Virus record (IMG/VR): IMGVR_UViG_3300001419_000004
Location: 5-64,004 of that record
DNA from: a virus
Reading direction: 5' to 3' (one strand)
Length of the DNA: 64,000 nucleotides
The notes under the pieces are model-generated. The model saw only the letters and a program-made list of their open reading frames with translations, searched no databases and was not told the DNA's origin. Below are positions 1 through 64,000 of this stretch, piece by piece. The position numbers and the translations under genes were made by a program. The stretch's first letter is position 1; every line of letters begins with the position of its first letter.

Positions 1-416
1 CCTGTGATGTTATTAAGGGAAGATGGCCTGAAGGTGAAGAGGCCATAAAGAATGACCCTAAATGGGCACATTACTATGCCTGTGATGTTATTAAGGGAAG
101 ATGGCCTGAGGGTGAAGAGGCCATAAAGAATGACCCTGAATATGCATATTATTATGCTTGCGATGTTATTAAGGGAAGATGGCTTGAGGGTGAAGAGGCT
201 ATAAAGAGTGACCCTGAATATACATATTGTTATGCCTGTAATGTTATTAAGGGAAGATGGCTTGAGGGTGAAGAGGCTATAAAGAGTGACCCTAAATGGG
301 CATATTATTATGCCCGTGACATTATTAGAGGAAGATGGCCTGAGGGTGAAGAGGTTATAAAGAGTAGCCCTGAATATGCATATCACTATGAGGGAAGACA
401 CAAGACGGTGCGATGA
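1..416 (+). CDS. Tandem 26-residue repeat protein, 5'-truncated by window edge
   Basis: An open frame enters from the left edge (codons begin at base 3) and ends at TGA 414-416. It consists of about five copies of a 26-residue unit with core GRWPEGEEAIKNDPEYAYYY, ending in a short non-repeat tail. The last codons overlap the ATG of the next gene (ATGA), so the two repeat genes are probably translationally coupled. Aromatic residues recur at fixed spacing, which suggests a helical solenoid. I recognise no named family and assign no function. Confidence 0.75.
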   Translation, partial: CDVIKGRWPEGEEAIKNDPKWAHYYACDVIKGRWPEGEEAIKNDPEYAYYYACDVIKGRWLEGEEAIKSDPEYTYCYACNVIKGRWLEGEEAIKSDPKWAYYYARDIIRGRWPEGEEVIKSSPEYAYHYEGRHKTVR

Positions 417-1071
417 TTATCATAACGCCACATCCCGATAGACTAGAGGACCCCGATTTTAAAGACATTGTGGGCTATGACGACGGCTCAGAGGAAATAC
501 GCATCTTCAATGCAGAGCAAGCATATTATTATACTCGTAATATTATTAAGGGAAGATGGCCTGAGGGTGAAGAGGTTATAAAGAATGACCCTGGATGGGC
601 ATATTATTATACTCGTAATATTATTAAGGGAAGATGGCCTGAGGGTGAAGAGGCCATAAAGAATGACCCTGAATATGCATATTATTATGCCTGTGATGTT
701 ATTAGAGGAAGATGGCCTGAGGGCGAAGAAGCTATAAAGAGTGACCCTAAATATGCATATTTCTATGCCCGTGATATTATTAGAGGAAGATGGCTTGAGG
801 GTGAAGAGGCTATAAAGAATGACCCTAAATGGACATATCGTTATGCCTATGATATTATTAAGGGAAGATGGGCCGAGGGTGAAGAGGCTATAAAGAATAA
901 CCCTGAATATGTATATCGCTATGCCCATTATGTTATTGGAGGAAGATGGCCTGAGGGTGAAGAGGCTATAAAGAGTGACCCTGAATATGCATATCGCTAT
1001 GCCCGTGATATTATTAGGGGAAGATGGCCTGAGGGTGAAGAGGCTATAAAGAATGACCCCAAATATGCATA
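1..1071 (+). repeat. 78-nt coding tandem repeats across two genes
   Basis: About twelve units of 78 nt, seen by the recurring string aagatggcctgagggtgaag. They are interrupted only by the junction of the two repeat genes around 380-510. The units differ mostly by scattered substitutions, many synonymous, so the array is under protein-level selection. Such arrays can expand and contract by recombination. Confidence 0.85.
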
Positions 1072-1096
1072 TTATTATTCAGTTGAACACAACTAA
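413..1096 (+). CDS. Tandem 26-residue repeat protein
   Basis: 227 residues. A unique N-terminal stretch of about 40 residues (beginning MIIITPHPDRLEDPDF) is followed by seven copies of a 26-residue unit with core GRWPEGEEAIKNDPEYAYYY. Invariant Gly, Trp, Pro and Glu and paired Tyr positions recur in each copy. It is a paralogue of the gene just upstream and overlaps it by ATGA. Its 3' end overlaps the convergent nuclease-methyltransferase gene by 18 nt. The fold is probably a repeat solenoid used for binding. The function is unknown. Confidence 0.8.
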   Translation: MIIITPHPDRLEDPDFKDIVGYDDGSEEIRIFNAEQAYYYTRNIIKGRWPEGEEVIKNDPGWAYYYTRNIIKGRWPEGEEAIKNDPEYAYYYACDVIRGRWPEGEEAIKSDPKYAYFYARDIIRGRWLEGEEAIKNDPKWTYRYAYDIIKGRWAEGEEAIKNNPEYVYRYAHYVIGGRWPEGEEAIKSDPEYAYRYARDIIRGRWPEGEEAIKNDPKYAYYYSVEHN

Positions 1097-2956
1097 ATAT
1101 TCATGACTCCAGCTAGCTCTTGGATTAGGTCTTGTTTTAATCTCGACAACATCGTCCGGTTGCCTAATACTAGCAAAGTCTTGCATAGTTGTTTTATTTA
1201 GATGCAATATGCATCTCGCATTGACCCTATCTAAAAAAGGCTTGACAAATCTCTCAACCCAATCTTTATGGCATTGCCATTGACTATAATCTTCACTATT
1301 GAAGAATGGCGGAGAAGTTAATACAACATCATATTTTGGCCACACAATATCAAAGCATGATTTATTGTGTATGGTGCAGTTAGAACCCAAGAATCTTTTA
1401 ATCCCAACCAGGCCATTATATGTGTTGTTGTCAACCTCGGTGCTTATATAATTGACACCATCAATATATGCGCCAATCAGCCTACCGCCCCATCCACCAC
1501 ATGGGTCGAATACTGTCATGTGTTTAGATATGTTAAATCTTCTAAAAATCGATCTAGTAAAACCAGGATGAAATAATGACGCTACATTGCATTTTAACTG
1601 GAATTGGATTTCGCGAATCAATCTCTCAAATGTAACCGATCCATTGTTGTTCGACAATATATTCATACATTTTCTGATACTGGCCTTCGTCCATACTTCT
1701 GGGATAGTTGGTGTCTTCCTCACCTTAACATCCCAGAAATGTGGGTTGTAATTAATCATCAATTTACGGCCATATCGCCTAGCTTTTTTAAGCACATCAA
1801 CATTTTCACCAATACATTTATTGAGGTCGCTTCTCAACTCATTTGCCGTATATGATGGTGGTATCCATCTGCTACTTACCTTCTCAACAACTTCTTTTAT
1901 CAGCTTAATCCTCAAACTTGGCGGCCTGACGGAAAAATTCCCAGCAGAAAACCTGTTGCCATTAAACCATTTTAAGTCATATGACAACCTATTAATCCAA
2001 GCTTTTGCTAATTTCTCTTTTCGCTTTAGACAGAAGATGTCGGCCTGGTATAGCCACTTTAAAAATTTCAACATATATTGTTTATTGCCAGTTATTAATT
2101 TATAGATAGACCCATGTTCAAAAAGATTAAATGATATCCCTAGTACGCTATTAATCTTATTATTGATAGATTCCATCACATTTTTAGTGCCAACAAAGCC
2201 GCATTGTGATTGGCTCCTGCACAGAATACCATCACCATCAAAAAACCCAAGTAGAAAAGCTCTAAATAGATTATCATCCAACGAATTAATTAGGTTAGGG
2301 CGATCTGATTTAAAGTCGATAATGCCAATATTCTTCAAATCTTCGACGATTTTCGATTTGCACATTCTAAATCTAGCTAATTTAAACCCAGAATTATTTA
2401 CAACATTAACAGACCCTATATTTAAAAATCTTTGTATGTCATAAAGTAGTTTAGAATCAGAATCCTTTAATCCTATAGTCACAACATTGCCGGTTATGTT
2501 ACCATCGGCACAAATAAGCCCCACAATATAACTCTTTTGTTCACTATCAATATATTCGAAATCGTTATGTTTATCAGATTGTAATGCCAGCCTTAAACTC
2601 TCACGTGAATTTCTAGTTATGCTGCCGTGACGCCTAACTATATTAAGTACAGTATCTGGTGTAATATTAAATTGGTCTGCAATTTGGCATGTTGCTATTT
2701 TATTATTATATAATTCTATGATTTGTAATTCTGATTTATAATCCAAACTATAATATGCTGGCCTATGAGATGTTTGTATATCCAATGCTTCTTGGATTCT
2801 ATAAACTGTTCTCTTCCCTATACGCAATATATTAGCTATGGTAGGGGCATTAAACTTTTTAGACAACAACGCAACATACTTATCACGCTCGGCTTTGGTA
2901 TCCCACTCTATTCTGCTTTTATTAGTAATCATATTTAATTCCATATAACCAGCCAT
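1079..2956 (-). CDS. HTH / LAGLIDADG homing endonuclease fused to DNA methyltransferase
   Basis: 625 residues. Helix-turn-helix segments lie at about 25-60 and 75-112. A two-motif LAGLIDADG domain follows: YIVGLICADG at about 143-152 and FLLGFFDGDG at about 234-243, each with the catalytic acidic residue. The C-terminal third is a class I methyltransferase with motif I (VFDPCGGWGGRL, about 482-493) and motif IV (TSPPFF, about 547-552). SPP-type motif IV is typical of N4-cytosine or N6-adenine enzymes. It probably cuts DNA at a homing site and may modify the same or a related site. A close architectural paralogue lies at 52538-54265. The start is uncertain: GAGG abuts the first ATG, and an ATG at 2944 is an alternative. 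Confidence 0.85.
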   Translation of the reverse strand: MAGYMELNMITNKSRIEWDTKAERDKYVALLSKKFNAPTIANILRIGKRTVYRIQEALDIQTSHRPAYYSLDYKSELQIIELYNNKIATCQIADQFNITPDTVLNIVRRHGSITRNSRESLRLALQSDKHNDFEYIDSEQKSYIVGLICADGNITGNVVTIGLKDSDSKLLYDIQRFLNIGSVNVVNNSGFKLARFRMCKSKIVEDLKNIGIIDFKSDRPNLINSLDDNLFRAFLLGFFDGDGILCRSQSQCGFVGTKNVMESINNKINSVLGISFNLFEHGSIYKLITGNKQYMLKFLKWLYQADIFCLKRKEKLAKAWINRLSYDLKWFNGNRFSAGNFSVRPPSLRIKLIKEVVEKVSSRWIPPSYTANELRSDLNKCIGENVDVLKKARRYGRKLMINYNPHFWDVKVRKTPTIPEVWTKASIRKCMNILSNNNGSVTFERLIREIQFQLKCNVASLFHPGFTRSIFRRFNISKHMTVFDPCGGWGGRLIGAYIDGVNYISTEVDNNTYNGLVGIKRFLGSNCTIHNKSCFDIVWPKYDVVLTSPPFFNSEDYSQWQCHKDWVERFVKPFLDRVNARCILHLNKTTMQDFASIRQPDDVVEIKTRPNPRASWSHEYLVVFN

Positions 2957-2987
2957 CCTCTAATACTGGGTCACAAACAATAAAAAG

Positions 2988-3013
2988 AAAAGCGGGCATT
3001 AATGCCCGCTTTA
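2988..3013 (-). terminator. Intrinsic terminator
   Basis: Perfect hairpin with arms aaagcgggcatt and aatgcccgcttt. On the minus strand it is followed by a TTCTTTTTA tract. It lies 12 nt past the stop of the 3025-4734 gene and separates it from the homing endonuclease gene. Confidence 0.85.
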
Positions 3014-3024
3014 TTTAAATACAT

Positions 3025-4734
3025 CTACCCGAGCCAAGAATCCCCATTATATCTCATGAACCTATTACCATTATACCACACATCGCCGAAAATAGGGTCA
3101 CGCCCCAATAGAATCCTAATCCTAGGCAGAACATCATCAGCATAGAATGTCGGGTCATCATCAGCCGATGCTTGTTCTGGGTCAACAACTAGTTTAAACA
3201 ATTTATGCGATCTGGTCGCCATATTCCCATACCTGCTTATAGCAGCATTTGAGGTAATACCGGTTTGCGAATCCAAATCAATAGTGTCGCCCAAACCCTC
3301 ATCTAATTCAGTAACATACCTGTTGGTTGCTGCTGGGTCTAATGATGTGCTTCGTTCCGATGAAGTTCCGGCCAATGCCGCTGACTGCCCTGCAGTTGGA
3401 GTGTATTTTGGAACTCTAGTAACTCCAAATGACCCTATCCTAGTAGTTGTCTGACTAAATGTTACACTAGATGTCGCACCAACCAGCAGCGGGAAATTGC
3501 TAAAGAAATCATCTATTTCGCCGCCAGTAAGGCCCCATTTGCTAGACAACACCACATGACCGCGCCCAAATTCTTGGTGCCACGTTGACCCTGATTCATC
3601 AGGGAATAGATGGTCACTAGGCACTATGCCAACAACTTGGCCTTCTAACATATCATCCGTTAGAGTTAACGTTCCAAATTCTATAACATCCGTTGGGTCA
3701 GTAGGGCTAATGCCATAAGTTGCAAAATAAACCGTCAATGTAGGTGTCGATTCTGACCCATCTCGCTCAATCTTGCTGACCCAAACCGGGAAAAATGCCC
3801 CAGTAGTGTCACCCGTAGGCTCATCGCCAGCAGGTGCCATTATATTAAATTCTCGGAATATTGCGTCTGGAATAGTAACACCGCTAGTATCAGACGCAGT
3901 ACGTGTGACGTCCATATCGAATGGATAATTAAATGACTCTAGCCACGTGATTGGGTCCGCATCAACAGGCGTAATCAGATTAAATGCACTACTCGTCAGC
4001 ATGCCAGTGCCATGGCTTATCGGACTTGGGTCGAAATCAGGGTCGCTGCCATCACCGGATGAATCTACAATTTCATATTGGGCACTACTACCAGGAGCCA
4101 ATAAATCATAGAATGTCTGTGCTTCTGATGTAGTTTGGTCTAGCGTCCTAAATATAATCTCGCCATCTATAGTTGCGGCCTCACTGCTGCTAATAACTGT
4201 GAACCCAGGAACTGCTGCCGCTGTAGCTGGTGTAATCCGAACACGCTGATATGTCAGTGTGCTATCTATCTCATAATCAGCATAGAATAATGCGATTTCG
4301 GCAGATGATGTGCCGCCTTCTTGTTGTGCCGAAACAATAAATCTTAAAGTCCCAGCATATGCGCTGCCATTAGTGCCATCTAATCTATCAATCCTAGCCA
4401 GCCTTAGGTCCGTCCATTTAACAGGAACAGACGTGTGGCAATCCCAGAATATTCTGACAGGAATATCGACAATAGCAGTGCCATCACTGACTTGCGGCGG
4501 CACAATAAATGGAAAAATAGCCTGATACCCAAGAGACGTATTGAGGTCGTCAATAGCCTTAGCCAATATAAGCTGCCTAACAGTCGTATCAGCTATAGGT
4601 CGGTTGAGAACTGCATAATATACTGGGTCTGTAGCAACAAGCCACCGGATATTTAATGCACTGTCCTCAGTGAACCTATCAAATAAGTCGCCAGGATTAA
4701 TTGTTGGTACCAAATCTGGGTTAATCGTCGCCAT
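3025..4734 (-). CDS. Probable virion structural protein
   Basis: 569 residues from the ATG at 4734, which has GGAG six bases upstream; an in-frame ATG at 4752 has no such site. The sequence is rich in Thr, Ser, Asp and Gly with predicted beta strands and no transmembrane segment or enzyme motif. Its composition and size resemble fibre, baseplate or other appendage proteins elsewhere in the window. It ends at a strong terminator. No family is recognised, so a structural role is inference from composition and context. Confidence 0.55.
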   Translation of the reverse strand: MATINPDLVPTINPGDLFDRFTEDSALNIRWLVATDPVYYAVLNRPIADTTVRQLILAKAIDDLNTSLGYQAIFPFIVPPQVSDGTAIVDIPVRIFWDCHTSVPVKWTDLRLARIDRLDGTNGSAYAGTLRFIVSAQQEGGTSSAEIALFYADYEIDSTLTYQRVRITPATAAAVPGFTVISSSEAATIDGEIIFRTLDQTTSEAQTFYDLLAPGSSAQYEIVDSSGDGSDPDFDPSPISHGTGMLTSSAFNLITPVDADPITWLESFNYPFDMDVTRTASDTSGVTIPDAIFREFNIMAPAGDEPTGDTTGAFFPVWVSKIERDGSESTPTLTVYFATYGISPTDPTDVIEFGTLTLTDDMLEGQVVGIVPSDHLFPDESGSTWHQEFGRGHVVLSSKWGLTGGEIDDFFSNFPLLVGATSSVTFSQTTTRIGSFGVTRVPKYTPTAGQSAALAGTSSERSTSLDPAATNRYVTELDEGLGDTIDLDSQTGITSNAAISRYGNMATRSHKLFKLVVDPEQASADDDPTFYADDVLPRIRILLGRDPIFGDVWYNGNRFMRYNGDSWLG

Positions 4735-4847
4735 AGATAGCTCCGTTTTCAATAACTTTGACTAAATATATACCATTTCTATGCTATACAACATTTTTGA
4801 TTTGAGATAAAAAATAAATAAAAGTGTATTGCAACAAGGATATTGAC

Positions 4848-5444
4848 ATGCTACATGATGCAGAAGGCACATGTTGGGACCAATGGCTTCATATTCCAGT
4901 TGGCCCGTTTTATATTTATACAGGGCCATCATTTCGCACCACAATTGATGCCGCCACATCAGAAAATCGTAATGACCCGTTAAATAAAACAGAATTATTA
5001 TTAGAAAATGGCAATGAATTATATTTTGCCGATGACTTATGGATATTCACTGGCGGGTATTGGTACAAACCCAGCGTGCGTGACTATAACCACATATATA
5101 ATAATAGCATCCACCCAAAGCGGAAACCAGAAACAGCCATGCACAAATTTGAGCAAAAAATAAATACTGCACTAGAGAGCATAGACCAAGACCACAACAC
5201 TCTGCAAGAAGGCATGATTATCAATGTCAATACTATGGTATCTGACGCTATAAGAGTACCAGAGGGCAATTATATCATAGCAGTGTCAAACTCTGACCAT
5301 TGTATCTTAATTCCTACATCTGAAACAAGCGGCGAAAGGTTCGAAGTATTTAAACCTACACTGGCTGGATTTTTCAACCCAGAAATCCACAAAAAGACAG
5401 TAGGAAGCATAAATAATGACACAATTGCAGAGTCCGATAGTTAG
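4848..5444 (+). CDS. Hypothetical protein
   Basis: The ATG at 4848 is chosen because AAGGA sits seven bases upstream; the upstream in-frame GTG at 4824 has no ribosome site. About 198 residues, Trp and Tyr rich in the first half, with no recognisable motif. The 3' end overlaps the following kinase gene by 29 nt, so the two are co-transcribed and probably coupled. Confidence 0.6.
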   Translation: MLHDAEGTCWDQWLHIPVGPFYIYTGPSFRTTIDAATSENRNDPLNKTELLLENGNELYFADDLWIFTGGYWYKPSVRDYNHIYNNSIHPKRKPETAMHKFEQKINTALESIDQDHNTLQEGMIINVNTMVSDAIRVPEGNYIIAVSNSDHCILIPTSETSGERFEVFKPTLAGFFNPEIHKKTVGSINNDTIAESDS

Positions 5445-5940
5445 AATTCTTGTTGGCCCTATTGCTAGTGGCAAAAGCACTTATTCACGTCAGTTTTCAA
5501 AATACGGTAGCATTATAATAAATGATGATGCTATTGTTAACGCATTACATTGCGATAATTATAAATTATATGATGAGCATTTAAAGCCACTATATAAATC
5601 CGTAGAAAATACGATTTTGCAGATGGCATTGTTGTTAAGACGCAACGTGATTATTGACAGGCCCAATTATTCAAGGGCAATGCGAAGGCGGTATATTGGA
5701 ATAGCTAAATCAATGGACGCCGTAGTGCACGTAATTAAATTTCCAGAATCAGCCCTAGAGGCACATGCTGCACGCAGAGCGAATTCCGATGGCAGGGGGT
5801 GGGGGTATGATGAATGGTTAAAGATTGCTGAAGCTCATAAAAAGCAATATGAAGAGCCCCACATCGATGAAGGAATCGACCGCATAATTACAATAACTGA
5901 ACAAGAAATTATGCACATGATTAAAGACATGCAGGATTAA
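5416..5940 (+). CDS. P-loop kinase, polynucleotide kinase-like
   Basis: 174 residues with Walker A GPIASGKST at about 14-22. IINDDAIVNAL at about 34-44 resembles the acidic substrate-binding element of the T4 Pnk/zeta-like kinase fold. RRNVIIDRPNYSRAMRRRY at about 78-96 resembles the Walker B and lid region. It probably phosphorylates a nucleic acid 5' end or a small substrate using ATP. There is no phosphatase domain, unlike T4 Pnk. It overlaps the upstream unknown gene and is two bases from the next gene, so it belongs to a plus-strand operon running to 10321. Confidence 0.7.
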   Translation: MTQLQSPIVRILVGPIASGKSTYSRQFSKYGSIIINDDAIVNALHCDNYKLYDEHLKPLYKSVENTILQMALLLRRNVIIDRPNYSRAMRRRYIGIAKSMDAVVHVIKFPESALEAHAARRANSDGRGWGYDEWLKIAEAHKKQYEEPHIDEGIDRIITITEQEIMHMIKDMQD

Positions 5941-5942
5941 TA

Positions 5943-6251
5943 ATGATTAAAGAGAAATGGCTGGATTATGCGATAAAGATTTTAGACTCTTGCAATAAAG
6001 GTTCCGGGTCAATATCGCATATTGCAGATGATATTGGTGGTTCAGAATCATATATTGCCAAAGTAGTAGCATCACTTAGAAATGCTAACTTAATAAATCA
6101 GCATTATGATTTATGTAAACCGATAGCTAATATAACTATTTCAGAAGTTATGGTGGCATCAAATAGTTGTCAAGTCGACAGTGAAACCTCGCGCAAAATT
6201 TTAGAAATCATCATAAAATCATTAAATATCCCAATCACAGAAGTAATATAA
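5943..6251 (+). CDS. Rrf2-like winged-helix protein
   Basis: 102 residues. The stretch from about 20 to 70 (SISHIADDIGGSESYIAKVV, then LRNANLIN) matches the recognition-helix pattern of Rrf2-family winged-helix regulators, followed by an ITISEVM element. The Fe-S cysteines and the usual GGYxLAR wing are not conserved, so it is probably not an iron-sulfur sensor. It may be a phage transcription regulator. It overlaps the ATG of the deaminase gene by one base. Confidence 0.5.
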   Translation: MIKEKWLDYAIKILDSCNKGSGSISHIADDIGGSESYIAKVVASLRNANLINQHYDLCKPIANITISEVMVASNSCQVDSETSRKILEIIIKSLNIPITEVI

Positions 6252-7207
6252 TGCGATGGAACAGAAGTAAGTGCGACCTCCATAGGCATATGGGCGGCTC
6301 GATTTCCGCCCATACAGTTGCTGAAATAATGGGCTGCAATGGCAATACTGCGCATGTCGATGCAATTTCAAAACGTATGAAATGTAGCGAAAGCAATATC
6401 GGTTTCGCCGCATTTCTAGACAAATTCACAATATTAGATGAAATCCAGTGGCCAGCGTGGGCTATTGATTTATCTATAAAGCAAATATGTGATGATTTAG
6501 CATCAGAAGGTATTGATTATTCTGAAATAAGCTTCTCTATTGACAAATATGTTAATTCTAATAAATGGGACCCATTATATGCCATCCAATTTATAAGCGA
6601 ATTATTCCAAAAACACACATTTAGCACTGGCATCCAAATAGGGTTATTACTGTCTATACAGTACCACAAACCACGCAATAAGCAATTGGCCTATGCAGAC
6701 CTCATAAAACACCCAGAGGTCCAAGATGCCGTTTGCGGCCTAGACCTAATAGGTGATGAAGATTATTTTGACGCAGAATTTTATGTTCCAATATTCGATA
6801 AATGGCGATATTACAATAAGATAATGCGTGCGCATGTAGGCGAAATGCCAGGCAAATCACACAACATAAAAGATGCTATAAAGAAACTGAAGGTTAACCG
6901 CATTGCTCATGGCATCCAAGCCACTAATGATATATTAAAATTAGCTGCAGATTTAAATATTTGTTTCGACTTGGCATTGCATAGCAATTTAATCACTGGT
7001 GCTTGGACAAATCTCAGTAGCCATCCCATCAAAAGAATGTTGCAACATAATTGCATTGTCACAATAAATACTGATGACCCAGTACAATTCTCATGCACAA
7101 TAGATGATGAATTCGACCTAGCATTGTCTAACGGGCTTATCAACGAGCATCAAGCCTCCAAGATTATGGCCAATGCTTGTGCCGCCGCACACCATAAAGT
7201 TATATAA
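6251..7207 (+). CDS. Adenosine deaminase-like amidohydrolase
   Basis: 318 residues, close to the usual 330-350 for adenosine deaminase. The metal ligands and catalytic residues are in the expected order: H11 and H13 in LHRHMGGS, H195 with E198 in AHVGE, H220 in RIAHG, and D275 and D276 in NTDDP. The family hydrolyses the 6-amino group of adenosine or deoxyadenosine through a bound zinc ion. The usual HxHLDG aspartate is replaced by glycine, so the exact substrate may differ. It sits in an operon with a kinase and a sigma-like factor. Possible roles are purine salvage, base-composition control or removal of a nucleotide signal. Confidence 0.8.
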   Translation: MRWNRSKCDLHRHMGGSISAHTVAEIMGCNGNTAHVDAISKRMKCSESNIGFAAFLDKFTILDEIQWPAWAIDLSIKQICDDLASEGIDYSEISFSIDKYVNSNKWDPLYAIQFISELFQKHTFSTGIQIGLLLSIQYHKPRNKQLAYADLIKHPEVQDAVCGLDLIGDEDYFDAEFYVPIFDKWRYYNKIMRAHVGEMPGKSHNIKDAIKKLKVNRIAHGIQATNDILKLAADLNICFDLALHSNLITGAWTNLSSHPIKRMLQHNCIVTINTDDPVQFSCTIDDEFDLALSNGLINEHQASKIMANACAAAHHKVI

Positions 7208-7254
7208 TTATGTTGGCGGGTCAAATCTATTGTAAATAGTCTAGGAGATTACAT

Positions 7255-8841
7255 ATGCCCAACCCCAATATAATATCCATTATTAAAGCTGGATTCGACA
7301 AATACGGTAACGACCCAGAAGCTATAGGATACTATGTAAAAAATACGACAGAGGAACCGATCCATACCTCAACCATAGAAAATATCATCAAACAGCTAGC
7401 TATTTCTGGGGCTATCGATCTAGATTATAAGCCGCCACAACCCAAAAAGACTAAGAGGGACCGGGAAAGGGAATTAAACACACAGAAGAAGGTGCCAACC
7501 AAATTAAACGCAGAAAATCTGCGAAAATTATCACTGGAGAAATACAAGGAGGCTATAGAAAAAGGTTTTACGCCTATAATCAAAGACGAAAGTAAAGGCG
7601 AAAAAACCTATAAAGGTCTTACTAAAGTATGGATGCCACTAATTTTAGACCAAGCAACACCTCCCCAAGAACCATGGACCATCGATGAGATTATTGGTGC
7701 TATGATGCCGGTCATTAAGCGATTCGCATTTCAATACAGCGGAATGAGGGCCGGGTACCAAGTAGATGATGCAATATCAGATGGTCAGGACGGCGTTCTA
7801 AAAGCGTTAAGAAACGACATGGGCAATGCACCATTCGGATTATATGCTGCAAGAGAGATTATGTTCTCTATAACCAAGGGCGCAAAAGGCGCTGGCTTGA
7901 TAAGAACGCCAACCAGAAAACGAGGTTTTACAGATTCAACCGCATCATTAGATAAACCATCATCATTAGACCCAAGCTTATCGATGGCCGGAACCATCCC
8001 AAGCAGCGCGGGTGTAGCTGTTAAAATCGATTGCCCAGCATGCGAAGATGGTAAAATCATTGACCCAGAGACTGGTGAAAAACTCAGGTGTGATGTATGC
8101 AAAGGCCAGGGCACAATTAACGTTCCCGACCCACGGGCGGCAGCAACACCCGAGGAAGAAGCTCAAGAGAATGAGAAGACAAAGAAGCTTAAAATAGCTA
8201 TATCGCATATAACCTCAGCAGCCAACCTTTCTGAAAGGCAAACAGAAATATTGCTACTTCAATATGGACTCGAAGGATTGTTCGACCCGAATCTAGTTGA
8301 TACCCGAATTGAAAGAATGCCGACGGCAATTAGTAATGTATTGTCTTACGCGGATGCTATTCATAGGCAGATGCCACCAGAATTAGTAAAGCAGGATAAA
8401 GAAGACACAGGTATTTGGGTTGAAGCTGAAAAACAAGGGAAAACAGAAGAGTTCCAAAGAATATGGGACGCGGCATTCGGCAATATCCCACACAAACCAT
8501 TTAATCCAAAACTACCAGCATCATTGCAAATTGCGCCACTCACATCAGCAGTAGCTGGCGACAAATTAGAACAACTAATGGCGATGCTCCAAAAGAACAT
8601 AGCAGACATACCTCCAGTACAAAAGTCGAAACAATTTGCAGGGGGTCAAATTAAGAATCTGCATAAGAAGATTGAAGCATTACGAACAAGCGGCGGGTTA
8701 AAAGACACAGAACGAAAAATAGAGGATGTGATTGAAAGCATAGAACTGGTCCTGGAATATGGGTTCCAATCTTTATTAGAGCATATAGCTGCTGGAGCCG
8801 CTACAAATGAGGATATAGCTATATTAGGTTATATTGTATGA
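7255..8841 (+). CDS. Sigma-70-like factor with zinc-ribbon insertion
   Basis: 528 residues; AGGAG lies eight bases before the ATG. Residues about 145-225 resemble sigma region 2: a helix around VIKRFAFQY, then VDDAISDGQDGVLKAL like the DLIQEG core, then an Arg-rich segment ending LIRTPTRKR. A DnaJ-like CPAC...CDVCKGQG zinc motif at about 260-287 is inserted. LSERQTEILLLQYGLEG at about 325-341 resembles region 4. It would direct host RNA polymerase to phage promoters, perhaps late ones as T4 gp55 does. The long C-terminal coiled region is unassigned. Confidence 0.7.
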   Translation: MPNPNIISIIKAGFDKYGNDPEAIGYYVKNTTEEPIHTSTIENIIKQLAISGAIDLDYKPPQPKKTKRDRERELNTQKKVPTKLNAENLRKLSLEKYKEAIEKGFTPIIKDESKGEKTYKGLTKVWMPLILDQATPPQEPWTIDEIIGAMMPVIKRFAFQYSGMRAGYQVDDAISDGQDGVLKALRNDMGNAPFGLYAAREIMFSITKGAKGAGLIRTPTRKRGFTDSTASLDKPSSLDPSLSMAGTIPSSAGVAVKIDCPACEDGKIIDPETGEKLRCDVCKGQGTINVPDPRAAATPEEEAQENEKTKKLKIAISHITSAANLSERQTEILLLQYGLEGLFDPNLVDTRIERMPTAISNVLSYADAIHRQMPPELVKQDKEDTGIWVEAEKQGKTEEFQRIWDAAFGNIPHKPFNPKLPASLQIAPLTSAVAGDKLEQLMAMLQKNIADIPPVQKSKQFAGGQIKNLHKKIEALRTSGGLKDTERKIEDVIESIELVLEYGFQSLLEHIAAGAATNEDIAILGYIV

Positions 8842-9146
8842 ATACAAAACGGCGTAACAAGGAAGTGACATCAAGAACACCATTTCCTAAATTACCTATA
8901 CCATCTAAATTTCAAAGAATCCCACAAAATGCACCAATAGAGTTAGTGCAACCATCGCAGCCAGTGCAAGTGATGGAATCACCAAAAACCATACAACCAA
9001 AACCAAAAACCAAGAAACGACTGCCAGTTGGTAGTATAGATGTTGCTGAACCAATTGTTGGTGGTGTTTTAGAACCCGAGCCATTAAAAAGGCATGATGC
9101 TGGTGACCATGTAGTTGAAGATTTGGATTATTCAGATTATAAATAA
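8838..9146 (+). CDS. Pro/Lys-rich hypothetical protein
   Basis: 102 residues overlapping the sigma-like gene by ATGA. A basic N-terminus, a central Pro-Gln-Val-rich disordered stretch and an acidic C-terminus ending EDLDYSDYK are visible. Coupling to the sigma gene suggests a partner protein, in the way T4 gp33 pairs with gp55, but no sequence motif proves this. Confidence 0.6.
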   Translation: MNTKRRNKEVTSRTPFPKLPIPSKFQRIPQNAPIELVQPSQPVQVMESPKTIQPKPKTKKRLPVGSIDVAEPIVGGVLEPEPLKRHDAGDHVVEDLDYSDYK

Positions 9147-10321
9147 TGTTATTAGAACAACTATTAAATATCGAATGCGATGATGCTGCTATTGCTGGCA
9201 AAGTGTTCAAGCACAACGAGGATTATACCCCATTATTAGAAGCGACCGCAAGAATATTACGTTTTAATTATGAGCGTGCGAAAAATGACCCGCGTCCACG
9301 CGCATTAGTTCTTGGCAGGTGGTTGCATCCGCGTACTGGTAACAAACTAGTAGCCGCCATCAACCTTAATTATTTGAGCCAAGAGGAGCTAGAACAACTA
9401 AATACATACCTGCCAAAAATCATGAAACCAGATAGCTTGAAAGTTAGATGGTGGACTGGTTATAGCATCCTACCACAGATATGGGTTAAAGCATATAGGC
9501 AATATGATGAACGATTTATCCATAGCGTAGGCTCGGCCGACATATTGCCCGCAACTCAGGATTACGAGACGCCAGAGCATCCTGGAGAACCAAAAGTTGC
9601 ACCAGATGTTGCAAACCAAATACAGAAGCTAAAGGAAATAGAGGCACAACAACAAGAGGAGCCTCCAAAAGAACCTTCAAAGAAACGGTCGTTAACACGG
9701 CTAACTAAAGATACTCTCAAACGAATCGCTAACTTAATAAAAACCAAATTGTTCAAAAACCGCAAGAAGGAGCAATCCAAACAACGTGCTGATGATGCAG
9801 AAAATATCGAGCGAGAACATGAGGCGGAAGTAGACGCAGAGGCAGAAGACCTCGAACAAATAGAACGCGAAAAAGCCGCAGAAGAAGCCGATGAATTGAA
9901 AAAGACGGAAGAGGAGCAAACAGAGTCATTCGCTAACAAATTAGATGTTGTCATAGAATCCATTATAAAACCAAGAGCTTTGCAATGGCATTCATATCAA
10001 AATTACATCCATTGGCATACACCTGAGAAATTCTTTGAACATCAACCAGGATTACGTGGCCGAGTAATTGATTATACTACAGGCACAAAACTAGTCGCCA
10101 TATACAATATATTAGAAGACACACTCATCGTCGATTTAGTCGACCAACCAGTAGAAATGCTAGCAGAGTCCGGGTGGGATTGGCGTAATACTATTAGAAT
10201 CGTACTAGACCAAACACTATCTATAGAGTACGACACACCTAATGGCAGAAATATCTTCGAAGAGCGGATTAAGAAACACCAATTATGGAATGTGATTCAA
10301 GAAGTAGCCGATTCTCAATAA
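9146..10321 (+). CDS. Hypothetical protein with duplicated terminal domains
   Basis: 391 residues. The N-terminal part (about 50-80, HPRTGNKLVAAINLNYLSQE) and the C-terminal part (about 300-335, DYTTGTKLVAIYNILEDT) look like two copies of one domain. They are separated by a long highly charged, probably coiled-coil segment (about 155-265). The start overlaps the previous stop by one base. It ends immediately adjacent to the convergent gene at 10322 with no room for a terminator. The function is unknown. Confidence 0.65.
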   Translation: MLLEQLLNIECDDAAIAGKVFKHNEDYTPLLEATARILRFNYERAKNDPRPRALVLGRWLHPRTGNKLVAAINLNYLSQEELEQLNTYLPKIMKPDSLKVRWWTGYSILPQIWVKAYRQYDERFIHSVGSADILPATQDYETPEHPGEPKVAPDVANQIQKLKEIEAQQQEEPPKEPSKKRSLTRLTKDTLKRIANLIKTKLFKNRKKEQSKQRADDAENIEREHEAEVDAEAEDLEQIEREKAAEEADELKKTEEEQTESFANKLDVVIESIIKPRALQWHSYQNYIHWHTPEKFFEHQPGLRGRVIDYTTGTKLVAIYNILEDTLIVDLVDQPVEMLAESGWDWRNTIRIVLDQTLSIEYDTPNGRNIFEERIKKHQLWNVIQEVADSQ

Positions 10322-12481
10322 TCAGAGCCTCGTATTAACATCTATAAACATCGCTCGATATTGTGCGACCCTAGCATCATACGAAGCCTCATCCAAACAA
10401 AGATGGCCACCATCACACTCAACCATATATCCATAGCCCAGATGCGATAGCAAGAAAGTGTAGCTCTGGCTAAATGAGAGGCCAGTATAAACCCAATAGC
10501 CAGAAGACCTATCCCCTACCTCAAATAAATGATATGGCAGCTCTTCAAAATCATCATATGCGCGTAAAACAAAACCACCAACATAAAACCCGTAAATCTC
10601 CTTGCCATAAAGACTAGTCAAATTATAGTAAGTACTATAAGGGACCAAAGTAGGCAATAAGTCAACACCAACTACAAGTTCACCATCTACAATTTTCCAA
10701 GGAATGTACATTTCAGTTCCCCAAACGGTAATCGGGTCGTTTGGTTCGCTCAAGCCGCTAGCAATAGCCGCATCATAATAATTCCGATTAGGAGATTGGT
10801 AAACCCCAATCATAAAATCAGGGTTAACAGCATGAATCCTATCCTTTAAATTCTTCGCCAAAGCAGCGATATTATCTTCAAGGTACAGGTAATATTCATC
10901 CAGAGACGAGTTAGCTATAAGCCATGATTTTCTTTGAGAGCGAATTGGTACAGATGCACCACTACCAATCGAAGCTAAATATGATTCCCAAATATTGTCA
11001 GCATACCCCCAACTAATCCGATCAAGATACGGCTGTTTCTTGCCTTTGTAGTAATGACCATATATTTCAAGGTCAAAGAAGAACCCATCAGCGCGATGGT
11101 CATCGGAATCTCTAACAAATCTTGCTAAGCTAACAAGAATATCCCCAAGATAATCCCAATAATCTACATCCCATGGACTTACAAAAGGAGTCTCAACACC
11201 ATCCTCACCTACGCCTTTTTCAAATCCTCTGCCGTATGTATCAACATTATAAGCAAAAGACATAACTGGATGGAAAGCCATATTACGGCTATCTGCCCAA
11301 GAAGTATAATCCCGGATAAGGCTCCATCCAATAGCTGCATCTGGAGACCCAGAATAATCAGTGGAATCAGAGATAAGATTGTGCATAATTACAGTATTAA
11401 ATCCATACTCAACAAAAACATCATTGCGTTCAGGCACATCGCCCCATGTTGGATAAATCGCAGTATGGATTGCTTTTACCGTCTCAGGACTGTCATCTTC
11501 GCCCCCACCACCGCCACCGCCACCGTCAGGATTAACCGGATAACCTGGGTCTCCAAGTTCTACGTCTCCTGCGTCATATCCAGGTCTAGGCTCCGCATTG
11601 GTAATAGCACATCTCCAATAATAATATTTTACTTCTCCCTCTTTGCATATCTTTTTAAATAATTGGTTGATTCTCGCATTATAATAATAATCACCCCTAG
11701 TGGTCTGCGGGTCGGGCTCATAATTAAATACCGGCACCATTTCTCCGCCATATCGCTCTATAAAGTTATGTGGATTATGCCCAATGCCTGGGATACCTCT
11801 ATTATCTATTATATCCTGCATATATGGGCTGCTTTCATATGAGCTAGAGCTTGTAGATGAACTAGAACTGCTCACACTAGAACTAGAACTGCTCACACTA
11901 GAACTAGAACTGCTCACACTAGAGCTAGAGGAACTTACACTAGAGCTAGAGGAACTTACACTAGAACTAGAACTGCTACTATACGGCGGTGACACTACAG
12001 AGCTAGAGGAACTACTCACACTAGAACTAGAACTCACAGACGAACTAGAACTCACAGACGAACTAGAGGAGCTCACAGACGAACTAGAGGAGCTCACAGA
12101 CGAACTAGAGGAGCTCACAGACGAACTAGAACTCACAGACGAACTAGAACTCACAGACGAACTAGAACTCACAGACGAACTAGAACTCACAGACGAACTA
12201 GAGCTCACAGACGAACTAGAACTGCTACTATACGGCGGTGACACTACAGAACTAGAGGAACTACTCACACTAGAACTAGAACTCACAGACGAACTAGAAC
12301 TCACAGACGAACTAGAGGAGCTACTAATAAATGACGTAGACGACGAAGACGACGACAAACCAGCAGTTAATATAGGAGGCAGTAACCCAGACGATTCATA
12401 AAATGTATTAACCCCACCAGGACTTTGGCCCAGAGATTTCGCTACAGGCAATCCTAATGAAATATGGAATTCATTTGCCAT
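10322..12481 (-). CDS. Ser-rich virion appendage with glycoside-hydrolase-like domain
   Basis: 719 residues. After a short N-terminus comes a Ser-rich tract (about 43-215) made of SSSSSV-type repeats. A Gly-rich linker follows at about 305. The C-terminal 400 residues have the character of a TIM-barrel glycoside hydrolase: ADGFFFDLEIYG at about 465 resembles a catalytic-acid strand, and there are many aromatic residues. It may degrade or bind host surface glycans. The start overlaps the stop of the beta-helix gene (TAATG), linking the two appendage genes. Family membership of the barrel is inferred. Confidence 0.6.
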   Translation of the reverse strand: MANEFHISLGLPVAKSLGQSPGGVNTFYESSGLLPPILTAGLSSSSSSTSFISSSSSSSVSSSSSVSSSSSVSSSSSSVVSPPYSSSSSSSVSSSSSVSSSSSVSSSSSVSSSSSVSSSSSVSSSSSSVSSSSSSVSSSSSSVSSSSSVSSSSSVSSSSSSVVSPPYSSSSSSSVSSSSSSVSSSSSSVSSSSSSVSSSSSSVSSSSSSTSSSSYESSPYMQDIIDNRGIPGIGHNPHNFIERYGGEMVPVFNYEPDPQTTRGDYYYNARINQLFKKICKEGEVKYYYWRCAITNAEPRPGYDAGDVELGDPGYPVNPDGGGGGGGGEDDSPETVKAIHTAIYPTWGDVPERNDVFVEYGFNTVIMHNLISDSTDYSGSPDAAIGWSLIRDYTSWADSRNMAFHPVMSFAYNVDTYGRGFEKGVGEDGVETPFVSPWDVDYWDYLGDILVSLARFVRDSDDHRADGFFFDLEIYGHYYKGKKQPYLDRISWGYADNIWESYLASIGSGASVPIRSQRKSWLIANSSLDEYYLYLEDNIAALAKNLKDRIHAVNPDFMIGVYQSPNRNYYDAAIASGLSEPNDPITVWGTEMYIPWKIVDGELVVGVDLLPTLVPYSTYYNLTSLYGKEIYGFYVGGFVLRAYDDFEELPYHLFEVGDRSSGYWVYTGLSFSQSYTFLLSHLGYGYMVECDGGHLCLDEASYDARVAQYRAMFIDVNTRL
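11846..12335 (-). repeat. Low-complexity Ser-codon tandem repeats
   Basis: Short units such as ctagaactagaactcacaga recur with varied order, encoding SSSS(V/S) blocks. Two larger blocks share the string ctactatacggcggtgacac, about 250 bp apart, indicating an internal duplication. The array produces an acidic open frame on the opposite strand that is only a shadow. Confidence 0.85.
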
Positions 12482-13743
12482 TATGCATCCAAATCAATTG
12501 CCACTGCGTAACCCGCAGCTTCATCGCTATCAAGGTTGTAATCATCACTAGCTGAATCAACATACCCGTGGTCGGTTTCAGACCCATCGAATGTGTTGCC
12601 AACTACATCAGCATACATCCCATCTATATCGTCTCCAACTCCATTATTGCCGCCGAAATAGCTATATGCAGAGATGAGCATGGAGGCTGTAGTCGCAAAT
12701 TCAACTCCCCACGCAGTACTGTTTGTTATTCTACAACCTATTGTTCTAAGCACATCTGCGCCTTGTTGGTCAATACCATCTGATGTTGCGCCATCAGCTA
12801 CACAATTAAGGAATAAGCCATTATCACATTCGTAATTATCGACATTCTCATAACACAAGCAACCATAAAACGCCAATCGGGAAGAACTCCCACCAATCCC
12901 TACGCCACCATTATTGTGTGATTTACAAAAAGCATAGATTGAATCATACCCATAAATTCCTTCACTCATACCATCCGATGTACTCCCCGTACAGACAAAA
13001 TTCAAACACGTTAGTTCAGCGGCTCGGTAAAAGTCGGTGCCATAAAAACATAAATCAGACTTGCAATGCATAACTATATTATTGGAATTAGCAGAACCAC
13101 GGAAATACCAACCAGTACCGGCGCGGGTAGTGCGTATGTTCTCAAACCACAACATATCGTTTGTAACGCCAGATTCCATATGTAAGCAGTGGTCTGCCTC
13201 ATCTTCACCATCCAACACAGCATAAGTTCCATCATCTGCCCAACTACTATTCACACCTACAAATTTTATCCACCCATCAGTCGTATCGCCGGAGAGAGTT
13301 GGAAATTCAATGCCGTAGCATGTCGAAGTCATTACAGCATCAGTAGGGTCGGCACCTCTATCGTCATTGGTTATGCCATCGGCGTCATCAATGTCATTCC
13401 ACAAGTACGCCCCATCAAGCCACACCCAAAACGTTGTGTCGCTTTCCGCCCAAATAATATCGCCTTGCCAATCCGGCGTCGATGGCGTATCATGAACTGT
13501 ATCTCCAGCCGCCCAAGTGGCATGGCTGCTTCCAGTTACAATCTTTACTAATCTGGCGATGTAACCAGTTCCTTTGATGTATAGGATATCTCCTGCAGCA
13601 AGTTGAGTGCCATTGCCGAATCCTGTAAGCGACTGCAAAAAACCACCTGGCCCGGTATAATAGTTGGCGCTACCATCTCCATCCGGGTCGCCTGTGGAAT
13701 CAACAAACGAATTTTGTCCTAAATCACAAAAATAAGTGGTCAT
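12481..13743 (-). CDS. Parallel beta-helix appendage protein
   Basis: 420 residues. Regularly spaced short strands with Asn, Cys and Gly turns (about 175-370) resemble right-handed beta-helix pectate-lyase or tailspike folds. The N-terminal 100 residues include a TGxGTQLAAGDILYIKG-type segment often seen before such helices. It probably forms part of a fibre or spike that contacts host glycans. It overlaps both neighbouring genes (ATGA upstream, TAATG downstream), so 10322-14213 is one appendage operon. Confidence 0.65.
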   Translation of the reverse strand: MTTYFCDLGQNSFVDSTGDPDGDGSANYYTGPGGFLQSLTGFGNGTQLAAGDILYIKGTGYIARLVKIVTGSSHATWAAGDTVHDTPSTPDWQGDIIWAESDTTFWVWLDGAYLWNDIDDADGITNDDRGADPTDAVMTSTCYGIEFPTLSGDTTDGWIKFVGVNSSWADDGTYAVLDGEDEADHCLHMESGVTNDMLWFENIRTTRAGTGWYFRGSANSNNIVMHCKSDLCFYGTDFYRAAELTCLNFVCTGSTSDGMSEGIYGYDSIYAFCKSHNNGGVGIGGSSSRLAFYGCLCYENVDNYECDNGLFLNCVADGATSDGIDQQGADVLRTIGCRITNSTAWGVEFATTASMLISAYSYFGGNNGVGDDIDGMYADVVGNTFDGSETDHGYVDSASDDYNLDSDEAAGYAVAIDLDA

Positions 13744-14213
13744 TTAGTAGCATCCTTCCTGCGAATGCGCGTATCTTCGTAAACCCACAACCTGGCCTGG
13801 AAGACCTGCTCTACAACACCGTCAGCATCAGTTTCTTGAACTATGCGAGTTACTGGCCCATCTATTTGGTTCTTCGAAATGCGGAATCGCTTCCTTGGAA
13901 CATCAACCCACTGCTTTTCATCGCCTTGCCGATGGTCGCAAAGAATATTACATCGTGTAAGCCCAAATTTATCAACCCATTTTGGATGCTTGTGGGAGCA
14001 AAATTCGGCGTCACTGACCTTACATCCTATAACAGTAGAACCTTCAGGAACTACAGCATTTGTTAGATTACATTCTCTAAATATTAATCCAGTCTTACCT
14101 TTGCAAATCGCAGTGCCTGATTCTAACTGCATTAAATTACATTCTTCAAACACATCATCAGATTCACATAGAGGGTCTATAAAAATATAATTCTTAGATT
14201 TATGAGTGGCCAT
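13740..14213 (-). CDS. Hypothetical Cys-containing small protein
   Basis: 157 residues. The first half has repeated short units around CNL/CKV (EECNLMQLES, RECNLTNAVV, GCKVSDAEFC) reminiscent of a small pentapeptide-like or beta-helix coil. The C-terminal half is basic and Arg-rich. It is the first gene of the appendage operon and faces a 213-bp divergent intergenic region. Confidence 0.6.
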   Translation of the reverse strand: MATHKSKNYIFIDPLCESDDVFEECNLMQLESGTAICKGKTGLIFRECNLTNAVVPEGSTVIGCKVSDAEFCSHKHPKWVDKFGLTRCNILCDHRQGDEKQWVDVPRKRFRISKNQIDGPVTRIVQETDADGVVEQVFQARLWVYEDTRIRRKDATK

Positions 14214-14426
14214 TTAGTTTACCTCATCATATTTATGATTAATTATTAGGAGTCCTTATTAAAATATCGCTAAGCCTTAGCAGCAGCTCTTTTTATCTAC
14301 CCTAATTTACACAATCACACAATATATCGTATCTTTGATTAATATTCCTAAATTATTATTGTGGTTAATTTTATATTCACAAATCTAATTAGAACTAACG
14401 CTTCTTGTATATATATATATATAACA
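14214..14426. promoter_or_regulatory. Divergent intergenic region
   Basis: 213 AT-rich bases separate the minus-strand appendage operon from the plus-strand HTH gene, so promoters for both must lie here. A TA dinucleotide run (about 14409-14422) directly precedes the HTH gene start. I see no confident -35/-10 pair. Confidence 0.4.
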
Positions 14427-14885
14427 ATGGATCACGACGAATTAATAGAATTTCAAAAAATTTTTGATTCTGTAGATACTTCAGACCCATTAAAATTAAG
14501 ACAATGGTTTGAAGAGTATCCAGAATTAACATTGCACGAGCATTGCCAGATAGCTGGCCGCACAAAAGCCACTATCAAAAAATGGATACGCAAAGCTAGA
14601 GTCAATCCAATAATTATAACAGAGATAGATGGCAGTATCATCACTAGCACCAGAAGAAGGCCATTATATATACCGGACAGCAAACCATTACCAAATATTA
14701 ACATCCCAGATGACTGGGACACGAAGCCAGAATGGTTGTTAAAATGCAATGAAGAGCTTGGAATCAGCAAGCGGCAATTGAGCAAATTGCTAAATTGTTC
14801 AAGACATAAAATCGGGCGTCTAATAAATAAAACAAAAGAACCGCCTATTCCTCAATCAATAGTAGACCTCTTGAATGAGTTATAA
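14427..14885 (+). CDS. Double HTH DNA-binding protein
   Basis: 152 residues from the ATG at 14427; an upstream in-frame GTG would add a hydrophobic stretch of intergenic character. Two helix-turn-helix segments are visible: LTLHEHCQIAGRTKATIKKW near the N-terminus and ISKRQLSKLLNCSRHKIGRL near the C-terminus. It resembles the N-terminal HTH modules of the homing endonucleases in this window. It overlaps the next gene by 11 nt and may act with it. Confidence 0.6.
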   Translation: MDHDELIEFQKIFDSVDTSDPLKLRQWFEEYPELTLHEHCQIAGRTKATIKKWIRKARVNPIIITEIDGSIITSTRRRPLYIPDSKPLPNINIPDDWDTKPEWLLKCNEELGISKRQLSKLLNCSRHKIGRLINKTKEPPIPQSIVDLLNEL

Positions 14886-15984
14886 CTTTCCATATTGGGT
14901 TAGAAGACTAGCCCGTGAATTACAAGAAGCAAGTCCGGTGAAATATGCGCATCTATACAATGACCGGATAAGGGTCCAATATAATACTGGGTTTAAAAGG
15001 AGTTATATATACAATTATGTAAAACGCCGCATTTGGTCTAGCCAGATTTCGAAAGACGATAAACGATGCAATTGGCCAGTAAAATTAGACTATGAATTCA
15101 CATGGGGTCCATTTAGTGGCGAGGAATCAAAATTATCCAAATATTTCCACATACCACGAAACCGAATTAATGATTTAAGTTATATAGAAAAAGAGCTGCT
15201 GATTCAACACCTTATAGAGATATTGATCTCCGGCGATTACATAAAACCGCATATTACAGAGTCCATGATAGATGCTGAATTAAAATGGCTGGCAAACGTA
15301 AATCATATTTATTTCCATAATATAGTCGATTTATATGCAGCAGTCCGCAAACACCCCAGACCTGGCAGGCCCATCATTGAAAAATACTACGATATCTCAC
15401 ATATGTATAGAGATGACGAACGCAAAACATTATCTAACGCATTTTCAAACAGCAAGATATTGTTCTCGGCATTGCAAAAATTATTATGCAAAAAGAAATG
15501 GGATTTTAATATAACCACAATTCATTCAATGTTATACGGGTCTGGCTACGGCCCAAAATGGCACGACCCATCAATATTTGGTATTGTCATAAAACAACTA
15601 TTCAATATCGACCGTCACAGAGTGTTGGTCGACGCATCACCAAATTTACATGAGAAAATATTGTCTTCGTGGATGCTAGGGTGCAAGTATGCCACTCTAA
15701 ATGGCACCAGACCACCAATAGAATTAATAAATCGGATAGGCGTAGAGGTAGTGAAATCTACCAAACCACACGATTTATTGGTAGTAGATAACAATTTCAA
15801 AGAGTTGCAGATAGACAGAATTAAGTATCTTCGTAGCATATGCAAAGATATGTTGGTGTTTGTACCAACTACACAACACAAACAGCTATCAAGTGTACTC
15901 AAACCCACTAAAGCAATCAAAATTAAAATATTGCCAATTCGGTCAGACCGTAAGTTAGAGTATTTATTTATATATCTGGGATAG
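14875..15984 (+). CDS. Degenerate methyltransferase-like protein
   Basis: 369 residues. The C-terminal part (about 240-345) has the order and spacing of the methyltransferase domain in the two LAGLIDADG fusions. VLVDASPNLHEKIL stands where motif I (FDPCGGWG) would be, and LVVDNNF stands where TSPPF would be. The Gly-rich and SPP catalytic residues are missing, so it is likely inactive as a methyltransferase, or binds DNA only. The N-terminal 200 residues are basic and unassigned. It overlaps the upstream double-HTH gene. The relationship is inferred by eye and should be tested by structure prediction. Confidence 0.45.
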   Translation: MSYNFPYWVRRLARELQEASPVKYAHLYNDRIRVQYNTGFKRSYIYNYVKRRIWSSQISKDDKRCNWPVKLDYEFTWGPFSGEESKLSKYFHIPRNRINDLSYIEKELLIQHLIEILISGDYIKPHITESMIDAELKWLANVNHIYFHNIVDLYAAVRKHPRPGRPIIEKYYDISHMYRDDERKTLSNAFSNSKILFSALQKLLCKKKWDFNITTIHSMLYGSGYGPKWHDPSIFGIVIKQLFNIDRHRVLVDASPNLHEKILSSWMLGCKYATLNGTRPPIELINRIGVEVVKSTKPHDLLVVDNNFKELQIDRIKYLRSICKDMLVFVPTTQHKQLSSVLKPTKAIKIKILPIRSDRKLEYLFIYLG

Positions 15985-16023
15985 CAGTTCTGCAAAAATA
16001 TTATAGGAATTTGGAGATAACTG

Positions 16024-18399
16024 ATGGTAGATAACAAACTTCAGCCATATAGCACCTATATTGATGGCCAGCTGGTTCAAATACTGGGGCCAGACAATAC
16101 CAATCTGACATATCAATATGATAGTCAGCAACGGATGTTCTACATCAGAGAGAGCCTGATAACCGCCAGCAACACTCATGGCGCAACGCACGTAAGCCAA
16201 GACCCGGTTCCAGATGCTTCATGCAATACTCCCGGATTAATGTCGGCAAACGACAAATGTAAGTTAGATGAAATTGTCGGCACACGCTTAGGCGTCTTGG
16301 GATTCCAAGGGGCTGGATTCCCCGACGATGGTGGATGGTTGCAAGGCGATATTGTACTAGCAGCTGGTAGTGAATTCATAAGCCTAGAACGCGTCGGCAA
16401 TGTAATCCGATTTATTGTTGATGTCCCAGCACCTTTCACTTGTGCTGCTGAGGAATGTTTCCAAGTCTATTGGATACAAGATGAAACTGAAGCCAACGCA
16501 TTAAGGCCGCCATCATGTGGCGGCAAGCTTCCTAATATAAATTCATATGGTGAGCTGAAAGTATATCTATTCCCAGAATCTACAGTTATAAATCCAAATT
16601 CGACATATAGTACGCTTGGTAATAAAGGCGACTACCCAACATTTATCTTCAAACGCTACGATGATGGTATGACTAGCGCAAATGAAGCAGAAGTTGATGT
16701 GGTTCTAAAACGCAATGAAAATGGTGTCGGTGTCGTTGGTTGGGCATTCACACCAGGTGCCACTGGCACTCCAGAATGCGTGTGGTACGTCGGAACCGAT
16801 GACGATGGCAATAGGATAGACTTCAAGTTAAGTGGAGATTCTGAGCCTGGCCTGCTAGGTGCCCTGCTATATAAAGGCAGCTCAATCACAAAGCAGATGG
16901 GTGTGATCACTGGTTACACCTCAAGTGTTCTATCCACAAACCAATATAAAGCGAAGCTATGGGATATAACAGGCCAGGCGGTGAAAGGTGATGAGTTCAC
17001 TGTAACCAATGTACTCCAATGGGACTTAGATGACGATACGCTAATATTGGATTCCGCTCTTGGCACTGTATTGCCACTAGGACAATTCATTGATGTGTGG
17101 TCTATAAATTGTGGGTCGACTACTTGCTATTACTGCAAAGAGACAACCATCAACGTAAATGGATTGTGGGCAACACTAGGTGCAGTCGAATTTGGGAATA
17201 CAATCGAACTCAGACCAGAGGATGATTCTGCCCCAACAGAGCCAAGCGATAGCGTCAATGATATATCATTAATAGACCCGAATGAATGGGGCGTCACTAA
17301 TATGGACGACCCGATGTTGGTGTTTGTATCAGATGGCGTCGGAACCGAACCAGATAGTGTGATACCAGCTTCTGGGCAAGCGAATTATACTTTTTCCATC
17401 GTCAACACTGTTGGTGCTGGTACAACCCCGGACCGCAGGCACTTAGAAGTGGTAGATGACGATAACGGGTCTAACATTCAAAGGCCAATTTTCATATGGC
17501 ACCGAGCAAGTCTGCGTAATGCCTTGATGGAGGTCCATTTTTCCAGGCCGGTTGAGTCGACCGCTGGTGTATTATTCCCACCAGTCGATGTGTTATTTAG
17601 AGCACCGATTTCGACAGTAGACACAAAATATGCAACAATAACAGACACAGGTGCATTTAATACCGGGCAATATAGCGGCATGAGCTGGGTGCAATTGATG
17701 GGTGTGAACTGGCATGACCTACCATCAAGGGGCGCAATCAAGGTCCTGATGTTTGATGGCTCATTTACATATGGCCAGACAGTGCAATATGCCGCGAAAC
17801 TTCCAAGTAGTGCTGGTGCTGCTATTTATCTGGCAACAAATGACCCGCTACCAGCTGCCGGAACAGTCGTAGAAATTCTCCATGAAGAATATACCACAAC
17901 TGCTGCTAGGTTGCAGTTTAGGCACAACATAAACAGCCATGATATCGAAATGCAGCCAATAGTTGGTACGCTCGATATGGGAACCGAATACAACTTAGAA
18001 TCAACTAGCCCAACTGATATTGCAGATAATTTTATACAAGATTTTTCATCATCAGAAGATGGCTCAGTTTACTGGCAGAACGGTGAGGCTGAAACAACCA
18101 CATCAGGCATCACCACCAGTGAATCCGGATTCTATATCTTAAATGGCGGAGTTGTTTCTACAGTAGAATATTACAACGTTCTGAAAATCATGGTGAATGA
18201 GGGCCAGGTCTGGATGTGGTGGAATAACTTATTGTTGCCAGCAGATACAGGCAACCCATATTATACAATCACAGATGTGGTCAAGTATGGCAAATTCGGT
18301 TTGAGGTTATGGCCAGGTTCTAAAGTACGCAGAGTAATTCTGAGGTCAAAGCTACATCAGTTCTCAGAATTCTCCCTCGGTCAACTCGAACTATCTTAG
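16024..18399 (+). CDS. Tail fibre-like structural protein
   Basis: 791 residues; GGAG eight bases before the ATG. Near residue 70 it carries the fibre hallmark PGLMSANDKCKLDEI, shared in variant form with the two collagen-like fibres at 23572 and 25179. The rest is Gly, Thr and Asp rich with beta-strand character and a Cys-rich patch around 355-372. Its C-terminus, GQLELS, reappears as the C-terminus of the following nuclease gene with different codons. It is probably an extended or receptor-binding fibre component. Confidence 0.7.
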   Translation: MVDNKLQPYSTYIDGQLVQILGPDNTNLTYQYDSQQRMFYIRESLITASNTHGATHVSQDPVPDASCNTPGLMSANDKCKLDEIVGTRLGVLGFQGAGFPDDGGWLQGDIVLAAGSEFISLERVGNVIRFIVDVPAPFTCAAEECFQVYWIQDETEANALRPPSCGGKLPNINSYGELKVYLFPESTVINPNSTYSTLGNKGDYPTFIFKRYDDGMTSANEAEVDVVLKRNENGVGVVGWAFTPGATGTPECVWYVGTDDDGNRIDFKLSGDSEPGLLGALLYKGSSITKQMGVITGYTSSVLSTNQYKAKLWDITGQAVKGDEFTVTNVLQWDLDDDTLILDSALGTVLPLGQFIDVWSINCGSTTCYYCKETTINVNGLWATLGAVEFGNTIELRPEDDSAPTEPSDSVNDISLIDPNEWGVTNMDDPMLVFVSDGVGTEPDSVIPASGQANYTFSIVNTVGAGTTPDRRHLEVVDDDNGSNIQRPIFIWHRASLRNALMEVHFSRPVESTAGVLFPPVDVLFRAPISTVDTKYATITDTGAFNTGQYSGMSWVQLMGVNWHDLPSRGAIKVLMFDGSFTYGQTVQYAAKLPSSAGAAIYLATNDPLPAAGTVVEILHEEYTTTAARLQFRHNINSHDIEMQPIVGTLDMGTEYNLESTSPTDIADNFIQDFSSSEDGSVYWQNGEAETTTSGITTSESGFYILNGGVVSTVEYYNVLKIMVNEGQVWMWWNNLLLPADTGNPYYTITDVVKYGKFGLRLWPGSKVRRVILRSKLHQFSEFSLGQLELS
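18379..18399 (+). other. Fibre C-terminal GQLELS-stop, original-type copy
   Basis: Codons ggt caa ctc gaa cta tct tag end the fibre gene. The same six residues and TAG stop recur at 19919-19939 at the end of the nuclease gene, with four of the six sense codons changed synonymously. Confidence 0.6.
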
Positions 18400-18430
18400 T
18401 CAAAAGTACATAATAGAAGAGGATTCTATT

Positions 18431-19939
18431 ATGTCAGATATTTGTATATGTGGTGCAATTAAGGGGGAAAACCAAAATTGCAGCAGATGCAAACTTTCCA
18501 AATCATTACGTAAACGATGGGAAAACCCATCCCATAAAATGATAGAGGCAGCTAAAAAGCCCCGCAATCGCGGGAGAGGACTATTTACTAAACAAGCTGC
18601 CGAAAAACGAAAAGCCTACTTCTCATCTGATTTACACAAGCAACGAGCATCTGAAAATGGCAAAAAAGTTTGGGAAAAACGCAAACGCAAAGAATTGCCA
18701 CAATCTTTAATACCAATCTCAGACACTAAACCCGAATTGGCTGTAGAATCAGTATTGCAATCATTAGATATTAGATACAAAAAACAGTGTGAATTTGGCC
18801 CATATATATTCGATTTTTATCTTGCAGACTATAAAATATTATTAGAAGTACAAGGTAGATATTGGCACTCTCAACCCCAAAACATATCTCGCGACATAGC
18901 TAAGCAGGCATTTATATCCAACAATTATCAAAGCCTCAAATTGTATTATATCGATGATTTAGAAACCATAAAAAAAGGAGCCATAGAAAAATTTCTCAGG
19001 AAAATAACAGATAAAAACATAAAACAAATAACAATAAATATACATAATTTAGAATGCAAAACGATTCCAATACAGATAGCTAATGAATTTTTCCATCGTT
19101 TCCATTATCTGCCTAAATTCAGAAAAAATTCAAAATTTATATATGGAGTATATAATTCGAACCTATTAATAGCATCATTAGTCTATGCTCACCCAAGCTA
19201 CAACACAGTGTGCAAGAAGCATGGGCAACCCATATCTAAGATTCTGGAGCTAGCTAGGTTTGCAATTCATGATAAATATCACGTTAAAAATCTAGCTAGT
19301 TGGGCCATTAGCCAAACAATCAAATTATTAAAAAAAGAAAGTGACGCTACATTGTTAGTTTCGTTTGCTGACCCGCACTTCGGGTATTCTGGCAGTATTT
19401 ATAAAGCCTCTAATTGGGAATATGATGGAGAGACGCGGCCGTCTTATTATTATGTCGATAGAAATAAATGCATAATCCATAAAAAGACAATATGGGATTA
19501 TGCTACAAAAATGGGGTCCAAAGAATCTGATTATGCAATTGCAAATAGCTTAACAAAAATAAATACGGAGCCAAAAAAACGATTTATATATTGGTTAAAT
19601 GCTCCAATATGTCGTCCAAAAGTAAAAACCACTGCGCCTAAAACTAAATGCCTATTATGCGGCAATGAATTTGAGGCGTCCCATAAGGCCCTACAAAGAG
19701 CAATACATAAACATGGCGGGTACATGTGTCATTCATGTAGTATTAAAGAGAGCTGGAATAAAGGAATTTATAACAATAGAACAAATTCTAATATCAATTG
19801 GGACAAAATAATAGAAGCAATCTGCGAGTGTGGTACTCACAACAAAATCAAATTAAAATCTTATCGGAATAATATTTCCAAAAACAATAAATATAAATGC
19901 CATAAATGTGCTATAAAAGGTCAGTTAGAATTGAGCTAG
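18431..19939 (+). CDS. Vsr-like homing endonuclease fused to Mom-like GNAT domain
   Basis: 502 residues; AGAGGA upstream of the ATG. There is an N-terminal Cys pair knuckle (CIC...CSRC, about 5-20) with short helices of the NUMOD type. A Vsr/PD-(D/E)XK-like nuclease core follows at about 120-150 (YIFDFYLADYKILLEVQGRY, then WHS). A domain at about 218-375 resembles phage Mu Mom: HYLPKF, IYGVY, ELARFAIHD, SFADPHFGYSGSIYKASNW. Two C-terminal zinc ribbons complete it. Mom is a GNAT-fold enzyme that modifies adenine. The protein therefore joins DNA cutting to DNA modification. Its last six residues copy the C-terminus of the upstream fibre. Confidence 0.8.
   Translation: MSDICICGAIKGENQNCSRCKLSKSLRKRWENPSHKMIEAAKKPRNRGRGLFTKQAAEKRKAYFSSDLHKQRASENGKKVWEKRKRKELPQSLIPISDTKPELAVESVLQSLDIRYKKQCEFGPYIFDFYLADYKILLEVQGRYWHSQPQNISRDIAKQAFISNNYQSLKLYYIDDLETIKKGAIEKFLRKITDKNIKQITINIHNLECKTIPIQIANEFFHRFHYLPKFRKNSKFIYGVYNSNLLIASLVYAHPSYNTVCKKHGQPISKILELARFAIHDKYHVKNLASWAISQTIKLLKKESDATLLVSFADPHFGYSGSIYKASNWEYDGETRPSYYYVDRNKCIIHKKTIWDYATKMGSKESDYAIANSLTKINTEPKKRFIYWLNAPICRPKVKTTAPKTKCLLCGNEFEASHKALQRAIHKHGGYMCHSCSIKESWNKGIYNNRTNSNINWDKIIEAICECGTHNKIKLKSYRNNISKNNKYKCHKCAIKGQLELS
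19919..19939 (+). other. Recoded GQLELS-stop at nuclease C-terminus
   Basis: Codons ggt cag tta gaa ttg agc tag. It encodes the same hexapeptide and stop as the fibre end 1.5 kb upstream. This is consistent with a remnant of the fibre 3' end left on the far side of an inserted nuclease gene. Confidence 0.5.
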
Positions 19940-20238
19940 AGTCTGTGTTTTTTGTTGCTATTATTATAGGTCTTCTCGTTCTCATACATACTATCGGCCA
20001 TCTGCTCAAACTGTTCTTCGATATTATGTATCATATCTAATAGGTTATCTGTATTCATGCGGACAACTTTGGGTATGATTATACCACCTTGCGTCTCCGA
20101 TACACATTTGGTAGCTAGTTCATCTGCCTCTTCCTCAGTGTCACGAACACCACCGAGAAATATGCCGGTCATTATAGCACCCATCTCTTTATCGTCAACA
20201 ACCCGAGCATATAGTACTATATATTTCTTTTCTTGCAT
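19936..20238 (-). CDS. Hypothetical protein
   Basis: About 100 residues from the ATG at 20238, which has GGAG six bases upstream and directly follows the dUTPase stop; a longer frame extending into the dUTPase gene is rejected. A strand-rich N-terminus (KKYIVLYARVVDD) is followed by an acidic helix-rich C-terminus. It is co-transcribed with the dUTPase. The function is unknown. Confidence 0.6.
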   Translation of the reverse strand: MQEKKYIVLYARVVDDKEMGAIMTGIFLGGVRDTEEEADELATKCVSETQGGIIIPKVVRMNTDNLLDMIHNIEEQFEQMADSMYENEKTYNNSNKKHRL

Positions 20239-20239
20239 A

Positions 20240-20761
20240 TCAAGCTCCTGTGGAACCAAAACCAGAGTCTCCGCGTTGAGTTTCTGGCAGCTCATCAACC
20301 GCTTCAATACAATCAAGCTCGTATTTTTTCAGAACGATTAATTGGGCCAATCTATCGCCCTCATGTACACGTTTGATAATATTACTTGGGTTATAAACAA
20401 GAGTGCGGAGATAGCCAGTATAACCGGAGTCAATAACGCCTTGCACCACAACCAATCGCTGTCTCCAGGCCGTCGAAGACCTACCCGTAATCAAAGCCCA
20501 CGCATCATCTGGAACTTTTACACGCACACCAGTCTCTATTTCGGCATAGCCACCAGGCGGCACCTCAAGCCATGGTGTGGTGTCATCAACATCACCATTA
20601 GGTTTAATGAGGTGACTAAATTCGATAGGCTGTACTACAGACCCAGCAACCCTAATCGGTAAATCTAAACCAACATCACCAAGTTTCGCATAGCTCAATC
20701 TCCATTCAATATCTTGGTCATACTGTGCTAGCAATTTTCTAGGCATCTTTTGCTCTTGCAT
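20240..20761 (-). CDS. dut: dUTPase
   Basis: 173 residues from the ATG at 20761 (GGAG five bases upstream; the in-frame GTG two codons earlier overlaps that site). All five trimeric dUTPase motifs are in order: AKLGDVGLDLP, GRSSTAWRQRL, GVIDSGYTG with the catalytic Asp, GDRLAQLIV and the C-terminal RGDSGFGSTG lid. It hydrolyses dUTP to dUMP and pyrophosphate, keeping uracil out of phage DNA and feeding dTMP synthesis. It works with the dCMP deaminase at 44665 and the dNMP kinase at 21065. Confidence 0.93.
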   Translation of the reverse strand: MQEQKMPRKLLAQYDQDIEWRLSYAKLGDVGLDLPIRVAGSVVQPIEFSHLIKPNGDVDDTTPWLEVPPGGYAEIETGVRVKVPDDAWALITGRSSTAWRQRLVVVQGVIDSGYTGYLRTLVYNPSNIIKRVHEGDRLAQLIVLKKYELDCIEAVDELPETQRGDSGFGSTGA

Positions 20762-20784
20762 TTCCACTCCTGTATTTGAAGATT

Positions 20785-21141
20785 ATGCCCTACTTCAAAT
20801 GGAAAGCTTATGGTTCTGACATTAAATACAAAGATGACGGTATAGATAAGTATTATGAGGGGGCCATCGAAAGCGATCGGTATGAGATGGCAATATTAGA
20901 ATTGTCACGAACCGGCCTAGTGGTCAAAGAACTAACAAAAATTGATTATATCGAGTTCAGACGACTCAAGAAGATTGAATCAAAATTAGAGATTCTCAGA
21001 CGGCACATAAACAAGGCAAAAACACCAGAGGCAGAAAATCCAAGAAATTGGCGCAAAGCACTCATTATTTCTGCAATTGCAATTGGGATAGTAGTGTTGT
21101 TAATCGCGCTCTCAAATCTTCAATACTCCCATCGTTTTTGA
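20785..21141 (+). CDS. Small C-terminally anchored membrane protein
   Basis: About 118 residues from the ATG at 20785. A soluble N-terminal part (PYFKWKAYG...) faintly resembles the GspF N-terminal fold. It is followed by a basic linker and one hydrophobic segment near the end (ALIISAIAIGIVVLLIALS). It overlaps the convergent kinase gene by 77 nt, so one of the two ends could be shorter. The function is unknown. Confidence 0.5.
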   Translation: MPYFKWKAYGSDIKYKDDGIDKYYEGAIESDRYEMAILELSRTGLVVKELTKIDYIEFRRLKKIESKLEILRRHINKAKTPEAENPRNWRKALIISAIAIGIVVLLIALSNLQYSHRF

Positions 21142-21538
21142 TGGTCAAATCAGCATGGTCTGGCGTTAATCTATCAGTCTCATTGGCTTCGCATCCGGGC
21201 CTATCAATCCAAATAATCAAATCATACAAGCAGCACTCACGAGCTGCTTTAACCTCATCTGGGCTGCGCAGCCCTGTCAAGATATCGGCTTCTAATATTT
21301 GTATATCCTGTGGCCACGATGGATGTTTGGATTGCTTGCTTCTGCCGTAATCAAATAACTGTGTGCGATACTGCTTTTTGTTTCGTGCTATTTTGTCGGC
21401 AGGAACGCCTATTGCTGCTGCTAATTCAATTATTAGCTGGTCAGAAGTGTTTAAACATTTTGTATCGAGTAGCTCTGCTAAAATCTCTGCGGCTGTTGTT
21501 TTGCCTGATTCAGAATGCCCCAGTATACATAATTTCAT
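21065..21538 (-). CDS. Deoxynucleoside monophosphate kinase-like P-loop protein
   Basis: 157 residues with Walker A GHSESGKTTAAEIL at about 7-20. A basic helix around RNKKQYRTQLFDYGRSK and DLIIWIDRP at about 110 (a Walker-B-like strand) follow, then a TPDHADLTIKNDGSIEDL ending. This layout is typical of dephospho-CoA-kinase and T4 gp1-type dNMP kinases. It probably makes dNDPs for DNA synthesis. Neighbouring dUTPase supports a nucleotide-metabolism role. Confidence 0.75.
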   Translation of the reverse strand: MKLCILGHSESGKTTAAEILAELLDTKCLNTSDQLIIELAAAIGVPADKIARNKKQYRTQLFDYGRSKQSKHPSWPQDIQILEADILTGLRSPDEVKAARECCLYDLIIWIDRPGCEANETDRLTPDHADLTIKNDGSIEDLRARLTTLLSQLQLQK

Positions 21539-21549
21539 CGGCCCACCTA

Positions 21550-21990
21550 CTACTTATTTTTCAACATGATTTTACGCACACGAGGATTCTTTGGTATCAC
21601 AATCAGCATGTGCTCATTCCATTCTGTTTCTAAAAATACATCCTCTCCCCTAACAGCAATCAACGCATTCAACATTTTACGTGCGGCCCCAGCCTGCCCC
21701 CAACATAATTTTTCAAACTTCTTGTCAGCCGCAGCAGGCCGCTTCATTTTGTTTAGTTGTCTTCTTACTTCACCAGCATATGACCATAAGACTTTACATA
21801 AATATTTAGTCTTCTGTACTGCATCGCCACTAGTGACAAAGTAATCGTTCGGGTCAAATTCCGACAATTCAAAGTGATTTGGTGGCGATAAAACTTGTAA
21901 GAAATCACTTATTACAAGCTCATAGACTTGGCTACCTGGTTTAGCAATTCCTACTCGTGGGTATTGGTTATCGACCATAACACTTCTCAT
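21550..21990 (-). CDS. Hypothetical protein
   Basis: 146 residues with a basic C-terminus (PKNPRVRKIMLKNK). It overlaps the upstream gene by ATGA, and an alternative ATG lies four codons in. Helical, no recognised motif. It is part of a minus-strand operon with the genes up to 23570. Confidence 0.6.
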   Translation of the reverse strand: MRSVMVDNQYPRVGIAKPGSQVYELVISDFLQVLSPPNHFELSEFDPNDYFVTSGDAVQKTKYLCKVLWSYAGEVRRQLNKMKRPAAADKKFEKLCWGQAGAARKMLNALIAVRGEDVFLETEWNEHMLIVIPKNPRVRKIMLKNK

Positions 21991-22742
21991 TGATTACCGC
22001 CTCTTCGACCACCGCTCTGGCTAATGGTGCCTAATGTGCCCTTAGAGCCAAATCCGGTAAGTTTATTCCTACCGCCGCCTTTGATATTGCGACCGACTTT
22101 AACCTGCTTAGAATCTTTGGTTTTACCACTTTTTAAATTCTTCATGCGGCCATGCCCACCCCTATCTGGCATCCCTAATTTGCTAGTATTGGTCGGCGAG
22201 CTAACATTAAGCGCAAAATTGCCCATAGCAATACCGCCACTACCAGTCATCTCCGTAACTAGCTGCCATTTACTTTCATCACCTGGCCCCGCTTCATAAT
22301 CCCATGCTATCTCAGTATTTGGGGAAAGCTCTCTTAATTTGGCTATTTTGTGGTCCACATCTTCGGTGCTATCATGGAAGCTCACAAACAATTTACGCCC
22401 ATCGCTCCATACATTAATCCCTTCGTCGTCTGCCCAAGCACGAATCTGGCGTAGCTGCTCTGGGTCATCTAATAACAAGGATGCAGTATCTTCTCGCTCT
22501 TTTGGGTTCAACCCACCAGAATCATAGCATTCTGAAAGCTCTTGCTGGAAGACTTTCGCAGGTTGCCTCGCAGCCATCTCACTGGCCAACCTCGCATTAT
22601 CTCCATTAACCACCACACGTGTTGGGATTAATGGATTGTCTGATGTAGCCATTGCGCCATAGAATGTATTGCCATGCAAACCATTAGTGTCTTCAAACCA
22701 GCCCTTTACCACATAGTATTCGTTTTTATTGTCGAATTTCAT
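21987..22742 (-). CDS. Hypothetical protein with basic Gly-rich tail
   Basis: 251 residues. The first 150 look globular (with strand-rich KLFVSFHDSTEDVDH). The last 70 are Gly, Lys and Arg rich and probably disordered, like the small protein at 56812. It overlaps both neighbours by ATGA. A nucleic-acid-binding or packaged role is possible but unproven. Confidence 0.6.
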   Translation of the reverse strand: MKFDNKNEYYVVKGWFEDTNGLHGNTFYGAMATSDNPLIPTRVVVNGDNARLASEMAARQPAKVFQQELSECYDSGGLNPKEREDTASLLLDDPEQLRQIRAWADDEGINVWSDGRKLFVSFHDSTEDVDHKIAKLRELSPNTEIAWDYEAGPGDESKWQLVTEMTGSGGIAMGNFALNVSSPTNTSKLGMPDRGGHGRMKNLKSGKTKDSKQVKVGRNIKGGGRNKLTGFGSKGTLGTISQSGGRRGGNQ

Positions 22743-23281
22743 TTCTTCACCTCATGTTTATTTTTGGCCTTCCATATGCGGATTTCCCAATTATTATCTG
22801 GAATATTGTCAACAAACCCCTCAAAATTAGTTGGCATGTATTCAACATACCCAAAGCCCCCAATAATAACTGATTCAGCAGCTATAGTATTAGAAGTAAA
22901 CTCGCTTATGACGCTGGGTAATAGCTTAGTATCGCCACGAAACATCATTTGCATTGGGAACCTTAATGATTGCGGGTCATAACAACTAAACACACCATTT
23001 TTGTCTTCAGTCGCTGGCATCATCATTTTAGCGGTATTCGATAATTCACTAGCAGAATCTCGGAATTTCGATTCCATCATAGCCACAAATTTTGGCCAAT
23101 TAGGCGACACTCTAAGCTTATTATATATCTCAAGGCACACGTTACGCATTGCTGATACGCTCGCACCAGACGCAACAGCATTCCCGTGTAATTTTAATAG
23201 TTCTGGCATATGTATTGCCATAAATTTTATAAATCCACGGCGTTCAAACAGCCCCATAAAATTATCAATATTAATTTGCAT
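22739..23281 (-). CDS. Hypothetical protein
   Basis: 180 residues, Met-rich and helical in the first 90, then mixed strands. It overlaps the 21987 gene by ATGA and the upstream gene by 11 nt. No family is recognised. Confidence 0.6.
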   Translation of the reverse strand: MQINIDNFMGLFERRGFIKFMAIHMPELLKLHGNAVASGASVSAMRNVCLEIYNKLRVSPNWPKFVAMMESKFRDSASELSNTAKMMMPATEDKNGVFSCYDPQSLRFPMQMMFRGDTKLLPSVISEFTSNTIAAESVIIGGFGYVEYMPTNFEGFVDNIPDNNWEIRIWKAKNKHEVKK

Positions 23282-23570
23282 ATTTTGGGAAAACCAATAT
23301 TCTTAATGTCGAGCCTTTCAGATGCCTCATCAATTTATTTTGCAACGGCATGCAAGGTTGAAACATTGTGTCGCTATCTATAGATACACCATCAATCTTA
23401 CCAGTAACAGAAGGCCACGCGACTCCGATGTGCGACTTATCGATTAATGGGAATACAATATATGTTTGGTTGCCTAATTCAACAATTTTGTGTTCATACC
23501 CATTCGACAACATATATTGATAATGTCGAATCTCTTCAGCAGTAAGATAATAAAGTTCATTGGTCATCAA
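23271..23570 (-). CDS. Hypothetical protein
   Basis: 99 residues. A short N-terminal helix (YYLTAEEIRHYQYML) is followed by strands. It is separated from the fibre gene stop by one base, so it is probably co-expressed with the fibres. The function is unknown; a small fibre-assembly factor is one possibility. Confidence 0.55.
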   Translation of the reverse strand: MMTNELYYLTAEEIRHYQYMLSNGYEHKIVELGNQTYIVFPLIDKSHIGVAWPSVTGKIDGVSIDSDTMFQPCMPLQNKLMRHLKGSTLRILVFPKYAN

Positions 23571-23571
23571 T

Positions 23572-25170
23572 CTATTTACTTAAAACTTTAATATTGGCCC
23601 TAAGACCGGCCAATGCATTACTGCCATTAAGAGAAAATGCCATACCAGGCTCAAAATCTAGAATTTTTAAGACTTCACCAGCCATAAAACATTGTGTCAC
23701 ATTATGCTCGCCACCAAAATCCCAATAGCCAGCATTAATACCATCTGATTTATATAGCCTAGATGCATACTTACTATCACTATAGCAATACCATATTACC
23801 AATATCCATCCATCATTATTAGACCATACCCATTGCTTTAGTTCAGGGCTGTCTAATATCGTCCCATCAGTGTACTCACCAGAAGCTGATAAAACAGCGG
23901 CTGGGTCGCCACTACCATCAACAGTAACTATGACATCTTGGGTATATGCAGATGACATAGCATTAAATGAATGCGCCGATGCCCAGTTTGTACCAATAAC
24001 ATCTGGGCAAAGTATTGTCCAATCAACTTCACAATCTTGGTCTGATAAATGCGTTAAATTAAGATTAGTTGGTGCGATATTCCAGGTACAATTTCCATCA
24101 GCATCTAACGGTGGAAATTCTTTTTCATCATCACCACCTATGATTAATTGATAATTACCTTGTGCAGCTTGAATCCGTTGCTGCTCGATATATTGCCTCG
24201 TTTGCACATTGCGAGTACGAGATCGACAGGCTTCAAGGGCACAGCACAGAGCTGATTTTTGCTCATTGAATAATTCTATCATGGCTGTCAACCATGTATC
24301 TGCTAGCGCCTCTTTCTCTGCCTTTACACTATTTAAATAATTAGTCCAGTGTGTTTTAATTGACTGCAGAATAATATCAATATCGAAATAAAACAAATCA
24401 GACCTACATGCCCATGCACAAACTTCACCTGTCACAGGACTTACGAGTTGTGTAGCTGAAACAGACCCCTCCGCATCAAATGCCAATATCCATGGGCTTT
24501 GCACATCTTGTGGCAAGATTGTGTCTGGGCACGAATCTGGGTTGCCTATATTAGCACGACGCACTACAATATAGTTCTCTTCCGGGCTTACCTTCTTTAC
24601 ATCTATATCAACTACGGCGCGACTTTGTTGTGCTATATCGAATGTTTCTTCAGCTAAAATTCCGGGCCATGGTGCATTAGCACCATCTACACCATCTTCG
24701 CCTTGTGGGCCGGTTGGAAGAGCATTAGCACCATCTTGGCCCGAATCGCCTTTATCGCCTTGTAAACCTTGCGGAGCAGTGAGGCGTAATTGCCCCAGTG
24801 TGACTAAATATTGCGATAATTTTTCAGTATCAAGATTGAAATCTATCTTAGTAGTATTCTCGTGGAAATTTTCGGCATTGACATCTACCTGCACAATACC
24901 ATCATCATCACCAGTAATATCAAGGAACCCTTTGTCATATGAGACATCGCAATCTTCAAAAGTTAATGCAATCTGCGGGGGAGGAATAATTAAACCAGTC
25001 AATTTGATAAAGTCATCAGACGACATCAAGCCATCATTTAATGGCGAGGCTAATGGTATAGATGGTGTAGAGACTCTGTACCATGACGCCACACCAGCAC
25101 TATACTGATAATAAACACCAGGCGTGCTCTCAAAAATCATACCATCGCTAGGGTTTTTAGGAAAATCCAT
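23572..25170 (-). CDS. Collagen-like tail fibre protein
   Basis: 532 residues; AAGGTGG six bases before the ATG. The N-terminus contains the fibre motif DGLMSSDDFIKLTGL near residue 45. A collagen-like Gly-X-Y block lies at about 133-168 (QGLQGDKGDSGQDGANA and a second stretch). A helical region (about 280-340) and a C-terminal strand-rich head follow. Collagen-like blocks drive trimerisation of phage fibres. It is a paralogue of the adjacent 25179-26810 gene with the same domain order. Confidence 0.75.
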   Translation of the reverse strand: MDFPKNPSDGMIFESTPGVYYQYSAGVASWYRVSTPSIPLASPLNDGLMSSDDFIKLTGLIIPPPQIALTFEDCDVSYDKGFLDITGDDDGIVQVDVNAENFHENTTKIDFNLDTEKLSQYLVTLGQLRLTAPQGLQGDKGDSGQDGANALPTGPQGEDGVDGANAPWPGILAEETFDIAQQSRAVVDIDVKKVSPEENYIVVRRANIGNPDSCPDTILPQDVQSPWILAFDAEGSVSATQLVSPVTGEVCAWACRSDLFYFDIDIILQSIKTHWTNYLNSVKAEKEALADTWLTAMIELFNEQKSALCCALEACRSRTRNVQTRQYIEQQRIQAAQGNYQLIIGGDDEKEFPPLDADGNCTWNIAPTNLNLTHLSDQDCEVDWTILCPDVIGTNWASAHSFNAMSSAYTQDVIVTVDGSGDPAAVLSASGEYTDGTILDSPELKQWVWSNNDGWILVIWYCYSDSKYASRLYKSDGINAGYWDFGGEHNVTQCFMAGEVLKILDFEPGMAFSLNGSNALAGLRANIKVLSK

Positions 25171-25178
25171 ATACCACC

Positions 25179-26810
25179 TTATGGCGTAACTGCTAGTGAC
25201 AACAAAAATTCGTTAACGTATCGTAGCCAACGCTCATCCTCGAACGTTTGCTCTATCACATTGCCGCTAGCATTATTACCTAACCACGCTACAAATGCAC
25301 TATAACCTGGCTCAATTGTGTTAGTTACCATAGACCCAGAATTATCAACCAGCAGGAAGATATTGTCAAATTCTGTGCCAACCCCAGCAACAATCGTTAA
25401 CTGATTTTGCAACGTAGTGAAATTATTTATAAGCTCTGCAAACGTCGGTGGCCTATTTATAGTCACTATTGTAAAGCCATCAGGCTGGCGACTCTGCGGT
25501 ATAACGTGATTGTCTTGGGAGGGCTTCCAAACCGCTAATGTCGTGCTGACCCATGCAGTACCAGTATTATCTGCAATAGTGGTTTCTAATGTGGTCAAAT
25601 CACTATCATATCGTTCAGTACCAGTCTCACCATATGTTTCATTACCAGGATAGTAAATGGTCTTAGTCTCATCTATAAAGACGATTAGAGCAGCATTGCC
25701 GACTCTACCAATAGGCTGCCCTAAAGCAGTCGGATTACAGTCGGATGGAGTGATTCCTAAGCAGAATTCCAACGGAAGTTCAAATTGACATTCGGCCAAA
25801 TCTGTGGCCAAATTGTGTAGAACATCACGTGCTGCCTTATCACGCTCAATAATCCAGTCATTAAGTTCTTTATCCCATTGCTCAATAATATTATTGGCCT
25901 CAGTTTGGAAGTGGTCAATTACACTTTGGGCCGCCACACTTAATTTAACTGGTGTCACAGGGACTGGGCTATCTGAATCACCGGTCCATCCTTTTGGTAA
26001 CCTTATCAAATTAAGGTCAACAACCGCAGCCGGGTCATCTGTACTTGCTATTAATTGCCACTTACTAAGGTCAGTTGATAAAAATTCTATGTCGCGTACG
26101 ACTGGAGTCGCTGCAACCCTAGAAGCGGCTTTATCATCACCCGGCACATCCATCTTAGCTTTAGTGACTTCTAATATTCCATTTGGTGCGTCTAGCCTCA
26201 AATTAACAACTGCAGTATCAAAAATCTCATCTAATTCTTCATAAATAATCCCGCTAAATTTATGTGCAGTCGCATCTGCACCATCTGTACCTGGATCGCC
26301 TTGTGGGCCGTCACCAGTACCAGGTCTACCATCGTCGCCAGTCGCACCCTTATCGCCCTTTGGCCCTGTCGGCCCAACTATTTCTAGTTGGTATGATTCT
26401 AAAAAGTTTCGGCTAAGACCAACCTTTACGGTCGGAACTGTACCAAATCCATCGCCAACCCTATTAATATTAGTACAGTCGAATTTCAACGTCTCGCTGA
26501 CAACCCCAACATCACCAGTTAGAATGTTATCAGCAGCACCATCTTCTGTGAGATAATACCCAGGTTTCAGTAATAATCCAAAGCCGCCAGCTTTGTCGGT
26601 AAGATTGTCCAGCATTATCTTATCGCGTGCACTAAACAGTCCGTTAGTTGGTCCTAACTCATTGCCCTCACTCCTAGCTATAGGAACATCAGTAGCAACC
26701 CCAATCCTATTCCAAGTTGAGTCTTCAGCACTATAGCTCCATTTTATCCTATGGAAATCCACAAAAATCTGACCGTCAAAAGGAGCTTGTGGCAATATTT
26801 GAATTGGCAT
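25179..26810 (-). CDS. Collagen-like tail fibre with vWA-like motif
   Basis: 543 residues. The N-terminus has the motif NGLFSARDKIMLDNL near residue 57. A collagen-like block lies at about 140-178 (GPTGPKGDKGATGDDGRPG and onward). A helical segment follows around 290-350. The C-terminal domain includes IFLLVDNSGSM at about 485-495, which matches the DxSxS metal-site motif of von Willebrand A domains. It could form an adhesion head. The rest of a complete vWA site is not obvious, so that assignment is tentative. Confidence 0.7.
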   Translation of the reverse strand: MPIQILPQAPFDGQIFVDFHRIKWSYSAEDSTWNRIGVATDVPIARSEGNELGPTNGLFSARDKIMLDNLTDKAGGFGLLLKPGYYLTEDGAADNILTGDVGVVSETLKFDCTNINRVGDGFGTVPTVKVGLSRNFLESYQLEIVGPTGPKGDKGATGDDGRPGTGDGPQGDPGTDGADATAHKFSGIIYEELDEIFDTAVVNLRLDAPNGILEVTKAKMDVPGDDKAASRVAATPVVRDIEFLSTDLSKWQLIASTDDPAAVVDLNLIRLPKGWTGDSDSPVPVTPVKLSVAAQSVIDHFQTEANNIIEQWDKELNDWIIERDKAARDVLHNLATDLAECQFELPLEFCLGITPSDCNPTALGQPIGRVGNAALIVFIDETKTIYYPGNETYGETGTERYDSDLTTLETTIADNTGTAWVSTTLAVWKPSQDNHVIPQSRQPDGFTIVTINRPPTFAELINNFTTLQNQLTIVAGVGTEFDNIFLLVDNSGSMVTNTIEPGYSAFVAWLGNNASGNVIEQTFEDERWLRYVNEFLLSLAVTP

Positions 26811-26811
26811 A

Positions 26812-27009
26812 TTATAATTTTCCAGCTATTCTTTTAACTTTCTTGCGTTTTTTACTACGCCCTGTGCTAGGGTCCATTTGATTAAATTTGGGCCAACTTT
26901 TTGGGTCTACAATTGAATGGATAGGTTCCTTCCCATCCCACGCTTTCCAGTGGCCAACACCAAATTCATTTAATATATTATCTATGCGTGTCGAGAATTC
27001 ATTCCTCAT
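26812..27009 (-). CDS. Small basic protein
   Basis: 65 residues; acidic-helical N-terminus (STRIDNILNEFG) and a strongly basic C-terminus (RSKKRKKVKRIAGKL). The N-terminal NILNE fits the (L/I)xE cleavage pattern of T4-type prohead proteases. It could therefore be a packaged DNA-binding protein. That role is inference. Confidence 0.5.
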   Translation of the reverse strand: MRNEFSTRIDNILNEFGVGHWKAWDGKEPIHSIVDPKSWPKFNQMDPSTGRSKKRKKVKRIAGKL

Positions 27010-27112
27010 ATTATAATTTTGCCTTATTATATATACAATCCAAGCTCTTCTCTGAGGTATATAAGAAGTTATCGCAACAACTTCAACGACACACTAGCCA
27101 TCGGAGGCAGCA

Positions 27113-27547
27113 ATGATAGAATTCAGCCAATCGAATTCAAAGAACATAGGCCGGGCCGAAGTCCTTAGACTTGTAATTATCGAAGATGGATGTATTTCAG
27201 ATGATGTCGGAAGGTCCGGGCATAACCCATATTTCCTCGTTAGAATTACATTTGATAGTTCTAGTGAGTATTGTGTCGACACAATACCAACCGGAATATT
27301 AAAGAATCCCACTATTATGTCGCCAGATGAAATAATCGCAACAGATGGCGGTGAAATATGGTATGGGTGTCGGCATTTGACTGACACTCATCTTGAATTG
27401 GAAGGTATTGACGAAGACCGTGCCCTATACATCCTTGAGAGTGTAGACTTACCAGAGAGACTCACGGTTTTAACATCGGCTGACAAGGAGCATATTCTCA
27501 AGAAGATTAAGGCATTCTGCATGGAGTTAGAAGGAAATCAAGCATAA
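27113..27547 (+). CDS. Hypothetical protein, possible member of small-protein family
   Basis: 144 residues; GGAGG six bases before the ATG. A central HNPYFLVRITFD strand resembles the core strand (YFLIxV) of the paralogous family at 50743, 51798 and 45178. The C-terminus is helical. It overlaps the convergent 27538 gene by 10 nt. The function is unknown. Confidence 0.55.
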   Translation: MIEFSQSNSKNIGRAEVLRLVIIEDGCISDDVGRSGHNPYFLVRITFDSSSEYCVDTIPTGILKNPTIMSPDEIIATDGGEIWYGCRHLTDTHLELEGIDEDRALYILESVDLPERLTVLTSADKEHILKKIKAFCMELEGNQA

Positions 27548-27807
27548 TCTTCGTCTTCGTCCTCGTCTACATCTTCAATAGACTCTATCCCCTCAACTTC
27601 TAAATCACACCCAAGCTCTAAACCAATATCCCGCAACGTCTCTCTAGCCTGATACAATAAAACACATCTTTTCACAACATATTCAATAACATCATCTGGA
27701 GCGTATCCCGCCCCTATAATTGTAGGAAGGTCAAACGAACACTCAACATAGTAAGTGTCGCCATCTTTAGTCTCTACAGCCTCTTTCACTATCAATGGCT
27801 TACTCAT
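27538..27807 (-). CDS. Small acidic hypothetical protein
   Basis: 89 residues with an extremely acidic C-terminal tail (EDVDEDEDEDYA). The N-terminal half has a beta-hairpin followed by a helix (DDVIEYVVKRCVLLYQ). Acidic small phage proteins often mimic DNA or bind host proteins, but nothing specific is seen here. Confidence 0.55.
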   Translation of the reverse strand: MSKPLIVKEAVETKDGDTYYVECSFDLPTIIGAGYAPDDVIEYVVKRCVLLYQARETLRDIGLELGCDLEVEGIESIEDVDEDEDEDYA

Positions 27808-27886
27808 ACTTGATTTTCATTACCACATCTATAATTTAGTATCTGCATATGTCAATTGGATAACGTAACAGAAGTATTTTACATAT

Positions 27887-28210
27887 ATGTGCAAAGTCAT
27901 TGATATAATTAACATTGATTCAATAGTCGCACACGAATCATGGGCTGGCAGATGGTTTTGGCAAGAAGGTGTGCTCAATATTAAGTCAGAAGGCGAACTA
28001 GCAGACCCAAACTCTATTCCAACATTTTCATTATGCGGCATCATAGTTAAAATGTCGTGGGATATGTCATGGAGTAAAAGCTGTTCAGTGATTATTGATT
28101 TCGATGACCCACTAATCCTAGCCATGAAACTGAGCGAATATGAGCTAACCAACGCTGATTTAGTCATCAAAAAAATAAAGCAAGCGATAAGACGGTTCTA
28201 TGACACTTAA
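27887..28210 (+). CDS. Small paralogous-family protein (DPxSxPxF family)
   Basis: 107 residues. The core SEGELADPNSIPTFSLCGII matches five other proteins of about 103 residues in this window (47861, 48860, 49174, 51171, 51494). It ends with a helix like the others. It overlaps the convergent fibre gene by four bases. The function of the family is unknown. Confidence 0.65.
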   Translation: MCKVIDIINIDSIVAHESWAGRWFWQEGVLNIKSEGELADPNSIPTFSLCGIIVKMSWDMSWSKSCSVIIDFDDPLILAMKLSEYELTNADLVIKKIKQAIRRFYDT

Positions 28211-31044
28211 TGCCAGAAATATCCTTGCAATAAGACAGATATGACGTAAATATTGCCATTGTAAGTGTCGCCAGTTGGGCCTGGCGAACCAGCAGCCTGC
28301 CTGATTAGAGCTAATGCTATAGTATCGCCAAGAACAGCAGTTGGCGTATAAAATGATATTGTAGATTCATACACTTGCTCAGCAGTATTAAGCGTAGTTG
28401 TTACTAAGTCGGATGCGGTCAATTCTGCATTCGTACCATCAAGAACTGTGCCAACTTTAATAATGCCATACTTAAGGTCTAAAACTACATCACCAGACGC
28501 AGCATCAGTAGTTGGTGCCCATCTCACAGTAAATTCTAATGGCAATGAAGTATCAAGCCCCTCTGGAACAGCAACCATTTGTCCAAATCCATCTGTTGTG
28601 CCATTAGCAAACTCATTATCCGAAACCGAGAAATTGATTACGGAACCAAAATCAACATCTTCATTGGCTGGAGAAGCCCCCACAAGTGGCTGCTTATTGC
28701 CTATATGGACAGCAGGAAGTTTACGCCTAGTCCTGGCCAGCCCCATGTATTCAACAAACCCATCTGCGTTAATTTCTGTCCTATTGCTATGGACTTTGAA
28801 CTGCTCAAACACAGGCACAGTCGTTACTGCAGTTGCTATTCTAAATCGGACCCAATACCTATTTGTTCCAGTGGCAGGCGGGTCATTTTTAGTCCAATTA
28901 GTTCTAATGTCATCGAACCTAAGCTGCTCCGATGCATTAGCCCTCGTAAATAACACATTTGCATATGCATCATACGGAGAATCAGCATCAGCAGCCATGA
29001 CGTTAAATGCTGTCCAAGCTGCACCATTCCAATATTCAGTGGCGATAGACCCGACACCCAATACGGCCGCCGTAGTATTTGCTATTTTAATGCCCAAAAA
29101 CTGTTTATAATCTGTATCATCTTGCAAATCACTAGACACATAAATAGCATTATTCTGTGCTACGCCAGGGAATGTGAATGTTGAACCAGAAGCACTCGCT
29201 GCTTCCGTGCTTACATCTGCAAATACATTGCCAGCAGTCTCGGTGTAAACTAACATCCCACGAGTATAACTATCGCCTTCTCCAAAAACAGATTCACGCC
29301 CAATCTCTGGCGAACCCACCTGCAATTCTTCATATAATATAAGACCCTCATCGCCTTCTAAATCACTATCAAAACTGAGTTTTAATTCATCAGCATCGAA
29401 CATTGATAATTTTGTAGCAACAAATCTACAAGATGACAAATCAATAGTTGAAGCATCCTCTTGCAAAACATCCCAAGTACTGGCCCCACGTGACTCAACA
29501 GCAATCCCCGAAATATTACTCGAATTATTGGCTCTTACCACATTGGTTGTGCCAATCAGAGTGCATAGATTTACATCTATTGTGCCACCATTATTAGCAT
29601 ATAAGCCATTAGTGCCGCCAGTAGTCCCACTATTATGTATCCAAATACTGCCTCCATTAGCATAAAAATGAGTAGTCGCGGCTTCAGATAGTATATTCGA
29701 GCTATTGATTGATGCGGAATCAGTAGCTTGCATACCAGTGGTAGTCGTAGATTTAAATTTCGATTCTTCGATAGTAGCTTGGGTGCCAACACCATCAGCA
29801 TGTAAACCAATTAAACAATTTTTAAATGCCACACGCACTATTTCAGTTTCGACCCCGCCCTGTGCCAATATGCCAGCATCATTCGTTGGGCCATCAATCC
29901 TTAAATTATAAACTTGCGATTCATCAGATGCCACAAACAATGGGTCATTATTATTTAAAGCTTGTATAATTGATACTTCATCATTTTGGCCCTGCACACT
30001 AACATAAGATGGTATTACTAGAGGGTTGTCTTCAGTATACAAGCCAGCCGATACTAATATAACATATGGGTTGTCCGCAGCAGGTTGGTCGCCTCCAGCG
30101 AGGCCATCAATGAAATCAATAGCCTCCTCAACAGACAAAAACACATTCTCGTCAGAACCCCCACCGCCCTTGGCAACAATCACTTGGTTAGGGATAACTG
30201 TCGTTCCACCAGCCGCTATACTTGAAATAATCAAATCAATTTGTTCTTTAGTATAGTAGTTAGCATATACCGCTCTAACAAAGATTTTGCCAGTCGTCGA
30301 TGAGGTAACAGCAGTACCAACCCTAGTTGTTATATCTGGCTTTGTAGCCTGATAACCCCCAGCAGTTGTTTCTGATAAGAATAAAATATCGCCAGCGCTA
30401 AAACTAGACGTATCAACGTCATTAACCATGCCACTAGTTGTGACAAAACCATTGCTATTATTTGCAATAGTATGTGTGGCCAAACCAATCACAAATGCTG
30501 TATTTTCAGAATTAGCCTGCGCTAAATCTATTAATGGATAGCCTCCAGATGCACCAGAAATATAGACAGCGGCACCATTCTCGATAGCGGCCCCTGATTC
30601 GTTTCTTACTGCAATCCATTGTTCTTGACCAACTTGCAGGGTTATGTCAGCAACATCATTATAAACTGCTAGAGCCTTAGCTTCGTTATCATAAAATATC
30701 AAACCCTCGCTATGTTCTGGCGTAGCATCAGTAGCAAATTGTATGTCGTCGAATGGATTCGACCGGTTAACCCAGTCCAGAAATCTCTGAAGATTCGGAC
30801 CAACACCAATAGACTCCACAGCTTGCAGAATATCTTCGGGGACATCTATATCAAGAGCATTGATTAATGGATTAAATATGGTACTTAGCTCAACAGTCTC
30901 ACCGCCCTCTGTAGCAACCCTTGCCAGCAACATATGTAAAATAATGTCTTTAGCGCATGCTGGTTTATTAGACTCAGAGACAGGACAGTCATTAATGGGC
31001 TGAGCGCCACGAGGGCGTGGTACTTCGAAATTATATTTCGGCAT
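28207..31044 (-). CDS. Large tail fibre/spike with beta-helix domain
   Basis: 945 residues. An N-terminal attachment region is followed at about 140-265 by a segment with alternating strands. At about 285-560 a pectin-lyase-like beta-helix appears: SVEEAIDFIDGLAGG, then YVILVSAGLYTEDNPLVIPS, then coils rich in Asn, Ser and Gly. The C-terminal 350 residues are strand-rich and end in a hydrophobic-aromatic YISVLLQGYFWH-type tail. It is probably a receptor-binding or depolymerase-like spike. It overlaps the upstream small gene by 14 nt. Confidence 0.7.
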   Translation of the reverse strand: MPKYNFEVPRPRGAQPINDCPVSESNKPACAKDIILHMLLARVATEGGETVELSTIFNPLINALDIDVPEDILQAVESIGVGPNLQRFLDWVNRSNPFDDIQFATDATPEHSEGLIFYDNEAKALAVYNDVADITLQVGQEQWIAVRNESGAAIENGAAVYISGASGGYPLIDLAQANSENTAFVIGLATHTIANNSNGFVTTSGMVNDVDTSSFSAGDILFLSETTAGGYQATKPDITTRVGTAVTSSTTGKIFVRAVYANYYTKEQIDLIISSIAAGGTTVIPNQVIVAKGGGGSDENVFLSVEEAIDFIDGLAGGDQPAADNPYVILVSAGLYTEDNPLVIPSYVSVQGQNDEVSIIQALNNNDPLFVASDESQVYNLRIDGPTNDAGILAQGGVETEIVRVAFKNCLIGLHADGVGTQATIEESKFKSTTTTGMQATDSASINSSNILSEAATTHFYANGGSIWIHNSGTTGGTNGLYANNGGTIDVNLCTLIGTTNVVRANNSSNISGIAVESRGASTWDVLQEDASTIDLSSCRFVATKLSMFDADELKLSFDSDLEGDEGLILYEELQVGSPEIGRESVFGEGDSYTRGMLVYTETAGNVFADVSTEAASASGSTFTFPGVAQNNAIYVSSDLQDDTDYKQFLGIKIANTTAAVLGVGSIATEYWNGAAWTAFNVMAADADSPYDAYANVLFTRANASEQLRFDDIRTNWTKNDPPATGTNRYWVRFRIATAVTTVPVFEQFKVHSNRTEINADGFVEYMGLARTRRKLPAVHIGNKQPLVGASPANEDVDFGSVINFSVSDNEFANGTTDGFGQMVAVPEGLDTSLPLEFTVRWAPTTDAASGDVVLDLKYGIIKVGTVLDGTNAELTASDLVTTTLNTAEQVYESTISFYTPTAVLGDTIALALIRQAAGSPGPTGDTYNGNIYVISVLLQGYFWH

Positions 31045-31510
31045 TAGAATCCTCCAGCCATTTACGGACTGACTCTAACAAACCTTCTTCTACAAGTTGT
31101 GGGCATTCTAAGCCCATCCTCTGAACAACATCCAGTACATCTTCATTCTCAATTTGCGTTATGGTCCGACCATATAGGCCAACCTGCTGGTGCTTAGCAC
31201 TAGATGCTATACTACGAAGTTCTTCATCACTAGCATTCTCATCAACAAATTCACATATATAACCACGCATTTCATCCAACAGCAACGCCCTTGGGTCATC
31301 AGCATACCCAACGAATATAAAATCATCAAGCATTTTATTAGATGCAAATGACCCATCTTCAACACGGCATAATGCCATTTTGCGGTTGACGGTCTCACGC
31401 AAAGTCAAACCAACCGAATTGAAATCCTCTTCCAGCATGAAGAGGGAATCAAAATCCTGACACCGCTTAACTTTATCAGTGCATTTATTAATCCTGTCTT
31501 TTAGGTCCAT
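31031..31510 (-). CDS. Hypothetical helical protein
   Basis: 159 residues, acidic and helical, with no signal or transmembrane segment. It overlaps the start of the 945-residue fibre by 14 nt, which suggests coupled expression and perhaps a fibre assembly or attachment role. No motif is recognised. Confidence 0.55.
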   Translation of the reverse strand: MDLKDRINKCTDKVKRCQDFDSLFMLEEDFNSVGLTLRETVNRKMALCRVEDGSFASNKMLDDFIFVGYADDPRALLLDEMRGYICEFVDENASDEELRSIASSAKHQQVGLYGRTITQIENEDVLDVVQRMGLECPQLVEEGLLESVRKWLEDSNAEI

Positions 31511-31584
31511 TGATTAGTCCACCTTTTTCTGCATAGTCCGTTAATACATTATGTACTACTTTATCTTTGCAATAGTAATAAATT

Positions 31585-31620
31585 AAAGCCCTATTATTTA
31601 TCAATAAATAATAGGGCTTT
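31585..31620 (-). terminator. Intrinsic terminator after groEL
   Basis: Long hairpin with arms aaagccctattatttat and ataaataatagggcttt, followed on the minus strand by TAATTT. It lies 14 nt beyond the GroEL stop codon. Confidence 0.8.
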
Positions 31621-31633
31621 ACTAAAAGGAAAT

Positions 31634-33268
31634 TTACATCCCAAGTGATGGGAATGGCGATTGGGGCTGCTGCTCATTACCGTCTTTAATAATCGAAATC
31701 ATACAATCAGTTGTTAACAATAACCCCGCCACCGAAGCCGCATTCAGCAATGCAACTCTCTCAACCTTCGTAGGAACTATAATTCCAAATTCTACCATAT
31801 TGCCATATTTCTTATTGGCCGCATCAAAACCATAGTTCGAGTCATTCGATTCCTTAACTTTATTGGCCACTACACCATCATCTTCGCCAGTATTAATTGC
31901 AATCTGTCTCAATGGGGCTTCTAACGCACGCAGCAGAATGTCAATGCCAATCTTAAAATCATCACAGAACCCGGAACGTTCTATATCATTTTTAGCGGCA
32001 TGGACCGCTGCTACTCCACCACCAGGAAGAATCCCCTCTTCTATAGCCGCTTTGCAGGCGTGCAGGGCGTCATCAATTCTATCTTTCTTTTCCCTGACCT
32101 CAACCTCAGTTGCGCCACCAACTGAAATTTGGGCTACCCCGCCAGTAAGCCTGGCCAATCGCTCTTGAACCCGTTCCTTATCAAAACTCCCAGGCACCTT
32201 CTCCAACTGCGACCTCAATAATTCTATGCGAGCTTCAATCTGGTCTGGGTCGCCCTTACCTTCCAAGATAGTTGTCGAGTCCCTATCAATCTTAATACGC
32301 TTGCATTTGCCAAAATGCGAGGATTTAATTTGTGATGGGTCTATCCCTCCCTTTGAAAGGATAGTCCCGCCAGTAGCAATGGCAAGGTCTTCAAGGACTT
32401 GCACCCTCCTATCGCCAAATCCAGGGGCTTTGACGGCTACGATGTTTAGCTGTGACCTAATCCTATTTAGAACCATGGCAGCAATCACGTCATCCGAAAA
32501 TTCATCAGCAATAACAACCACTGGACTGCCTTCTCGGACAGTAACTTCTAGAAGTTTTAAAACACTCTTCAAATCAGTAAGCTTATCACTGACGATAACA
32601 ATGTTCGGGTCATCATATTCACATGCCAATGTCTCTGGGTCAGTGGCGAATTGTGGACTAACATATCCTCTTGGGAATTGCAAGCCATCAACCACACTAA
32701 CTGTTGTCTCAAGCGCGTTGCCTTCCTCGATAGTAACCACACCATCTTTACCGACTTGCCTCAGTGCTTCGGTAATCATAGACCCAACTTCAATATCTTG
32801 GTTAGAGCTACAAATAGCGACTTGCTGAATTTGTTCTAAATCCACAACCGGCTTCGATGCTTCTTGTAGCTTGCCCACTATAGTCTTGGCTGCATAATCT
32901 ATACCACGCTTAACTTCTTGTGGGTTTGCACCAGACGCTGTGCCTTTAATCCCAGATTCATATATAGCCTGGACATATATTGTGGCGGTAGTAGTACCAT
33001 CACCAGCGACTGCTGCTGTCTTCGCCGTAGCCTGTCGAACCATACTAGCTGCCATATTTTCAAGCCGGTCTTCCAACTCAACTTCTTTAGCAACAGTAAC
33101 GCCATCTTTAGTAATAACAGGGTCACCAAATTCCCGCTCAAACATGACAACTCTGCCAGATGGCCCTAAAGTTATCTTGACAGCCTCTGCTAATTTACTG
33201 ATACCAGAGTTAATTTTGTCGCGGGCCTCTGTAGACTTTGGTGTGTTAAACACTAATTGTTTTGGCAT
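31634..33268 (-). CDS. groEL: GroEL-type chaperonin
   Basis: 544 residues, full family length. ATP-binding elements TLGPSGRVV (about 34-42) and GDGTTTATI (about 89-97) are present, with an equatorial LPGGGVAAVHA segment around 410. It forms the double-ring folding chamber and probably assists the folding of phage capsid or fibre proteins. The C-terminus lacks the GGM repeats and ends SPFPSLGM. No GroES-like gene is visible in the window, so it may use the host or another phage co-chaperonin. Confidence 0.95.
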   Translation of the reverse strand: MPKQLVFNTPKSTEARDKINSGISKLAEAVKITLGPSGRVVMFEREFGDPVITKDGVTVAKEVELEDRLENMAASMVRQATAKTAAVAGDGTTTATIYVQAIYESGIKGTASGANPQEVKRGIDYAAKTIVGKLQEASKPVVDLEQIQQVAICSSNQDIEVGSMITEALRQVGKDGVVTIEEGNALETTVSVVDGLQFPRGYVSPQFATDPETLACEYDDPNIVIVSDKLTDLKSVLKLLEVTVREGSPVVVIADEFSDDVIAAMVLNRIRSQLNIVAVKAPGFGDRRVQVLEDLAIATGGTILSKGGIDPSQIKSSHFGKCKRIKIDRDSTTILEGKGDPDQIEARIELLRSQLEKVPGSFDKERVQERLARLTGGVAQISVGGATEVEVREKKDRIDDALHACKAAIEEGILPGGGVAAVHAAKNDIERSGFCDDFKIGIDILLRALEAPLRQIAINTGEDDGVVANKVKESNDSNYGFDAANKKYGNMVEFGIIVPTKVERVALLNAASVAGLLLTTDCMISIIKDGNEQQPQSPFPSLGM

Positions 33269-33345
33269 GATTATCCTTTGCGGTTAAACAGCATATCTAC
33301 TCTTAAAACCAGTTCTGAACATAAAATACATGAGTAAATATAGAC

Positions 33346-36300
33346 ATGGCAACTAAACAATTAATATATGCATTCGGGTTAAGACGGTCTGGAAATCATG
33401 GCGTTTTAAACTGGATATTTCACCAGCGTGGCACACCCCGGCAATTCTTTAGCAATTGCAAATTATATAATCCAGTTAAAAGAGTCAGGAAAAATGCATG
33501 CAATTTAACCATTATGGGGTTCGAGGACTGCGAGTTGGAATTCGATTCACATAAATTCGCCGGAAACGAAGATGAATTCACTGGACCCGACACAATAAAG
33601 AATTCAGTTATTGTTTTAAGGGACCCATTCAACACATTTGCTAGCCGATTAAAGAATCGCATAATACGCAAATACACTCTTCCTAAATTAAGTTACTACA
33701 TAGATTTATGGAAGAAATATGCACATGAATATTTAGGTCATACCTCTAACCTCCCAGATTTAATTCCAATCAACTTTAATTTGTGGTTTGAGTCAAAAGA
33801 CTATAGAATGTCTTTGTCGAAATCCTTAGGATTGGAATTCAATGATGATGGCTTGAATATTCTCAGCAGAAAGGGAGTCAGAAGCTCATTTGATGGCATA
33901 AAATTCGACACACGGGCGCAAGAAATGCAGGTCTTGAATAGATGGCAGCAAATCCCAAGTCTGCAGAAACACCTAAATATACTAAAAGATGATGAGATTA
34001 TAAGTTTAACTCGCGAAATATTTGGTGATATTGAGCCAATTAAGTCGACCGCCAGTAAAATTATATCTACAAAAAACCCAGCTAAAAGCATCGGGCCAAA
34101 TGACGTGCAAATAATACACGTAGACCTCAAGGAACCAATTATGGGAAAAACTACGCAACCTAATACAAAAATTACACCCATTGCAGAAACTGCAGAAATT
34201 ACACCCATTGCAGAAACTGAGCTTGTGGACCCAGTGGATGGCATAAGAATGTTTAATGCCGAGTCATTGACAGAAACATTCACAGATTATAAACATATAG
34301 TGGTCATTGGGAACGGTAAAATTCCCAACCGTGGGCTTAAAATCCTAGAGAAGAAAATAAAAAATGCAGATATAGTTATAAGATGTAATGATTGGAACAG
34401 ACGCAAATCATACAGTGCCACAAAAGGAGGTCGGAGATGTGACCTATTGATAACACACTCGGACTCTGTACCAATACAAGGCAAGAAAGATTTTGATACT
34501 CCAAAGGCAGTAGTTATAGCGATACCAGCACCATTCCATTCCGATAGAATCATAGAACATGTTAATACCGTTTATAGCTCTAGCAATATTTATATGGTAA
34601 ATCCATACACCAACAAATTAATGTGCGATACGCTGAAGCTCAATAGCACTGGATGCGGCCATCCGATAGGCACTGTAGGTTTCACCATCCTTTACCACCT
34701 ATGGCGAATTTCAAGAGTATTGCCCGATTTAGACATATTTGTTGCAGGATATAATTGGCGATATAAACCTCAGAATCAGACGTTTGATGAAATCCCAATG
34801 AATTCCGATAGACGCAGAGGAAATCATGCTTATATTAGAGAGGTGAAGTGGATATATGAGAATTTAAAGGACCACAAAAATTTCTCATTTTCTATGAATA
34901 TAAATGGGTTGTTCAACAAATACAAGTCAGCACACAGATTCACAGCAGATTACAATGATTTAGACTTCATAAACAAAATGATAGCCTCAGATGAAAGATT
35001 TGCATTTTCTAGATTTGGGGAGGGCGAATACTCCATTATAGACCGACAGGAGCAGCGTAGGAGATTCTGGAGCTACACTGGCGATAGCATAGACCGAGCA
35101 TTCAGCACTGAGTTAGATGAAGCCCTTAAATATGAACACCCAAAATATTATGTCGGAATTGTTAGTAGGCGGCCACTACGGTTTGATAGAGGCAACATAC
35201 TGTCATCAACAATGTTAGTAGACTGCAATTACAAGGATTTCATTGCAACCACTATACCTCTCTTGGCCACAAAAGAGAATGTTTTTGTTATAGGCTCCGA
35301 TTGTGATATCCAAGGTGCCACATTTAATTGTGATGCTAACAACATGCCATTCAAACCAGAGAAAGTATTTACAATTAAGCAACCAACATCTTGGCGACAC
35401 AATCCAGATGAACTATTAAACGACCTAATCGAATATCTACAGACTACATCTGGCAAAGTCGTGTCTTTTTGTGTTGGTGCACTAAGCTGCGTTCTAATTA
35501 AAAAAATCTGGGAGATGATGCCTGAAAAACACACCCTAATAGATGTAGGGTCAGCATTTGACCCATATTTATTCGGGAGAGGAACCAGAGTTTATCACAG
35601 CAAAACCAAGGTTTTCGATGCTATAGGCAAGAAACCAAAAAGTCCCCTGCCGCCAAGAGGTAGTGGGCCTTTAGAAGGCGATACACCAAATGTATTGCAG
35701 TGTGTTATACCTAAAATCATCCATTTTATTTGGATGGGCAATAAAAATAAGAACGTCCTGTACAACATAGACAAATATCGAGAATTAAATCCTGATTATG
35801 AAATCAGAGTGCATGATGAATTCATTTATGCGGATTGGTATGACCATGTTAAACGTGAGAGGCTGCAGAAATGTCAACTCGCTGATTTAATGCGTGTGCA
35901 TTTATTAGATACACATGGAGGTTGGTACCTCGATTGTGATATGTATCCGTTTGTGGGCCTTGACCACATCATAAACACATATGGTATCTATGACTTCTTC
36001 ATCTCAAAACAGAAGGATGGCCGCATAAATAACGGAATCATGGCCTCGATACCAAACCATAGTTTGTGGAACGAATATAAGAAGAACATAGCAGCAGTAC
36101 CATCTATTAGGACTGAATATGGCCCAAGTAAATTCTCTGATTCACAGGACTTTATGAATGTGGCGTGTGATGATTTCTCGATGTTTTACCCTGTTGACCT
36201 TAGAAATTCAGCCTTGAATATTTTCAAGTGCATAGTAGAAAATGACACAGAAAAATTAAACGGGCACTTCACTAATTTAGCTAAAAGACTAAAAAATAGA

Positions 36301-36357
36301 AAACCATTTATGCTACATACTTGGGGCGGGTATTTGGATGATAAATTTTTTACCTAA
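33346..36357 (+). CDS. Four-domain sulfotransferase/glycosyltransferase fusion
   Basis: 1003 residues. Domain 1 (about 5-230) is sulfotransferase-like, with PAPS loop FGLRRSGNHGV and IVLRDPFNTFASR. A repetitive ITPIAET linker follows. Domain 2 (about 315-520) resembles a GT29-like sialyltransferase: VVIGNGKIPNRG, then ADIVIRCND. Domain 3 (about 550-760) has FSRFGEGEYSII, like the GT-D/DUF1792 fold. Domain 4 (about 785-1003) is GT32-like, with IPKIIHFIWMGN and the DxD motif GGWYLDCDM. It would assemble and sulfate a glycan in the cytoplasm, with virion protein or a host polymer as target. Its neighbours are a GT4 enzyme and a cupin. Confidence 0.8.
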   Translation: MATKQLIYAFGLRRSGNHGVLNWIFHQRGTPRQFFSNCKLYNPVKRVRKNACNLTIMGFEDCELEFDSHKFAGNEDEFTGPDTIKNSVIVLRDPFNTFASRLKNRIIRKYTLPKLSYYIDLWKKYAHEYLGHTSNLPDLIPINFNLWFESKDYRMSLSKSLGLEFNDDGLNILSRKGVRSSFDGIKFDTRAQEMQVLNRWQQIPSLQKHLNILKDDEIISLTREIFGDIEPIKSTASKIISTKNPAKSIGPNDVQIIHVDLKEPIMGKTTQPNTKITPIAETAEITPIAETELVDPVDGIRMFNAESLTETFTDYKHIVVIGNGKIPNRGLKILEKKIKNADIVIRCNDWNRRKSYSATKGGRRCDLLITHSDSVPIQGKKDFDTPKAVVIAIPAPFHSDRIIEHVNTVYSSSNIYMVNPYTNKLMCDTLKLNSTGCGHPIGTVGFTILYHLWRISRVLPDLDIFVAGYNWRYKPQNQTFDEIPMNSDRRRGNHAYIREVKWIYENLKDHKNFSFSMNINGLFNKYKSAHRFTADYNDLDFINKMIASDERFAFSRFGEGEYSIIDRQEQRRRFWSYTGDSIDRAFSTELDEALKYEHPKYYVGIVSRRPLRFDRGNILSSTMLVDCNYKDFIATTIPLLATKENVFVIGSDCDIQGATFNCDANNMPFKPEKVFTIKQPTSWRHNPDELLNDLIEYLQTTSGKVVSFCVGALSCVLIKKIWEMMPEKHTLIDVGSAFDPYLFGRGTRVYHSKTKVFDAIGKKPKSPLPPRGSGPLEGDTPNVLQCVIPKIIHFIWMGNKNKNVLYNIDKYRELNPDYEIRVHDEFIYADWYDHVKRERLQKCQLADLMRVHLLDTHGGWYLDCDMYPFVGLDHIINTYGIYDFFISKQKDGRINNGIMASIPNHSLWNEYKKNIAAVPSIRTEYGPSKFSDSQDFMNVACDDFSMFYPVDLRNSALNIFKCIVENDTEKLNGHFTNLAKRLKNRKPFMLHTWGGYLDDKFFT

Positions 36358-37424
36358 GGGATAATAATCTTTCTGGTTGGAGCAATAATTCTTCCGCTTG
36401 CAGGAGATTCTAGATTTTCCCAGCTTTTGAAAACTGTTTCCCACGATTTCGCAGCCGCTTCTATACCCCATTCGCGTTTTAACTTATCTCTAGCGGCCTG
36501 ACGCATTCGCGCCTTTTCTTCAATCTCAAACGCAGCTCTGCATGATTTATAAACAAATTCTCTATCATCATTACATAACCATCCAGTTACACCATCTTCG
36601 ATGAGCAGCCGCCAGCCACCTTTATTATCAACAATCAAAATAGACCCGGATGCCATAGCCTCCATGCCAACCCTCGGAAGATTCTCGAAAGTATCTGTTG
36701 CCATTATGATAACATCACTATGCCTATAAAATTCATCTTGGGTAATGCCACATTCGGGATAAGTTTTAACATATGAATCTGGTCTCCGCCCAAATTTTTC
36801 TTGTATCTTATCATTCCAGCCAAGAATAATGCCCTCTTTAAGAGTTGGCGCAGTCATCGTCTCATATATCCACAACTGCCTTATATTGAATTTATCTGCG
36901 TCGGCCCGAGAAATCCGGCCAAATTTGAATCTCTCTTGTGGCCTGATGTCGTAATATGTAAAATCATCGGCGCAAAAATACGGCACGAACATCAGCGGCC
37001 TATAATCCTGATATTGTAGCAATTTCTTGCCGACTCTCTCGAAAGCATGGTTCGTCTGATATAGGTGGAAGTCAATCATCCCTTTTTCCTGCATTTCTAA
37101 TTCAGCAGGAAAATTCCATGTCATACAATTAACGAATGTGGTCGTTCGCGCATATTTCTTTATTATTGGCAAATGTTTTAAAAATTCACCATTACAAAAT
37201 GATATGCAGTGCAACCCCTCAATCGACGGCCAATCTATAGATTTGTGATAGATGCACCCACGTTTCTTTAACTCCATAGATATGCAATTATTATCTAATT
37301 CACCAGTATGGCAAATATGCACCTCAATTCCCATATGGTGCCAACATTTAATCTGGTGGTCTAATTCTGTGTCTGCGCCGCCAAGACGACTAGGATGCCC
37401 TATTACACATAATTTATTTATCAT
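36354..37424 (-). CDS. GT4-family glycosyltransferase
   Basis: 356 residues with a GT-B layout. The N-terminal VIGHPSRLGGADTELDHQI is the acceptor-domain Gly loop. The C-terminal donor site has ENLPRVGMEAMASGSILIV with an E(x7)E-like arrangement, followed by a GVTGWLC loop. It transfers an activated sugar and probably acts with the four-domain transferase it faces (4-nt convergent overlap). It overlaps the upstream cupin gene by ATGA. Confidence 0.85.
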   Translation of the reverse strand: MINKLCVIGHPSRLGGADTELDHQIKCWHHMGIEVHICHTGELDNNCISMELKKRGCIYHKSIDWPSIEGLHCISFCNGEFLKHLPIIKKYARTTTFVNCMTWNFPAELEMQEKGMIDFHLYQTNHAFERVGKKLLQYQDYRPLMFVPYFCADDFTYYDIRPQERFKFGRISRADADKFNIRQLWIYETMTAPTLKEGIILGWNDKIQEKFGRRPDSYVKTYPECGITQDEFYRHSDVIIMATDTFENLPRVGMEAMASGSILIVDNKGGWRLLIEDGVTGWLCNDDREFVYKSCRAAFEIEEKARMRQAARDKLKREWGIEAAAKSWETVFKSWENLESPASGRIIAPTRKIIIP

Positions 37425-37780
37425 GTCTTCTCGTTCACTCCGCCATGGTCTTCTCTAGAAATATCGCCATCATCCAGCTCAGTCCAGTAAATCTCGAAGG
37501 CAACTGTGTCATCTTCTAATACTTCGAATCTATGATATTCGCCCGGCTTAACAACAGTTGATTCTTGTGGGCCAAGAATGGTCTCATCTACTAAACTATA
37601 ATCGCGTTTCCATACTTTAATTGATAAACGACCCTTCTCGATATAGAAAAGATTAAATTTATGGTCATGCTTGTGCTTCGAACAATGGCCGCCTTTAATG
37701 CCAACTATTCTATTAATCTGCACGTTGCAATTATTAAAAATAGTAGAAGTACAGCCCCATATTTTTCCCTGAATTTCCAT
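37421..37780 (-). CDS. Cupin-fold protein
   Basis: 119 residues of a single cupin. HKHDHKFNLFYIEKGRL contains the first metal-binding His set, and VVKPGEYHRFEV provides the second. It resembles mannose-6-phosphate isomerase C-terminal or sugar-binding cupins. Coupling to the GT4 gene suggests nucleotide-sugar or glycan metabolism. Confidence 0.75.
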   Translation of the reverse strand: MEIQGKIWGCTSTIFNNCNVQINRIVGIKGGHCSKHKHDHKFNLFYIEKGRLSIKVWKRDYSLVDETILGPQESTVVKPGEYHRFEVLEDDTVAFEIYWTELDDGDISREDHGGVNEKT

Positions 37781-37877
37781 GGCACACTCCTATTTTACCT
37801 ATATACATGGTTGTTGATGTCGAGGAACGGTCAGGCCAAGAAAAGGCATAATTGCTCAAAAATGCTGCCAGGGCCGT

Positions 37878-38507
37878 TTATGTTTTGGATTGTCTTCTGC
37901 GCCATAATATAGGTATACCCCCTACTAAAAATAAAAATGCAGATGGTTCTGGCGCATGATGCCACCATGATAAGAGTAGACTCAAATCATCCTCATTAAC
38001 TATCCCAACGAACTCATCTGTCATTGGGTCTTCATGAGTGCCTAGCCACACATTCCCGAATCGATATGGGCGGTATTGGTACCAATTAGACAGTAAAATA
38101 CTCAAATCGCCATCATCAATCACACCATCATGATTAAAATCACCAGGGTATACATCTACCCATATAAAGACCCATGAGAGATATGTCCTAGTCCCATCCA
38201 CAACATTAACAATATGCTGGTCAGCACCCCATGAACCTGGTTCTGGGGTAAATGTGTAGTAATCTTCACCTTCATCAAGATAGAAATGAGTGCCAACACA
38301 ACCAGGAATTGTTCTACCATATCCCACCATAGAGCAATTTAGCAGCCCAGCATCATCATTCTCTAGTGGGTATATATCTACACTACTAGAGAATATTATA
38401 TAATAATCATTCTTAGCCCCTTGGGTGCCAACATCATCAATATGCAGAGTTTGTGCGGCAGACATACTTGTCAGCCATAATACACACAATAAAATGTATT
38501 TTCCCAT
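37878..38507 (-). CDS. Secreted protein with dockerin-like repeat and PEP-CTERM tail
   Basis: 209 residues. It has an N-terminal signal peptide (MGKYILLCVLWLTSMSAAQ). At about 132-152 GDFNHDGVIDDGDLSILLSN is a dockerin type I calcium loop; a second partial copy with DEFVGIVNEDDLSLLLSWW follows. The C-terminus carries PEPS, a hydrophobic stretch and WRRR, the PEP-CTERM signal processed by exosortase in Planctomycetota, Verrucomicrobiota and some Proteobacteria. In the cell it would be exported and sorted to the envelope. It is rare cargo for a phage and a strong host clue. Confidence 0.8.
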   Translation of the reverse strand: MGKYILLCVLWLTSMSAAQTLHIDDVGTQGAKNDYYIIFSSSVDIYPLENDDAGLLNCSMVGYGRTIPGCVGTHFYLDEGEDYYTFTPEPGSWGADQHIVNVVDGTRTYLSWVFIWVDVYPGDFNHDGVIDDGDLSILLSNWYQYRPYRFGNVWLGTHEDPMTDEFVGIVNEDDLSLLLSWWHHAPEPSAFLFLVGGIPILWRRRQSKT

Positions 38508-38516
38508 TTGGTGTGC

Positions 38517-39335
38517 TCATAGCCCTTTGGCCCTTTCCAACGCTTGCGCAGCATAAGACCTATACTCGGGCATTTGCAGTACATCCTTGTTTCTCTGCAC
38601 AAATGCAAGCATCTTAGAAAATATCCCAGCCAACTGGCGGACCTCTTCAGCCAATGTAGAGGCATGCCATTGAATTTTCTTGACCCCCAATACCTTCCCT
38701 AGATTGGACAGGGACGGATTTATACGCTGCTGAATCTCATCCCACATTCTTTCGGCCATTTCTTTAGCATGCACACTACCTTTATCGGCCATGGAACGCA
38801 ATACTGGCGCAAAGTATAACCTAATAAATTCTGCTGTGTCAATAATAGATATGCTTCGAATCGGCACTGGCAACACATAATTCAAATGAGCCATAGCAAA
38901 TTTTGCATTATGCGTGATAAGTATTGCTTGACCTGCATATTGTTCAATAAATGATTTGAAATCGATTGCTATATCAATATCTTCTGGTTTTTCATCTTCC
39001 TCATCTATATCATAATCAGCGGCATTCAACCAATCTCTGACCCCCATATCACCAGGTTCTAATTTACCAGCTTTGGCTGCCCTATTCTCTAAATCCATAT
39101 ATCGCAGAGTAGCAAGATTCAGAGATGCCTCTTGATTGAATGCGTCTATTTCCTTACCAGTACCATCAATTGCTACAGCTGCAATGCTGATAATCTGGGC
39201 ATGCCTATCTGATGGATTAGGCCCGGTAGTCTTGACCATGAATACTATTAATATCCGGCCTGTTAAATCAGCAACAATCTGGTCGATAGGCGGAAGACCA
39301 GATAATCTTCCCTCTGATATGGAATTAAGTTTCAT
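38517..39335 (-). CDS. DnaQ-like exonuclease fold, catalytically degenerate
   Basis: 272 residues. IVFMVKTTGPNPSDRHAQII sits where an active DEDD exonuclease has FxDxETTG, so both acidic residues are gone. THNAKFAMAHLNYVL replaces HNAxFD, losing another Asp. HASTLAEEV replaces HxAxxDA. The fold is probably kept while catalysis is lost. The N-terminus MKLNSISEGR ends in ISE/G, a fit to the prohead protease signature, so it may be packaged. It overlaps the Cys-rich small gene upstream by ATGA. Confidence 0.65.
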   Translation of the reverse strand: MKLNSISEGRLSGLPPIDQIVADLTGRILIVFMVKTTGPNPSDRHAQIISIAAVAIDGTGKEIDAFNQEASLNLATLRYMDLENRAAKAGKLEPGDMGVRDWLNAADYDIDEEDEKPEDIDIAIDFKSFIEQYAGQAILITHNAKFAMAHLNYVLPVPIRSISIIDTAEFIRLYFAPVLRSMADKGSVHAKEMAERMWDEIQQRINPSLSNLGKVLGVKKIQWHASTLAEEVRQLAGIFSKMLAFVQRNKDVLQMPEYRSYAAQALERAKGL

Positions 39336-39553
39336 ATCATATTTTTGCGTTCTCTATTTCTAAAATATTGTTCATTAATAGGGGCGTTTGAAAAATCATC
39401 AGCGGTCAGTGGCCTACCAAGTCTATGTTCTAGGCAAGCAGTACATAAATAACACTGCCTGTCTTCTTTATCAACAGCTCTACACCATATTTCAGCATGT
39501 ACCATATAATAATCTGCCATGATATCGGTTTTACAATCTAAACAGCACCCCAT
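39332..39553 (-). CDS. Small Cys-rich zinc-binding protein
   Basis: 73 residues with CCLDC near the N-terminus and CYLCTAC around 34-40, a likely single zinc knuckle. It overlaps the DnaQ-like gene by ATGA. The function is unknown. Confidence 0.6.
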   Translation of the reverse strand: MGCCLDCKTDIMADYYMVHAEIWCRAVDKEDRQCYLCTACLEHRLGRPLTADDFSNAPINEQYFRNRERKNMI

Positions 39554-39568
39554 ACGAAGCTCCTAATT

Positions 39569-39868
39569 CTATCTGCGTCTTTTAGTTCGATCTGCATAAG
39601 TCGCTGGATTTACGCCATGCCGCTTTAAGAATTCATCCGCAGCTTCTTCTAAATCTCCATAACTGTTTTGGTCTTCAATTTCACGTTTAGATAATAATTT
39701 TTTAGCAGCATATGCAAACTCATGTAAATCGGTATCCCACAGTTTTAACACCATCCATTGCAAATATGTATTTGGGCAGTCCTTAAGCTTTCGCCCTTTA
39801 TGAGTATTGCCGAACGGAATTTTAGAATTTTCTGTTATCATACCCGAAATTTGTCTGTTAAGCTTCAT
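39569..39868 (-). CDS. Small basic protein, possible internal virion protein
   Basis: 99 residues. It begins MKLNRQISGMITEN, with ITE as a possible prohead protease site, and ends DRTKRRR. The middle resembles the small phage/T4 helper helix-bundle pattern (YLQWMVLKLWDTDLHEFAYA). It overlaps the upstream gene by ATGA. A packaged role is inferred from the N-terminus. Confidence 0.55.
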   Translation of the reverse strand: MKLNRQISGMITENSKIPFGNTHKGRKLKDCPNTYLQWMVLKLWDTDLHEFAYAAKKLLSKREIEDQNSYGDLEEAADEFLKRHGVNPATYADRTKRRR

Positions 39869-40209
39869 TTATCACCTATTTCTTTCTCTACATACAGCGT
39901 TATAAACGGTTTTATTTTCTTCTGGTCCTCTATAGTGAGACGCAAACAATCTGGCCATGTCCCACTTACCATGAATATCATTTCACCATCCTCAACACAA
40001 GGCCATATTGGGAGCCATTCATCGCCATCAGTAGCAATCCATCTATGCGGGTTTCCAGGCCCAATAAGGTCAACAGCCACCACAAATACATGGCCAACAT
40101 CTGGGTTTGGGTTAATTGATTTAAGCATCCCACCATATATGGATTTAATACCATATATAAATGCTGGGCGTATTCGACTAGGCCCAGTTATAAATTTCAA
40201 ACCATTCAT
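39865..40209 (-). CDS. Hypothetical protein
   Basis: 114 residues, strand-rich and aromatic, no motif recognised. Its start faces the plus-strand 40224 gene with only 14 bp between, so their promoters or leaders overlap. Confidence 0.55.
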   Translation of the reverse strand: MNGLKFITGPSRIRPAFIYGIKSIYGGMLKSINPNPDVGHVFVVAVDLIGPGNPHRWIATDGDEWLPIWPCVEDGEMIFMVSGTWPDCLRLTIEDQKKIKPFITLYVEKEIGDK

Positions 40210-40223
40210 TGCAAATATAAAGT

Positions 40224-40568
40224 ATGGATTATGATGATATAGACAAAATAGCAGAATCTATGACAGACGATATAAATTCTAATAATGGATTATCACCAGG
40301 AATATCGCTCAAATGGGGCGATGAGCACCCACGTATCACAAAATATCGCGGTGCAAGCCAAACAATTAGTGGCGATTATGATATTCCAAACCATGCGAAA
40401 ACTGTCCAACCATTATTGAACAGGCACGGCCTACCAGCTAAGTCTGTAACCATCGTCGAATCATTACCAAAACGCGTCAAATCGCAAAATATCCCACCAA
40501 AAGTGCAACCACCAAAGGCAAACGACATACCTACTTTTGGTATGAGCAAAAGAGCATTGGAACTATAA
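40224..40568 (+). CDS. Hypothetical protein
   Basis: 114 residues; an acidic N-terminal helix, then a Pro and Lys rich C-terminal half likely disordered. It stands alone on the plus strand between minus-strand genes. No function is assigned. Confidence 0.5.
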   Translation: MDYDDIDKIAESMTDDINSNNGLSPGISLKWGDEHPRITKYRGASQTISGDYDIPNHAKTVQPLLNRHGLPAKSVTIVESLPKRVKSQNIPPKVQPPKANDIPTFGMSKRALEL

Positions 40569-40689
40569 TTCCGACGCCCTCCGTTGCCGCTTCTCGCCTT
40601 CTATATATACAAACATATTCAGACAGCCTGATGACATATACAAGCCGGAACGGCCTATATTTAATACATCATATGATATGTTGGAGAAA

Positions 40690-41079
40690 CTATATAGCCG
40701 ATGCCACATCGCTGTATGTAGTGCCAAATTTCTCAGCTGCAAAGACAATGGCATCAGAAATATCAACATCTAAATCTGGAGATTGGACCAAAGCATCATG
40801 ATATAATTTTTTGGCTAGGTTAGCGGCTTGCGTGATTTCTTGTTTTGAGGCCCGATGCGGTCGATGTCGCTTATGTGTACGCTTTGAGGCAGACCTTCTA
40901 CGCATCTCATCACTGATTTGTCTAAATATCTGTCTACTATTGCCATATTTATATCGCCTCATCTGACGCCATATAGCAGCAGGTACTGTTATCTCTTTCA
41001 GCATTGGCTTGATATCGGCGATAATTTTATCCAGCTGCCCAGCTTTGAGACGGTCTTCATATAGTATATGTAGCTTCAT
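40690..41079 (-). CDS. Basic protein with capsid-targeting-like N-terminus
   Basis: 129 residues. It begins MKLHILYEDRL, where LYE/D fits an (L/I)xE prohead protease site. The centre is very basic (ASKRTHKRHRPHRASK). The same N-terminal pattern recurs at 47493 and 48845. A packaged DNA-binding internal protein, as T4 IPI-IPIII, is the favoured idea but is inference. It is divergent from 41109 across an inverted repeat. Confidence 0.6.
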   Translation of the reverse strand: MKLHILYEDRLKAGQLDKIIADIKPMLKEITVPAAIWRQMRRYKYGNSRQIFRQISDEMRRRSASKRTHKRHRPHRASKQEITQAANLAKKLYHDALVQSPDLDVDISDAIVFAAEKFGTTYSDVASAI

Positions 41080-41114
41080 ATAGTATATTTATCTCAAATA
41101 TACTGCATATGAAG
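41074..41114. promoter_or_regulatory. Inverted repeat spanning divergent starts
   Basis: Arms cttcatatagtatattt and aaatatactgcatatgaag form an imperfect inverted repeat whose outer ends are the ATGAAG start codons of the two divergent genes. It could be an operator or paired divergent promoters. Confidence 0.5.
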
Positions 41115-41312
41115 TTAATGAATTTGCATACATTAATGCCGGTGTCTGCTAGATTAAGAAGATATCGCAGCAACAAAAAGCCCCCAACTAATACCGCAAA
41201 TAATAATTTGCGGAGAGGGCAATTATTCCAAACCAACATAAAACAAATCACTAGACGTGATAATAGAAAATTCTATTCCGACCGAGCACCAATTAGAAAC
41301 ACATTAAACTAA
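41109..41312 (+). CDS. Small basic protein
   Basis: 67 residues beginning MKLMNLHTLM and strongly basic afterwards (RLRRYRSNKKPP). It faces the 40690 gene across an inverted repeat and overlaps the convergent 41309 gene by 4 nt. A DNA-binding or packaged role is possible. Confidence 0.45.
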   Translation: MKLMNLHTLMPVSARLRRYRSNKKPPTNTANNNLRRGQLFQTNIKQITRRDNRKFYSDRAPIRNTLN

Positions 41313-41599
41313 ATCATAGATTCTAGAATCTGGTCTATTCTAAGCTCGAATGCTTCCTTCTTAGCTTTTTTACGTTTCTTCCCGAGTGGCTTATGTGGTC
41401 TTGGGCCGGTCCTTTGAGCTTGGCGTAGCGTAGTCGCCATCACATATGAATGTTTATCTCTAACAGGCTCTCTTTTGCCTGCTTTCGCACGCGATTGGGC
41501 GCGATTATATGATTGTTCAGCACGCTTCCAATACCTCTCCATATCAGAAACCGATTTACCGCTCTTCTTTGCTATAGTCTTAAATGTTTTTGTTGGCAT
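41309..41599 (-). CDS. Small Lys/Arg-rich protein
   Basis: 96 residues, very basic (KPLGKKRKKAKKEAF), with the C-terminal peptide FELRIDQILESMI. The ILE/S there resembles a prohead protease site at the C-terminal end rather than the N-terminal end. It may bind DNA in the capsid. No family is recognised. Confidence 0.55.
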   Translation of the reverse strand: MPTKTFKTIAKKSGKSVSDMERYWKRAEQSYNRAQSRAKAGKREPVRDKHSYVMATTLRQAQRTGPRPHKPLGKKRKKAKKEAFELRIDQILESMI

Positions 41600-41642
41600 A
41601 CCTACTCCATAATCTATAATAATTTTGACACAAAATTATTAT

Positions 41643-42605
41643 ATGGAATCTCTACTAAACAAAAAGAATGTTATCGGATTCGCTAAGGGCGAAAAATGGA
41701 CTAATGGCAAACCAACTGGCAAAGAGGCAATGCTCGTTTTTGTTGAAAACAAAGAGCCAGTATCTTCACTATCTAAAAAAGATATTATCGAAGACGAAAT
41801 AGATGGGCTGCCAACTGATGTCGTTGGTAAATCTGGCAAGATGACCGCAATGCTGAAACTCCCAAAACGAACGCGGGCCAGACGACTGGGAATCAAACGC
41901 TTTAGTTATATAAAACCAAACGCAATTCGGTCGAAGAAAATCAAGACTAGAGGACTGAGAAGATTTAATCCAAGACGACGCACAAGGCCACTCTTGGGCG
42001 GCATCAGCGTATCACATAAAGACGTAACAGCGGGCACAATTGGCGGAGTCTTCATAGATAAACGCAAAAAAGTGGTTATATTATCAAATAATCATGTTTT
42101 AGCAAATAGTAATAATGCTAAAGCAGGCGACCCGATATATCAACCAGGGACCGCCGATTCGAAACGAACGCCAGCAAACATAGTGGGATATTTAAAAGCA
42201 TATTTGCCACTAAGAAATAATACAAATCAAGATTCTGCGATTGCCGTCATAAAATCTGGATACCTTAGAAACCAAATAAACCGCATAGGAGCCGCTAAAG
42301 GTTTTGCACGTGCGAAACGCGCACTAAAAGTCATGAAATCTGGCAGGACAACTGGACTGACTTACGGTAGAGTACTGGCGACCAATGGCACATTTAGAGT
42401 ATGGTATAGCGACACAAAAAGTTACATACTTAAACAATGCATAGTGACAACTTGCATGTGCGACGGCGGCGATAGCGGCAGTTTATTGTTAAACAGGAAG
42501 AATAGAAGGATAGTAGGGCTGTTGTTTGCTGGCTCTAACTCATTTTCCTTACACAACCATATCGCACCAATCGTCAAGAAATATGGTTTAAAGCTATTAA
42601 AATAA
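41643..42605 (+). CDS. Trypsin-like serine protease
   Basis: 320 residues from the ATG at 41643; an in-frame TTG 18 bases earlier is rejected. The catalytic triad is visible: His in ILSNNHVLA, Asp in NQDSAIAVI and Ser in DGGDSGSLLL. A basic Arg-rich segment (about 75-120) precedes the protease domain. No signal peptide is seen, so it acts in the cytoplasm or inside the virion. Substrates are unknown. Possible roles are processing of virion proteins or attack on host proteins. Confidence 0.8.
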   Translation: MESLLNKKNVIGFAKGEKWTNGKPTGKEAMLVFVENKEPVSSLSKKDIIEDEIDGLPTDVVGKSGKMTAMLKLPKRTRARRLGIKRFSYIKPNAIRSKKIKTRGLRRFNPRRRTRPLLGGISVSHKDVTAGTIGGVFIDKRKKVVILSNNHVLANSNNAKAGDPIYQPGTADSKRTPANIVGYLKAYLPLRNNTNQDSAIAVIKSGYLRNQINRIGAAKGFARAKRALKVMKSGRTTGLTYGRVLATNGTFRVWYSDTKSYILKQCIVTTCMCDGGDSGSLLLNRKNRRIVGLLFAGSNSFSLHNHIAPIVKKYGLKLLK

Positions 42606-42643
42606 ATAGTTGCCTAGCTGACGCTGTTGCTACAACATTTAGC

Positions 42644-42871
42644 ATGACAAAGACAAAGCCAAATATGCGGGCGGTTTGCGACGGGCTTGAGCAAAAACTA
42701 ATCGAAGATTTCGGTTACAAGCCAGCAGCACAAACCGCACAACTGGAAAAAATGGCTAAAGATGCGGCACGCAACAAAGCTATTGGCCCACTAGTGTTGT
42801 TTCAAAAATGGCTCGCATTCACACCAGATGCAGTGGAAATACTAAAAGGGTTGGGAATCAGTTGGAGTTGA
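42644..42871 (+). CDS. Hypothetical small protein
   Basis: 75 residues, helical, ending at a terminator hairpin whose first arm is within the last codons. It lies 38 bases after the serine protease and is probably co-transcribed with it. Confidence 0.55.
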   Translation: MTKTKPNMRAVCDGLEQKLIEDFGYKPAAQTAQLEKMAKDAARNKAIGPLVLFQKWLAFTPDAVEILKGLGISWS

Positions 42872-42885
42872 TTCCCAACCCTTTT
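42844..42885. terminator. Bidirectional intrinsic terminator
   Basis: Arms aaaagggttgggaatca and tgattcccaaccctttt with an 8-nt loop. It has A-tract and T-tract ends, so it serves both the plus-strand 42644 gene and the minus-strand vWA gene. Confidence 0.85.
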
Positions 42886-42894
42886 ACTTAACTG

Positions 42895-43689
42895 CTATTG
42901 GCCATCATCCCAGGCCACGGCGACTCCGGACCCCAAAAGATTCGATGCTGTCGAATCAATGATTGTGTCCTTAATCGCAACATGGTTAAGTGCTGCCTCA
43001 GTAAAATCAGCCGCCACACCTGCAGTGTCTGAGTAGAATGTAGCCAACGATTTTACGCCATCGCATTTACGACTTCTTAGATACTCACCTATTTTCCCGC
43101 CGCTAGCTGCATATCCCTTGCGTATTCCTACCGCAGAGGGGTCAAAGGCAGCCATGTTCGAAGTTGGAATCGCAGTTTGCTTTTCTACTTCCTTAAGGTA
43201 TTCCTCACTGCAACCCATATAAGTTATAGTCCAATTATCGTCCTTTTTAGTTGATTCCACTAATTCACGCAGTGCTGGAATACTATAATGATGAGATGTA
43301 TTATCATCACCATCCGAGATAACAACCACAAGATAAGCATTATTCTCATCAGCAATGTCGGTCGTCTTTTGCAGCTTCTCGATTACATAACCAAGTGCAT
43401 CCCTCATGGCTGTCGAGCCACTAGGTCGGTAGTCTTCAGCTGTAGTTTCGTATAATTCAGCTGCTGGCTGGTTCCAAAGATGCTCATAAACATTGCCATT
43501 AAACGTCACTAATGACACAAATGTCTCCATATCTTCAGAATTCATTTTAATCTGTTGCACTTGTTCATTGAATCCAGCGATAGTCATATCAACACGATTT
43601 GGGTTATGATGGTCATTACCCATCGACCCAGACCTATCAAGGATAATCGCAACATACGTTCTGAGTGCGTCTTCTTTCTTAGTCATCAT
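42895..43689 (-). CDS. von Willebrand factor A domain protein
   Basis: 264 residues. A complete MIDAS is visible: DRSGSM at about 18-23, the GSTAMRD loop around 91-97 and VVVISDGDDN around 122-131. It binds a divalent metal and a protein partner. No signal or transmembrane segment is seen. It lies just after the 43698 gene, which may be its partner; many vWA proteins act with an ATPase, but none is nearby. Confidence 0.8.
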   Translation of the reverse strand: MMTKKEDALRTYVAIILDRSGSMGNDHHNPNRVDMTIAGFNEQVQQIKMNSEDMETFVSLVTFNGNVYEHLWNQPAAELYETTAEDYRPSGSTAMRDALGYVIEKLQKTTDIADENNAYLVVVISDGDDNTSHHYSIPALRELVESTKKDDNWTITYMGCSEEYLKEVEKQTAIPTSNMAAFDPSAVGIRKGYAASGGKIGEYLRSRKCDGVKSLATFYSDTAGVAADFTEAALNHVAIKDTIIDSTASNLLGSGVAVAWDDGQ

Positions 43690-43697
43690 TCTCTTCC

Positions 43698-44570
43698 TTA
43701 TAAAACTTTCGTGCCTTTATTGATACTAGTCGAATGTTCAGCATTCATGGGGACTGTGAGTTTCGGTAGGTCATTAAGTCTCTGCAGCTTGTTGAATCGC
43801 ATTGCTGCCTTCTGATAACGCTCGCGGAAAAATCTAACAGCATCATCTCTTAATGCAGCGTCGATTGTATTATGGGCCGTCTCTATACTGACCTTCAGAT
43901 CGCCCACTTGAACTGCTAAATACACCAACTGTCGTATCTCAAGCGATATGCCGTCCCAAGACCTTCCAGTCTGATCGCAAGTACCGTCTGGCCTCAAAGG
44001 CCGGTTGCGATATAGCGGATTCTCATCAGCATATGCATCTGGTAATTGCCCGACTCTATACACTGGCTTTATATCGCCATTAACAGAAACTTTATCCCTT
44101 CCGCGATATCCTTGCTTTACCTCTTTCAGCAGTTTCATTGATATATCGACATCAACTATTCTACCAGATTCAAAAACAATAAATGCCTCGCCACGACTCA
44201 TGTCCTTTAGCCGTTTACCGACAGCATTGGTGTATTCTTCCGGGTCAAATGCTTTAATCAATTCTTCCGGGTTCATAAATGACACCCGGTGAGTACTAAT
44301 TGGTCGCTTAGTGTCATCATTGCCCCGAAAAACAGCAGCAATTTCCTTCGCTAAGGCGACTGGCTTCAGCTGGCCAGAACCAGGAAGACATTGCAAAATG
44401 TCTTCGTAGCTAAGCCTTTTAAGTCGTGATTCACTGGTGCCACCAATAATCTTGATGGAGTCCTCAAAACCAGACGGGTCAACATATCCTGGTTTATCCT
44501 TGCCCCCGATTGCAGAATTGTGCTCTTCAATAATCGACAATACAGCCTGGAACTTCTCAATAATTCCCAT
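43698..44570 (-). CDS. Hypothetical protein
   Basis: 290 residues from the ATG at 44570, with GAAGGAG seven bases upstream; a longer frame adds an Arg-rich stretch without a site. Mixed alpha/beta with a basic centre. It is eight bases from the vWA gene and probably functions with it. No family is recognised. Confidence 0.6.
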   Translation of the reverse strand: MGIIEKFQAVLSIIEEHNSAIGGKDKPGYVDPSGFEDSIKIIGGTSESRLKRLSYEDILQCLPGSGQLKPVALAKEIAAVFRGNDDTKRPISTHRVSFMNPEELIKAFDPEEYTNAVGKRLKDMSRGEAFIVFESGRIVDVDISMKLLKEVKQGYRGRDKVSVNGDIKPVYRVGQLPDAYADENPLYRNRPLRPDGTCDQTGRSWDGISLEIRQLVYLAVQVGDLKVSIETAHNTIDAALRDDAVRFFRERYQKAAMRFNKLQRLNDLPKLTVPMNAEHSTSINKGTKVL

Positions 44571-44664
44571 TCTACTACTCCTTCTTCTACGCAGCCGATT
44601 GCTGCATTCACGGACCGCTAATCGGTCCATATTACTTTTGCCTAAATACTGCTAGATATTATTA

Positions 44665-45123
44665 TTACGACTTCGGATATTCTATATACTCAACGCCAGC
44701 TTCACCCATCATCTCATCGCTAACTTGTATGTGATCACACCATCTATCTAATAGCTCTGGCGGAGTTTCATACGCAACAACTCGGACAATGCCAGTTTGT
44801 ATCAATGCACGCGTGCAATCTGCGCACGGATGCCAATTGACGTATGCGGTGCATCCTTTTAATGGAATACCACACCTCGATGAATTATAAATAGCATTCC
44901 GCTCAGCGTGCTCATACCATAGATATTTTGTGGGGCGTTCATTCCTAGCTGGAACGTTATCGTCAATGTCGCGGACTAGCCCATTATACCCAGTCGTCCT
45001 TATCTCATTATCTGGGCCAACAATCACACATCCAACCTTAGTACTTGGGTCTTTGCTATTCTCATCAGCAAAATATGCTGCTAATTTAAGCCATTTTAAA
45101 TCACGTTTTTCTTGTCTTGCCAT
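44665..45123 (-). CDS. dCMP deaminase
   Basis: 152 residues. The zinc-binding motifs HAERNAI and HPCADCTRALI are in order, with the N-terminal PSTKVGCVIV substrate loop. It converts dCMP to dUMP, feeding thymidylate synthesis, together with the dUTPase at 20240. T4 Cd is the model. It is divergent from the 45178 gene. Confidence 0.9.
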   Translation of the reverse strand: MARQEKRDLKWLKLAAYFADENSKDPSTKVGCVIVGPDNEIRTTGYNGLVRDIDDNVPARNERPTKYLWYEHAERNAIYNSSRCGIPLKGCTAYVNWHPCADCTRALIQTGIVRVVAYETPPELLDRWCDHIQVSDEMMGEAGVEYIEYPKS

Positions 45124-45177
45124 AGAGATTTAAATACATATAGTTATCGGCACAGATTATATGTAGCACTAGAACCC

Positions 45178-45471
45178 ATGCAGAAGACAGTCCGCATAAC
45201 GTACGCCCGCGTCATCAATATGGTGTCGGTACGGAACAATTCTATAAGCCACTCGATAGACGACCCTTACAAATCAATATGGTTCTTAATGGAATGTGAA
45301 TTTCTTCACACAAACCGTGCTACCGTGAAGACCATCATATATGATGGGTCTATATATAGATATATTTATGCCGGAATTAGTATTATGGGTGGCATCAATC
45401 TGCCATGTAAATCAGATAAAACCACCCTAGATAAAGCCGTCAAACGATTCACTGATGAATTAGATATATAA
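45178..45471 (+). CDS. Small protein, distant member of paralogous family
   Basis: About 97 residues from the ATG at 45178; a longer frame overlapping the dCMP deaminase start is rejected. DDPYKSIWFLMECEFL resembles the core of the 50743/51798 proteins. It ends just before the terminator at 45477. The function is unknown. Confidence 0.5.
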   Translation: MQKTVRITYARVINMVSVRNNSISHSIDDPYKSIWFLMECEFLHTNRATVKTIIYDGSIYRYIYAGISIMGGINLPCKSDKTTLDKAVKRFTDELDI

Positions 45472-45476
45472 AGTGG

Positions 45477-45507
45477 CTCCCCAGCGCGTAGCCTTCCCGC
45501 TGGGGAG
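45477..45507. terminator. GC-rich terminator hairpin
   Basis: Arms ctccccagcg and cgctggggag with an 11-nt loop. It ends the plus-strand 45178 gene and, on the minus strand, lies after the second tRNA-like unit. Confidence 0.7.
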
Positions 45508-45574
45508 CGATGTTGGTGATCATTATAGTAATGTCTACCAGTGCCTGTCTCGAACCATTAACGATTCCGTTTAA

Positions 45575-45697
45575 TCTGGAGTTTCAGTTTTAGACTGCCA
45601 CGCTCTACCATTGAGCTACCCTCGCAGGGTTGTTGGGTGCGTCGAAACGCGAGGGGCTTGATTTGAACAAGCACACAAGCAGTTAGTTTTCTCCAGA
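45575..45697 (-). tRNA. Putative circularly permuted tRNA-like gene (unit 2)
   Basis: Minus strand, 5' to 3': helix strand TCTGGAG, then ACTGC, then T-arm GCTTG-TTCAAAT-CAAGC (45656-45672), acceptor 3' strand CCCTCGC (45649-45655) and a 23-nt linker (45626-45648). Then come acceptor 5' strand GCGAGGG (45619-45625), TA, D-arm GCTC-AATGGTA-GAGC, GCAGT and CTCCAGA. Acceptor strands pair perfectly only in this inverted order; GCAGT/ACTGC and CTCCAGA/TCTGGAG also pair across the unit. No CCA is encoded and the anticodon is not clear. Confidence 0.6.
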
Positions 45698-45753
45698 ACT
45701 CGATTTAATGGCCAGCACAGTTGCTAAACCTGGAGCGATAGCTTGAACTTAAT

Positions 45754-45866
45754 AAACTCCTACGACCCTTGATAAGGGAGCCGCGCGTCTGCCATTCCGC
45801 CACCCCGCTAAGTAGGTTGTTACAGCATCAACAGCGGGGGCAGGATTCGAACCTGCACAGGAGTTT
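45754..45866 (-). tRNA. Putative circularly permuted tRNA-like gene (unit 1)
   Basis: Minus strand, 5' to 3': AAACTCCT, T-arm GCAGG-TTCGAAT-CCTGC (45840-45856), acceptor 3' strand CCCCGCT (45833-45839), 23-nt linker (45810-45832), acceptor 5' strand AGCGGGG (45803-45809) and Leu-type D-region TGGCGGAATGGCAGACGC. Then come an arm containing CCC-TTATCAA-GGG, and AGGAGTTT, which pairs with the opening AAACTCCT as a long variable arm would. The acceptor pairs over 7 bp. The linker shares length, GTT start and AACAACC with that of unit 2. The anticodon is uncertain. Confidence 0.6.
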
Positions 45867-45917
45867 TGTTTAAATCTAAGTTTAAATTTAAACTTACGCT
45901 CCAATATCACAAACCGC

Positions 45918-46649
45918 CTAAGCGGTTATAAACTCAAAAATTTGCTCTCCTTCTTTGACATCTTCAACATCTATAGTATTTGCTTGTTCGCGGGCAAACT
46001 TCACAGCATCTTGCAACTTTTGTACCTTCTCCAACATAGCTCGCTTCTTGTCGGCCGGAATCGCACCAGAGAAATAGACCGTAGTCCATTTTCCAACAGT
46101 AATATCTTCGCCTACCAATTGGACCTGGGCTGGATGTTCCTTCGTAGCTTCATACATAACCACCGGCTTTTGATGCTTCTTGGTCTTAATCTGCTCAGTC
46201 GGCTCAGTCTTGAAACAGCCCTTGTTCTCGTCATATGTCCAATCTTGTGCTGCATCAAGAGTCGGAAGTTTATCGATGAAAGTATGAATATCAACTAGCT
46301 GCTTCTCTAGGAACAGCAAGTGTGTAACAGGCACATTCTCAATAATTGTAAAACCACCCACAATCACATCTGCGGAAGCCTTACAATTCGCCGCATCTTG
46401 AGTCGCGACCACATCAAAAATACTGGTCCAAGCAGCGGCTGCGGCCTTTATAGCATCGTTAACATTCAACTGAACCTTTTTCGATTCGGCAGGTAAAGTC
46501 TCTCCCTCTGCATCAGAAGGCGTGTAAGTTCGCGAAATGCCATCAAGCAGTGCTGGCTTTTGCAGCATCTGATGCTGCTTGGTAACCTCTTTTTGAACGA
46601 CGGACTTGCGGCCAGTTGCGACGGCGATGATTTGGCATAACTTCGGCAT
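45918..46649 (-). CDS. Conserved uncharacterised protein
   Basis: 243 residues beginning MPKLCQIIAVATGRKS, a start I associate with an uncharacterised family (DUF7873-like) seen in bacteria and phages; this naming is from memory. The ends are helical and the centre strand-rich. A small hairpin overlaps its stop. The tRNA-like units follow it on the same strand and could share its transcript. Confidence 0.55.
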   Translation of the reverse strand: MPKLCQIIAVATGRKSVVQKEVTKQHQMLQKPALLDGISRTYTPSDAEGETLPAESKKVQLNVNDAIKAAAAAWTSIFDVVATQDAANCKASADVIVGGFTIIENVPVTHLLFLEKQLVDIHTFIDKLPTLDAAQDWTYDENKGCFKTEPTEQIKTKKHQKPVVMYEATKEHPAQVQLVGEDITVGKWTTVYFSGAIPADKKRAMLEKVQKLQDAVKFAREQANTIDVEDVKEGEQIFEFITA

Positions 46650-46725
46650 GATAGGCTCCTAACCTTAATCTGATTCTTGCTCTTAGTGGCTTGTCCCAGA
46701 TTAAATACAGCGGGCCTATGTGATA

Positions 46726-47103
46726 TTATTGTTGATGCCTGCGAAAATAAGCTGTGCTTAATGTCATACCGCGTAATAATCTGCGTTGCGCCCTATTGGT
46801 GCGGTTGGTGCGGTTGCGGTTGGTGCGGTTGGTGCGGTTGGTGCGATTAGATTTTTTAGCACGTTTGGGTTTGCGTTTCAATATCGGGTTGCGAGTATGT
46901 ACGGAAGATGAAGACTCTGTTATAGGTTGGTATTTATATAATTTTAGGGCTTTTAATACTGCATCCGGCTGTTCCTCAGCAATCTCCCGGAGAACCTTCA
47001 GAGCATGGCTAGATTGAGCAATATCTAAATCAGTAGATTCGTCTAATTCACTATCTTTAGTTCGCCTAGCTAAAGCCGATGCTATTATTCTAAATTCAAA
47101 CAT
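46726..47103 (-). CDS. Basic protein with Asn-Arg-Thr repeats
   Basis: 125 residues. MFEFRIIASALARR at the N-terminus; the C-terminal third has NRT repeats (NRTNRTNRTNRNRTNRTNR) after a Lys/Arg-rich stretch. It resembles a disordered DNA- or RNA-binding tail. The repeat number probably varies. The function is unknown. Confidence 0.55.
   Translation of the reverse strand: MFEFRIIASALARRTKDSELDESTDLDIAQSSHALKVLREIAEEQPDAVLKALKLYKYQPITESSSSVHTRNPILKRKPKRAKKSNRTNRTNRTNRNRTNRTNRAQRRLLRGMTLSTAYFRRHQQ
46798..46851 (-). repeat. 9-nt tandem repeat encoding NRT units
   Basis: Runs of ggtgcggtt on the plus strand, nearly identical at nucleotide level, which suggests recent expansion by slippage. Confidence 0.8.
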
Positions 47104-47118
47104 TGGAACCTCTCTTAA

Positions 47119-47493
47119 TTAGTATTCCCAAATTACCACATCATCAGGCACAAACCGGACACCTTCTATTTTAGTCCAACAATACCCACCACCTCTCTCA
47201 TAGATATGATGTGGAATATCTATTCCTGCGACTGGCATCTCATTGTCGTCTCGAATAACAACAAACGCATGGTCGTCACCATCTTGCCCACCCATATCTA
47301 TATTGATGTCGAAATGGTCAACCACTACGCCCATAATGGCATATGCGATAACATCGCATATGCCACCACAATCTTCCCCTTGCTCCCATTCGTCATAGAG
47401 CCTTTGTGCCTCAGCGGCTATTAATGGTTTTAGTCGATATAAATCAGCTAAGGATGGGATAATCTGATTCTCATATAGAACTCGCAATTTCAT
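47119..47493 (-). CDS. Cys-His peptidase-like protein with MKLRVLYE N-terminus
   Basis: 124 residues. The N-terminal MKLRVLYENQ carries the LYE/N element shared with 41079 and 48845. DCGGICDVIAYAI around 42-54, then GDDHAFVVIRDD around 82-93 and GIDIPHHIYERGGGYCW resemble a compact papain-like or NlpC-like Cys-His-Asp arrangement. It might be packaged and cleaved, then act in the host. Activity is inferred only from the motif order. Confidence 0.55.
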   Translation of the reverse strand: MKLRVLYENQIIPSLADLYRLKPLIAAEAQRLYDEWEQGEDCGGICDVIAYAIMGVVVDHFDINIDMGGQDGDDHAFVVIRDDNEMPVAGIDIPHHIYERGGGYCWTKIEGVRFVPDDVVIWEY

Positions 47494-47557
47494 ATTATAT
47501 CTTTGAAATCAATATGAAATTGCGAGTTCTATGAGCAAAATCTCAGAAATGTCAATA

Positions 47558-47839
47558 TTATTCTTGCAATATATTGGCTGGTGCGTGTGTAATAATGCCA
47601 CTACCATATTGCATATTATATGGGTTCAAAACATCTTCACTTGGCTTAGTCGTATAGATAACATGCAGTTTATCTATCTCAATATAATCACCATCAGAAA
47701 ACGGGCACATCGGCACCACAGCCACACCCTCTCCATGGCCGACAAGCTGCACCGCATTCTTTAGCTTATAGACCGACCCAAGATTTTCTGTTTCTGCGAC
47801 AACCAGCTCGCCCGTCGTTAATTTTAGTAGTTTTACCAT
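47558..47839 (-). CDS. Small Sm-like-fold protein
   Basis: 93 residues from the ATG at 47839. The pattern MVKLLKLTTGELVVAE, then a strand turn, VVPMCPFSDGD and HVIYTTKP resembles Sm-like small proteins common in T4-like cyanophages. Whether it binds RNA is unknown. Confidence 0.5.
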   Translation of the reverse strand: MVKLLKLTTGELVVAETENLGSVYKLKNAVQLVGHGEGVAVVPMCPFSDGDYIEIDKLHVIYTTKPSEDVLNPYNMQYGSGIITHAPANILQE

Positions 47840-47860
47840 GACAATAAAATACACCAAATA

Positions 47861-48175
47861 TTATTGAAACGTGTTTGCATATGATACTATTGCTTGGTTT
47901 ATCAGTTTTACACACTCACCCCAATTTTCAGCTCTTCTCAGTGGTGATTGGTTTAACTCAACCATCTCAGAGATGTTGTGCATTAACATGCCTGCTTGTT
48001 GAAACCCAATGCGGTGATATAGAATTACACACAATGTAGGCACCACAGACGGGTCGCACAATTCTCCGTCTGCTATTAAACATATATGAAACCCCGAAAT
48101 ATTTAATTCAGAAGCACTGTGGCTTTTCCATTGGAATGGAATCACTTCATTAGCTATATATTGCACATCACGCAT
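47861..48175 (-). CDS. Small paralogous-family protein (DPxSxPxF family)
   Basis: 104 residues. The core GFHICLIADGELCDPSVVPT matches the family, followed by a hydrophobic strand and a C-terminal helix (KLINQAIVSYANTF). It lies one codon after the C39-like peptidase gene. Unknown function. Confidence 0.65.
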   Translation of the reverse strand: MRDVQYIANEVIPFQWKSHSASELNISGFHICLIADGELCDPSVVPTLCVILYHRIGFQQAGMLMHNISEMVELNQSPLRRAENWGECVKLINQAIVSYANTFQ

Positions 48176-48177
48176 TA

Positions 48178-48588
48178 TTACAATCTTCTCATGATAAAAG
48201 CATAATGCTTAAAATCTGTAATCCATGTTCCATCTGGATGCGGGTCATGGATATATTTCATCTGCTGCTCATTGTCCTTCAACACATATTTACCAATGAT
48301 GCAATGGAACTTCTCTGGATTCCGGGGACTATGGCCCGTCAATATACACAGTGTGCCGTCAATTAAAGCATGACAATCAAGCATATCATTCTTATCACAA
48401 TCGAGTTCAAGATACATCAGACCGCGCGGTTCTAACCAGGCTTGGAGATGTTGAATCCAATCACCTTCCATGGCACAGAAGTTCGGGACTATATCTGGAT
48501 TGATACCAAGCAAATAAGCAACACAAGTTTTGAAGCAATCGCCACTCGTAAAAGACGTGTCTTTTTGGATGTAGTCGAACTCTCTCAT
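48178..48588 (-). CDS. C39/papain-like cysteine peptidase-like protein
   Basis: 136 residues. The catalytic-Cys segment SGDCFKTCVAYLLGINPD, a central WIQHLQAWLEPRG, the HCIIGK His segment and the HDPHPDG Asp element occur in the order of compact papain-like (C39-type) peptidases. It may cleave a peptide or be an inactive binder. It has no signal peptide. It is the first gene of a small minus-strand cluster with family paralogues. Confidence 0.6.
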   Translation of the reverse strand: MREFDYIQKDTSFTSGDCFKTCVAYLLGINPDIVPNFCAMEGDWIQHLQAWLEPRGLMYLELDCDKNDMLDCHALIDGTLCILTGHSPRNPEKFHCIIGKYVLKDNEQQMKYIHDPHPDGTWITDFKHYAFIMRRL

Positions 48589-48602
48589 CCACTACAAATA
48601 CA

Positions 48603-48845
48603 TCATATTATGATATCGATGGGCACGTCAGCTTGGTGTAAGGTAATTAATATGCCGCGTAATATGCCGCTTAATTGTGATATTTGGTCTGGAACTTCAT
48701 CTTTATTATTTACCCAATAATTATATGCGGTGACGTAGTGCTTCAAACTATGTCCAATGTCTTCTTTTGTAGCCTGCACAGCATTTTTGACAAGAGCTTC
48801 CTCTCTGCGTGCTGACTCATTTTCAAATAATATATCAATCTTCAT
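48603..48845 (-). CDS. Small protein with MKIDILFE N-terminus
   Basis: 80 residues, helical. MKIDILFENES shares the LxE/N element with 41079 and 47493, suggesting a capsid-targeting peptide. No motif otherwise. Confidence 0.5.
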   Translation of the reverse strand: MKIDILFENESARREEALVKNAVQATKEDIGHSLKHYVTAYNYWVNNKDEVPDQISQLSGILRGILITLHQADVPIDIII

Positions 48846-48859
48846 ACCTATATTTTTGA

Positions 48860-49174
48860 CTAATCAATGAGGTTCCCAACTAGGTTCCCAACTGAGTCAA
48901 TTAGCTCAGTTACATTCGCATGTTCAGAAAATTCCTCTTGCAAGACACTAATATCATCAAATCGAAATAGGGGCGACTGAAGCGTTCTCCTAACGCCACC
49001 AACCACAGAATAGTAACATACAACAATCATAAAGTAGGGAATTGAGTCAGGATTTTCTGTGGATTCATTGGATATAAGCCACAAATGATAATAGTCAATC
49101 ACTAACATGTGGTGTTCAAATTGCGGCATACAAACTGGGACATCAACAGCGCATGCGATAGATATAACACCCAT
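48860..49174 (-). CDS. Small paralogous-family protein (DPxSxPxF family)
   Basis: 104 residues. The core YYHLWLISNESTENPDSIPY and following strand match the family, with weaker conservation of the first half. It overlaps the 49174 gene by one base. Confidence 0.6.
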   Translation of the reverse strand: MGVISIACAVDVPVCMPQFEHHMLVIDYYHLWLISNESTENPDSIPYFMIVVCYYSVVGGVRRTLQSPLFRFDDISVLQEEFSEHANVTELIDSVGNLVGNLID

Positions 49175-49485
49175 TACAACCCCGATATAAATTTCTTAAT
49201 CTCTGATTCAACAGCATTTTTAAACTCTTGGAAATTTATGCATCTAGCATTGTTTATAATCATATAATCATCCAAATCGTCTAAGTCTATAATAGCCGCA
49301 CAATAACTAAAATATTGCTTACCATACATATAACAAACTGCCTCCACAGAAAAAGCGGGAGTGCTAGATGGATTACATATGTCGCCATCGGCAATTAGTT
49401 CTATATGAAATGACCTGACCACAAATTCACGTCGGACATTTAATTCAGTACGCGGCAGAAATTTAGGGGCGTCACTAATATTCAT
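49174..49485 (-). CDS. Small paralogous-family protein (DPxSxPxF family)
   Basis: 103 residues. Core SFHIELIADGDICNPSSTPA and C-terminal helix FQEFKNAVESEIKKFI; one of the best-conserved members. Its stop overlaps the start of the next family gene. Confidence 0.65.
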   Translation of the reverse strand: MNISDAPKFLPRTELNVRREFVVRSFHIELIADGDICNPSSTPAFSVEAVCYMYGKQYFSYCAAIIDLDDLDDYMIINNARCINFQEFKNAVESEIKKFISGL

Positions 49486-49579
49486 TATTATTATGTTCCG
49501 TGTGGTTTTGTCTCAAGCGATATGTCCGAGAAATTAGACACCCCGCCGTCTATAGCCCTATAAACTGAGAATAATATAT

Positions 49580-49620
49580 GAGGCTCGTTTTGTATTTAAG
49601 ACTCATACAAAACGAGCCTC
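49580..49620. terminator. Strong hairpin upstream of 49644 gene
   Basis: Arms gaggctcgttttgtat and atacaaaacgagcctc (16 bp, perfect) with a 9-nt loop. No clear T-tract follows on the plus strand, so it could be a leader structure or an RNA-processing site as well as a terminator. Confidence 0.6.
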
Positions 49621-49643
49621 ACAGAGGCCAGGAAGGACAGAAA

Positions 49644-50039
49644 ATGAGCACATTAGGATTTAAATTCAAACGCGCAAAAACCAAGCCAACCACCCGCCGT
49701 ACCGGTGAGGCCGCCACGCTAGAAGAACGTAGCACTTGGTCAAACAGTAAGGTCATCCATCAATTGAAGATGAGTATTAGGACTGATTTTGGCGGCAAAA
49801 AGACTGAAGCCGAGAAAAAGCAGGTTGTTCTTGATAGGGTTCAGGCTTTTGTTGAAAAAGAAGAAGCATGTACTAATCTCATCGAGAAGCTTGCAACTTT
49901 CAATTCTGATGAATTAGACACCCTTGCTAGGATTATAATGGCCCAATGCACACATACTCGGGACGGCATCGCTAAGCGTGTAAAGAATCATTTAGATGAA
50001 CTAGAGAGAAGACTTTCCAAGCCCAATTTGATATCATAA
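49644..50039 (+). CDS. Hypothetical basic protein
   Basis: 131 residues from the ATG at 49644, which has AGGAAGGA upstream; a longer frame starts inside the hairpin. A basic N-terminus (TLGFKFKRAKTKPTTRR) is followed by a helical bundle. Unknown function. Confidence 0.6.
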   Translation: MSTLGFKFKRAKTKPTTRRTGEAATLEERSTWSNSKVIHQLKMSIRTDFGGKKTEAEKKQVVLDRVQAFVEKEEACTNLIEKLATFNSDELDTLARIIMAQCTHTRDGIAKRVKNHLDELERRLSKPNLIS

Positions 50040-50057
50040 CTAATAGAAAGAATCATT

Positions 50058-50273
50058 ATGGCAAAGCCAGTAATAGGTAGTGAAGAACAAGACGACAAAT
50101 TTCAAGAAATTCAACGCGCTGTTGAGAAAATCACAGCTGCATTATGCAGGAATCAGAACCAAAAAGCTCTTCGTAGCATGAAAAAAGCGTTATGGAATGC
50201 TTACGGTTTGTGTGATGAGTATCTAGATATCCGCAACGAGCAAGGACGTGGTGGTCTGAAAAAGAAGAGCTAG
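50058..50273 (+). CDS. Small helical protein
   Basis: 71 residues, mostly helical, basic C-terminus. It is 18 bases after the 49644 gene and directly before a strong terminator, so it closes a two-gene operon. Confidence 0.6.
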   Translation: MAKPVIGSEEQDDKFQEIQRAVEKITAALCRNQNQKALRSMKKALWNAYGLCDEYLDIRNEQGRGGLKKKS

Positions 50274-50280
50274 GAAATTA

Positions 50281-50327
50281 AGAAATTAGGCAGTTGCTAC
50301 TAAGAATACAGCAACTGCCTAATTTCT
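50281..50327 (+). terminator. Intrinsic terminator
   Basis: Perfect 18-bp hairpin with arms agaaattaggcagttgct and agcaactgcctaatttct. Confidence 0.75.
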
Positions 50328-50356
50328 GATACGCCCGCACAATTATACCAACATGC

Positions 50357-50629
50357 ATGCGGCTGCTACACATCACGCTAGGCATTTTTGGTTTTTTACT
50401 AATGCTTGGGTCATTACTGCCTATGCTTATCGGTCTGTGTATGGTGTTCATGGGCGAAGATGGCGGGGGCTATATATTGGCTATTGTGGCCCCGATATTG
50501 TTTGCTGGGGCATTTTTATATAACCGGTACCAAGATGCAATAGAGGAACCTACTCCGAGCCAACAGCCTTCAAGCTTATCTCCACCTTTACCAGGCTCAA
50601 AGGATACTGGTAGGACTTTAGAAATATGA
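50357..50629 (+). CDS. Small membrane protein
   Basis: 90 residues with two transmembrane segments: about 5-30 (LGIFGFLLMLGSLLPMLIGL) and 38-56 (YILAIVAPILFAGAFLY). A Pro/Ser-rich cytoplasmic-type tail follows. It could be a holin-like or other inner-membrane protein. Nothing nearby shows a lysis cassette. Confidence 0.55.
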   Translation: MRLLHITLGIFGFLLMLGSLLPMLIGLCMVFMGEDGGGYILAIVAPILFAGAFLYNRYQDAIEEPTPSQQPSSLSPPLPGSKDTGRTLEI

Positions 50630-50742
50630 AAGTACCCTCTTATTTGGGAAAGCAAATAAGAGCATATGAGCATATGCATCATGCAAACCATAGTGCACCA
50701 AGCATATGCAATATGCTAAGAAATTACTAACGGAGTATGCGA

Positions 50743-51180
50743 ATGGACACACAACCGCTAAAACAAATCCCAGACGATGTGCCACCATCTGAAATCGATG
50801 CTATAACAGCGCGTGTTGTGGGGCCTGTTCGTATTGTGATGGATGGGAATAACACAGCAGAGCCGGGAGATGATTCATATTTTCTTTCTGAGGATTTATT
50901 AAACCCAGATGGTTCTAAGCTGTATTTTCTTATAGAAGTATGGCAAGATGCATGTCCTTACGATAATAGCCACGATTATATTACAGATGGGAGTAGATTC
51001 TGGGGTGTTAGCATAGGTACGCCAGCCTCGCTAATTGATGATGACCGCAATATACCGCTTGCTTATGGATGGAGACGGTCAATCATAATGCGTTCTATTA
51101 TTATGACGCCAGAGATTGAGGCTTGTAAAGCAGCCATCAAGAGATACTGCAACGGAGTTGAATCAATTAAATGCAAATAA
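50743..51180 (+). CDS. Paralogous-family protein (long form)
   Basis: 145 residues from the ATG at 50743 (GGAG with seven-base spacing; the ATG two codons earlier is too close to it). The core NPDGSKLYFLIEVWQD and preceding VRIVMDG element match 51798-52226. It overlaps the next family gene by 10 nt. Unknown function. Confidence 0.65.
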   Translation: MDTQPLKQIPDDVPPSEIDAITARVVGPVRIVMDGNNTAEPGDDSYFLSEDLLNPDGSKLYFLIEVWQDACPYDNSHDYITDGSRFWGVSIGTPASLIDDDRNIPLAYGWRRSIIMRSIIMTPEIEACKAAIKRYCNGVESIKCK

Positions 51181-51491
51181 AACAGGCCATATCTGGTCAT
51201 GTTCAACTACCGGTAACTCCTGTTGACGGCCACTTTGATAGCTGTATTTCTTCATTTGGATTATATATGGTGGCAAATGGCGAAATAGCAGACCCATCTT
51301 CTGAAGTGCTTTTTGGAATAGTGATTCATGCATGGAACGAGAGCCAGCGAAACGTTTCTTCATCGATATTCCAATTTAGCTGTCTAGATATGCTTAAATT
51401 ATTGATATTAGACCGCCATGGCGATATAGCTAATTTACAAATACTTCTTGATGCAGTACAAAGTGAAATTGATAATTTCTTGCAAGCATAA
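51171..51491 (+). CDS. Small paralogous-family protein (DPxSxPxF family)
   Basis: 106 residues. Core SSFGLYMVANGEIADPSSEV and C-terminal helix LLDAVQSEIDNFLQA. It overlaps the preceding gene; the next family member follows two bases later. Confidence 0.65.
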   Translation: MQIKQAISGHVQLPVTPVDGHFDSCISSFGLYMVANGEIADPSSEVLFGIVIHAWNESQRNVSSSIFQFSCLDMLKLLILDRHGDIANLQILLDAVQSEIDNFLQA

Positions 51492-51493
51492 GT

Positions 51494-51805
51494 GTGCCAA
51501 AATTGAGAAAATTCTTAAATAGAATCAGCCTAACAGAAGGTTGGGCATGCCTACCAGGTGCAGAATATAGAAATTCTTCGATTTCTTCGTTTAATTTATC
51601 TATAGTATCATATGGGGAAATTTCTGACCCAGCTTCTAAAGTTCACTTCCAAATAGTACTTATATTTAATGCCGCCTCATCTATGGCATTATATTTCAAA
51701 AGTATGCTAGAGCTTAAGAACAAGCTACACATACATTGTTCAAACGCAGTGAACTGTCAAGATTTGCTCGATATGGTGGAAAGATTGGTGGTGCCTGGTG
51801 AATAG
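51494..51805 (+). CDS. Small paralogous-family protein (DPxSxPxF family)
   Basis: 103 residues with a GTG start two bases after the previous stop. Core SSFNLSIVSYGEISDPASKV; C-terminal CQDLLDMVERLVV. Tandem duplicate of the gene just upstream. Confidence 0.6.
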   Translation: MPKLRKFLNRISLTEGWACLPGAEYRNSSISSFNLSIVSYGEISDPASKVHFQIVLIFNAASSMALYFKSMLELKNKLHIHCSNAVNCQDLLDMVERLVVPGE

Positions 51806-52226
51806 CAATTATGGACCAATAACTGGCAAGAAGCTCACGCGAATGCCTAACCACGTTCGACCATTAACAATATCCCATGACCTATCCTCATATGGCAAAG
51901 TATTAGGGCTCGTACGCCTGATAGATAGTGGCACAAATGATTATTACGTATTGTCAGACGATGTTGCTGAGCCAGACGGTGCAGAATTGTATTTTTTAAT
52001 CTATGTGCAATTTAATGATGATAATCACTACATTACGCGTGACTGCAAACATTTTTGGAGAGTGCTAGAAGATTATAACCCTGCAGTTCGAGAAGAAATT
52101 TCAGCGTTTGGTATTGTATTTGGTGTTGACCGCCCACATCTTGGCAATAGAGCCAATATCAATGAGATAGAAGTGGCAATGTGCAAAAACTTGCTGGGCA
52201 ACTTTGATGTGAATGCATGTCAATAG
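51798..52226 (+). CDS. Paralogous-family protein (long form)
   Basis: 142 residues with a GTG start overlapping the previous stop. Core EPDGAELYFLIYVQFNDD and YITRDCKHFWRV align with 50743-51180. The four genes 50743-52226 therefore form a long-short-short-long tandem array. Confidence 0.6.
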   Translation: MNSNYGPITGKKLTRMPNHVRPLTISHDLSSYGKVLGLVRLIDSGTNDYYVLSDDVAEPDGAELYFLIYVQFNDDNHYITRDCKHFWRVLEDYNPAVREEISAFGIVFGVDRPHLGNRANINEIEVAMCKNLLGNFDVNACQ

Positions 52227-52227
52227 C

Positions 52228-52314
52228 CAAACAATCCTTGCATTTGGCTTTGCCTTTATAGAACCTATCTAATGGCTTGTCCTGGTTGCAGTGTCTACAA
52301 GTTTTAGTCTCATT
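52228..52314 (-). pseudogene. Remnant of zinc-finger (homing endonuclease type)
   Basis: Minus-strand frame without a start: TCRHCNQDKPLDRFYKGKAK then CKDC. It is a Cys4 finger typical of phage HNH and other homing nucleases. A stop lies just upstream and no gene is complete. It lies beside the LAGLIDADG gene, so it is probably debris of an earlier mobile element. Confidence 0.5.
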
Positions 52315-52537
52315 TTATATTCATAAATCCATAAATAGGATTTATAAGTCACAGTAACGACACCGTAGTAAAGACCTCTCGTTGATAATAGCGTCGGTAA
52401 AATCGCCAGGGACTAGCAATCATTTAAATATCAATATAGGCTCAAAAGTTGACTCTCATCATCAGGGACTTGTTCTAGCGGCCTCATGCTTATTAGTGCT
52501 TTCGGCGATCGCTTTTAGAAATTATATAGTGATTAAG
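52315..52537. other. Intergenic stretch with capsid-gene remnant
   Basis: No intact gene. Besides the recoded capsid C-terminal segment at 52350-52376 it carries no terminator or tRNA that I can see. The AT-rich part before 52538 may end the LAGLIDADG gene transcript. Confidence 0.5.
52350..52376 (-). other. Recoded copy of major capsid C-terminus (GLYYGVVTV)
   Basis: The minus strand encodes GLYYGVVTV as ggt ctt tac tac ggt gtc gtt act gtg. The capsid gene encodes the same nine residues at 54446-54472 as ggc ctc tat tat ggt gtc gta aca gtt. Seven of nine codons differ and all differences are synonymous. The LAGLIDADG-methyltransferase gene lies between the two. Confidence 0.7.
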
Positions 52538-54265
52538 TTATTTAAATATCTCCACAAAAAATTCTGTAGGAGCTTTACTTCTATTGATGGAGGCAACATC
52601 AGTGATGCTGACATCAAAATCATCTACCAACTTGTTTTTAATGCGATTATCTACATGAAGGATTGTACGACCACATGAAGATTCTATCAAGCCCACAATG
52701 AAATCTTTGTACCATTTATCAAATAGGCCATAATCAACACCATCTAAATAGTTTTCCTTATTCCAAAATGGCGGAGAAGTAAGCATAAAATCATAATTTT
52801 TTGGTGCGTGGTCTTGCCACTTATTATTATTGATCGTGGCATTGATATTGAATTCTTCAGCTATTTTGACCAGTCCATCATAACTTACACCTGGGTCTGT
52901 GCATTCATAATCAATCCCGGCCAAATATGATGCGATAAGCCTATTGCCCCACCCGGCGCATGGGTCGTACCAATTACCACTAAGTTTAAATAATTTGATG
53001 GCAGCCAAGAAAACTGGAACACTGGTCAGAGACGCACGGGTAAATCCGGCGAACAGCATTTCACGTATAAGTCTACGTGGATATATGTGTTTATTAGGAG
53101 TAGTAAGCAACGCATTAACAGCTTTTTTTACCATCTTCCTATTGTTAGTGAATTCAGCAATAGCAGTATTATTATTTATAGCGACATACCAGATGGATGG
53201 TTGGAACTTCTCAATAATTCGATTGCCGGGAGATAATCCAGTACGTACATGATTATCAACAATATATCTATCTATGTTTATCGATTTACATTTATCCCAA
53301 TCATCAGATGCGTCGATAGTAGGATTTGCCCACCCAGAATTAATCAGCCTATCCGTAAAACCATCAACAATATCACTACAATCTTTTCTATTAATTACAT
53401 GGTTTGTGCTATAAATAAACTCAAAATCCCATATATTATTAAACGAATATATCTTAGTATCACTGAATTCTAACTTTCTAACAAATTTTCTATCTAAATA
53501 TACAGTAGCATCACTATAAAGCCAATCAAGGAAATTGACTAATTTGTTATTGCCATTATAGGTTAGTGAATATACTGACTTCCTCCTATATGGTTTTTTA
53601 ATCTCCCCCCAAACTTGTTCTAATTTTTGCCCAAACAAAACCAGAGGAGCTTCATATTTACATACTATATTGATATACCAATCTTTATTCGGACGCAAAC
53701 CACCATCTACAGATTTCCGAATACCATAACTTATGCACCCATCACCATCAAAATATCCCCTAATAAAATGATTAAATAAAATAGGCGGCACAGTATTGAT
53801 GATTGAGCAGTCCCCAGATTGTTTATATTCCATCCACCCACTATTAATTAAGGATCTACATAATTTTATAGAATTAAACACTATTCCAACCCTAGGATGA
53901 TTATCTCTATTATCAGGATGGAATTTCCCTTTATAATTAAAAAATTTCGCCAACTTTTTTAAATGCGGCATATCACCACGTTTCAAAAACACACGAATAG
54001 CCCTTTTAGTACCACCAGATTTTGCTATACATCCATCGGCCAAAAGAAAACCCAACCAATATGCCTTTTCTTCAGTATCAATTATTTTAAAGACATCTTC
54101 ATTGATTTTGTACTTTCTAGTTCCTTTACTTTTCCCATATAATTTCAATTCGCGCATCTTCCTGCGTATAGTAGTAATACTACATTTTAAAATTTTGGCC
54201 ATTTCTTTTTGTGTTTTCCCTATTTGATGTAATTCTTGAATTTGATTTTCAATTGCTAGTTTCAT
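52538..54265 (-). CDS. HTH / LAGLIDADG homing endonuclease fused to DNA methyltransferase
   Basis: 575 residues from the ATG at 54265 (AGGA upstream); the longer frame to 54373 crosses an inverted repeat. The HTH is at about 10-40 (TQKEMAKILKCSITTIRRKM). LAGLIDADG motifs are at about 69-80 (WLGFLLADGC) and 167-178 (FIRGYFDGDGC). The methyltransferase domain at about 425-575 has WYDPCAGWGNRLIA (motif I) and LTSPPFWN (motif IV). Its architecture equals that of 1079-2956. It sits just after the capsid gene and before a recoded copy of the capsid C-terminus, consistent with homing at the capsid 3' end. Confidence 0.85.
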   Translation of the reverse strand: MKLAIENQIQELHQIGKTQKEMAKILKCSITTIRRKMRELKLYGKSKGTRKYKINEDVFKIIDTEEKAYWLGFLLADGCIAKSGGTKRAIRVFLKRGDMPHLKKLAKFFNYKGKFHPDNRDNHPRVGIVFNSIKLCRSLINSGWMEYKQSGDCSIINTVPPILFNHFIRGYFDGDGCISYGIRKSVDGGLRPNKDWYINIVCKYEAPLVLFGQKLEQVWGEIKKPYRRKSVYSLTYNGNNKLVNFLDWLYSDATVYLDRKFVRKLEFSDTKIYSFNNIWDFEFIYSTNHVINRKDCSDIVDGFTDRLINSGWANPTIDASDDWDKCKSINIDRYIVDNHVRTGLSPGNRIIEKFQPSIWYVAINNNTAIAEFTNNRKMVKKAVNALLTTPNKHIYPRRLIREMLFAGFTRASLTSVPVFLAAIKLFKLSGNWYDPCAGWGNRLIASYLAGIDYECTDPGVSYDGLVKIAEEFNINATINNNKWQDHAPKNYDFMLTSPPFWNKENYLDGVDYGLFDKWYKDFIVGLIESSCGRTILHVDNRIKNKLVDDFDVSITDVASINRSKAPTEFFVEIFK

Positions 54266-54298
54266 AGAAGTATCCTGTAGAAGTATTCGTTTACAATA

Positions 54299-54385
54299 TT
54301 TTATTTTTGATTGAATACTTCTACGAAGAATAGAACTATTGTAGCCTATTGAAATTTCCGTAGAAGTATTCAATCAAAAATAAAA
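54299..54385. repeat. 27-bp perfect inverted repeat before the nuclease gene
   Basis: Arms 54299-54325 and 54359-54385 are exact reverse complements (one arm begins cgtagaagtattcaatcaaa) separated by 33 bases. The motif atacttcta recurs a further time close to the nuclease start. It could fold as a leader hairpin, be an operator, or mark the element boundary. Confidence 0.8.
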
Positions 54386-54419
54386 AAAGACCCCGATCAA
54401 AATAGCCGGGGTCTTTTTT
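54383..54419 (-). terminator. Major capsid gene terminator
   Basis: Hairpin with arms aaaaaagaccccg and cggggtctttttt and long A/T tracts, starting 15 nt beyond the capsid stop codon. It insulates the nuclease gene from the very active capsid transcript. Confidence 0.88.
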
Positions 54420-54433
54420 ACGTACTATGACTT

Positions 54434-55981
54434 CTACAGGTTAGAAACTGTTACGACACCATAATAGAGGCCGCCATCCTCAATCAACTTTTTACCGTAT
54501 CTCGTCATGATTCCCTTATTCGGGGTAAAGGAATTAGGATCAAGTACAGTAGGAGTACTCAGCAATGGTATGTACGGAGCGTAGAAGTAACCGGCATCCA
54601 GAACGCTACCACCCTTGTATCCCAGCAGGATTTTGCAGTTCGGGAACAGTGGGTCTTTGTACAGGTGCATCTTGCCCTGTATCGTACCGGCGTTCATAAT
54701 GCCAATGTCTAGACCTTCGTCGACAAAGGCATCACTGCCTCTGAAGTCATTTAGCTGCTCGAACTTCGAGCTGATATCGGCGGAGGTTACCATCCAGTTC
54801 GCCGGGCCACGCAGTGTGGTACGGTGGATGATATTGGCAACTTCAAGGACCTTGTACAGCAACGCAATGTTGCGGTCAGTAAAGTTGACAGATGCTCCGG
54901 CGGCTGTAGCGAAATTATGCTGTGCCCTAATTGCGGCTGCAATAATTAGGTCATTGATAATTTCACGGTCAATTTCCGCGACCATCTCGTCAGCCATAAG
55001 GTCGGTCAGGGTGCTCTCGGCGTCGATATTGTGAACGGCCTTGAGGTCCTGAGCGGCTTCCAGCGACCAAGCAGTCTTCAGCTTACGAGTAACAGCAGCA
55101 ACGCTGTCGCTATCGATGCTGAGGGTCAACTCAGGCTGGAATGGGTTGGCTTCCAGGTCGTATTCGTAGTTGGCTCTTGCGAATGCACCTGTTGGGATGG
55201 CACCACCAGTCAAGATAACGGTGACCGAACCATCGCTCGAATCGAACGTACTGTTGGTGGTATCAACAGTCAGGCCGGAAGTCACATCAGTGTCGTCACG
55301 CGTAATAACGACATCAACTGCACCGTCAGCATCGAAGGTAACCTGCAGGAACGGAACTAGATTATCGCAGTTCTCGGTCAGCTGGTCAGCCTCGAAAATA
55401 TTGACTACAACTGTACCCGCAAGAATTGGGCGGTGTTGCAGGGTACCGGAAATGGTGCCACCATCACTAGCTGCAGCCGTAGTCAGGTCTTCGTCGCGAA
55501 CCTGCTGCGAGCTGTAATATGGGTCAAGCGCCCAGCCGTTTTGCTTGGCGAAAGCTTGGCTGGTGTTCTGACGCATGATTTGCGTGCCAGCAACAGTCTG
55601 GCCCTTGGACAGGGCATAACGGTACCTGATATAGAAAATCAGGGATGCTGGTTGGCTCATCGGCTGCACACCAACCAGATTATCGGAAATCAGGCGGGCG
55701 TAACTCTTGCGAATGAGTGGCAGAGCAAACCGCGTAAAATCGGCGACATTGCCGGTAGTAGTAATATCCTCAAACAGGACAGTCCTGTTCTTCGGGTCCC
55801 AAGCCTTATGCTGGTTTTCCAGCAAAGACGCCATTAGGCCGAGTTTCTTCTGCGGAATCTCTTTGCACTTCTGAAGAACGGCTGACCATCTCTTGACATC
55901 CGAATTCTTACGTGCTTCCGTAATTACAGCCTTCTGGTGAGCATCATTTTGCTCAGTGATTGTGTTTACATGCTCTGGCAT
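54434..55981 (-). CDS. Major capsid protein, T4 gp23-like
   Basis: 515 residues. Context is decisive: it follows portal, protease and scaffold in T4 order and ends at the strongest terminator. The sequence fits the gp23 group (WSAVLQKCKEIPQKKLGLMA near the N-terminus, YARLISDNLVGVQPMSQP, then DLKAVHNIDAESTLTDLMAD, IHRTTLRGPANWMV). An N-terminal propeptide probably ends at VITE/A (residues 19-23), matching the prohead protease signature. GC-rich third positions compared with neighbours suggest high expression. Confidence 0.88.
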   Translation of the reverse strand: MPEHVNTITEQNDAHQKAVITEARKNSDVKRWSAVLQKCKEIPQKKLGLMASLLENQHKAWDPKNRTVLFEDITTTGNVADFTRFALPLIRKSYARLISDNLVGVQPMSQPASLIFYIRYRYALSKGQTVAGTQIMRQNTSQAFAKQNGWALDPYYSSQQVRDEDLTTAAASDGGTISGTLQHRPILAGTVVVNIFEADQLTENCDNLVPFLQVTFDADGAVDVVITRDDTDVTSGLTVDTTNSTFDSSDGSVTVILTGGAIPTGAFARANYEYDLEANPFQPELTLSIDSDSVAAVTRKLKTAWSLEAAQDLKAVHNIDAESTLTDLMADEMVAEIDREIINDLIIAAAIRAQHNFATAAGASVNFTDRNIALLYKVLEVANIIHRTTLRGPANWMVTSADISSKFEQLNDFRGSDAFVDEGLDIGIMNAGTIQGKMHLYKDPLFPNCKILLGYKGGSVLDAGYFYAPYIPLLSTPTVLDPNSFTPNKGIMTRYGKKLIEDGGLYYGVVTVSNL

Positions 55982-56009
55982 GATTCAACTCCTAGTTAAT
56001 TTTAAATTA

Positions 56010-56750
56010 TTAGTCCATCTGGGCCGCGATGCCATGAGGTGTGAATCCACCTAAAGCAGCTGGGGCTGGCGAATCATCGACCTTCTTCTGCGGCTTAGCA
56101 AGTTGGCCTTCGCTTGTCTTCCTGGAAGTCACTGGCTTCTGCGCCTTGCGTCCTTCAGCGATAGTCTTTTTGGACTTCTTCTTGCCTTTATCTTCGGTCT
56201 TTTTGGCCTTAGATTCTGCAATTGGAGTCTCACTACGCTTGGCAGCTTCAGCTAGTTCCTTGGAAAGAACCTTATTCCTATCCAGAGTCTTTTCGGCGAT
56301 AGAATGCGAACGATTCGCCTTTTCCGCGAGTATCTTGTTCTGAGACTCGACCTTGCGGATTTGCTCACGCAGCTCTTTAACCTGCTTTTGTGCGGCTTGG
56401 AGGTCTGCATTGTTGCCTTCGCCATTTACTTCTACGCCTTCCAATAAGGATGCTATAGCGTGAAGTTTGGTTTCAGCGGCAGAATCCTTAATTGCCACTT
56501 GCTTCGCAATTTGCTGCTCGATTTTCTCCACTCTGGATTCGAAGAAAATCTGCGTTTTTTGAGCTAAATCTCGTTTGTAAGTTTCTACTTCTTCTAAGCA
56601 AGCTTCTTTAGCTGTATTAAGACGTTGGCTATATTGGTTTTTGATATCCTCTTCAACCTTAGTCTTGTAGGCACTCAGAGACTCGATAATCTGAGTGACC
56701 AGCTCTTTAGAACCGCCTATTTGTTCAAGCAATGCCCTAATCTTATCCAT
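56010..56750 (-). CDS. Prohead scaffold/core protein, gp22-like
   Basis: 246 residues, almost entirely helical and charged with long coiled coils (about 25-170), as expected of a T4 gp22-type core. IAE/S near 180 and IAE/G near 196 fit prohead protease cleavage sites, so the core would be degraded after assembly. It lies between protease and major capsid genes. Confidence 0.8.
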   Translation of the reverse strand: MDKIRALLEQIGGSKELVTQIIESLSAYKTKVEEDIKNQYSQRLNTAKEACLEEVETYKRDLAQKTQIFFESRVEKIEQQIAKQVAIKDSAAETKLHAIASLLEGVEVNGEGNNADLQAAQKQVKELREQIRKVESQNKILAEKANRSHSIAEKTLDRNKVLSKELAEAAKRSETPIAESKAKKTEDKGKKKSKKTIAEGRKAQKPVTSRKTSEGQLAKPQKKVDDSPAPAALGGFTPHGIAAQMD

Positions 56751-56811
56751 CTTGAATCTCCAAATCTATTTTTGCGTGGAATTTGAATTATTAAATTACC
56801 TATTACAACCA

Positions 56812-57129
56812 TTATGGCTGTTCTCTTACATTCTTGCCACCAAGATTCTTGCCACCAAGATTAGTCGTCTTCAAACCAACATTCGCCTTCGGCATTTCCT
56901 TTGGCCCTTGGCCGCCGCCAGCAATGCCTTTACCACCAAGTGGCTTTAGTTTAACATCACCACTTGCAGCCTTTCCACCACTAGTTACACCAGTAACATT
57001 GCCACCAACCGGACGAACACCCTTCGTGCTTAGCATTTTGCCAAGATTCTTCAGCGTGCCAGCGAGGTTGTTTTGACCGCTAGTGCTAGGTGAGCCGAAA
57101 CCTTCCAATGTTTTCTTTTGTTTGGCCAT
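56812..57129 (-). CDS. Small Gly/Lys-rich protein in head cluster
   Basis: 105 residues; AGGAG before the ATG. Composed of Gly, Lys and Thr with repeated GGK, probably disordered and basic (KTTNLGGKNLGGKNVREQ). In T4 small genes 67 and 68 lie in this area, but no homology is seen. It may be a minor core or internal protein. Confidence 0.6.
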   Translation of the reverse strand: MAKQKKTLEGFGSPSTSGQNNLAGTLKNLGKMLSTKGVRPVGGNVTGVTSGGKAASGDVKLKPLGGKGIAGGGQGPKEMPKANVGLKTTNLGGKNLGGKNVREQP

Positions 57130-57199
57130 TATTTTCTCCTATTGTATTTAATAGATGAATCTCGTCCATCATATCCAAGTTATATTTGATAGGAGCTAT

Positions 57200-57529
57200 A
57201 TGAACAAAATATTAAATATATTAAAATCTATGGGTGCTAATAATATCGTCAGCGAAGACCCAGTTTTGCTAAGGAACGAAGTCTGCATCAGATGCTCAAA
57301 ATGCCAAAAAGAAGTAGTTGTGTCGGCTGAAGCAGTATACCGACAACACAAACGAGGAAATGACAAATATATCTGCAAATCCTGTGCTGGTAAGAAGGGG
57401 TGGACACCTACAAAAAAGGAGATTGCCAGGAACCGTAGTTTACGATTCTGGCAATCTCCCGATTATGCTGGGACTATTACTGGCAAAGCTATAGCCCGCG
57501 AAATTATTAAATCTATAACAGACCTATAA
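57200..57529 (+). CDS. Zinc-ribbon/NUMOD-type homing nuclease fragment
   Basis: 109 residues from the ATG at 57200 (GGAG five bases upstream). A Cys4 ribbon CSKC...CKSC at about 33-62 is followed by RNRSLRFWQSPDYAGT, resembling the helical DNA-binding segment of Vsr-like homing nucleases (for example SKRLWKDDNY in the adjacent gene). It stops where a nuclease domain would begin. It is convergent with, and directly abuts, the 57530 nuclease gene. It may be a separate DNA-binding partner or a truncated relic. Confidence 0.6.
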   Translation: MNKILNILKSMGANNIVSEDPVLLRNEVCIRCSKCQKEVVVSAEAVYRQHKRGNDKYICKSCAGKKGWTPTKKEIARNRSLRFWQSPDYAGTITGKAIAREIIKSITDL

Positions 57530-59008
57530 TTACCGCTCATATAAAAATTTTAATTTTTCCTTACCGTAGACTTTCTTATAAGAATGTTTAGTAGCATATT
57601 CTTTTTCCGTCATAGCCATCGCTTTAGCCCTACCATATAATGTTCTCTTATGCATTATCCATTCCTTTGGCGAGCTATACCAATAATCAGGCTTAATTGT
57701 ACTGACCTGCTTGAAGTTAGCAGCTAAATATATAGTCCCATAGTGTTCAAATGTCGTATCACTATAAGCAGTAACTTTGGAATATTGCTTCGGTAGTTTT
57801 TTAATACATCTACTGATAAACCATGATGCAAAATTCTTCTTCTGATAACTTGGGTTAATACAAAACCTCGATAACTCACGTGTATTTTGCGAATCGTCAA
57901 CGTTCTGCCTTATCGGAGGTGAGAAAATACATACAGCGATTAGTTTATCGCCCAAATAAGCGCCATATGATATGCCACCACGCCCGGCATTCGCAAGATA
58001 GTGGTATTTAGACAACAACAATTTATAATCGGACCTTGGTGATTTCCTAATCTGCAAATCTGCAAAGTCAAAATCTATCAATATAGGCTGTTCTAAACCC
58101 AACCAATGCTTTATCGATGTTAAAACATGGTTCTTATTAGAAAATTCATGTTCCCAAATATATTTCAACTCATATTGGCCTTGGAAATTATTCGAGATAT
58201 ACGAAGCCTTCTGAACATCTTTTTCTATAGTCCTTTTTAATGAATGCCAATACTCGCCTTGCACTTCTATTAATAAAGTTGGTCTGTTATCTCTAGGAAC
58301 CACACAGTCGAAGCTATATGGGCCTATCCGGCATTGCACATCATCTTCTTTATCATTATATTCCCTATAATAAGCAACTTGTAAATCATCAAGCATAGAA
58401 TACAGAGCTTCTTGAATTACTGAGACCTTTTGTGTAGAGGCTATAGCAAGTGACATTTGGTTTTTATAATTATCATCTTTCCATAATCTCTTACTTATTC
58501 TAGATTGGATTATGGCTTTCTGCTCGGGTGGGCGTTTTATGCCAAATTTTCGTTTATAGTAATTCAACGTCGAAATATTAATACCATATTTGTCGGAGAT
58601 TTCACCACATGTCATTTTTTGGTCTACGAATCGTATGCGCAACCATTCTTCATCAACTGACTGCGACCTTGATTTAGAAATATATCTAGAAGGTTGTGAT
58701 ACTTTCTCGGCTTCGGCTAAAGAGCGTGATTTTATATCATTGCATTTCAAAATTCTATAAATCTCACTAGGGCTTACACCAAATTCAACAGCAGTCTTAA
58801 TTGCAGAGTTTCCAGCAACATAATAATCACATATTTGCTGTGCATTCTGACGCTTCTTCTTTTGTTTTTTATTTGTTGGTATGTTATTCTCTTTCAGGAT
58901 TCTATGAGCAGTGCTCTTGCCTATACCAAGTTTTTTAGCTACTTGATAGATTGACATCCCAGATTTATATCGAGCTATTACTTCTTCGGCGTTTATATTA
59001 TGCTTCAT
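57530..59008 (-). CDS. Vsr-like homing endonuclease fused to Mom-like GNAT domain
   Basis: 492 residues from the ATG at 59008 (GGAG upstream). Three HTH segments lie at about 8-40, 55-88 and 115-150. A Vsr/PD-(D/E)XK-like core is at about 225-260 (YSFDCVVPRDNRPTLLIEVQ, then GEYWHS). The C-terminal Mom-like part (about 330-470) has YHYLANAGRGG, ISYGAYLGDKLIAVCIF, ELSRFCINP, KVTAYSDTTFEHYGTIYLAANF. It shares nuclease and modification architecture with 18431-19939 but carries HTHs in place of its zinc ribbons. It is inserted between protease and scaffold genes. Confidence 0.82.
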   Translation of the reverse strand: MKHNINAEEVIARYKSGMSIYQVAKKLGIGKSTAHRILKENNIPTNKKQKKKRQNAQQICDYYVAGNSAIKTAVEFGVSPSEIYRILKCNDIKSRSLAEAEKVSQPSRYISKSRSQSVDEEWLRIRFVDQKMTCGEISDKYGINISTLNYYKRKFGIKRPPEQKAIIQSRISKRLWKDDNYKNQMSLAIASTQKVSVIQEALYSMLDDLQVAYYREYNDKEDDVQCRIGPYSFDCVVPRDNRPTLLIEVQGEYWHSLKRTIEKDVQKASYISNNFQGQYELKYIWEHEFSNKNHVLTSIKHWLGLEQPILIDFDFADLQIRKSPRSDYKLLLSKYHYLANAGRGGISYGAYLGDKLIAVCIFSPPIRQNVDDSQNTRELSRFCINPSYQKKNFASWFISRCIKKLPKQYSKVTAYSDTTFEHYGTIYLAANFKQVSTIKPDYWYSSPKEWIMHKRTLYGRAKAMAMTEKEYATKHSYKKVYGKEKLKFLYER

Positions 59009-59042
59009 AATATCTCCGTACATTGCTGGTTAATTAATACAT

Positions 59043-59076
59043 AAAAATAATGCCCCATTAATGGGGCATTATTTTT
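59043..59076 (-). terminator. Terminator after prohead protease
   Basis: Perfect hairpin with arms aaaaataatgccccatt and aatggggcattattttt. It begins at the protease stop codon and would halt transcription before the nuclease gene. Confidence 0.85.
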
Positions 59077-59771
59077 CAAAGTTCTAATGTACGCCGCAAT
59101 TCGTCTAGCAAAGCAAGTTCTGGGTCACTCTGACGTAACTTAGCTCTTGTAATGATGCCTCTATTCTTGCTTTCCATTACGGACATAGTTGCCTCTTGCA
59201 CAGAAGGCTCACCAACCACATCCCATGTCACGAATCTATAGCCAGGCTGGACAATATACCGTTCATCGTCCATTCCCTCATTTACACATTCCATGTCACC
59301 AACACCGCGTGACGAAATACCAATTTTTACACCAGCTCTCAATAAGGCAGATAAATTGCGGCCATGTGTGGTGCCTTCTACTACTTCCGCCTCACCATAA
59401 ACATATTTCCCTTCCATCCATACCTTAGTGATTAGATGGCTGACTCGTTCTAAGTGAATCTTAGCATCCGGCGGGTGGTCAAACTCACCCATAACAACTC
59501 GACGCCCAATATCATCCTGAATCGCCCCCACAGCTTCAGACAAGATATCATGCGGATACTGTCGGCCGTTTTGATTCAAGTCATCTGACTTCTGGAAGAC
59601 TCCAGTAATCCTCAAAGCTGGCTTGCCATCGCCACTAGCTTCTGAGACGACCTGTTTGATGTCTTTTATCTCAAGCGGGTAAGTCTCTTGTAAGAATTGT
59701 GCACCAGTAGGAATAGCCCCAGTTTGTGCAACCAACCCTCTATTAAATGTACTATACTGCCTAGTAATCAT
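59076..59771 (-). CDS. Prohead core protease, gp21-like
   Basis: 231 residues. The catalytic His lies in MGEFDHPP (H99) and the nucleophile Ser in GISSRGVG (about 153-154), the pattern of T4 gp21 and herpesvirus-type assemblin proteases. It would cut scaffold, capsid propeptides and internal proteins after (L/I)xE. The short C-terminal tail (LALLDELRRTLEL) may target it to the core. Located between the 901-residue protein and scaffold, as in T4 order. Confidence 0.9.
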   Translation of the reverse strand: MITRQYSTFNRGLVAQTGAIPTGAQFLQETYPLEIKDIKQVVSEASGDGKPALRITGVFQKSDDLNQNGRQYPHDILSEAVGAIQDDIGRRVVMGEFDHPPDAKIHLERVSHLITKVWMEGKYVYGEAEVVEGTTHGRNLSALLRAGVKIGISSRGVGDMECVNEGMDDERYIVQPGYRFVTWDVVGEPSVQEATMSVMESKNRGIITRAKLRQSDPELALLDELRRTLEL

Positions 59772-59807
59772 ATTTTACTCCTGTTAATTTATATTTGCTG
59801 GCATATA

Positions 59808-59841
59808 GAAACGGCGTAAGACCAAAATCTTACGCCGTTTC
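59808..59841 (-). terminator. Hairpin after 59858 gene
   Basis: Arms gaaacggcgtaaga and tcttacgccgtttc, 14 bp perfect with 6-nt loop, 17 nt past the stop of the large acidic protein. A weak T tract suggests a partial terminator or processing site ahead of the protease gene. Confidence 0.7.
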
Positions 59842-59857
59842 ATTTGAGATTTGCTAT

Positions 59858-62551
59858 TTATTCTTCGTCGTTCTCTTCAGCTTCGTCTTCACTATCATCT
59901 TCGTCGTTCTCTTCAGCTTCGCCCTTAGCTTTGAATTTGTGCTTTTCTAACGCTGGAGGTAAACTTTCTGACACTGCCTCAGACCCTTCTGCTTCTTCAC
60001 TGGCTTCAGACTCCTCAACTACCTCTTCGCCGTCTGGCTCAGCAGTGAGTTCTTCAACCCGCTCCATAGCATCTGGCCCATCAGCCTGCTCTTCCATAAT
60101 TTTTGCTGTCTCATCAATCGAGTCCTCTGTAATTCTTAAGGATTCAATATGTTGATCCAACCATTCCACAAAAGCATCTGCTTCAGCTTCCTGGTCGGAC
60201 ATAGCCGACAGGAACAACGCGCCAGCGACTAACTCATCTGGTACTGGCACCTGGACTTCGCCATTCTCACTTAAAACAGCGGTAGGCTTTTCAGTGTGGT
60301 CCAGGACGAATTTAACATCTTTAAACTGCCCTAAAACTGCATTATCCATTTTATCAAGCCACTGGAATTTGCCTTCTTTAACTAGCTTACTTACAGCAGC
60401 CTTCTTCAGCCCGCGCTTTGATAATTGCACCAATGGACTCTTATATTGATTCTCACTTATCCCATCATCAGAATCCTTACCCTCACCCATGCCCTGTTTC
60501 CTAGCCTCTAGCCTCTTAGCAAGTAATTGGCCAGCCAAATCAGTGACATCTTGCTGCTGTTGTTTTGGGTCTTGAACACCACCAATTTTGGCTTTCATCT
60601 TATCGCGAACCCATGCTTCAGCATGTGCCTGCAATGCATCCGGGTCTTCTTCTTCTGGATTTTCTAGAGAATCGCCAAATGCTACAGCGTCGGAATCAGA
60701 AATCTCTTCCATAAATGTCTGGTAGCTCTTATCGATTTGGACATCTTCTAATTCAATGTCCGCCGGAAGGCTATATGGGTCGTCTGATTCTTCTACAACT
60801 TCTTCTACTTCTTCAGTCTCAACTTCCTCTACTTCTACACTTTCATCTACACTATCTTGTGTAATATCAATTACGCCACCATCAATGCCTTCACTCTTCA
60901 AAAAATCAGCTACCGCATCATCGGATTCCGCAGATTCAGAAATTGGCTCATCGTCTTTCTCTTTCGAGGCGGCTAAATTTAGCTTCTCTTCCTCTTCCTC
61001 ATCACCAATGTCTTCGCCTTCCAAGTCTATATCATCAAGCGATGATAAATCAAACTTGCTGCCCTCTTCTTCAGCAGACGGCTCCAAGGCCGGGGCTGGG
61101 GCTGATGCCTGTGCACCTTGTGCCATTGCGACTGGATCCATCTCTATGCTAACTTTAAGCGGTTTATCTCCACCACCACTAACTGTTGCCGCATCAAGAC
61201 TACCAGCCTCGCCAAGCCCTGCATCAGCATCAAGGTCGCCAGCTGGCTCATCCTCTAGTGGGCCAGGCATTTCATCGAAGTCATCCATCCCTTGCATCTT
61301 ATCGATATGGCGTCTCACTGAGTCTAGAGTCTCCATAGCTTTCCATACAGCTTGAGAATCTCCAGTCTGCCTCAGGTCCTGAATCATGGCATCCAACTCT
61401 TCCTTAGTTGGGTCATCAACATCGCCACTTTCGACCTTCTGCTTCAGCATTTCCAAACCACTTATCAGTGCACCCTTAGTGACTTCACCAGTAGCTTCTA
61501 GTATCACACCTAAGAATTGGTCGTATGCCTCTTCAAAGTCCTTAGCTTCAGATAACGTGTCAACATTTTCTAGCATTACTGGATGATTTGCACGTTCGGC
61601 TGTCTTACGCCAAGCTTCAATCAGGTCAATGCGGTTTGCCTTTAAATTAGTCTTGCGCATCAACGTAGCAACATCGCCAATCAGGTCTTCATTAAAACAC
61701 GCCTTGGTTGCTAAGGTATTCGCAACCAATGTATTCCAATTATGGGCATCTAGCAGACAAAATTCCTGGTGTTCGCGCAAGAATTTGCCAGCATATTCTA
61801 CAGCCTGCTCAAGATTGTCTTTGCAGATTAATCCAGCGATGGTCTCTACAAGCGTTTGGAAATTACTACTTTGATATGCACCCTTGGCCGCTTCTTGCAT
61901 GTGACGAGCGACTAGCTTGCGGGTCGTAAGCTCCGTCACACCTAATTTCAAGTCGCGGAAATCATCATCAATAAATGAAGCCTCTATTTGGCCAGACTCA
62001 TTCAGAGTAACTTTATCAGATAGACATTCAATAATTCTATCCGCTAGCGTGCGTCCATTGCTGTCTTCGCTGACCGCAATATGGCGAATAATTCCATCTT
62101 TTGTCTTCACAATGCCGCTAGTAGGCACTGCGGTAGACCTAAATCGACTGGCTGCAATTTTATTGAAAGCCGCATCGACAGCTTTCGCATCACCTGTCTC
62201 AATCGCCTCAACTAGAGCAAGGCAAGATTGCTCAAATAGTTCTGGCTTTTTATCTTCATGCAGCTCAATCATTTTGACATTAGTAATCTTGACCCTACCG
62301 CCTTTTTCACGTGCATGTTCGGCGACCATGAAGTCGTGTGATTCAACGTCTTCAATAATCATCCTATTGCTTTGTAATGCGGTAAGTTCCCACTCGCGGC
62401 CATAACGCCCACCCAATCGTCTAACAGCATCTTCAAAAAATGCCACTTGAGATTGCGCAGAATTATTGATGGCAGACAAGAACTTCCTGGTATCCATTGT
62501 CATTTTCTCATCAATGACGGATGCAGTAGACTCCTGATTTCTATTAGCCAT
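59858..62551 (-). CDS. Large acidic head-core-type protein
   Basis: About 897 residues from the ATG at 62551 (GGAG six bases upstream; the TTG four codons earlier is rejected). The N-terminal 380 residues are helical. The middle (about 420-650) and C-terminal tail are strongly acidic with Asp/Glu runs, likely disordered. SES, LSE and ILE/A sites fit protease cleavage. It occupies the place of T4 genes 67-68 between portal and protease. It is probably an expanded head-core or internal protein. No homologue is recognised. Confidence 0.65.
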   Translation of the reverse strand: MANRNQESTASVIDEKMTMDTRKFLSAINNSAQSQVAFFEDAVRRLGGRYGREWELTALQSNRMIIEDVESHDFMVAEHAREKGGRVKITNVKMIELHEDKKPELFEQSCLALVEAIETGDAKAVDAAFNKIAASRFRSTAVPTSGIVKTKDGIIRHIAVSEDSNGRTLADRIIECLSDKVTLNESGQIEASFIDDDFRDLKLGVTELTTRKLVARHMQEAAKGAYQSSNFQTLVETIAGLICKDNLEQAVEYAGKFLREHQEFCLLDAHNWNTLVANTLATKACFNEDLIGDVATLMRKTNLKANRIDLIEAWRKTAERANHPVMLENVDTLSEAKDFEEAYDQFLGVILEATGEVTKGALISGLEMLKQKVESGDVDDPTKEELDAMIQDLRQTGDSQAVWKAMETLDSVRRHIDKMQGMDDFDEMPGPLEDEPAGDLDADAGLGEAGSLDAATVSGGGDKPLKVSIEMDPVAMAQGAQASAPAPALEPSAEEEGSKFDLSSLDDIDLEGEDIGDEEEEEKLNLAASKEKDDEPISESAESDDAVADFLKSEGIDGGVIDITQDSVDESVEVEEVETEEVEEVVEESDDPYSLPADIELEDVQIDKSYQTFMEEISDSDAVAFGDSLENPEEEDPDALQAHAEAWVRDKMKAKIGGVQDPKQQQQDVTDLAGQLLAKRLEARKQGMGEGKDSDDGISENQYKSPLVQLSKRGLKKAAVSKLVKEGKFQWLDKMDNAVLGQFKDVKFVLDHTEKPTAVLSENGEVQVPVPDELVAGALFLSAMSDQEAEADAFVEWLDQHIESLRITEDSIDETAKIMEEQADGPDAMERVEELTAEPDGEEVVEESEASEEAEGSEAVSESLPPALEKHKFKAKGEAEENDEDDSEDEAEENDEE

Positions 62552-62618
62552 TACACGCTCCAATAACTAGTTACCCAAACTTATAAATATATTTGAACAG
62601 ACAGCATAAAAATACTAT

Positions 62619-64000
62619 CTATCTCTCTACCAACACATCCCGAAATTCCATCACTACTTTATCACGTACCTCTTTGTCTATAATAGACTCAATAAGTACG
62701 TTTTCGCTATCCTTGCGTTTTAATCCGTCTAACTCATTATTATTTAACAAGTTAATATATGCTGACAAGCTTGGAGAATTTACTCGCTTATTGACACGAG
62801 ATATAAATTCACGCAATAATTCATATTTATTCTGATTCGCTATTTCTATTAATATATTCTTATTGCGTTTATCTAGTCGCTCGCCCACCTCGCCTAACCC
62901 CGCCAAATCAGCCTCTGGTGGCTCCGCTGCAGCAGCTTCAGCTCCACCTTCGGCTTCTGCACCTTCTAACCCTTCTAGTCCGCCCTCACCTTCAAGACCT
63001 GGCAACTCTTCGCCACCACCGGGAAGGCCAAGGCCCCCGAGGCCGCCAAGGCCGCCACCCTCTTCTTCCGTCGGCAATTCAGTCTGTTTGGACATAATCT
63101 CAGATAACTCATCTATTTCGTCCGGGCTTAGGTCTGTAAACCGCGTCACAATCCATTCACGCGGGAACCAACCGAGGTCTTTAAGGTCAGACATAACAGC
63201 AGTGCGTCCTTGCCATGTTTCCATTCTATATAATTCATCAATTGCGCTGGTTGCACTCATACTGATTTCGAAATTCTTCAAATCATCAATCGAATATCCA
63301 GCCATGGCCAGATGACAAATTGCAACCTTGGTTAACCCAATAGAAATTTCGCGCTGCACCCACTGTACTGCTTTGGCGAATTGTGCATCGCTTGATGATA
63401 ATGATTTCTCTTGTTCTTCCCCAGAGCCTTCACCGACACCCACACGTTTAAATGGGATTTTAGTCGGGGCAATCATCTTCTTTTTAAAATATTCAATATC
63501 AGCAATTTGGTCAAGATTCTCAGCACCCTTAAGAGTAGTAATATCTGGGCTGGTCCCGTCCGGTCTAACAGGAAGGAAGAAATCATCTTCTTGAATCAAT
63601 GGGGAGAATCTTTCGTTGAACTTCCCGGTTCTAGGGTCATAAAATCGTTGCTGCTTGAATGTTCGTGCGATGCTTTGCATAAACTCAGGGACATCTTTCG
63701 CTGCAATATTTCCAATTGGAATCTTGAATATTCTTTTTTCTGGTGCTCTAGTAATCCTATAAATCAACGCAGCATCTTCCATTAAGCGCAACTGTTTAAA
63801 TGCTTTCCTACCACCCTCCATAATCGAATTATGTATAACTATGCCATCTGCGACAAAATTATGATATTCAGATTCAACCTGAATATCACCAACTTCTATT
63901 TCATCGCCTTCCTCTATTGAAATTACTCTCTCAAATAACGCATTACCTTCAAAAGGCAATTCAGACTGATAATATGTTAATTGATGTCTTAACGCACCAA
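62619..64000 (-). CDS. Portal protein, gp20-like, C-terminal part with intein
   Basis: The frame continues to the window edge, so the N-terminal extein is outside. From the intein end (residue after HN) it reads as a T4 gp20-type portal: ALIYRITRAPEKRIFKIPIG, VPEFMQSIARTFKQQRFYD, DFFLPVRPDGTSPDITTLKG, NLDQIADIEYFKKKM. It forms the dodecameric DNA entry ring. After the portal core a Gly/Pro/Glu-rich insertion (about 310-370) and a C-terminal helical tail follow. Confidence 0.92.
   Translation of the reverse strand, partial: GALRHQLTYYQSELPFEGNALFERVISIEEGDEIEVGDIQVESEYHNFVADGIVIHNSIMEGGRKAFKQLRLMEDAALIYRITRAPEKRIFKIPIGNIAAKDVPEFMQSIARTFKQQRFYDPRTGKFNERFSPLIQEDDFFLPVRPDGTSPDITTLKGAENLDQIADIEYFKKKMIAPTKIPFKRVGVGEGSGEEQEKSLSSSDAQFAKAVQWVQREISIGLTKVAICHLAMAGYSIDDLKNFEISMSATSAIDELYRMETWQGRTAVMSDLKDLGWFPREWIVTRFTDLSPDEIDELSEIMSKQTELPTEEEGGGLGGLGGLGLPGGGEELPGLEGEGGLEGLEGAEAEGGAEAAAAEPPEADLAGLGEVGERLDKRNKNILIEIANQNKYELLREFISRVNKRVNSPSLSAYINLLNNNELDGLKRKDSENVLIESIIDKEVRDKVVMEFRDVLVER
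63828..64000 (-). other. Intein C-terminal segment within portal gene
   Basis: Residues upstream of the junction include EYHNFVADGIVIHN, the C-terminal intein blocks F and G, followed by Ser as the +1 extein nucleophile (SIMEGGRKAF). The N-terminal block A and any nuclease domain lie beyond position 64000. Splicing would join the two portal parts. Confidence 0.88.

What the first reader, a model, noticed from the sequence alone, without database searches (positions are those of the whole stretch)
45575..45866. Two tandem circularly permuted tRNA-like genes in a phage
On the minus strand each unit reads T-arm, acceptor 3' strand, 23-nt linker, acceptor 5' strand, D-arm. Acceptor strands pair perfectly over 7 bp only in this inverted order (CCCCGCT with AGCGGGG; CCCTCGC with GCGAGGG). 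Reading the D-arm of unit 1 with the T-arm of unit 2 as an ordinary tRNA gives no acceptor stem. Further helices (AGGAGTTT/AAACTCCT; CTCCAGA/TCTGGAG; GCAGT/ACTGC) close each unit at its outer ends. Linkers are equal in length and share GTT and AACAACC. Permuted tRNA genes are known from red algae and a few archaea, processed through a circular intermediate and a BHB endonuclease. How a bacterial host would mature them is unclear. A permuted two-piece tmRNA-like or other tRNA-like RNA is the main alternative.
Basis: partly seen in the sequence, partly recalled or inferred. Interest (0 to 1): 0.93.

Follow-up and report, generated by a model that had tools for sequence, protein, structure and literature searches.

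The report
Double tRNA-mimic RNA beside DUF7873
The phage carries a roughly 430-letter non-coding RNA with two inside-out transfer-RNA look-alikes, and the same RNA sits beside one unstudied gene family (DUF7873) in many phages and in bacteria such as Streptomyces, so it looks like a widespread, uncatalogued RNA-protein system rather than a pair of odd tRNA genes.

Summary
Two tandem units on the minus strand (45872-45575) read T-arm, acceptor 3' strand, 23-nt linker, acceptor 5' strand, D-arm, with perfect 7-bp acceptor stems. Shuffled sequence gives none.

The interpretation as permuted tRNA genes is not supported. The units are two modules of one conserved structured RNA, about 45910-45476 (minus), directly downstream of a DUF7873 gene (45918-46649). 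In 163 non-redundant DUF7873 loci from phages, IMG/VR and GTDB genomes, 214 unit candidates anchored only on T-arm and D-arm pair 7/7 in 194 cases (5% when shuffled between loci), with 106 distinct acceptor stems. The RNA also shares ACTGA...TTAAACG and a 3' hairpin with a GGN[C/T]A loop (84 of 92); the window has both. Rfam holds no matching family.

No anticodon loop is conserved, and no RtcB, Rnl2-type ligase or tRNA-splicing endonuclease was found in the phage. The permuted topology itself is known from bacterial Y RNA (YrlA), the nearest Rfam hit (28.8 bits, below its cut-off of 69). This RNA lacks the Ro60-linked motif, carries two heads and travels with DUF7873.

Best reading: a new tRNA-mimic RNA family, probably an RNP with DUF7873. 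Function is inferred (tether or decoy for tRNA enzymes).

The parts
45918..46649 (-). DUF7873 protein gene (243 aa), conserved neighbour and candidate protein partner
   Evidence: Pfam PF25283, E 4.3e-103, full length; 73 phage records, at least 286 IMG/VR and at least 562 GTDB loci
45476..45910 (-). whole ncRNA (ends inferred): 5' scaffold, tRNA-like unit 1, middle scaffold, tRNA-like unit 2, 3' conserved element, 3' hairpin
   Evidence: comparative anatomy across 95 loci; ends not measured
45897..45904 (-). outer helix strand TTGGAGCG, pairs with 45730-45737; part of conserved GAGCGcAAG element
   Evidence: fold; conserved in relatives
45859..45866 (-). AAACTCCT, pairs with AGGAGTTT 45754-45761
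45840..45856 (-). unit 1 T-arm GCAGG-TTCGAAT-CCTGC
   Evidence: model R1 46.9 bits, E 9e-13 on a model built without this phage
45833..45839 (-). unit 1 acceptor 3' strand CCCCGCT
45810..45832 (-). unit 1 acceptor-capping linker, 23 nt
45803..45809 (-). unit 1 acceptor 5' strand AGCGGGG
45784..45802 (-). unit 1 D-arm (tRNA-Leu-like GGCGGAATGGCAGACGC)
45763..45783 (-). unit 1 extra hairpin CGGCTCCCTTATCAAGGGTCG in place of an anticodon arm, not a canonical 5+7 anticodon arm
   Evidence: direct reading; fold
45754..45761 (-). AGGAGTTT, pairs with 45859-45866
45730..45737 (-). CGCTCCAG, conserved TATYGCTCYA element of the middle scaffold
45705..45711 (-). CCATTAA, pairs with TTAATGG 45555-45561
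45691..45697 (-). TCTGGAG, pairs with CTCCAGA 45575-45581
45656..45672 (-). unit 2 T-arm GCTTG-TTCAAAT-CAAGC
   Evidence: R1 46.1 bits, E 2e-12
45649..45655 (-). unit 2 acceptor 3' strand CCCTCGC
45626..45648 (-). unit 2 acceptor-capping linker, 23 nt
45619..45625 (-). unit 2 acceptor 5' strand GCGAGGG
45602..45618 (-). unit 2 D-arm TAGCTCAATGGTAGAGC
45584..45599 (-). anticodon-like stem strand GGCAG(T) followed by conserved CTAAAACTGA
   Evidence: 5-bp stem GGCAG/CTGCT; ACTGA conserved
45567..45574 (-). conserved TTAAACGG element
   Evidence: TTAAA[CT]G in 72 of 95 relatives
45476..45508 (-). 3' hairpin GCTCCCCAGCG-GGAAGGCTACG-CGCTGGGGAGC with the conserved GGN[CT]A loop motif
   Evidence: motif in 84 of 92 relatives, 5.6% of random 11-mers

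Best explanation
The locus encodes one structured non-coding RNA of about 430 nt, not tRNAs. It carries two tRNA-mimic heads. In each head the T-arm, acceptor stem and D-arm fold as in tRNA, but the acceptor stem is capped by a loop, and the chain enters and leaves through the anticodon-like stem (through a variable-arm-like helix in unit 1 of the window). This is why the gene order looks circularly permuted. The heads sit on a conserved scaffold ending in a hairpin with a GGN[CT]A loop. The RNA is paired with DUF7873, which most likely binds it. Shown here: anatomy, covariation, conservation and gene linkage. Inferred: the DUF7873-RNA complex forms, and its two heads engage tRNA-binding enzymes (modification enzymes, nucleases or PNPase), as a tether or a decoy, as Y RNA does with Ro60. 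No splicing or ligation is needed. The confidence below is for the identity of the RNA and its partnership with DUF7873; for the tether/decoy mechanism alone it is about 0.35.
For: Anchored only on T-arm and D-arm, 194 of 214 units in 163 DUF7873 loci pair 7/7 (shuffled 5.3%), 106 distinct stems. On 56 aligned units all 12 pairs change on both sides, covariation 0.867 against 0.215 shuffled and at most 0.22 when slid (these units were chosen for pairing). Units were found after DUF7873 in 9 of 10 phage loci and in 78 of 80 GTDB and 71 of 79 IMG/VR loci by strict scan; a covariance model finds most of the rest and scores the window units at E 1e-12 though built without this phage. The 3' hairpin loop motif is in 84 of 92 and TTAAA[CT]G in 72 of 95; the window has both. 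In L105 the whole RNA lies in the opposite orientation to DUF7873, so it is its own gene and not a 3' UTR. Other neighbours of DUF7873 looked at are unrelated to each other. Four of 8 bacterial genomes with the pair have no detectable Ro60. No Rfam family covers the RNA. The anticodon-like stem is supported: 69 of 94 full 5-bp stems in unit 2 against 20 shuffled.
Against: No expression or binding data. DUF7873 is not basic (median pI 6.4) and its confident model (pLDDT 92.9) matches no known fold, so RNA binding is unproven. Discriminator plus CCA is encoded in 39 of 102 unit 1 and 26 of 102 unit 2 loops, more than a plain capping loop needs. The scaffold fold outside the units is only partly resolved, and the GAGCG/CGCTC helix was not cleanly testable. 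In one class of 47 genomes, model R1 also hits 10 genomes without DUF7873, so the module alone is not specific to DUF7873.
Confidence: 0.72

Rival explanations
1. Divergent Y RNAs (YrlA class) that work with a Ro60/TROVE protein: the tRNA-like head is Y RNA's effector module and Ro60 binds the outer stem.
For: YrlA is the only Rfam family that aligns, over its full length, to unit 2 (28.8 bits, E 9e-4). YrlA's tRNA-like domain is a circularly permuted tRNA (PMC13355120). The same phage encodes Ro60 and a Ro60-linked array of Y-like units with the same head.
Against: 28.8 bits against a gathering score of 69. The GATGG...TGTTCC elements of the Ro60-linked array occur in all five of its units but in 1 of 95 DUF7873-linked RNAs and not in the window. 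Ro60 lies about 58 kb away; 4 of 8 bacterial genomes with the pair have no TROVE hit.
Confidence: 0.15
2. True circularly permuted tRNA genes: linker removed, outer ends cut and ligated in the anticodon loop or variable arm, giving two decoding tRNAs.
For: Perfect permuted acceptor stems; anticodon-like stems in many units; CCA after the discriminator in a quarter to a third of units; in several phages the locus lies inside tRNA arrays.
Against: U33 and an anticodon loop are not conserved; the would-be splice region is a conserved scaffold. No RtcB, Rnl2-type ligase or tRNA endonuclease was found in the phage (the Rnl1 search was uninformative). The phage already has about 40 ordinary tRNAs.
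Confidence: 0.06
3. Two-piece RNA like permuted tmRNA: the acceptor linker is removed by RNase P and 3' processing, leaving a charged or chargeable CCA end on each head. This is compatible with the best explanation's anatomy but not with capped heads.
For: Same gene order as permuted tmRNA (from general knowledge); NCCA enriched at the loop start; discriminator A in 91 of 102 unit 1 copies.
Against: Most relatives have loops of only 6-9 nt, and the window linkers carry no CCA at the expected place; no tag reading frame was found; tmRNA does not match in Rfam at this locus.
Confidence: 0.15
4. An ordinary intron-containing tRNA (unit 1 5' half plus unit 2 3' half) with chance permuted pairing.
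For: ARAGORN with introns allowed reports tRNA-Phe(aaa) c[45648,45808].
Against: Normal-order acceptor pairing is 7/7 in only 2 of 95 relatives, permuted 194 of 214 in the unbiased set.
Confidence: 0.01

Closest known systems
YrlA bacterial Y RNA (Rfam RF02553; PDB 6CU1; Ro60/Rsr partner)
   Same: tRNA-like head entered through the anticodon stem with a capped acceptor, hence circularly permuted relative to tRNA; also found in phages
   Different: One head, about 90-150 nt, Ro60-binding basal stem; here two heads in one RNA, a different scaffold, a GGN[CT]A hairpin, DUF7873 neighbour, no Ro60-linked motif
Circularly permuted tRNA genes of red algae and archaea
   Same: Gene order T-arm, acceptor 3', linker, acceptor 5', D-arm
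   Different: No decoding anticodon loop, no BHB motif shown, conserved scaffold instead of a splice junction
Permuted two-piece tmRNA
   Same: Permuted acceptor order in a bacterial structured RNA
   Different: No tag reading frame found and no Rfam tmRNA match at the locus

Membership tests
Circularly permuted tRNA gene | Acceptor stem forms in permuted order | tested here: met
Circularly permuted tRNA gene | Anticodon loop with U33 restored by joining the outer ends | tested here: not met
   No conserved U33 or loop; conserved CTAAAACTGA / ACTGA scaffold instead
Circularly permuted tRNA gene | Processing enzymes (BHB endonuclease, RtcB-type ligase) | tested here: inconclusive
   None found in the 341-kb phage contig for PF01139, PF09414, PF01974; the host is unknown, so host enzymes were not tested
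YrlA Y RNA | tRNA-like head in permuted topology | tested here: met
   cmscan full-length alignment of unit 2; for YrlA itself
YrlA Y RNA | Rfam gathering score of RF02553 (69 bits) | tested here: not met
   28.8 bits, unit 2 only; note that this phage's own Ro60-linked units also score below it (at most 42.9)
YrlA Y RNA | Ro60-linked stem motif and Ro60 gene next door | tested here: not met
   Motif of this phage's Ro60-linked units absent in the window and in 94 of 95 relatives; Ro60 gene about 58 kb away
YrlA Y RNA | Bound by Ro60 in cells | not testable with these tools
   needs pull-down
Permuted tmRNA | tmRNA fold and tag reading frame | tested here: not met
   No RF00023 match at the locus in gathering or E-value mode
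DUF7873-linked double tRNA-mimic RNA (defined here) | DUF7873 gene, two permuted heads, TTAAACG, GGN[CT]A 3' hairpin | tested here: met

The most novel reading that the evidence does not exclude
A previously undescribed, widespread RNP: DUF7873 plus a two-headed tRNA-mimic RNA, Ro60-independent, found in Actinomycetota, Chloroflexota, Planctomycetota and other bacteria and in phages, which uses one or both heads (perhaps after acceptor cleavage to CCA ends) to act on the tRNA or translation machinery.
Probability: 0.6. Interest if true: 0.9.

Novelty: new variant of a known kind. Interest (0 to 1): 0.82.

Why it matters
In the sources at hand, permuted tRNA mimics in bacteria were known only as Y RNAs of the Ro60 protein. 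This RNA has two such heads, its own scaffold and a different, unstudied protein neighbour, and it is present on many bacterial chromosomes and in phages of several host groups. It gives DUF7873 a testable role (RNA partner) and suggests that tRNA mimicry by capped-acceptor heads is a general bacterial device. Because culturable Streptomyces and Actinomadura strains and Gordonia phages carry it, it can be tested directly.

Tried and rejected
Permuted group I intron-exon arrangement: no group I match in Rfam. BHB-type splicing: no conserved bulge-helix-bulge seen and no endonuclease found. Coding potential of the 5' scaffold (GAG CGC AAG CTG AAA CTG reads E-R-K-L-K-L) considered and dropped because relatives break the frame (L199, L205). 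Two further permuted hits in the 341-kb contig (130085, 198524) lie inside ORFs and lack supporting structure. RNAalifold on the full 95-locus alignment recovers T-arms, acceptors and D-arms but not the 5' outer helix, and an anchored test of that helix was noisy. Foldseek of DUF7873 against PDB and viral models gave nothing significant, nor did PDB sequence search or NCBIfam. Literature searches for permuted tRNA in phages and for DUF7873 found nothing in the open library; the primary YrlA paper tried is not held. Co-occurrence over 47 genomes: 15 have DUF7873, 11 of them with adjacent units at E<=1e-8, but 10 genomes without DUF7873 also have R1 hits, so R1 cannot separate Y RNAs or adjacent tRNAs from this family.

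Full report
Observation. A scan for T-arm, acceptor 3' strand, linker, complementary acceptor 5' strand and D-arm finds these two units and no other hit meeting all strict criteria in the 113-kb contig; 20 shuffles give none. ARAGORN reports no ordinary tRNA in the window.

First relatives. The identical locus lies in a 341,434-bp IMG/VR contig, G001. It is a T4-like jumbo phage by its Gp23 capsid and terminase, with about 40 ordinary tRNAs. A distant contig (L007) with a 36%-identical upstream protein has a permuted unit at the same place. In G001 a Ro60/TROVE gene (L033:14189-15499) is followed by an array of Y-RNA-like units, three with the same permuted head. That pointed to Y RNA, and cmscan in E-value mode aligned YrlA over its full length to unit 2 of the window at 28.8 bits, below the 69-bit cut-off. 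A published structural comparison states that the YrlA head (6CU1) is a circular permutation of tRNA (PMC13355120). The topology is therefore known.

The system. The upstream protein is Pfam DUF7873 (4e-103). tblastn finds it in 73 phage records of Gordonia, Rhodococcus, Arthrobacter, Rhizobium, Vibrio, Klebsiella, Serratia and cyanobacterial phages. In 9 of 10 fetched loci one or two permuted units lie just downstream in otherwise mostly unannotated sequence; in the tenth (Microcoleus phage) the model finds two units about 1.8 kb further on. Profile searches give at least 286 IMG/VR and at least 562 GTDB loci, including Streptomyces, Actinomadura, Lentzea, Nocardia, Chloroflexi, Planctomycetes, Acidobacteria, Armatimonadetes and Deinococcales. 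Strict scanning finds two units in 51 and one in 27 of 80 GTDB loci, and two in 45 and one in 26 of 79 IMG/VR loci; a covariance model recovers most of the remainder.

Covariation. To avoid selecting for pairing, units were anchored on T-arm and D-arm alone: 194 of 214 pair 7/7 and 8 pair 6/7, against 5.3% and 13.7% when acceptor strands are exchanged between loci; 106 distinct acceptor pairs occur. On 56 aligned units (selected for pairing, so only confirmatory) every one of 12 pairs shows changes on both sides, and slid registers lose the signal. The model from these units, built without this phage, scores the window units at 46.9 and 46.1 bits, E about 1e-12.

The rest of the RNA. Between the units and after unit 2 there are conserved elements: TATYGCTCYA, ACTGA, TTAAA[CT]G (72 of 95) and a long 3' hairpin whose loop carries GGN[CT]A in 84 of 92 loci (5.6% expected in random 11-mers). 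The window has CTATCGCTCCA, ACTGA, TTAAACGG and a hairpin with GGCTA. In L105 the complete RNA lies on the other strand from DUF7873, so it is a gene of its own. Rfam 15 has no family for it at gathering thresholds in 16 loci.

Why not tRNA. The anticodon-like stem is present (69 of 94 perfect 5-bp stems in unit 2, 54 of 94 in unit 1, against about 20 and 18 in shuffles) but the following nucleotides are not an anticodon loop: the U33 position is mixed and the sequence runs into conserved scaffold. In window unit 1 the attachment is through a variable-arm-like helix and the anticodon position holds an unusual hairpin (direct reading). No RtcB, Rnl2-type ligase or tRNA endonuclease was found in the phage; a search for T4 Rnl1 was uninformative because its control was silent. 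A polynucleotide-kinase-like protein is present.

Why not simply Y RNA. All five Ro60-linked units of the same phage have GATGG and TGTTCC; the window RNA has neither, and only 1 of 95 DUF7873-linked RNAs has both. Four of eight bacterial genomes that carry the DUF7873 RNA have no TROVE hit. Two heads per RNA and the GGN[CT]A hairpin are further differences. Common ancestry of the heads with Y RNA heads is possible and was not tested.

Mechanism. Shown: conserved fold, linkage to DUF7873, independence from Ro60 in several genomes. Inferred: an RNP of DUF7873 and the RNA; the heads engage enzymes that recognise the tRNA elbow and acceptor, as a tether or decoy. A review reports that YrlA is a substrate of DusA and TruB and that its head binds PNPase (PMC8394870), and a decoy role against an anticodon nuclease has been suggested for YrlA (PMC7790460). 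In several phages the locus lies inside the tRNA array, which fits a role in tRNA biology. Encoded CCA after the discriminator in 39 of 102 unit 1 and 26 of 102 unit 2 copies leaves open a processed, two-piece form like permuted tmRNA. DUF7873 has a confident predicted fold without significant matches in PDB or viral models, and it is not basic, so direct RNA binding must be tested.

Limits. No transcript data; RNA ends inferred; scaffold fold unresolved; literature check limited to open papers, so an existing description elsewhere cannot be excluded. Family distribution is biased to the best 80 hits per collection. Permuted-model hits also occur without DUF7873.

Noticed in passing
L033:14189-16600 (341-kb contig IMGVR_UViG_3300005512_000001, about 311189-313600): Jumbo phage Ro60/TROVE gene followed by five tandem Y-RNA-like units with GATGG...TGTTCC; three carry permuted tRNA-like heads, one with an apparently intact anticodon arm (TTTAGGA).
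   Followed up: partly
L036:1072-1600 (Gordonia phage Phendrix): tmRNA (Rfam RF00023, 89 bits) with no annotated feature over it in the record, inside a tRNA array.
   Followed up: no
L031:7963-9597: Cpn60/TCP-1 chaperonin encoded by the jumbo phage.
   Followed up: no
L029:12159-14561: Large terminase subunit interrupted by an intein-like (Hint) domain.
   Followed up: no
L034:9387-10322: Polynucleotide kinase/phosphatase-like protein near the tRNA cluster.
   Followed up: no
window 42895-43689: Stand-alone von Willebrand A (MIDAS, DRSGSMG) protein about 2 kb downstream of the RNA, same strand; Ro60 also has a vWA domain, relation unknown.
   Followed up: partly
window 46726-47103: ORF with a run of NRT repeats (TNRTNRTNRTNR), low complexity.
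   Followed up: no
L033, L034, L019, L020: About 40 ordinary tRNA genes in the jumbo phage, many with no encoded CCA and followed directly by ATT-ATG.
   Followed up: no
G034:C1:5191160-5191882: DUF7873 broken over several frames in one genome of the searched class, with a permuted unit still about 600 nt downstream.
   Followed up: no
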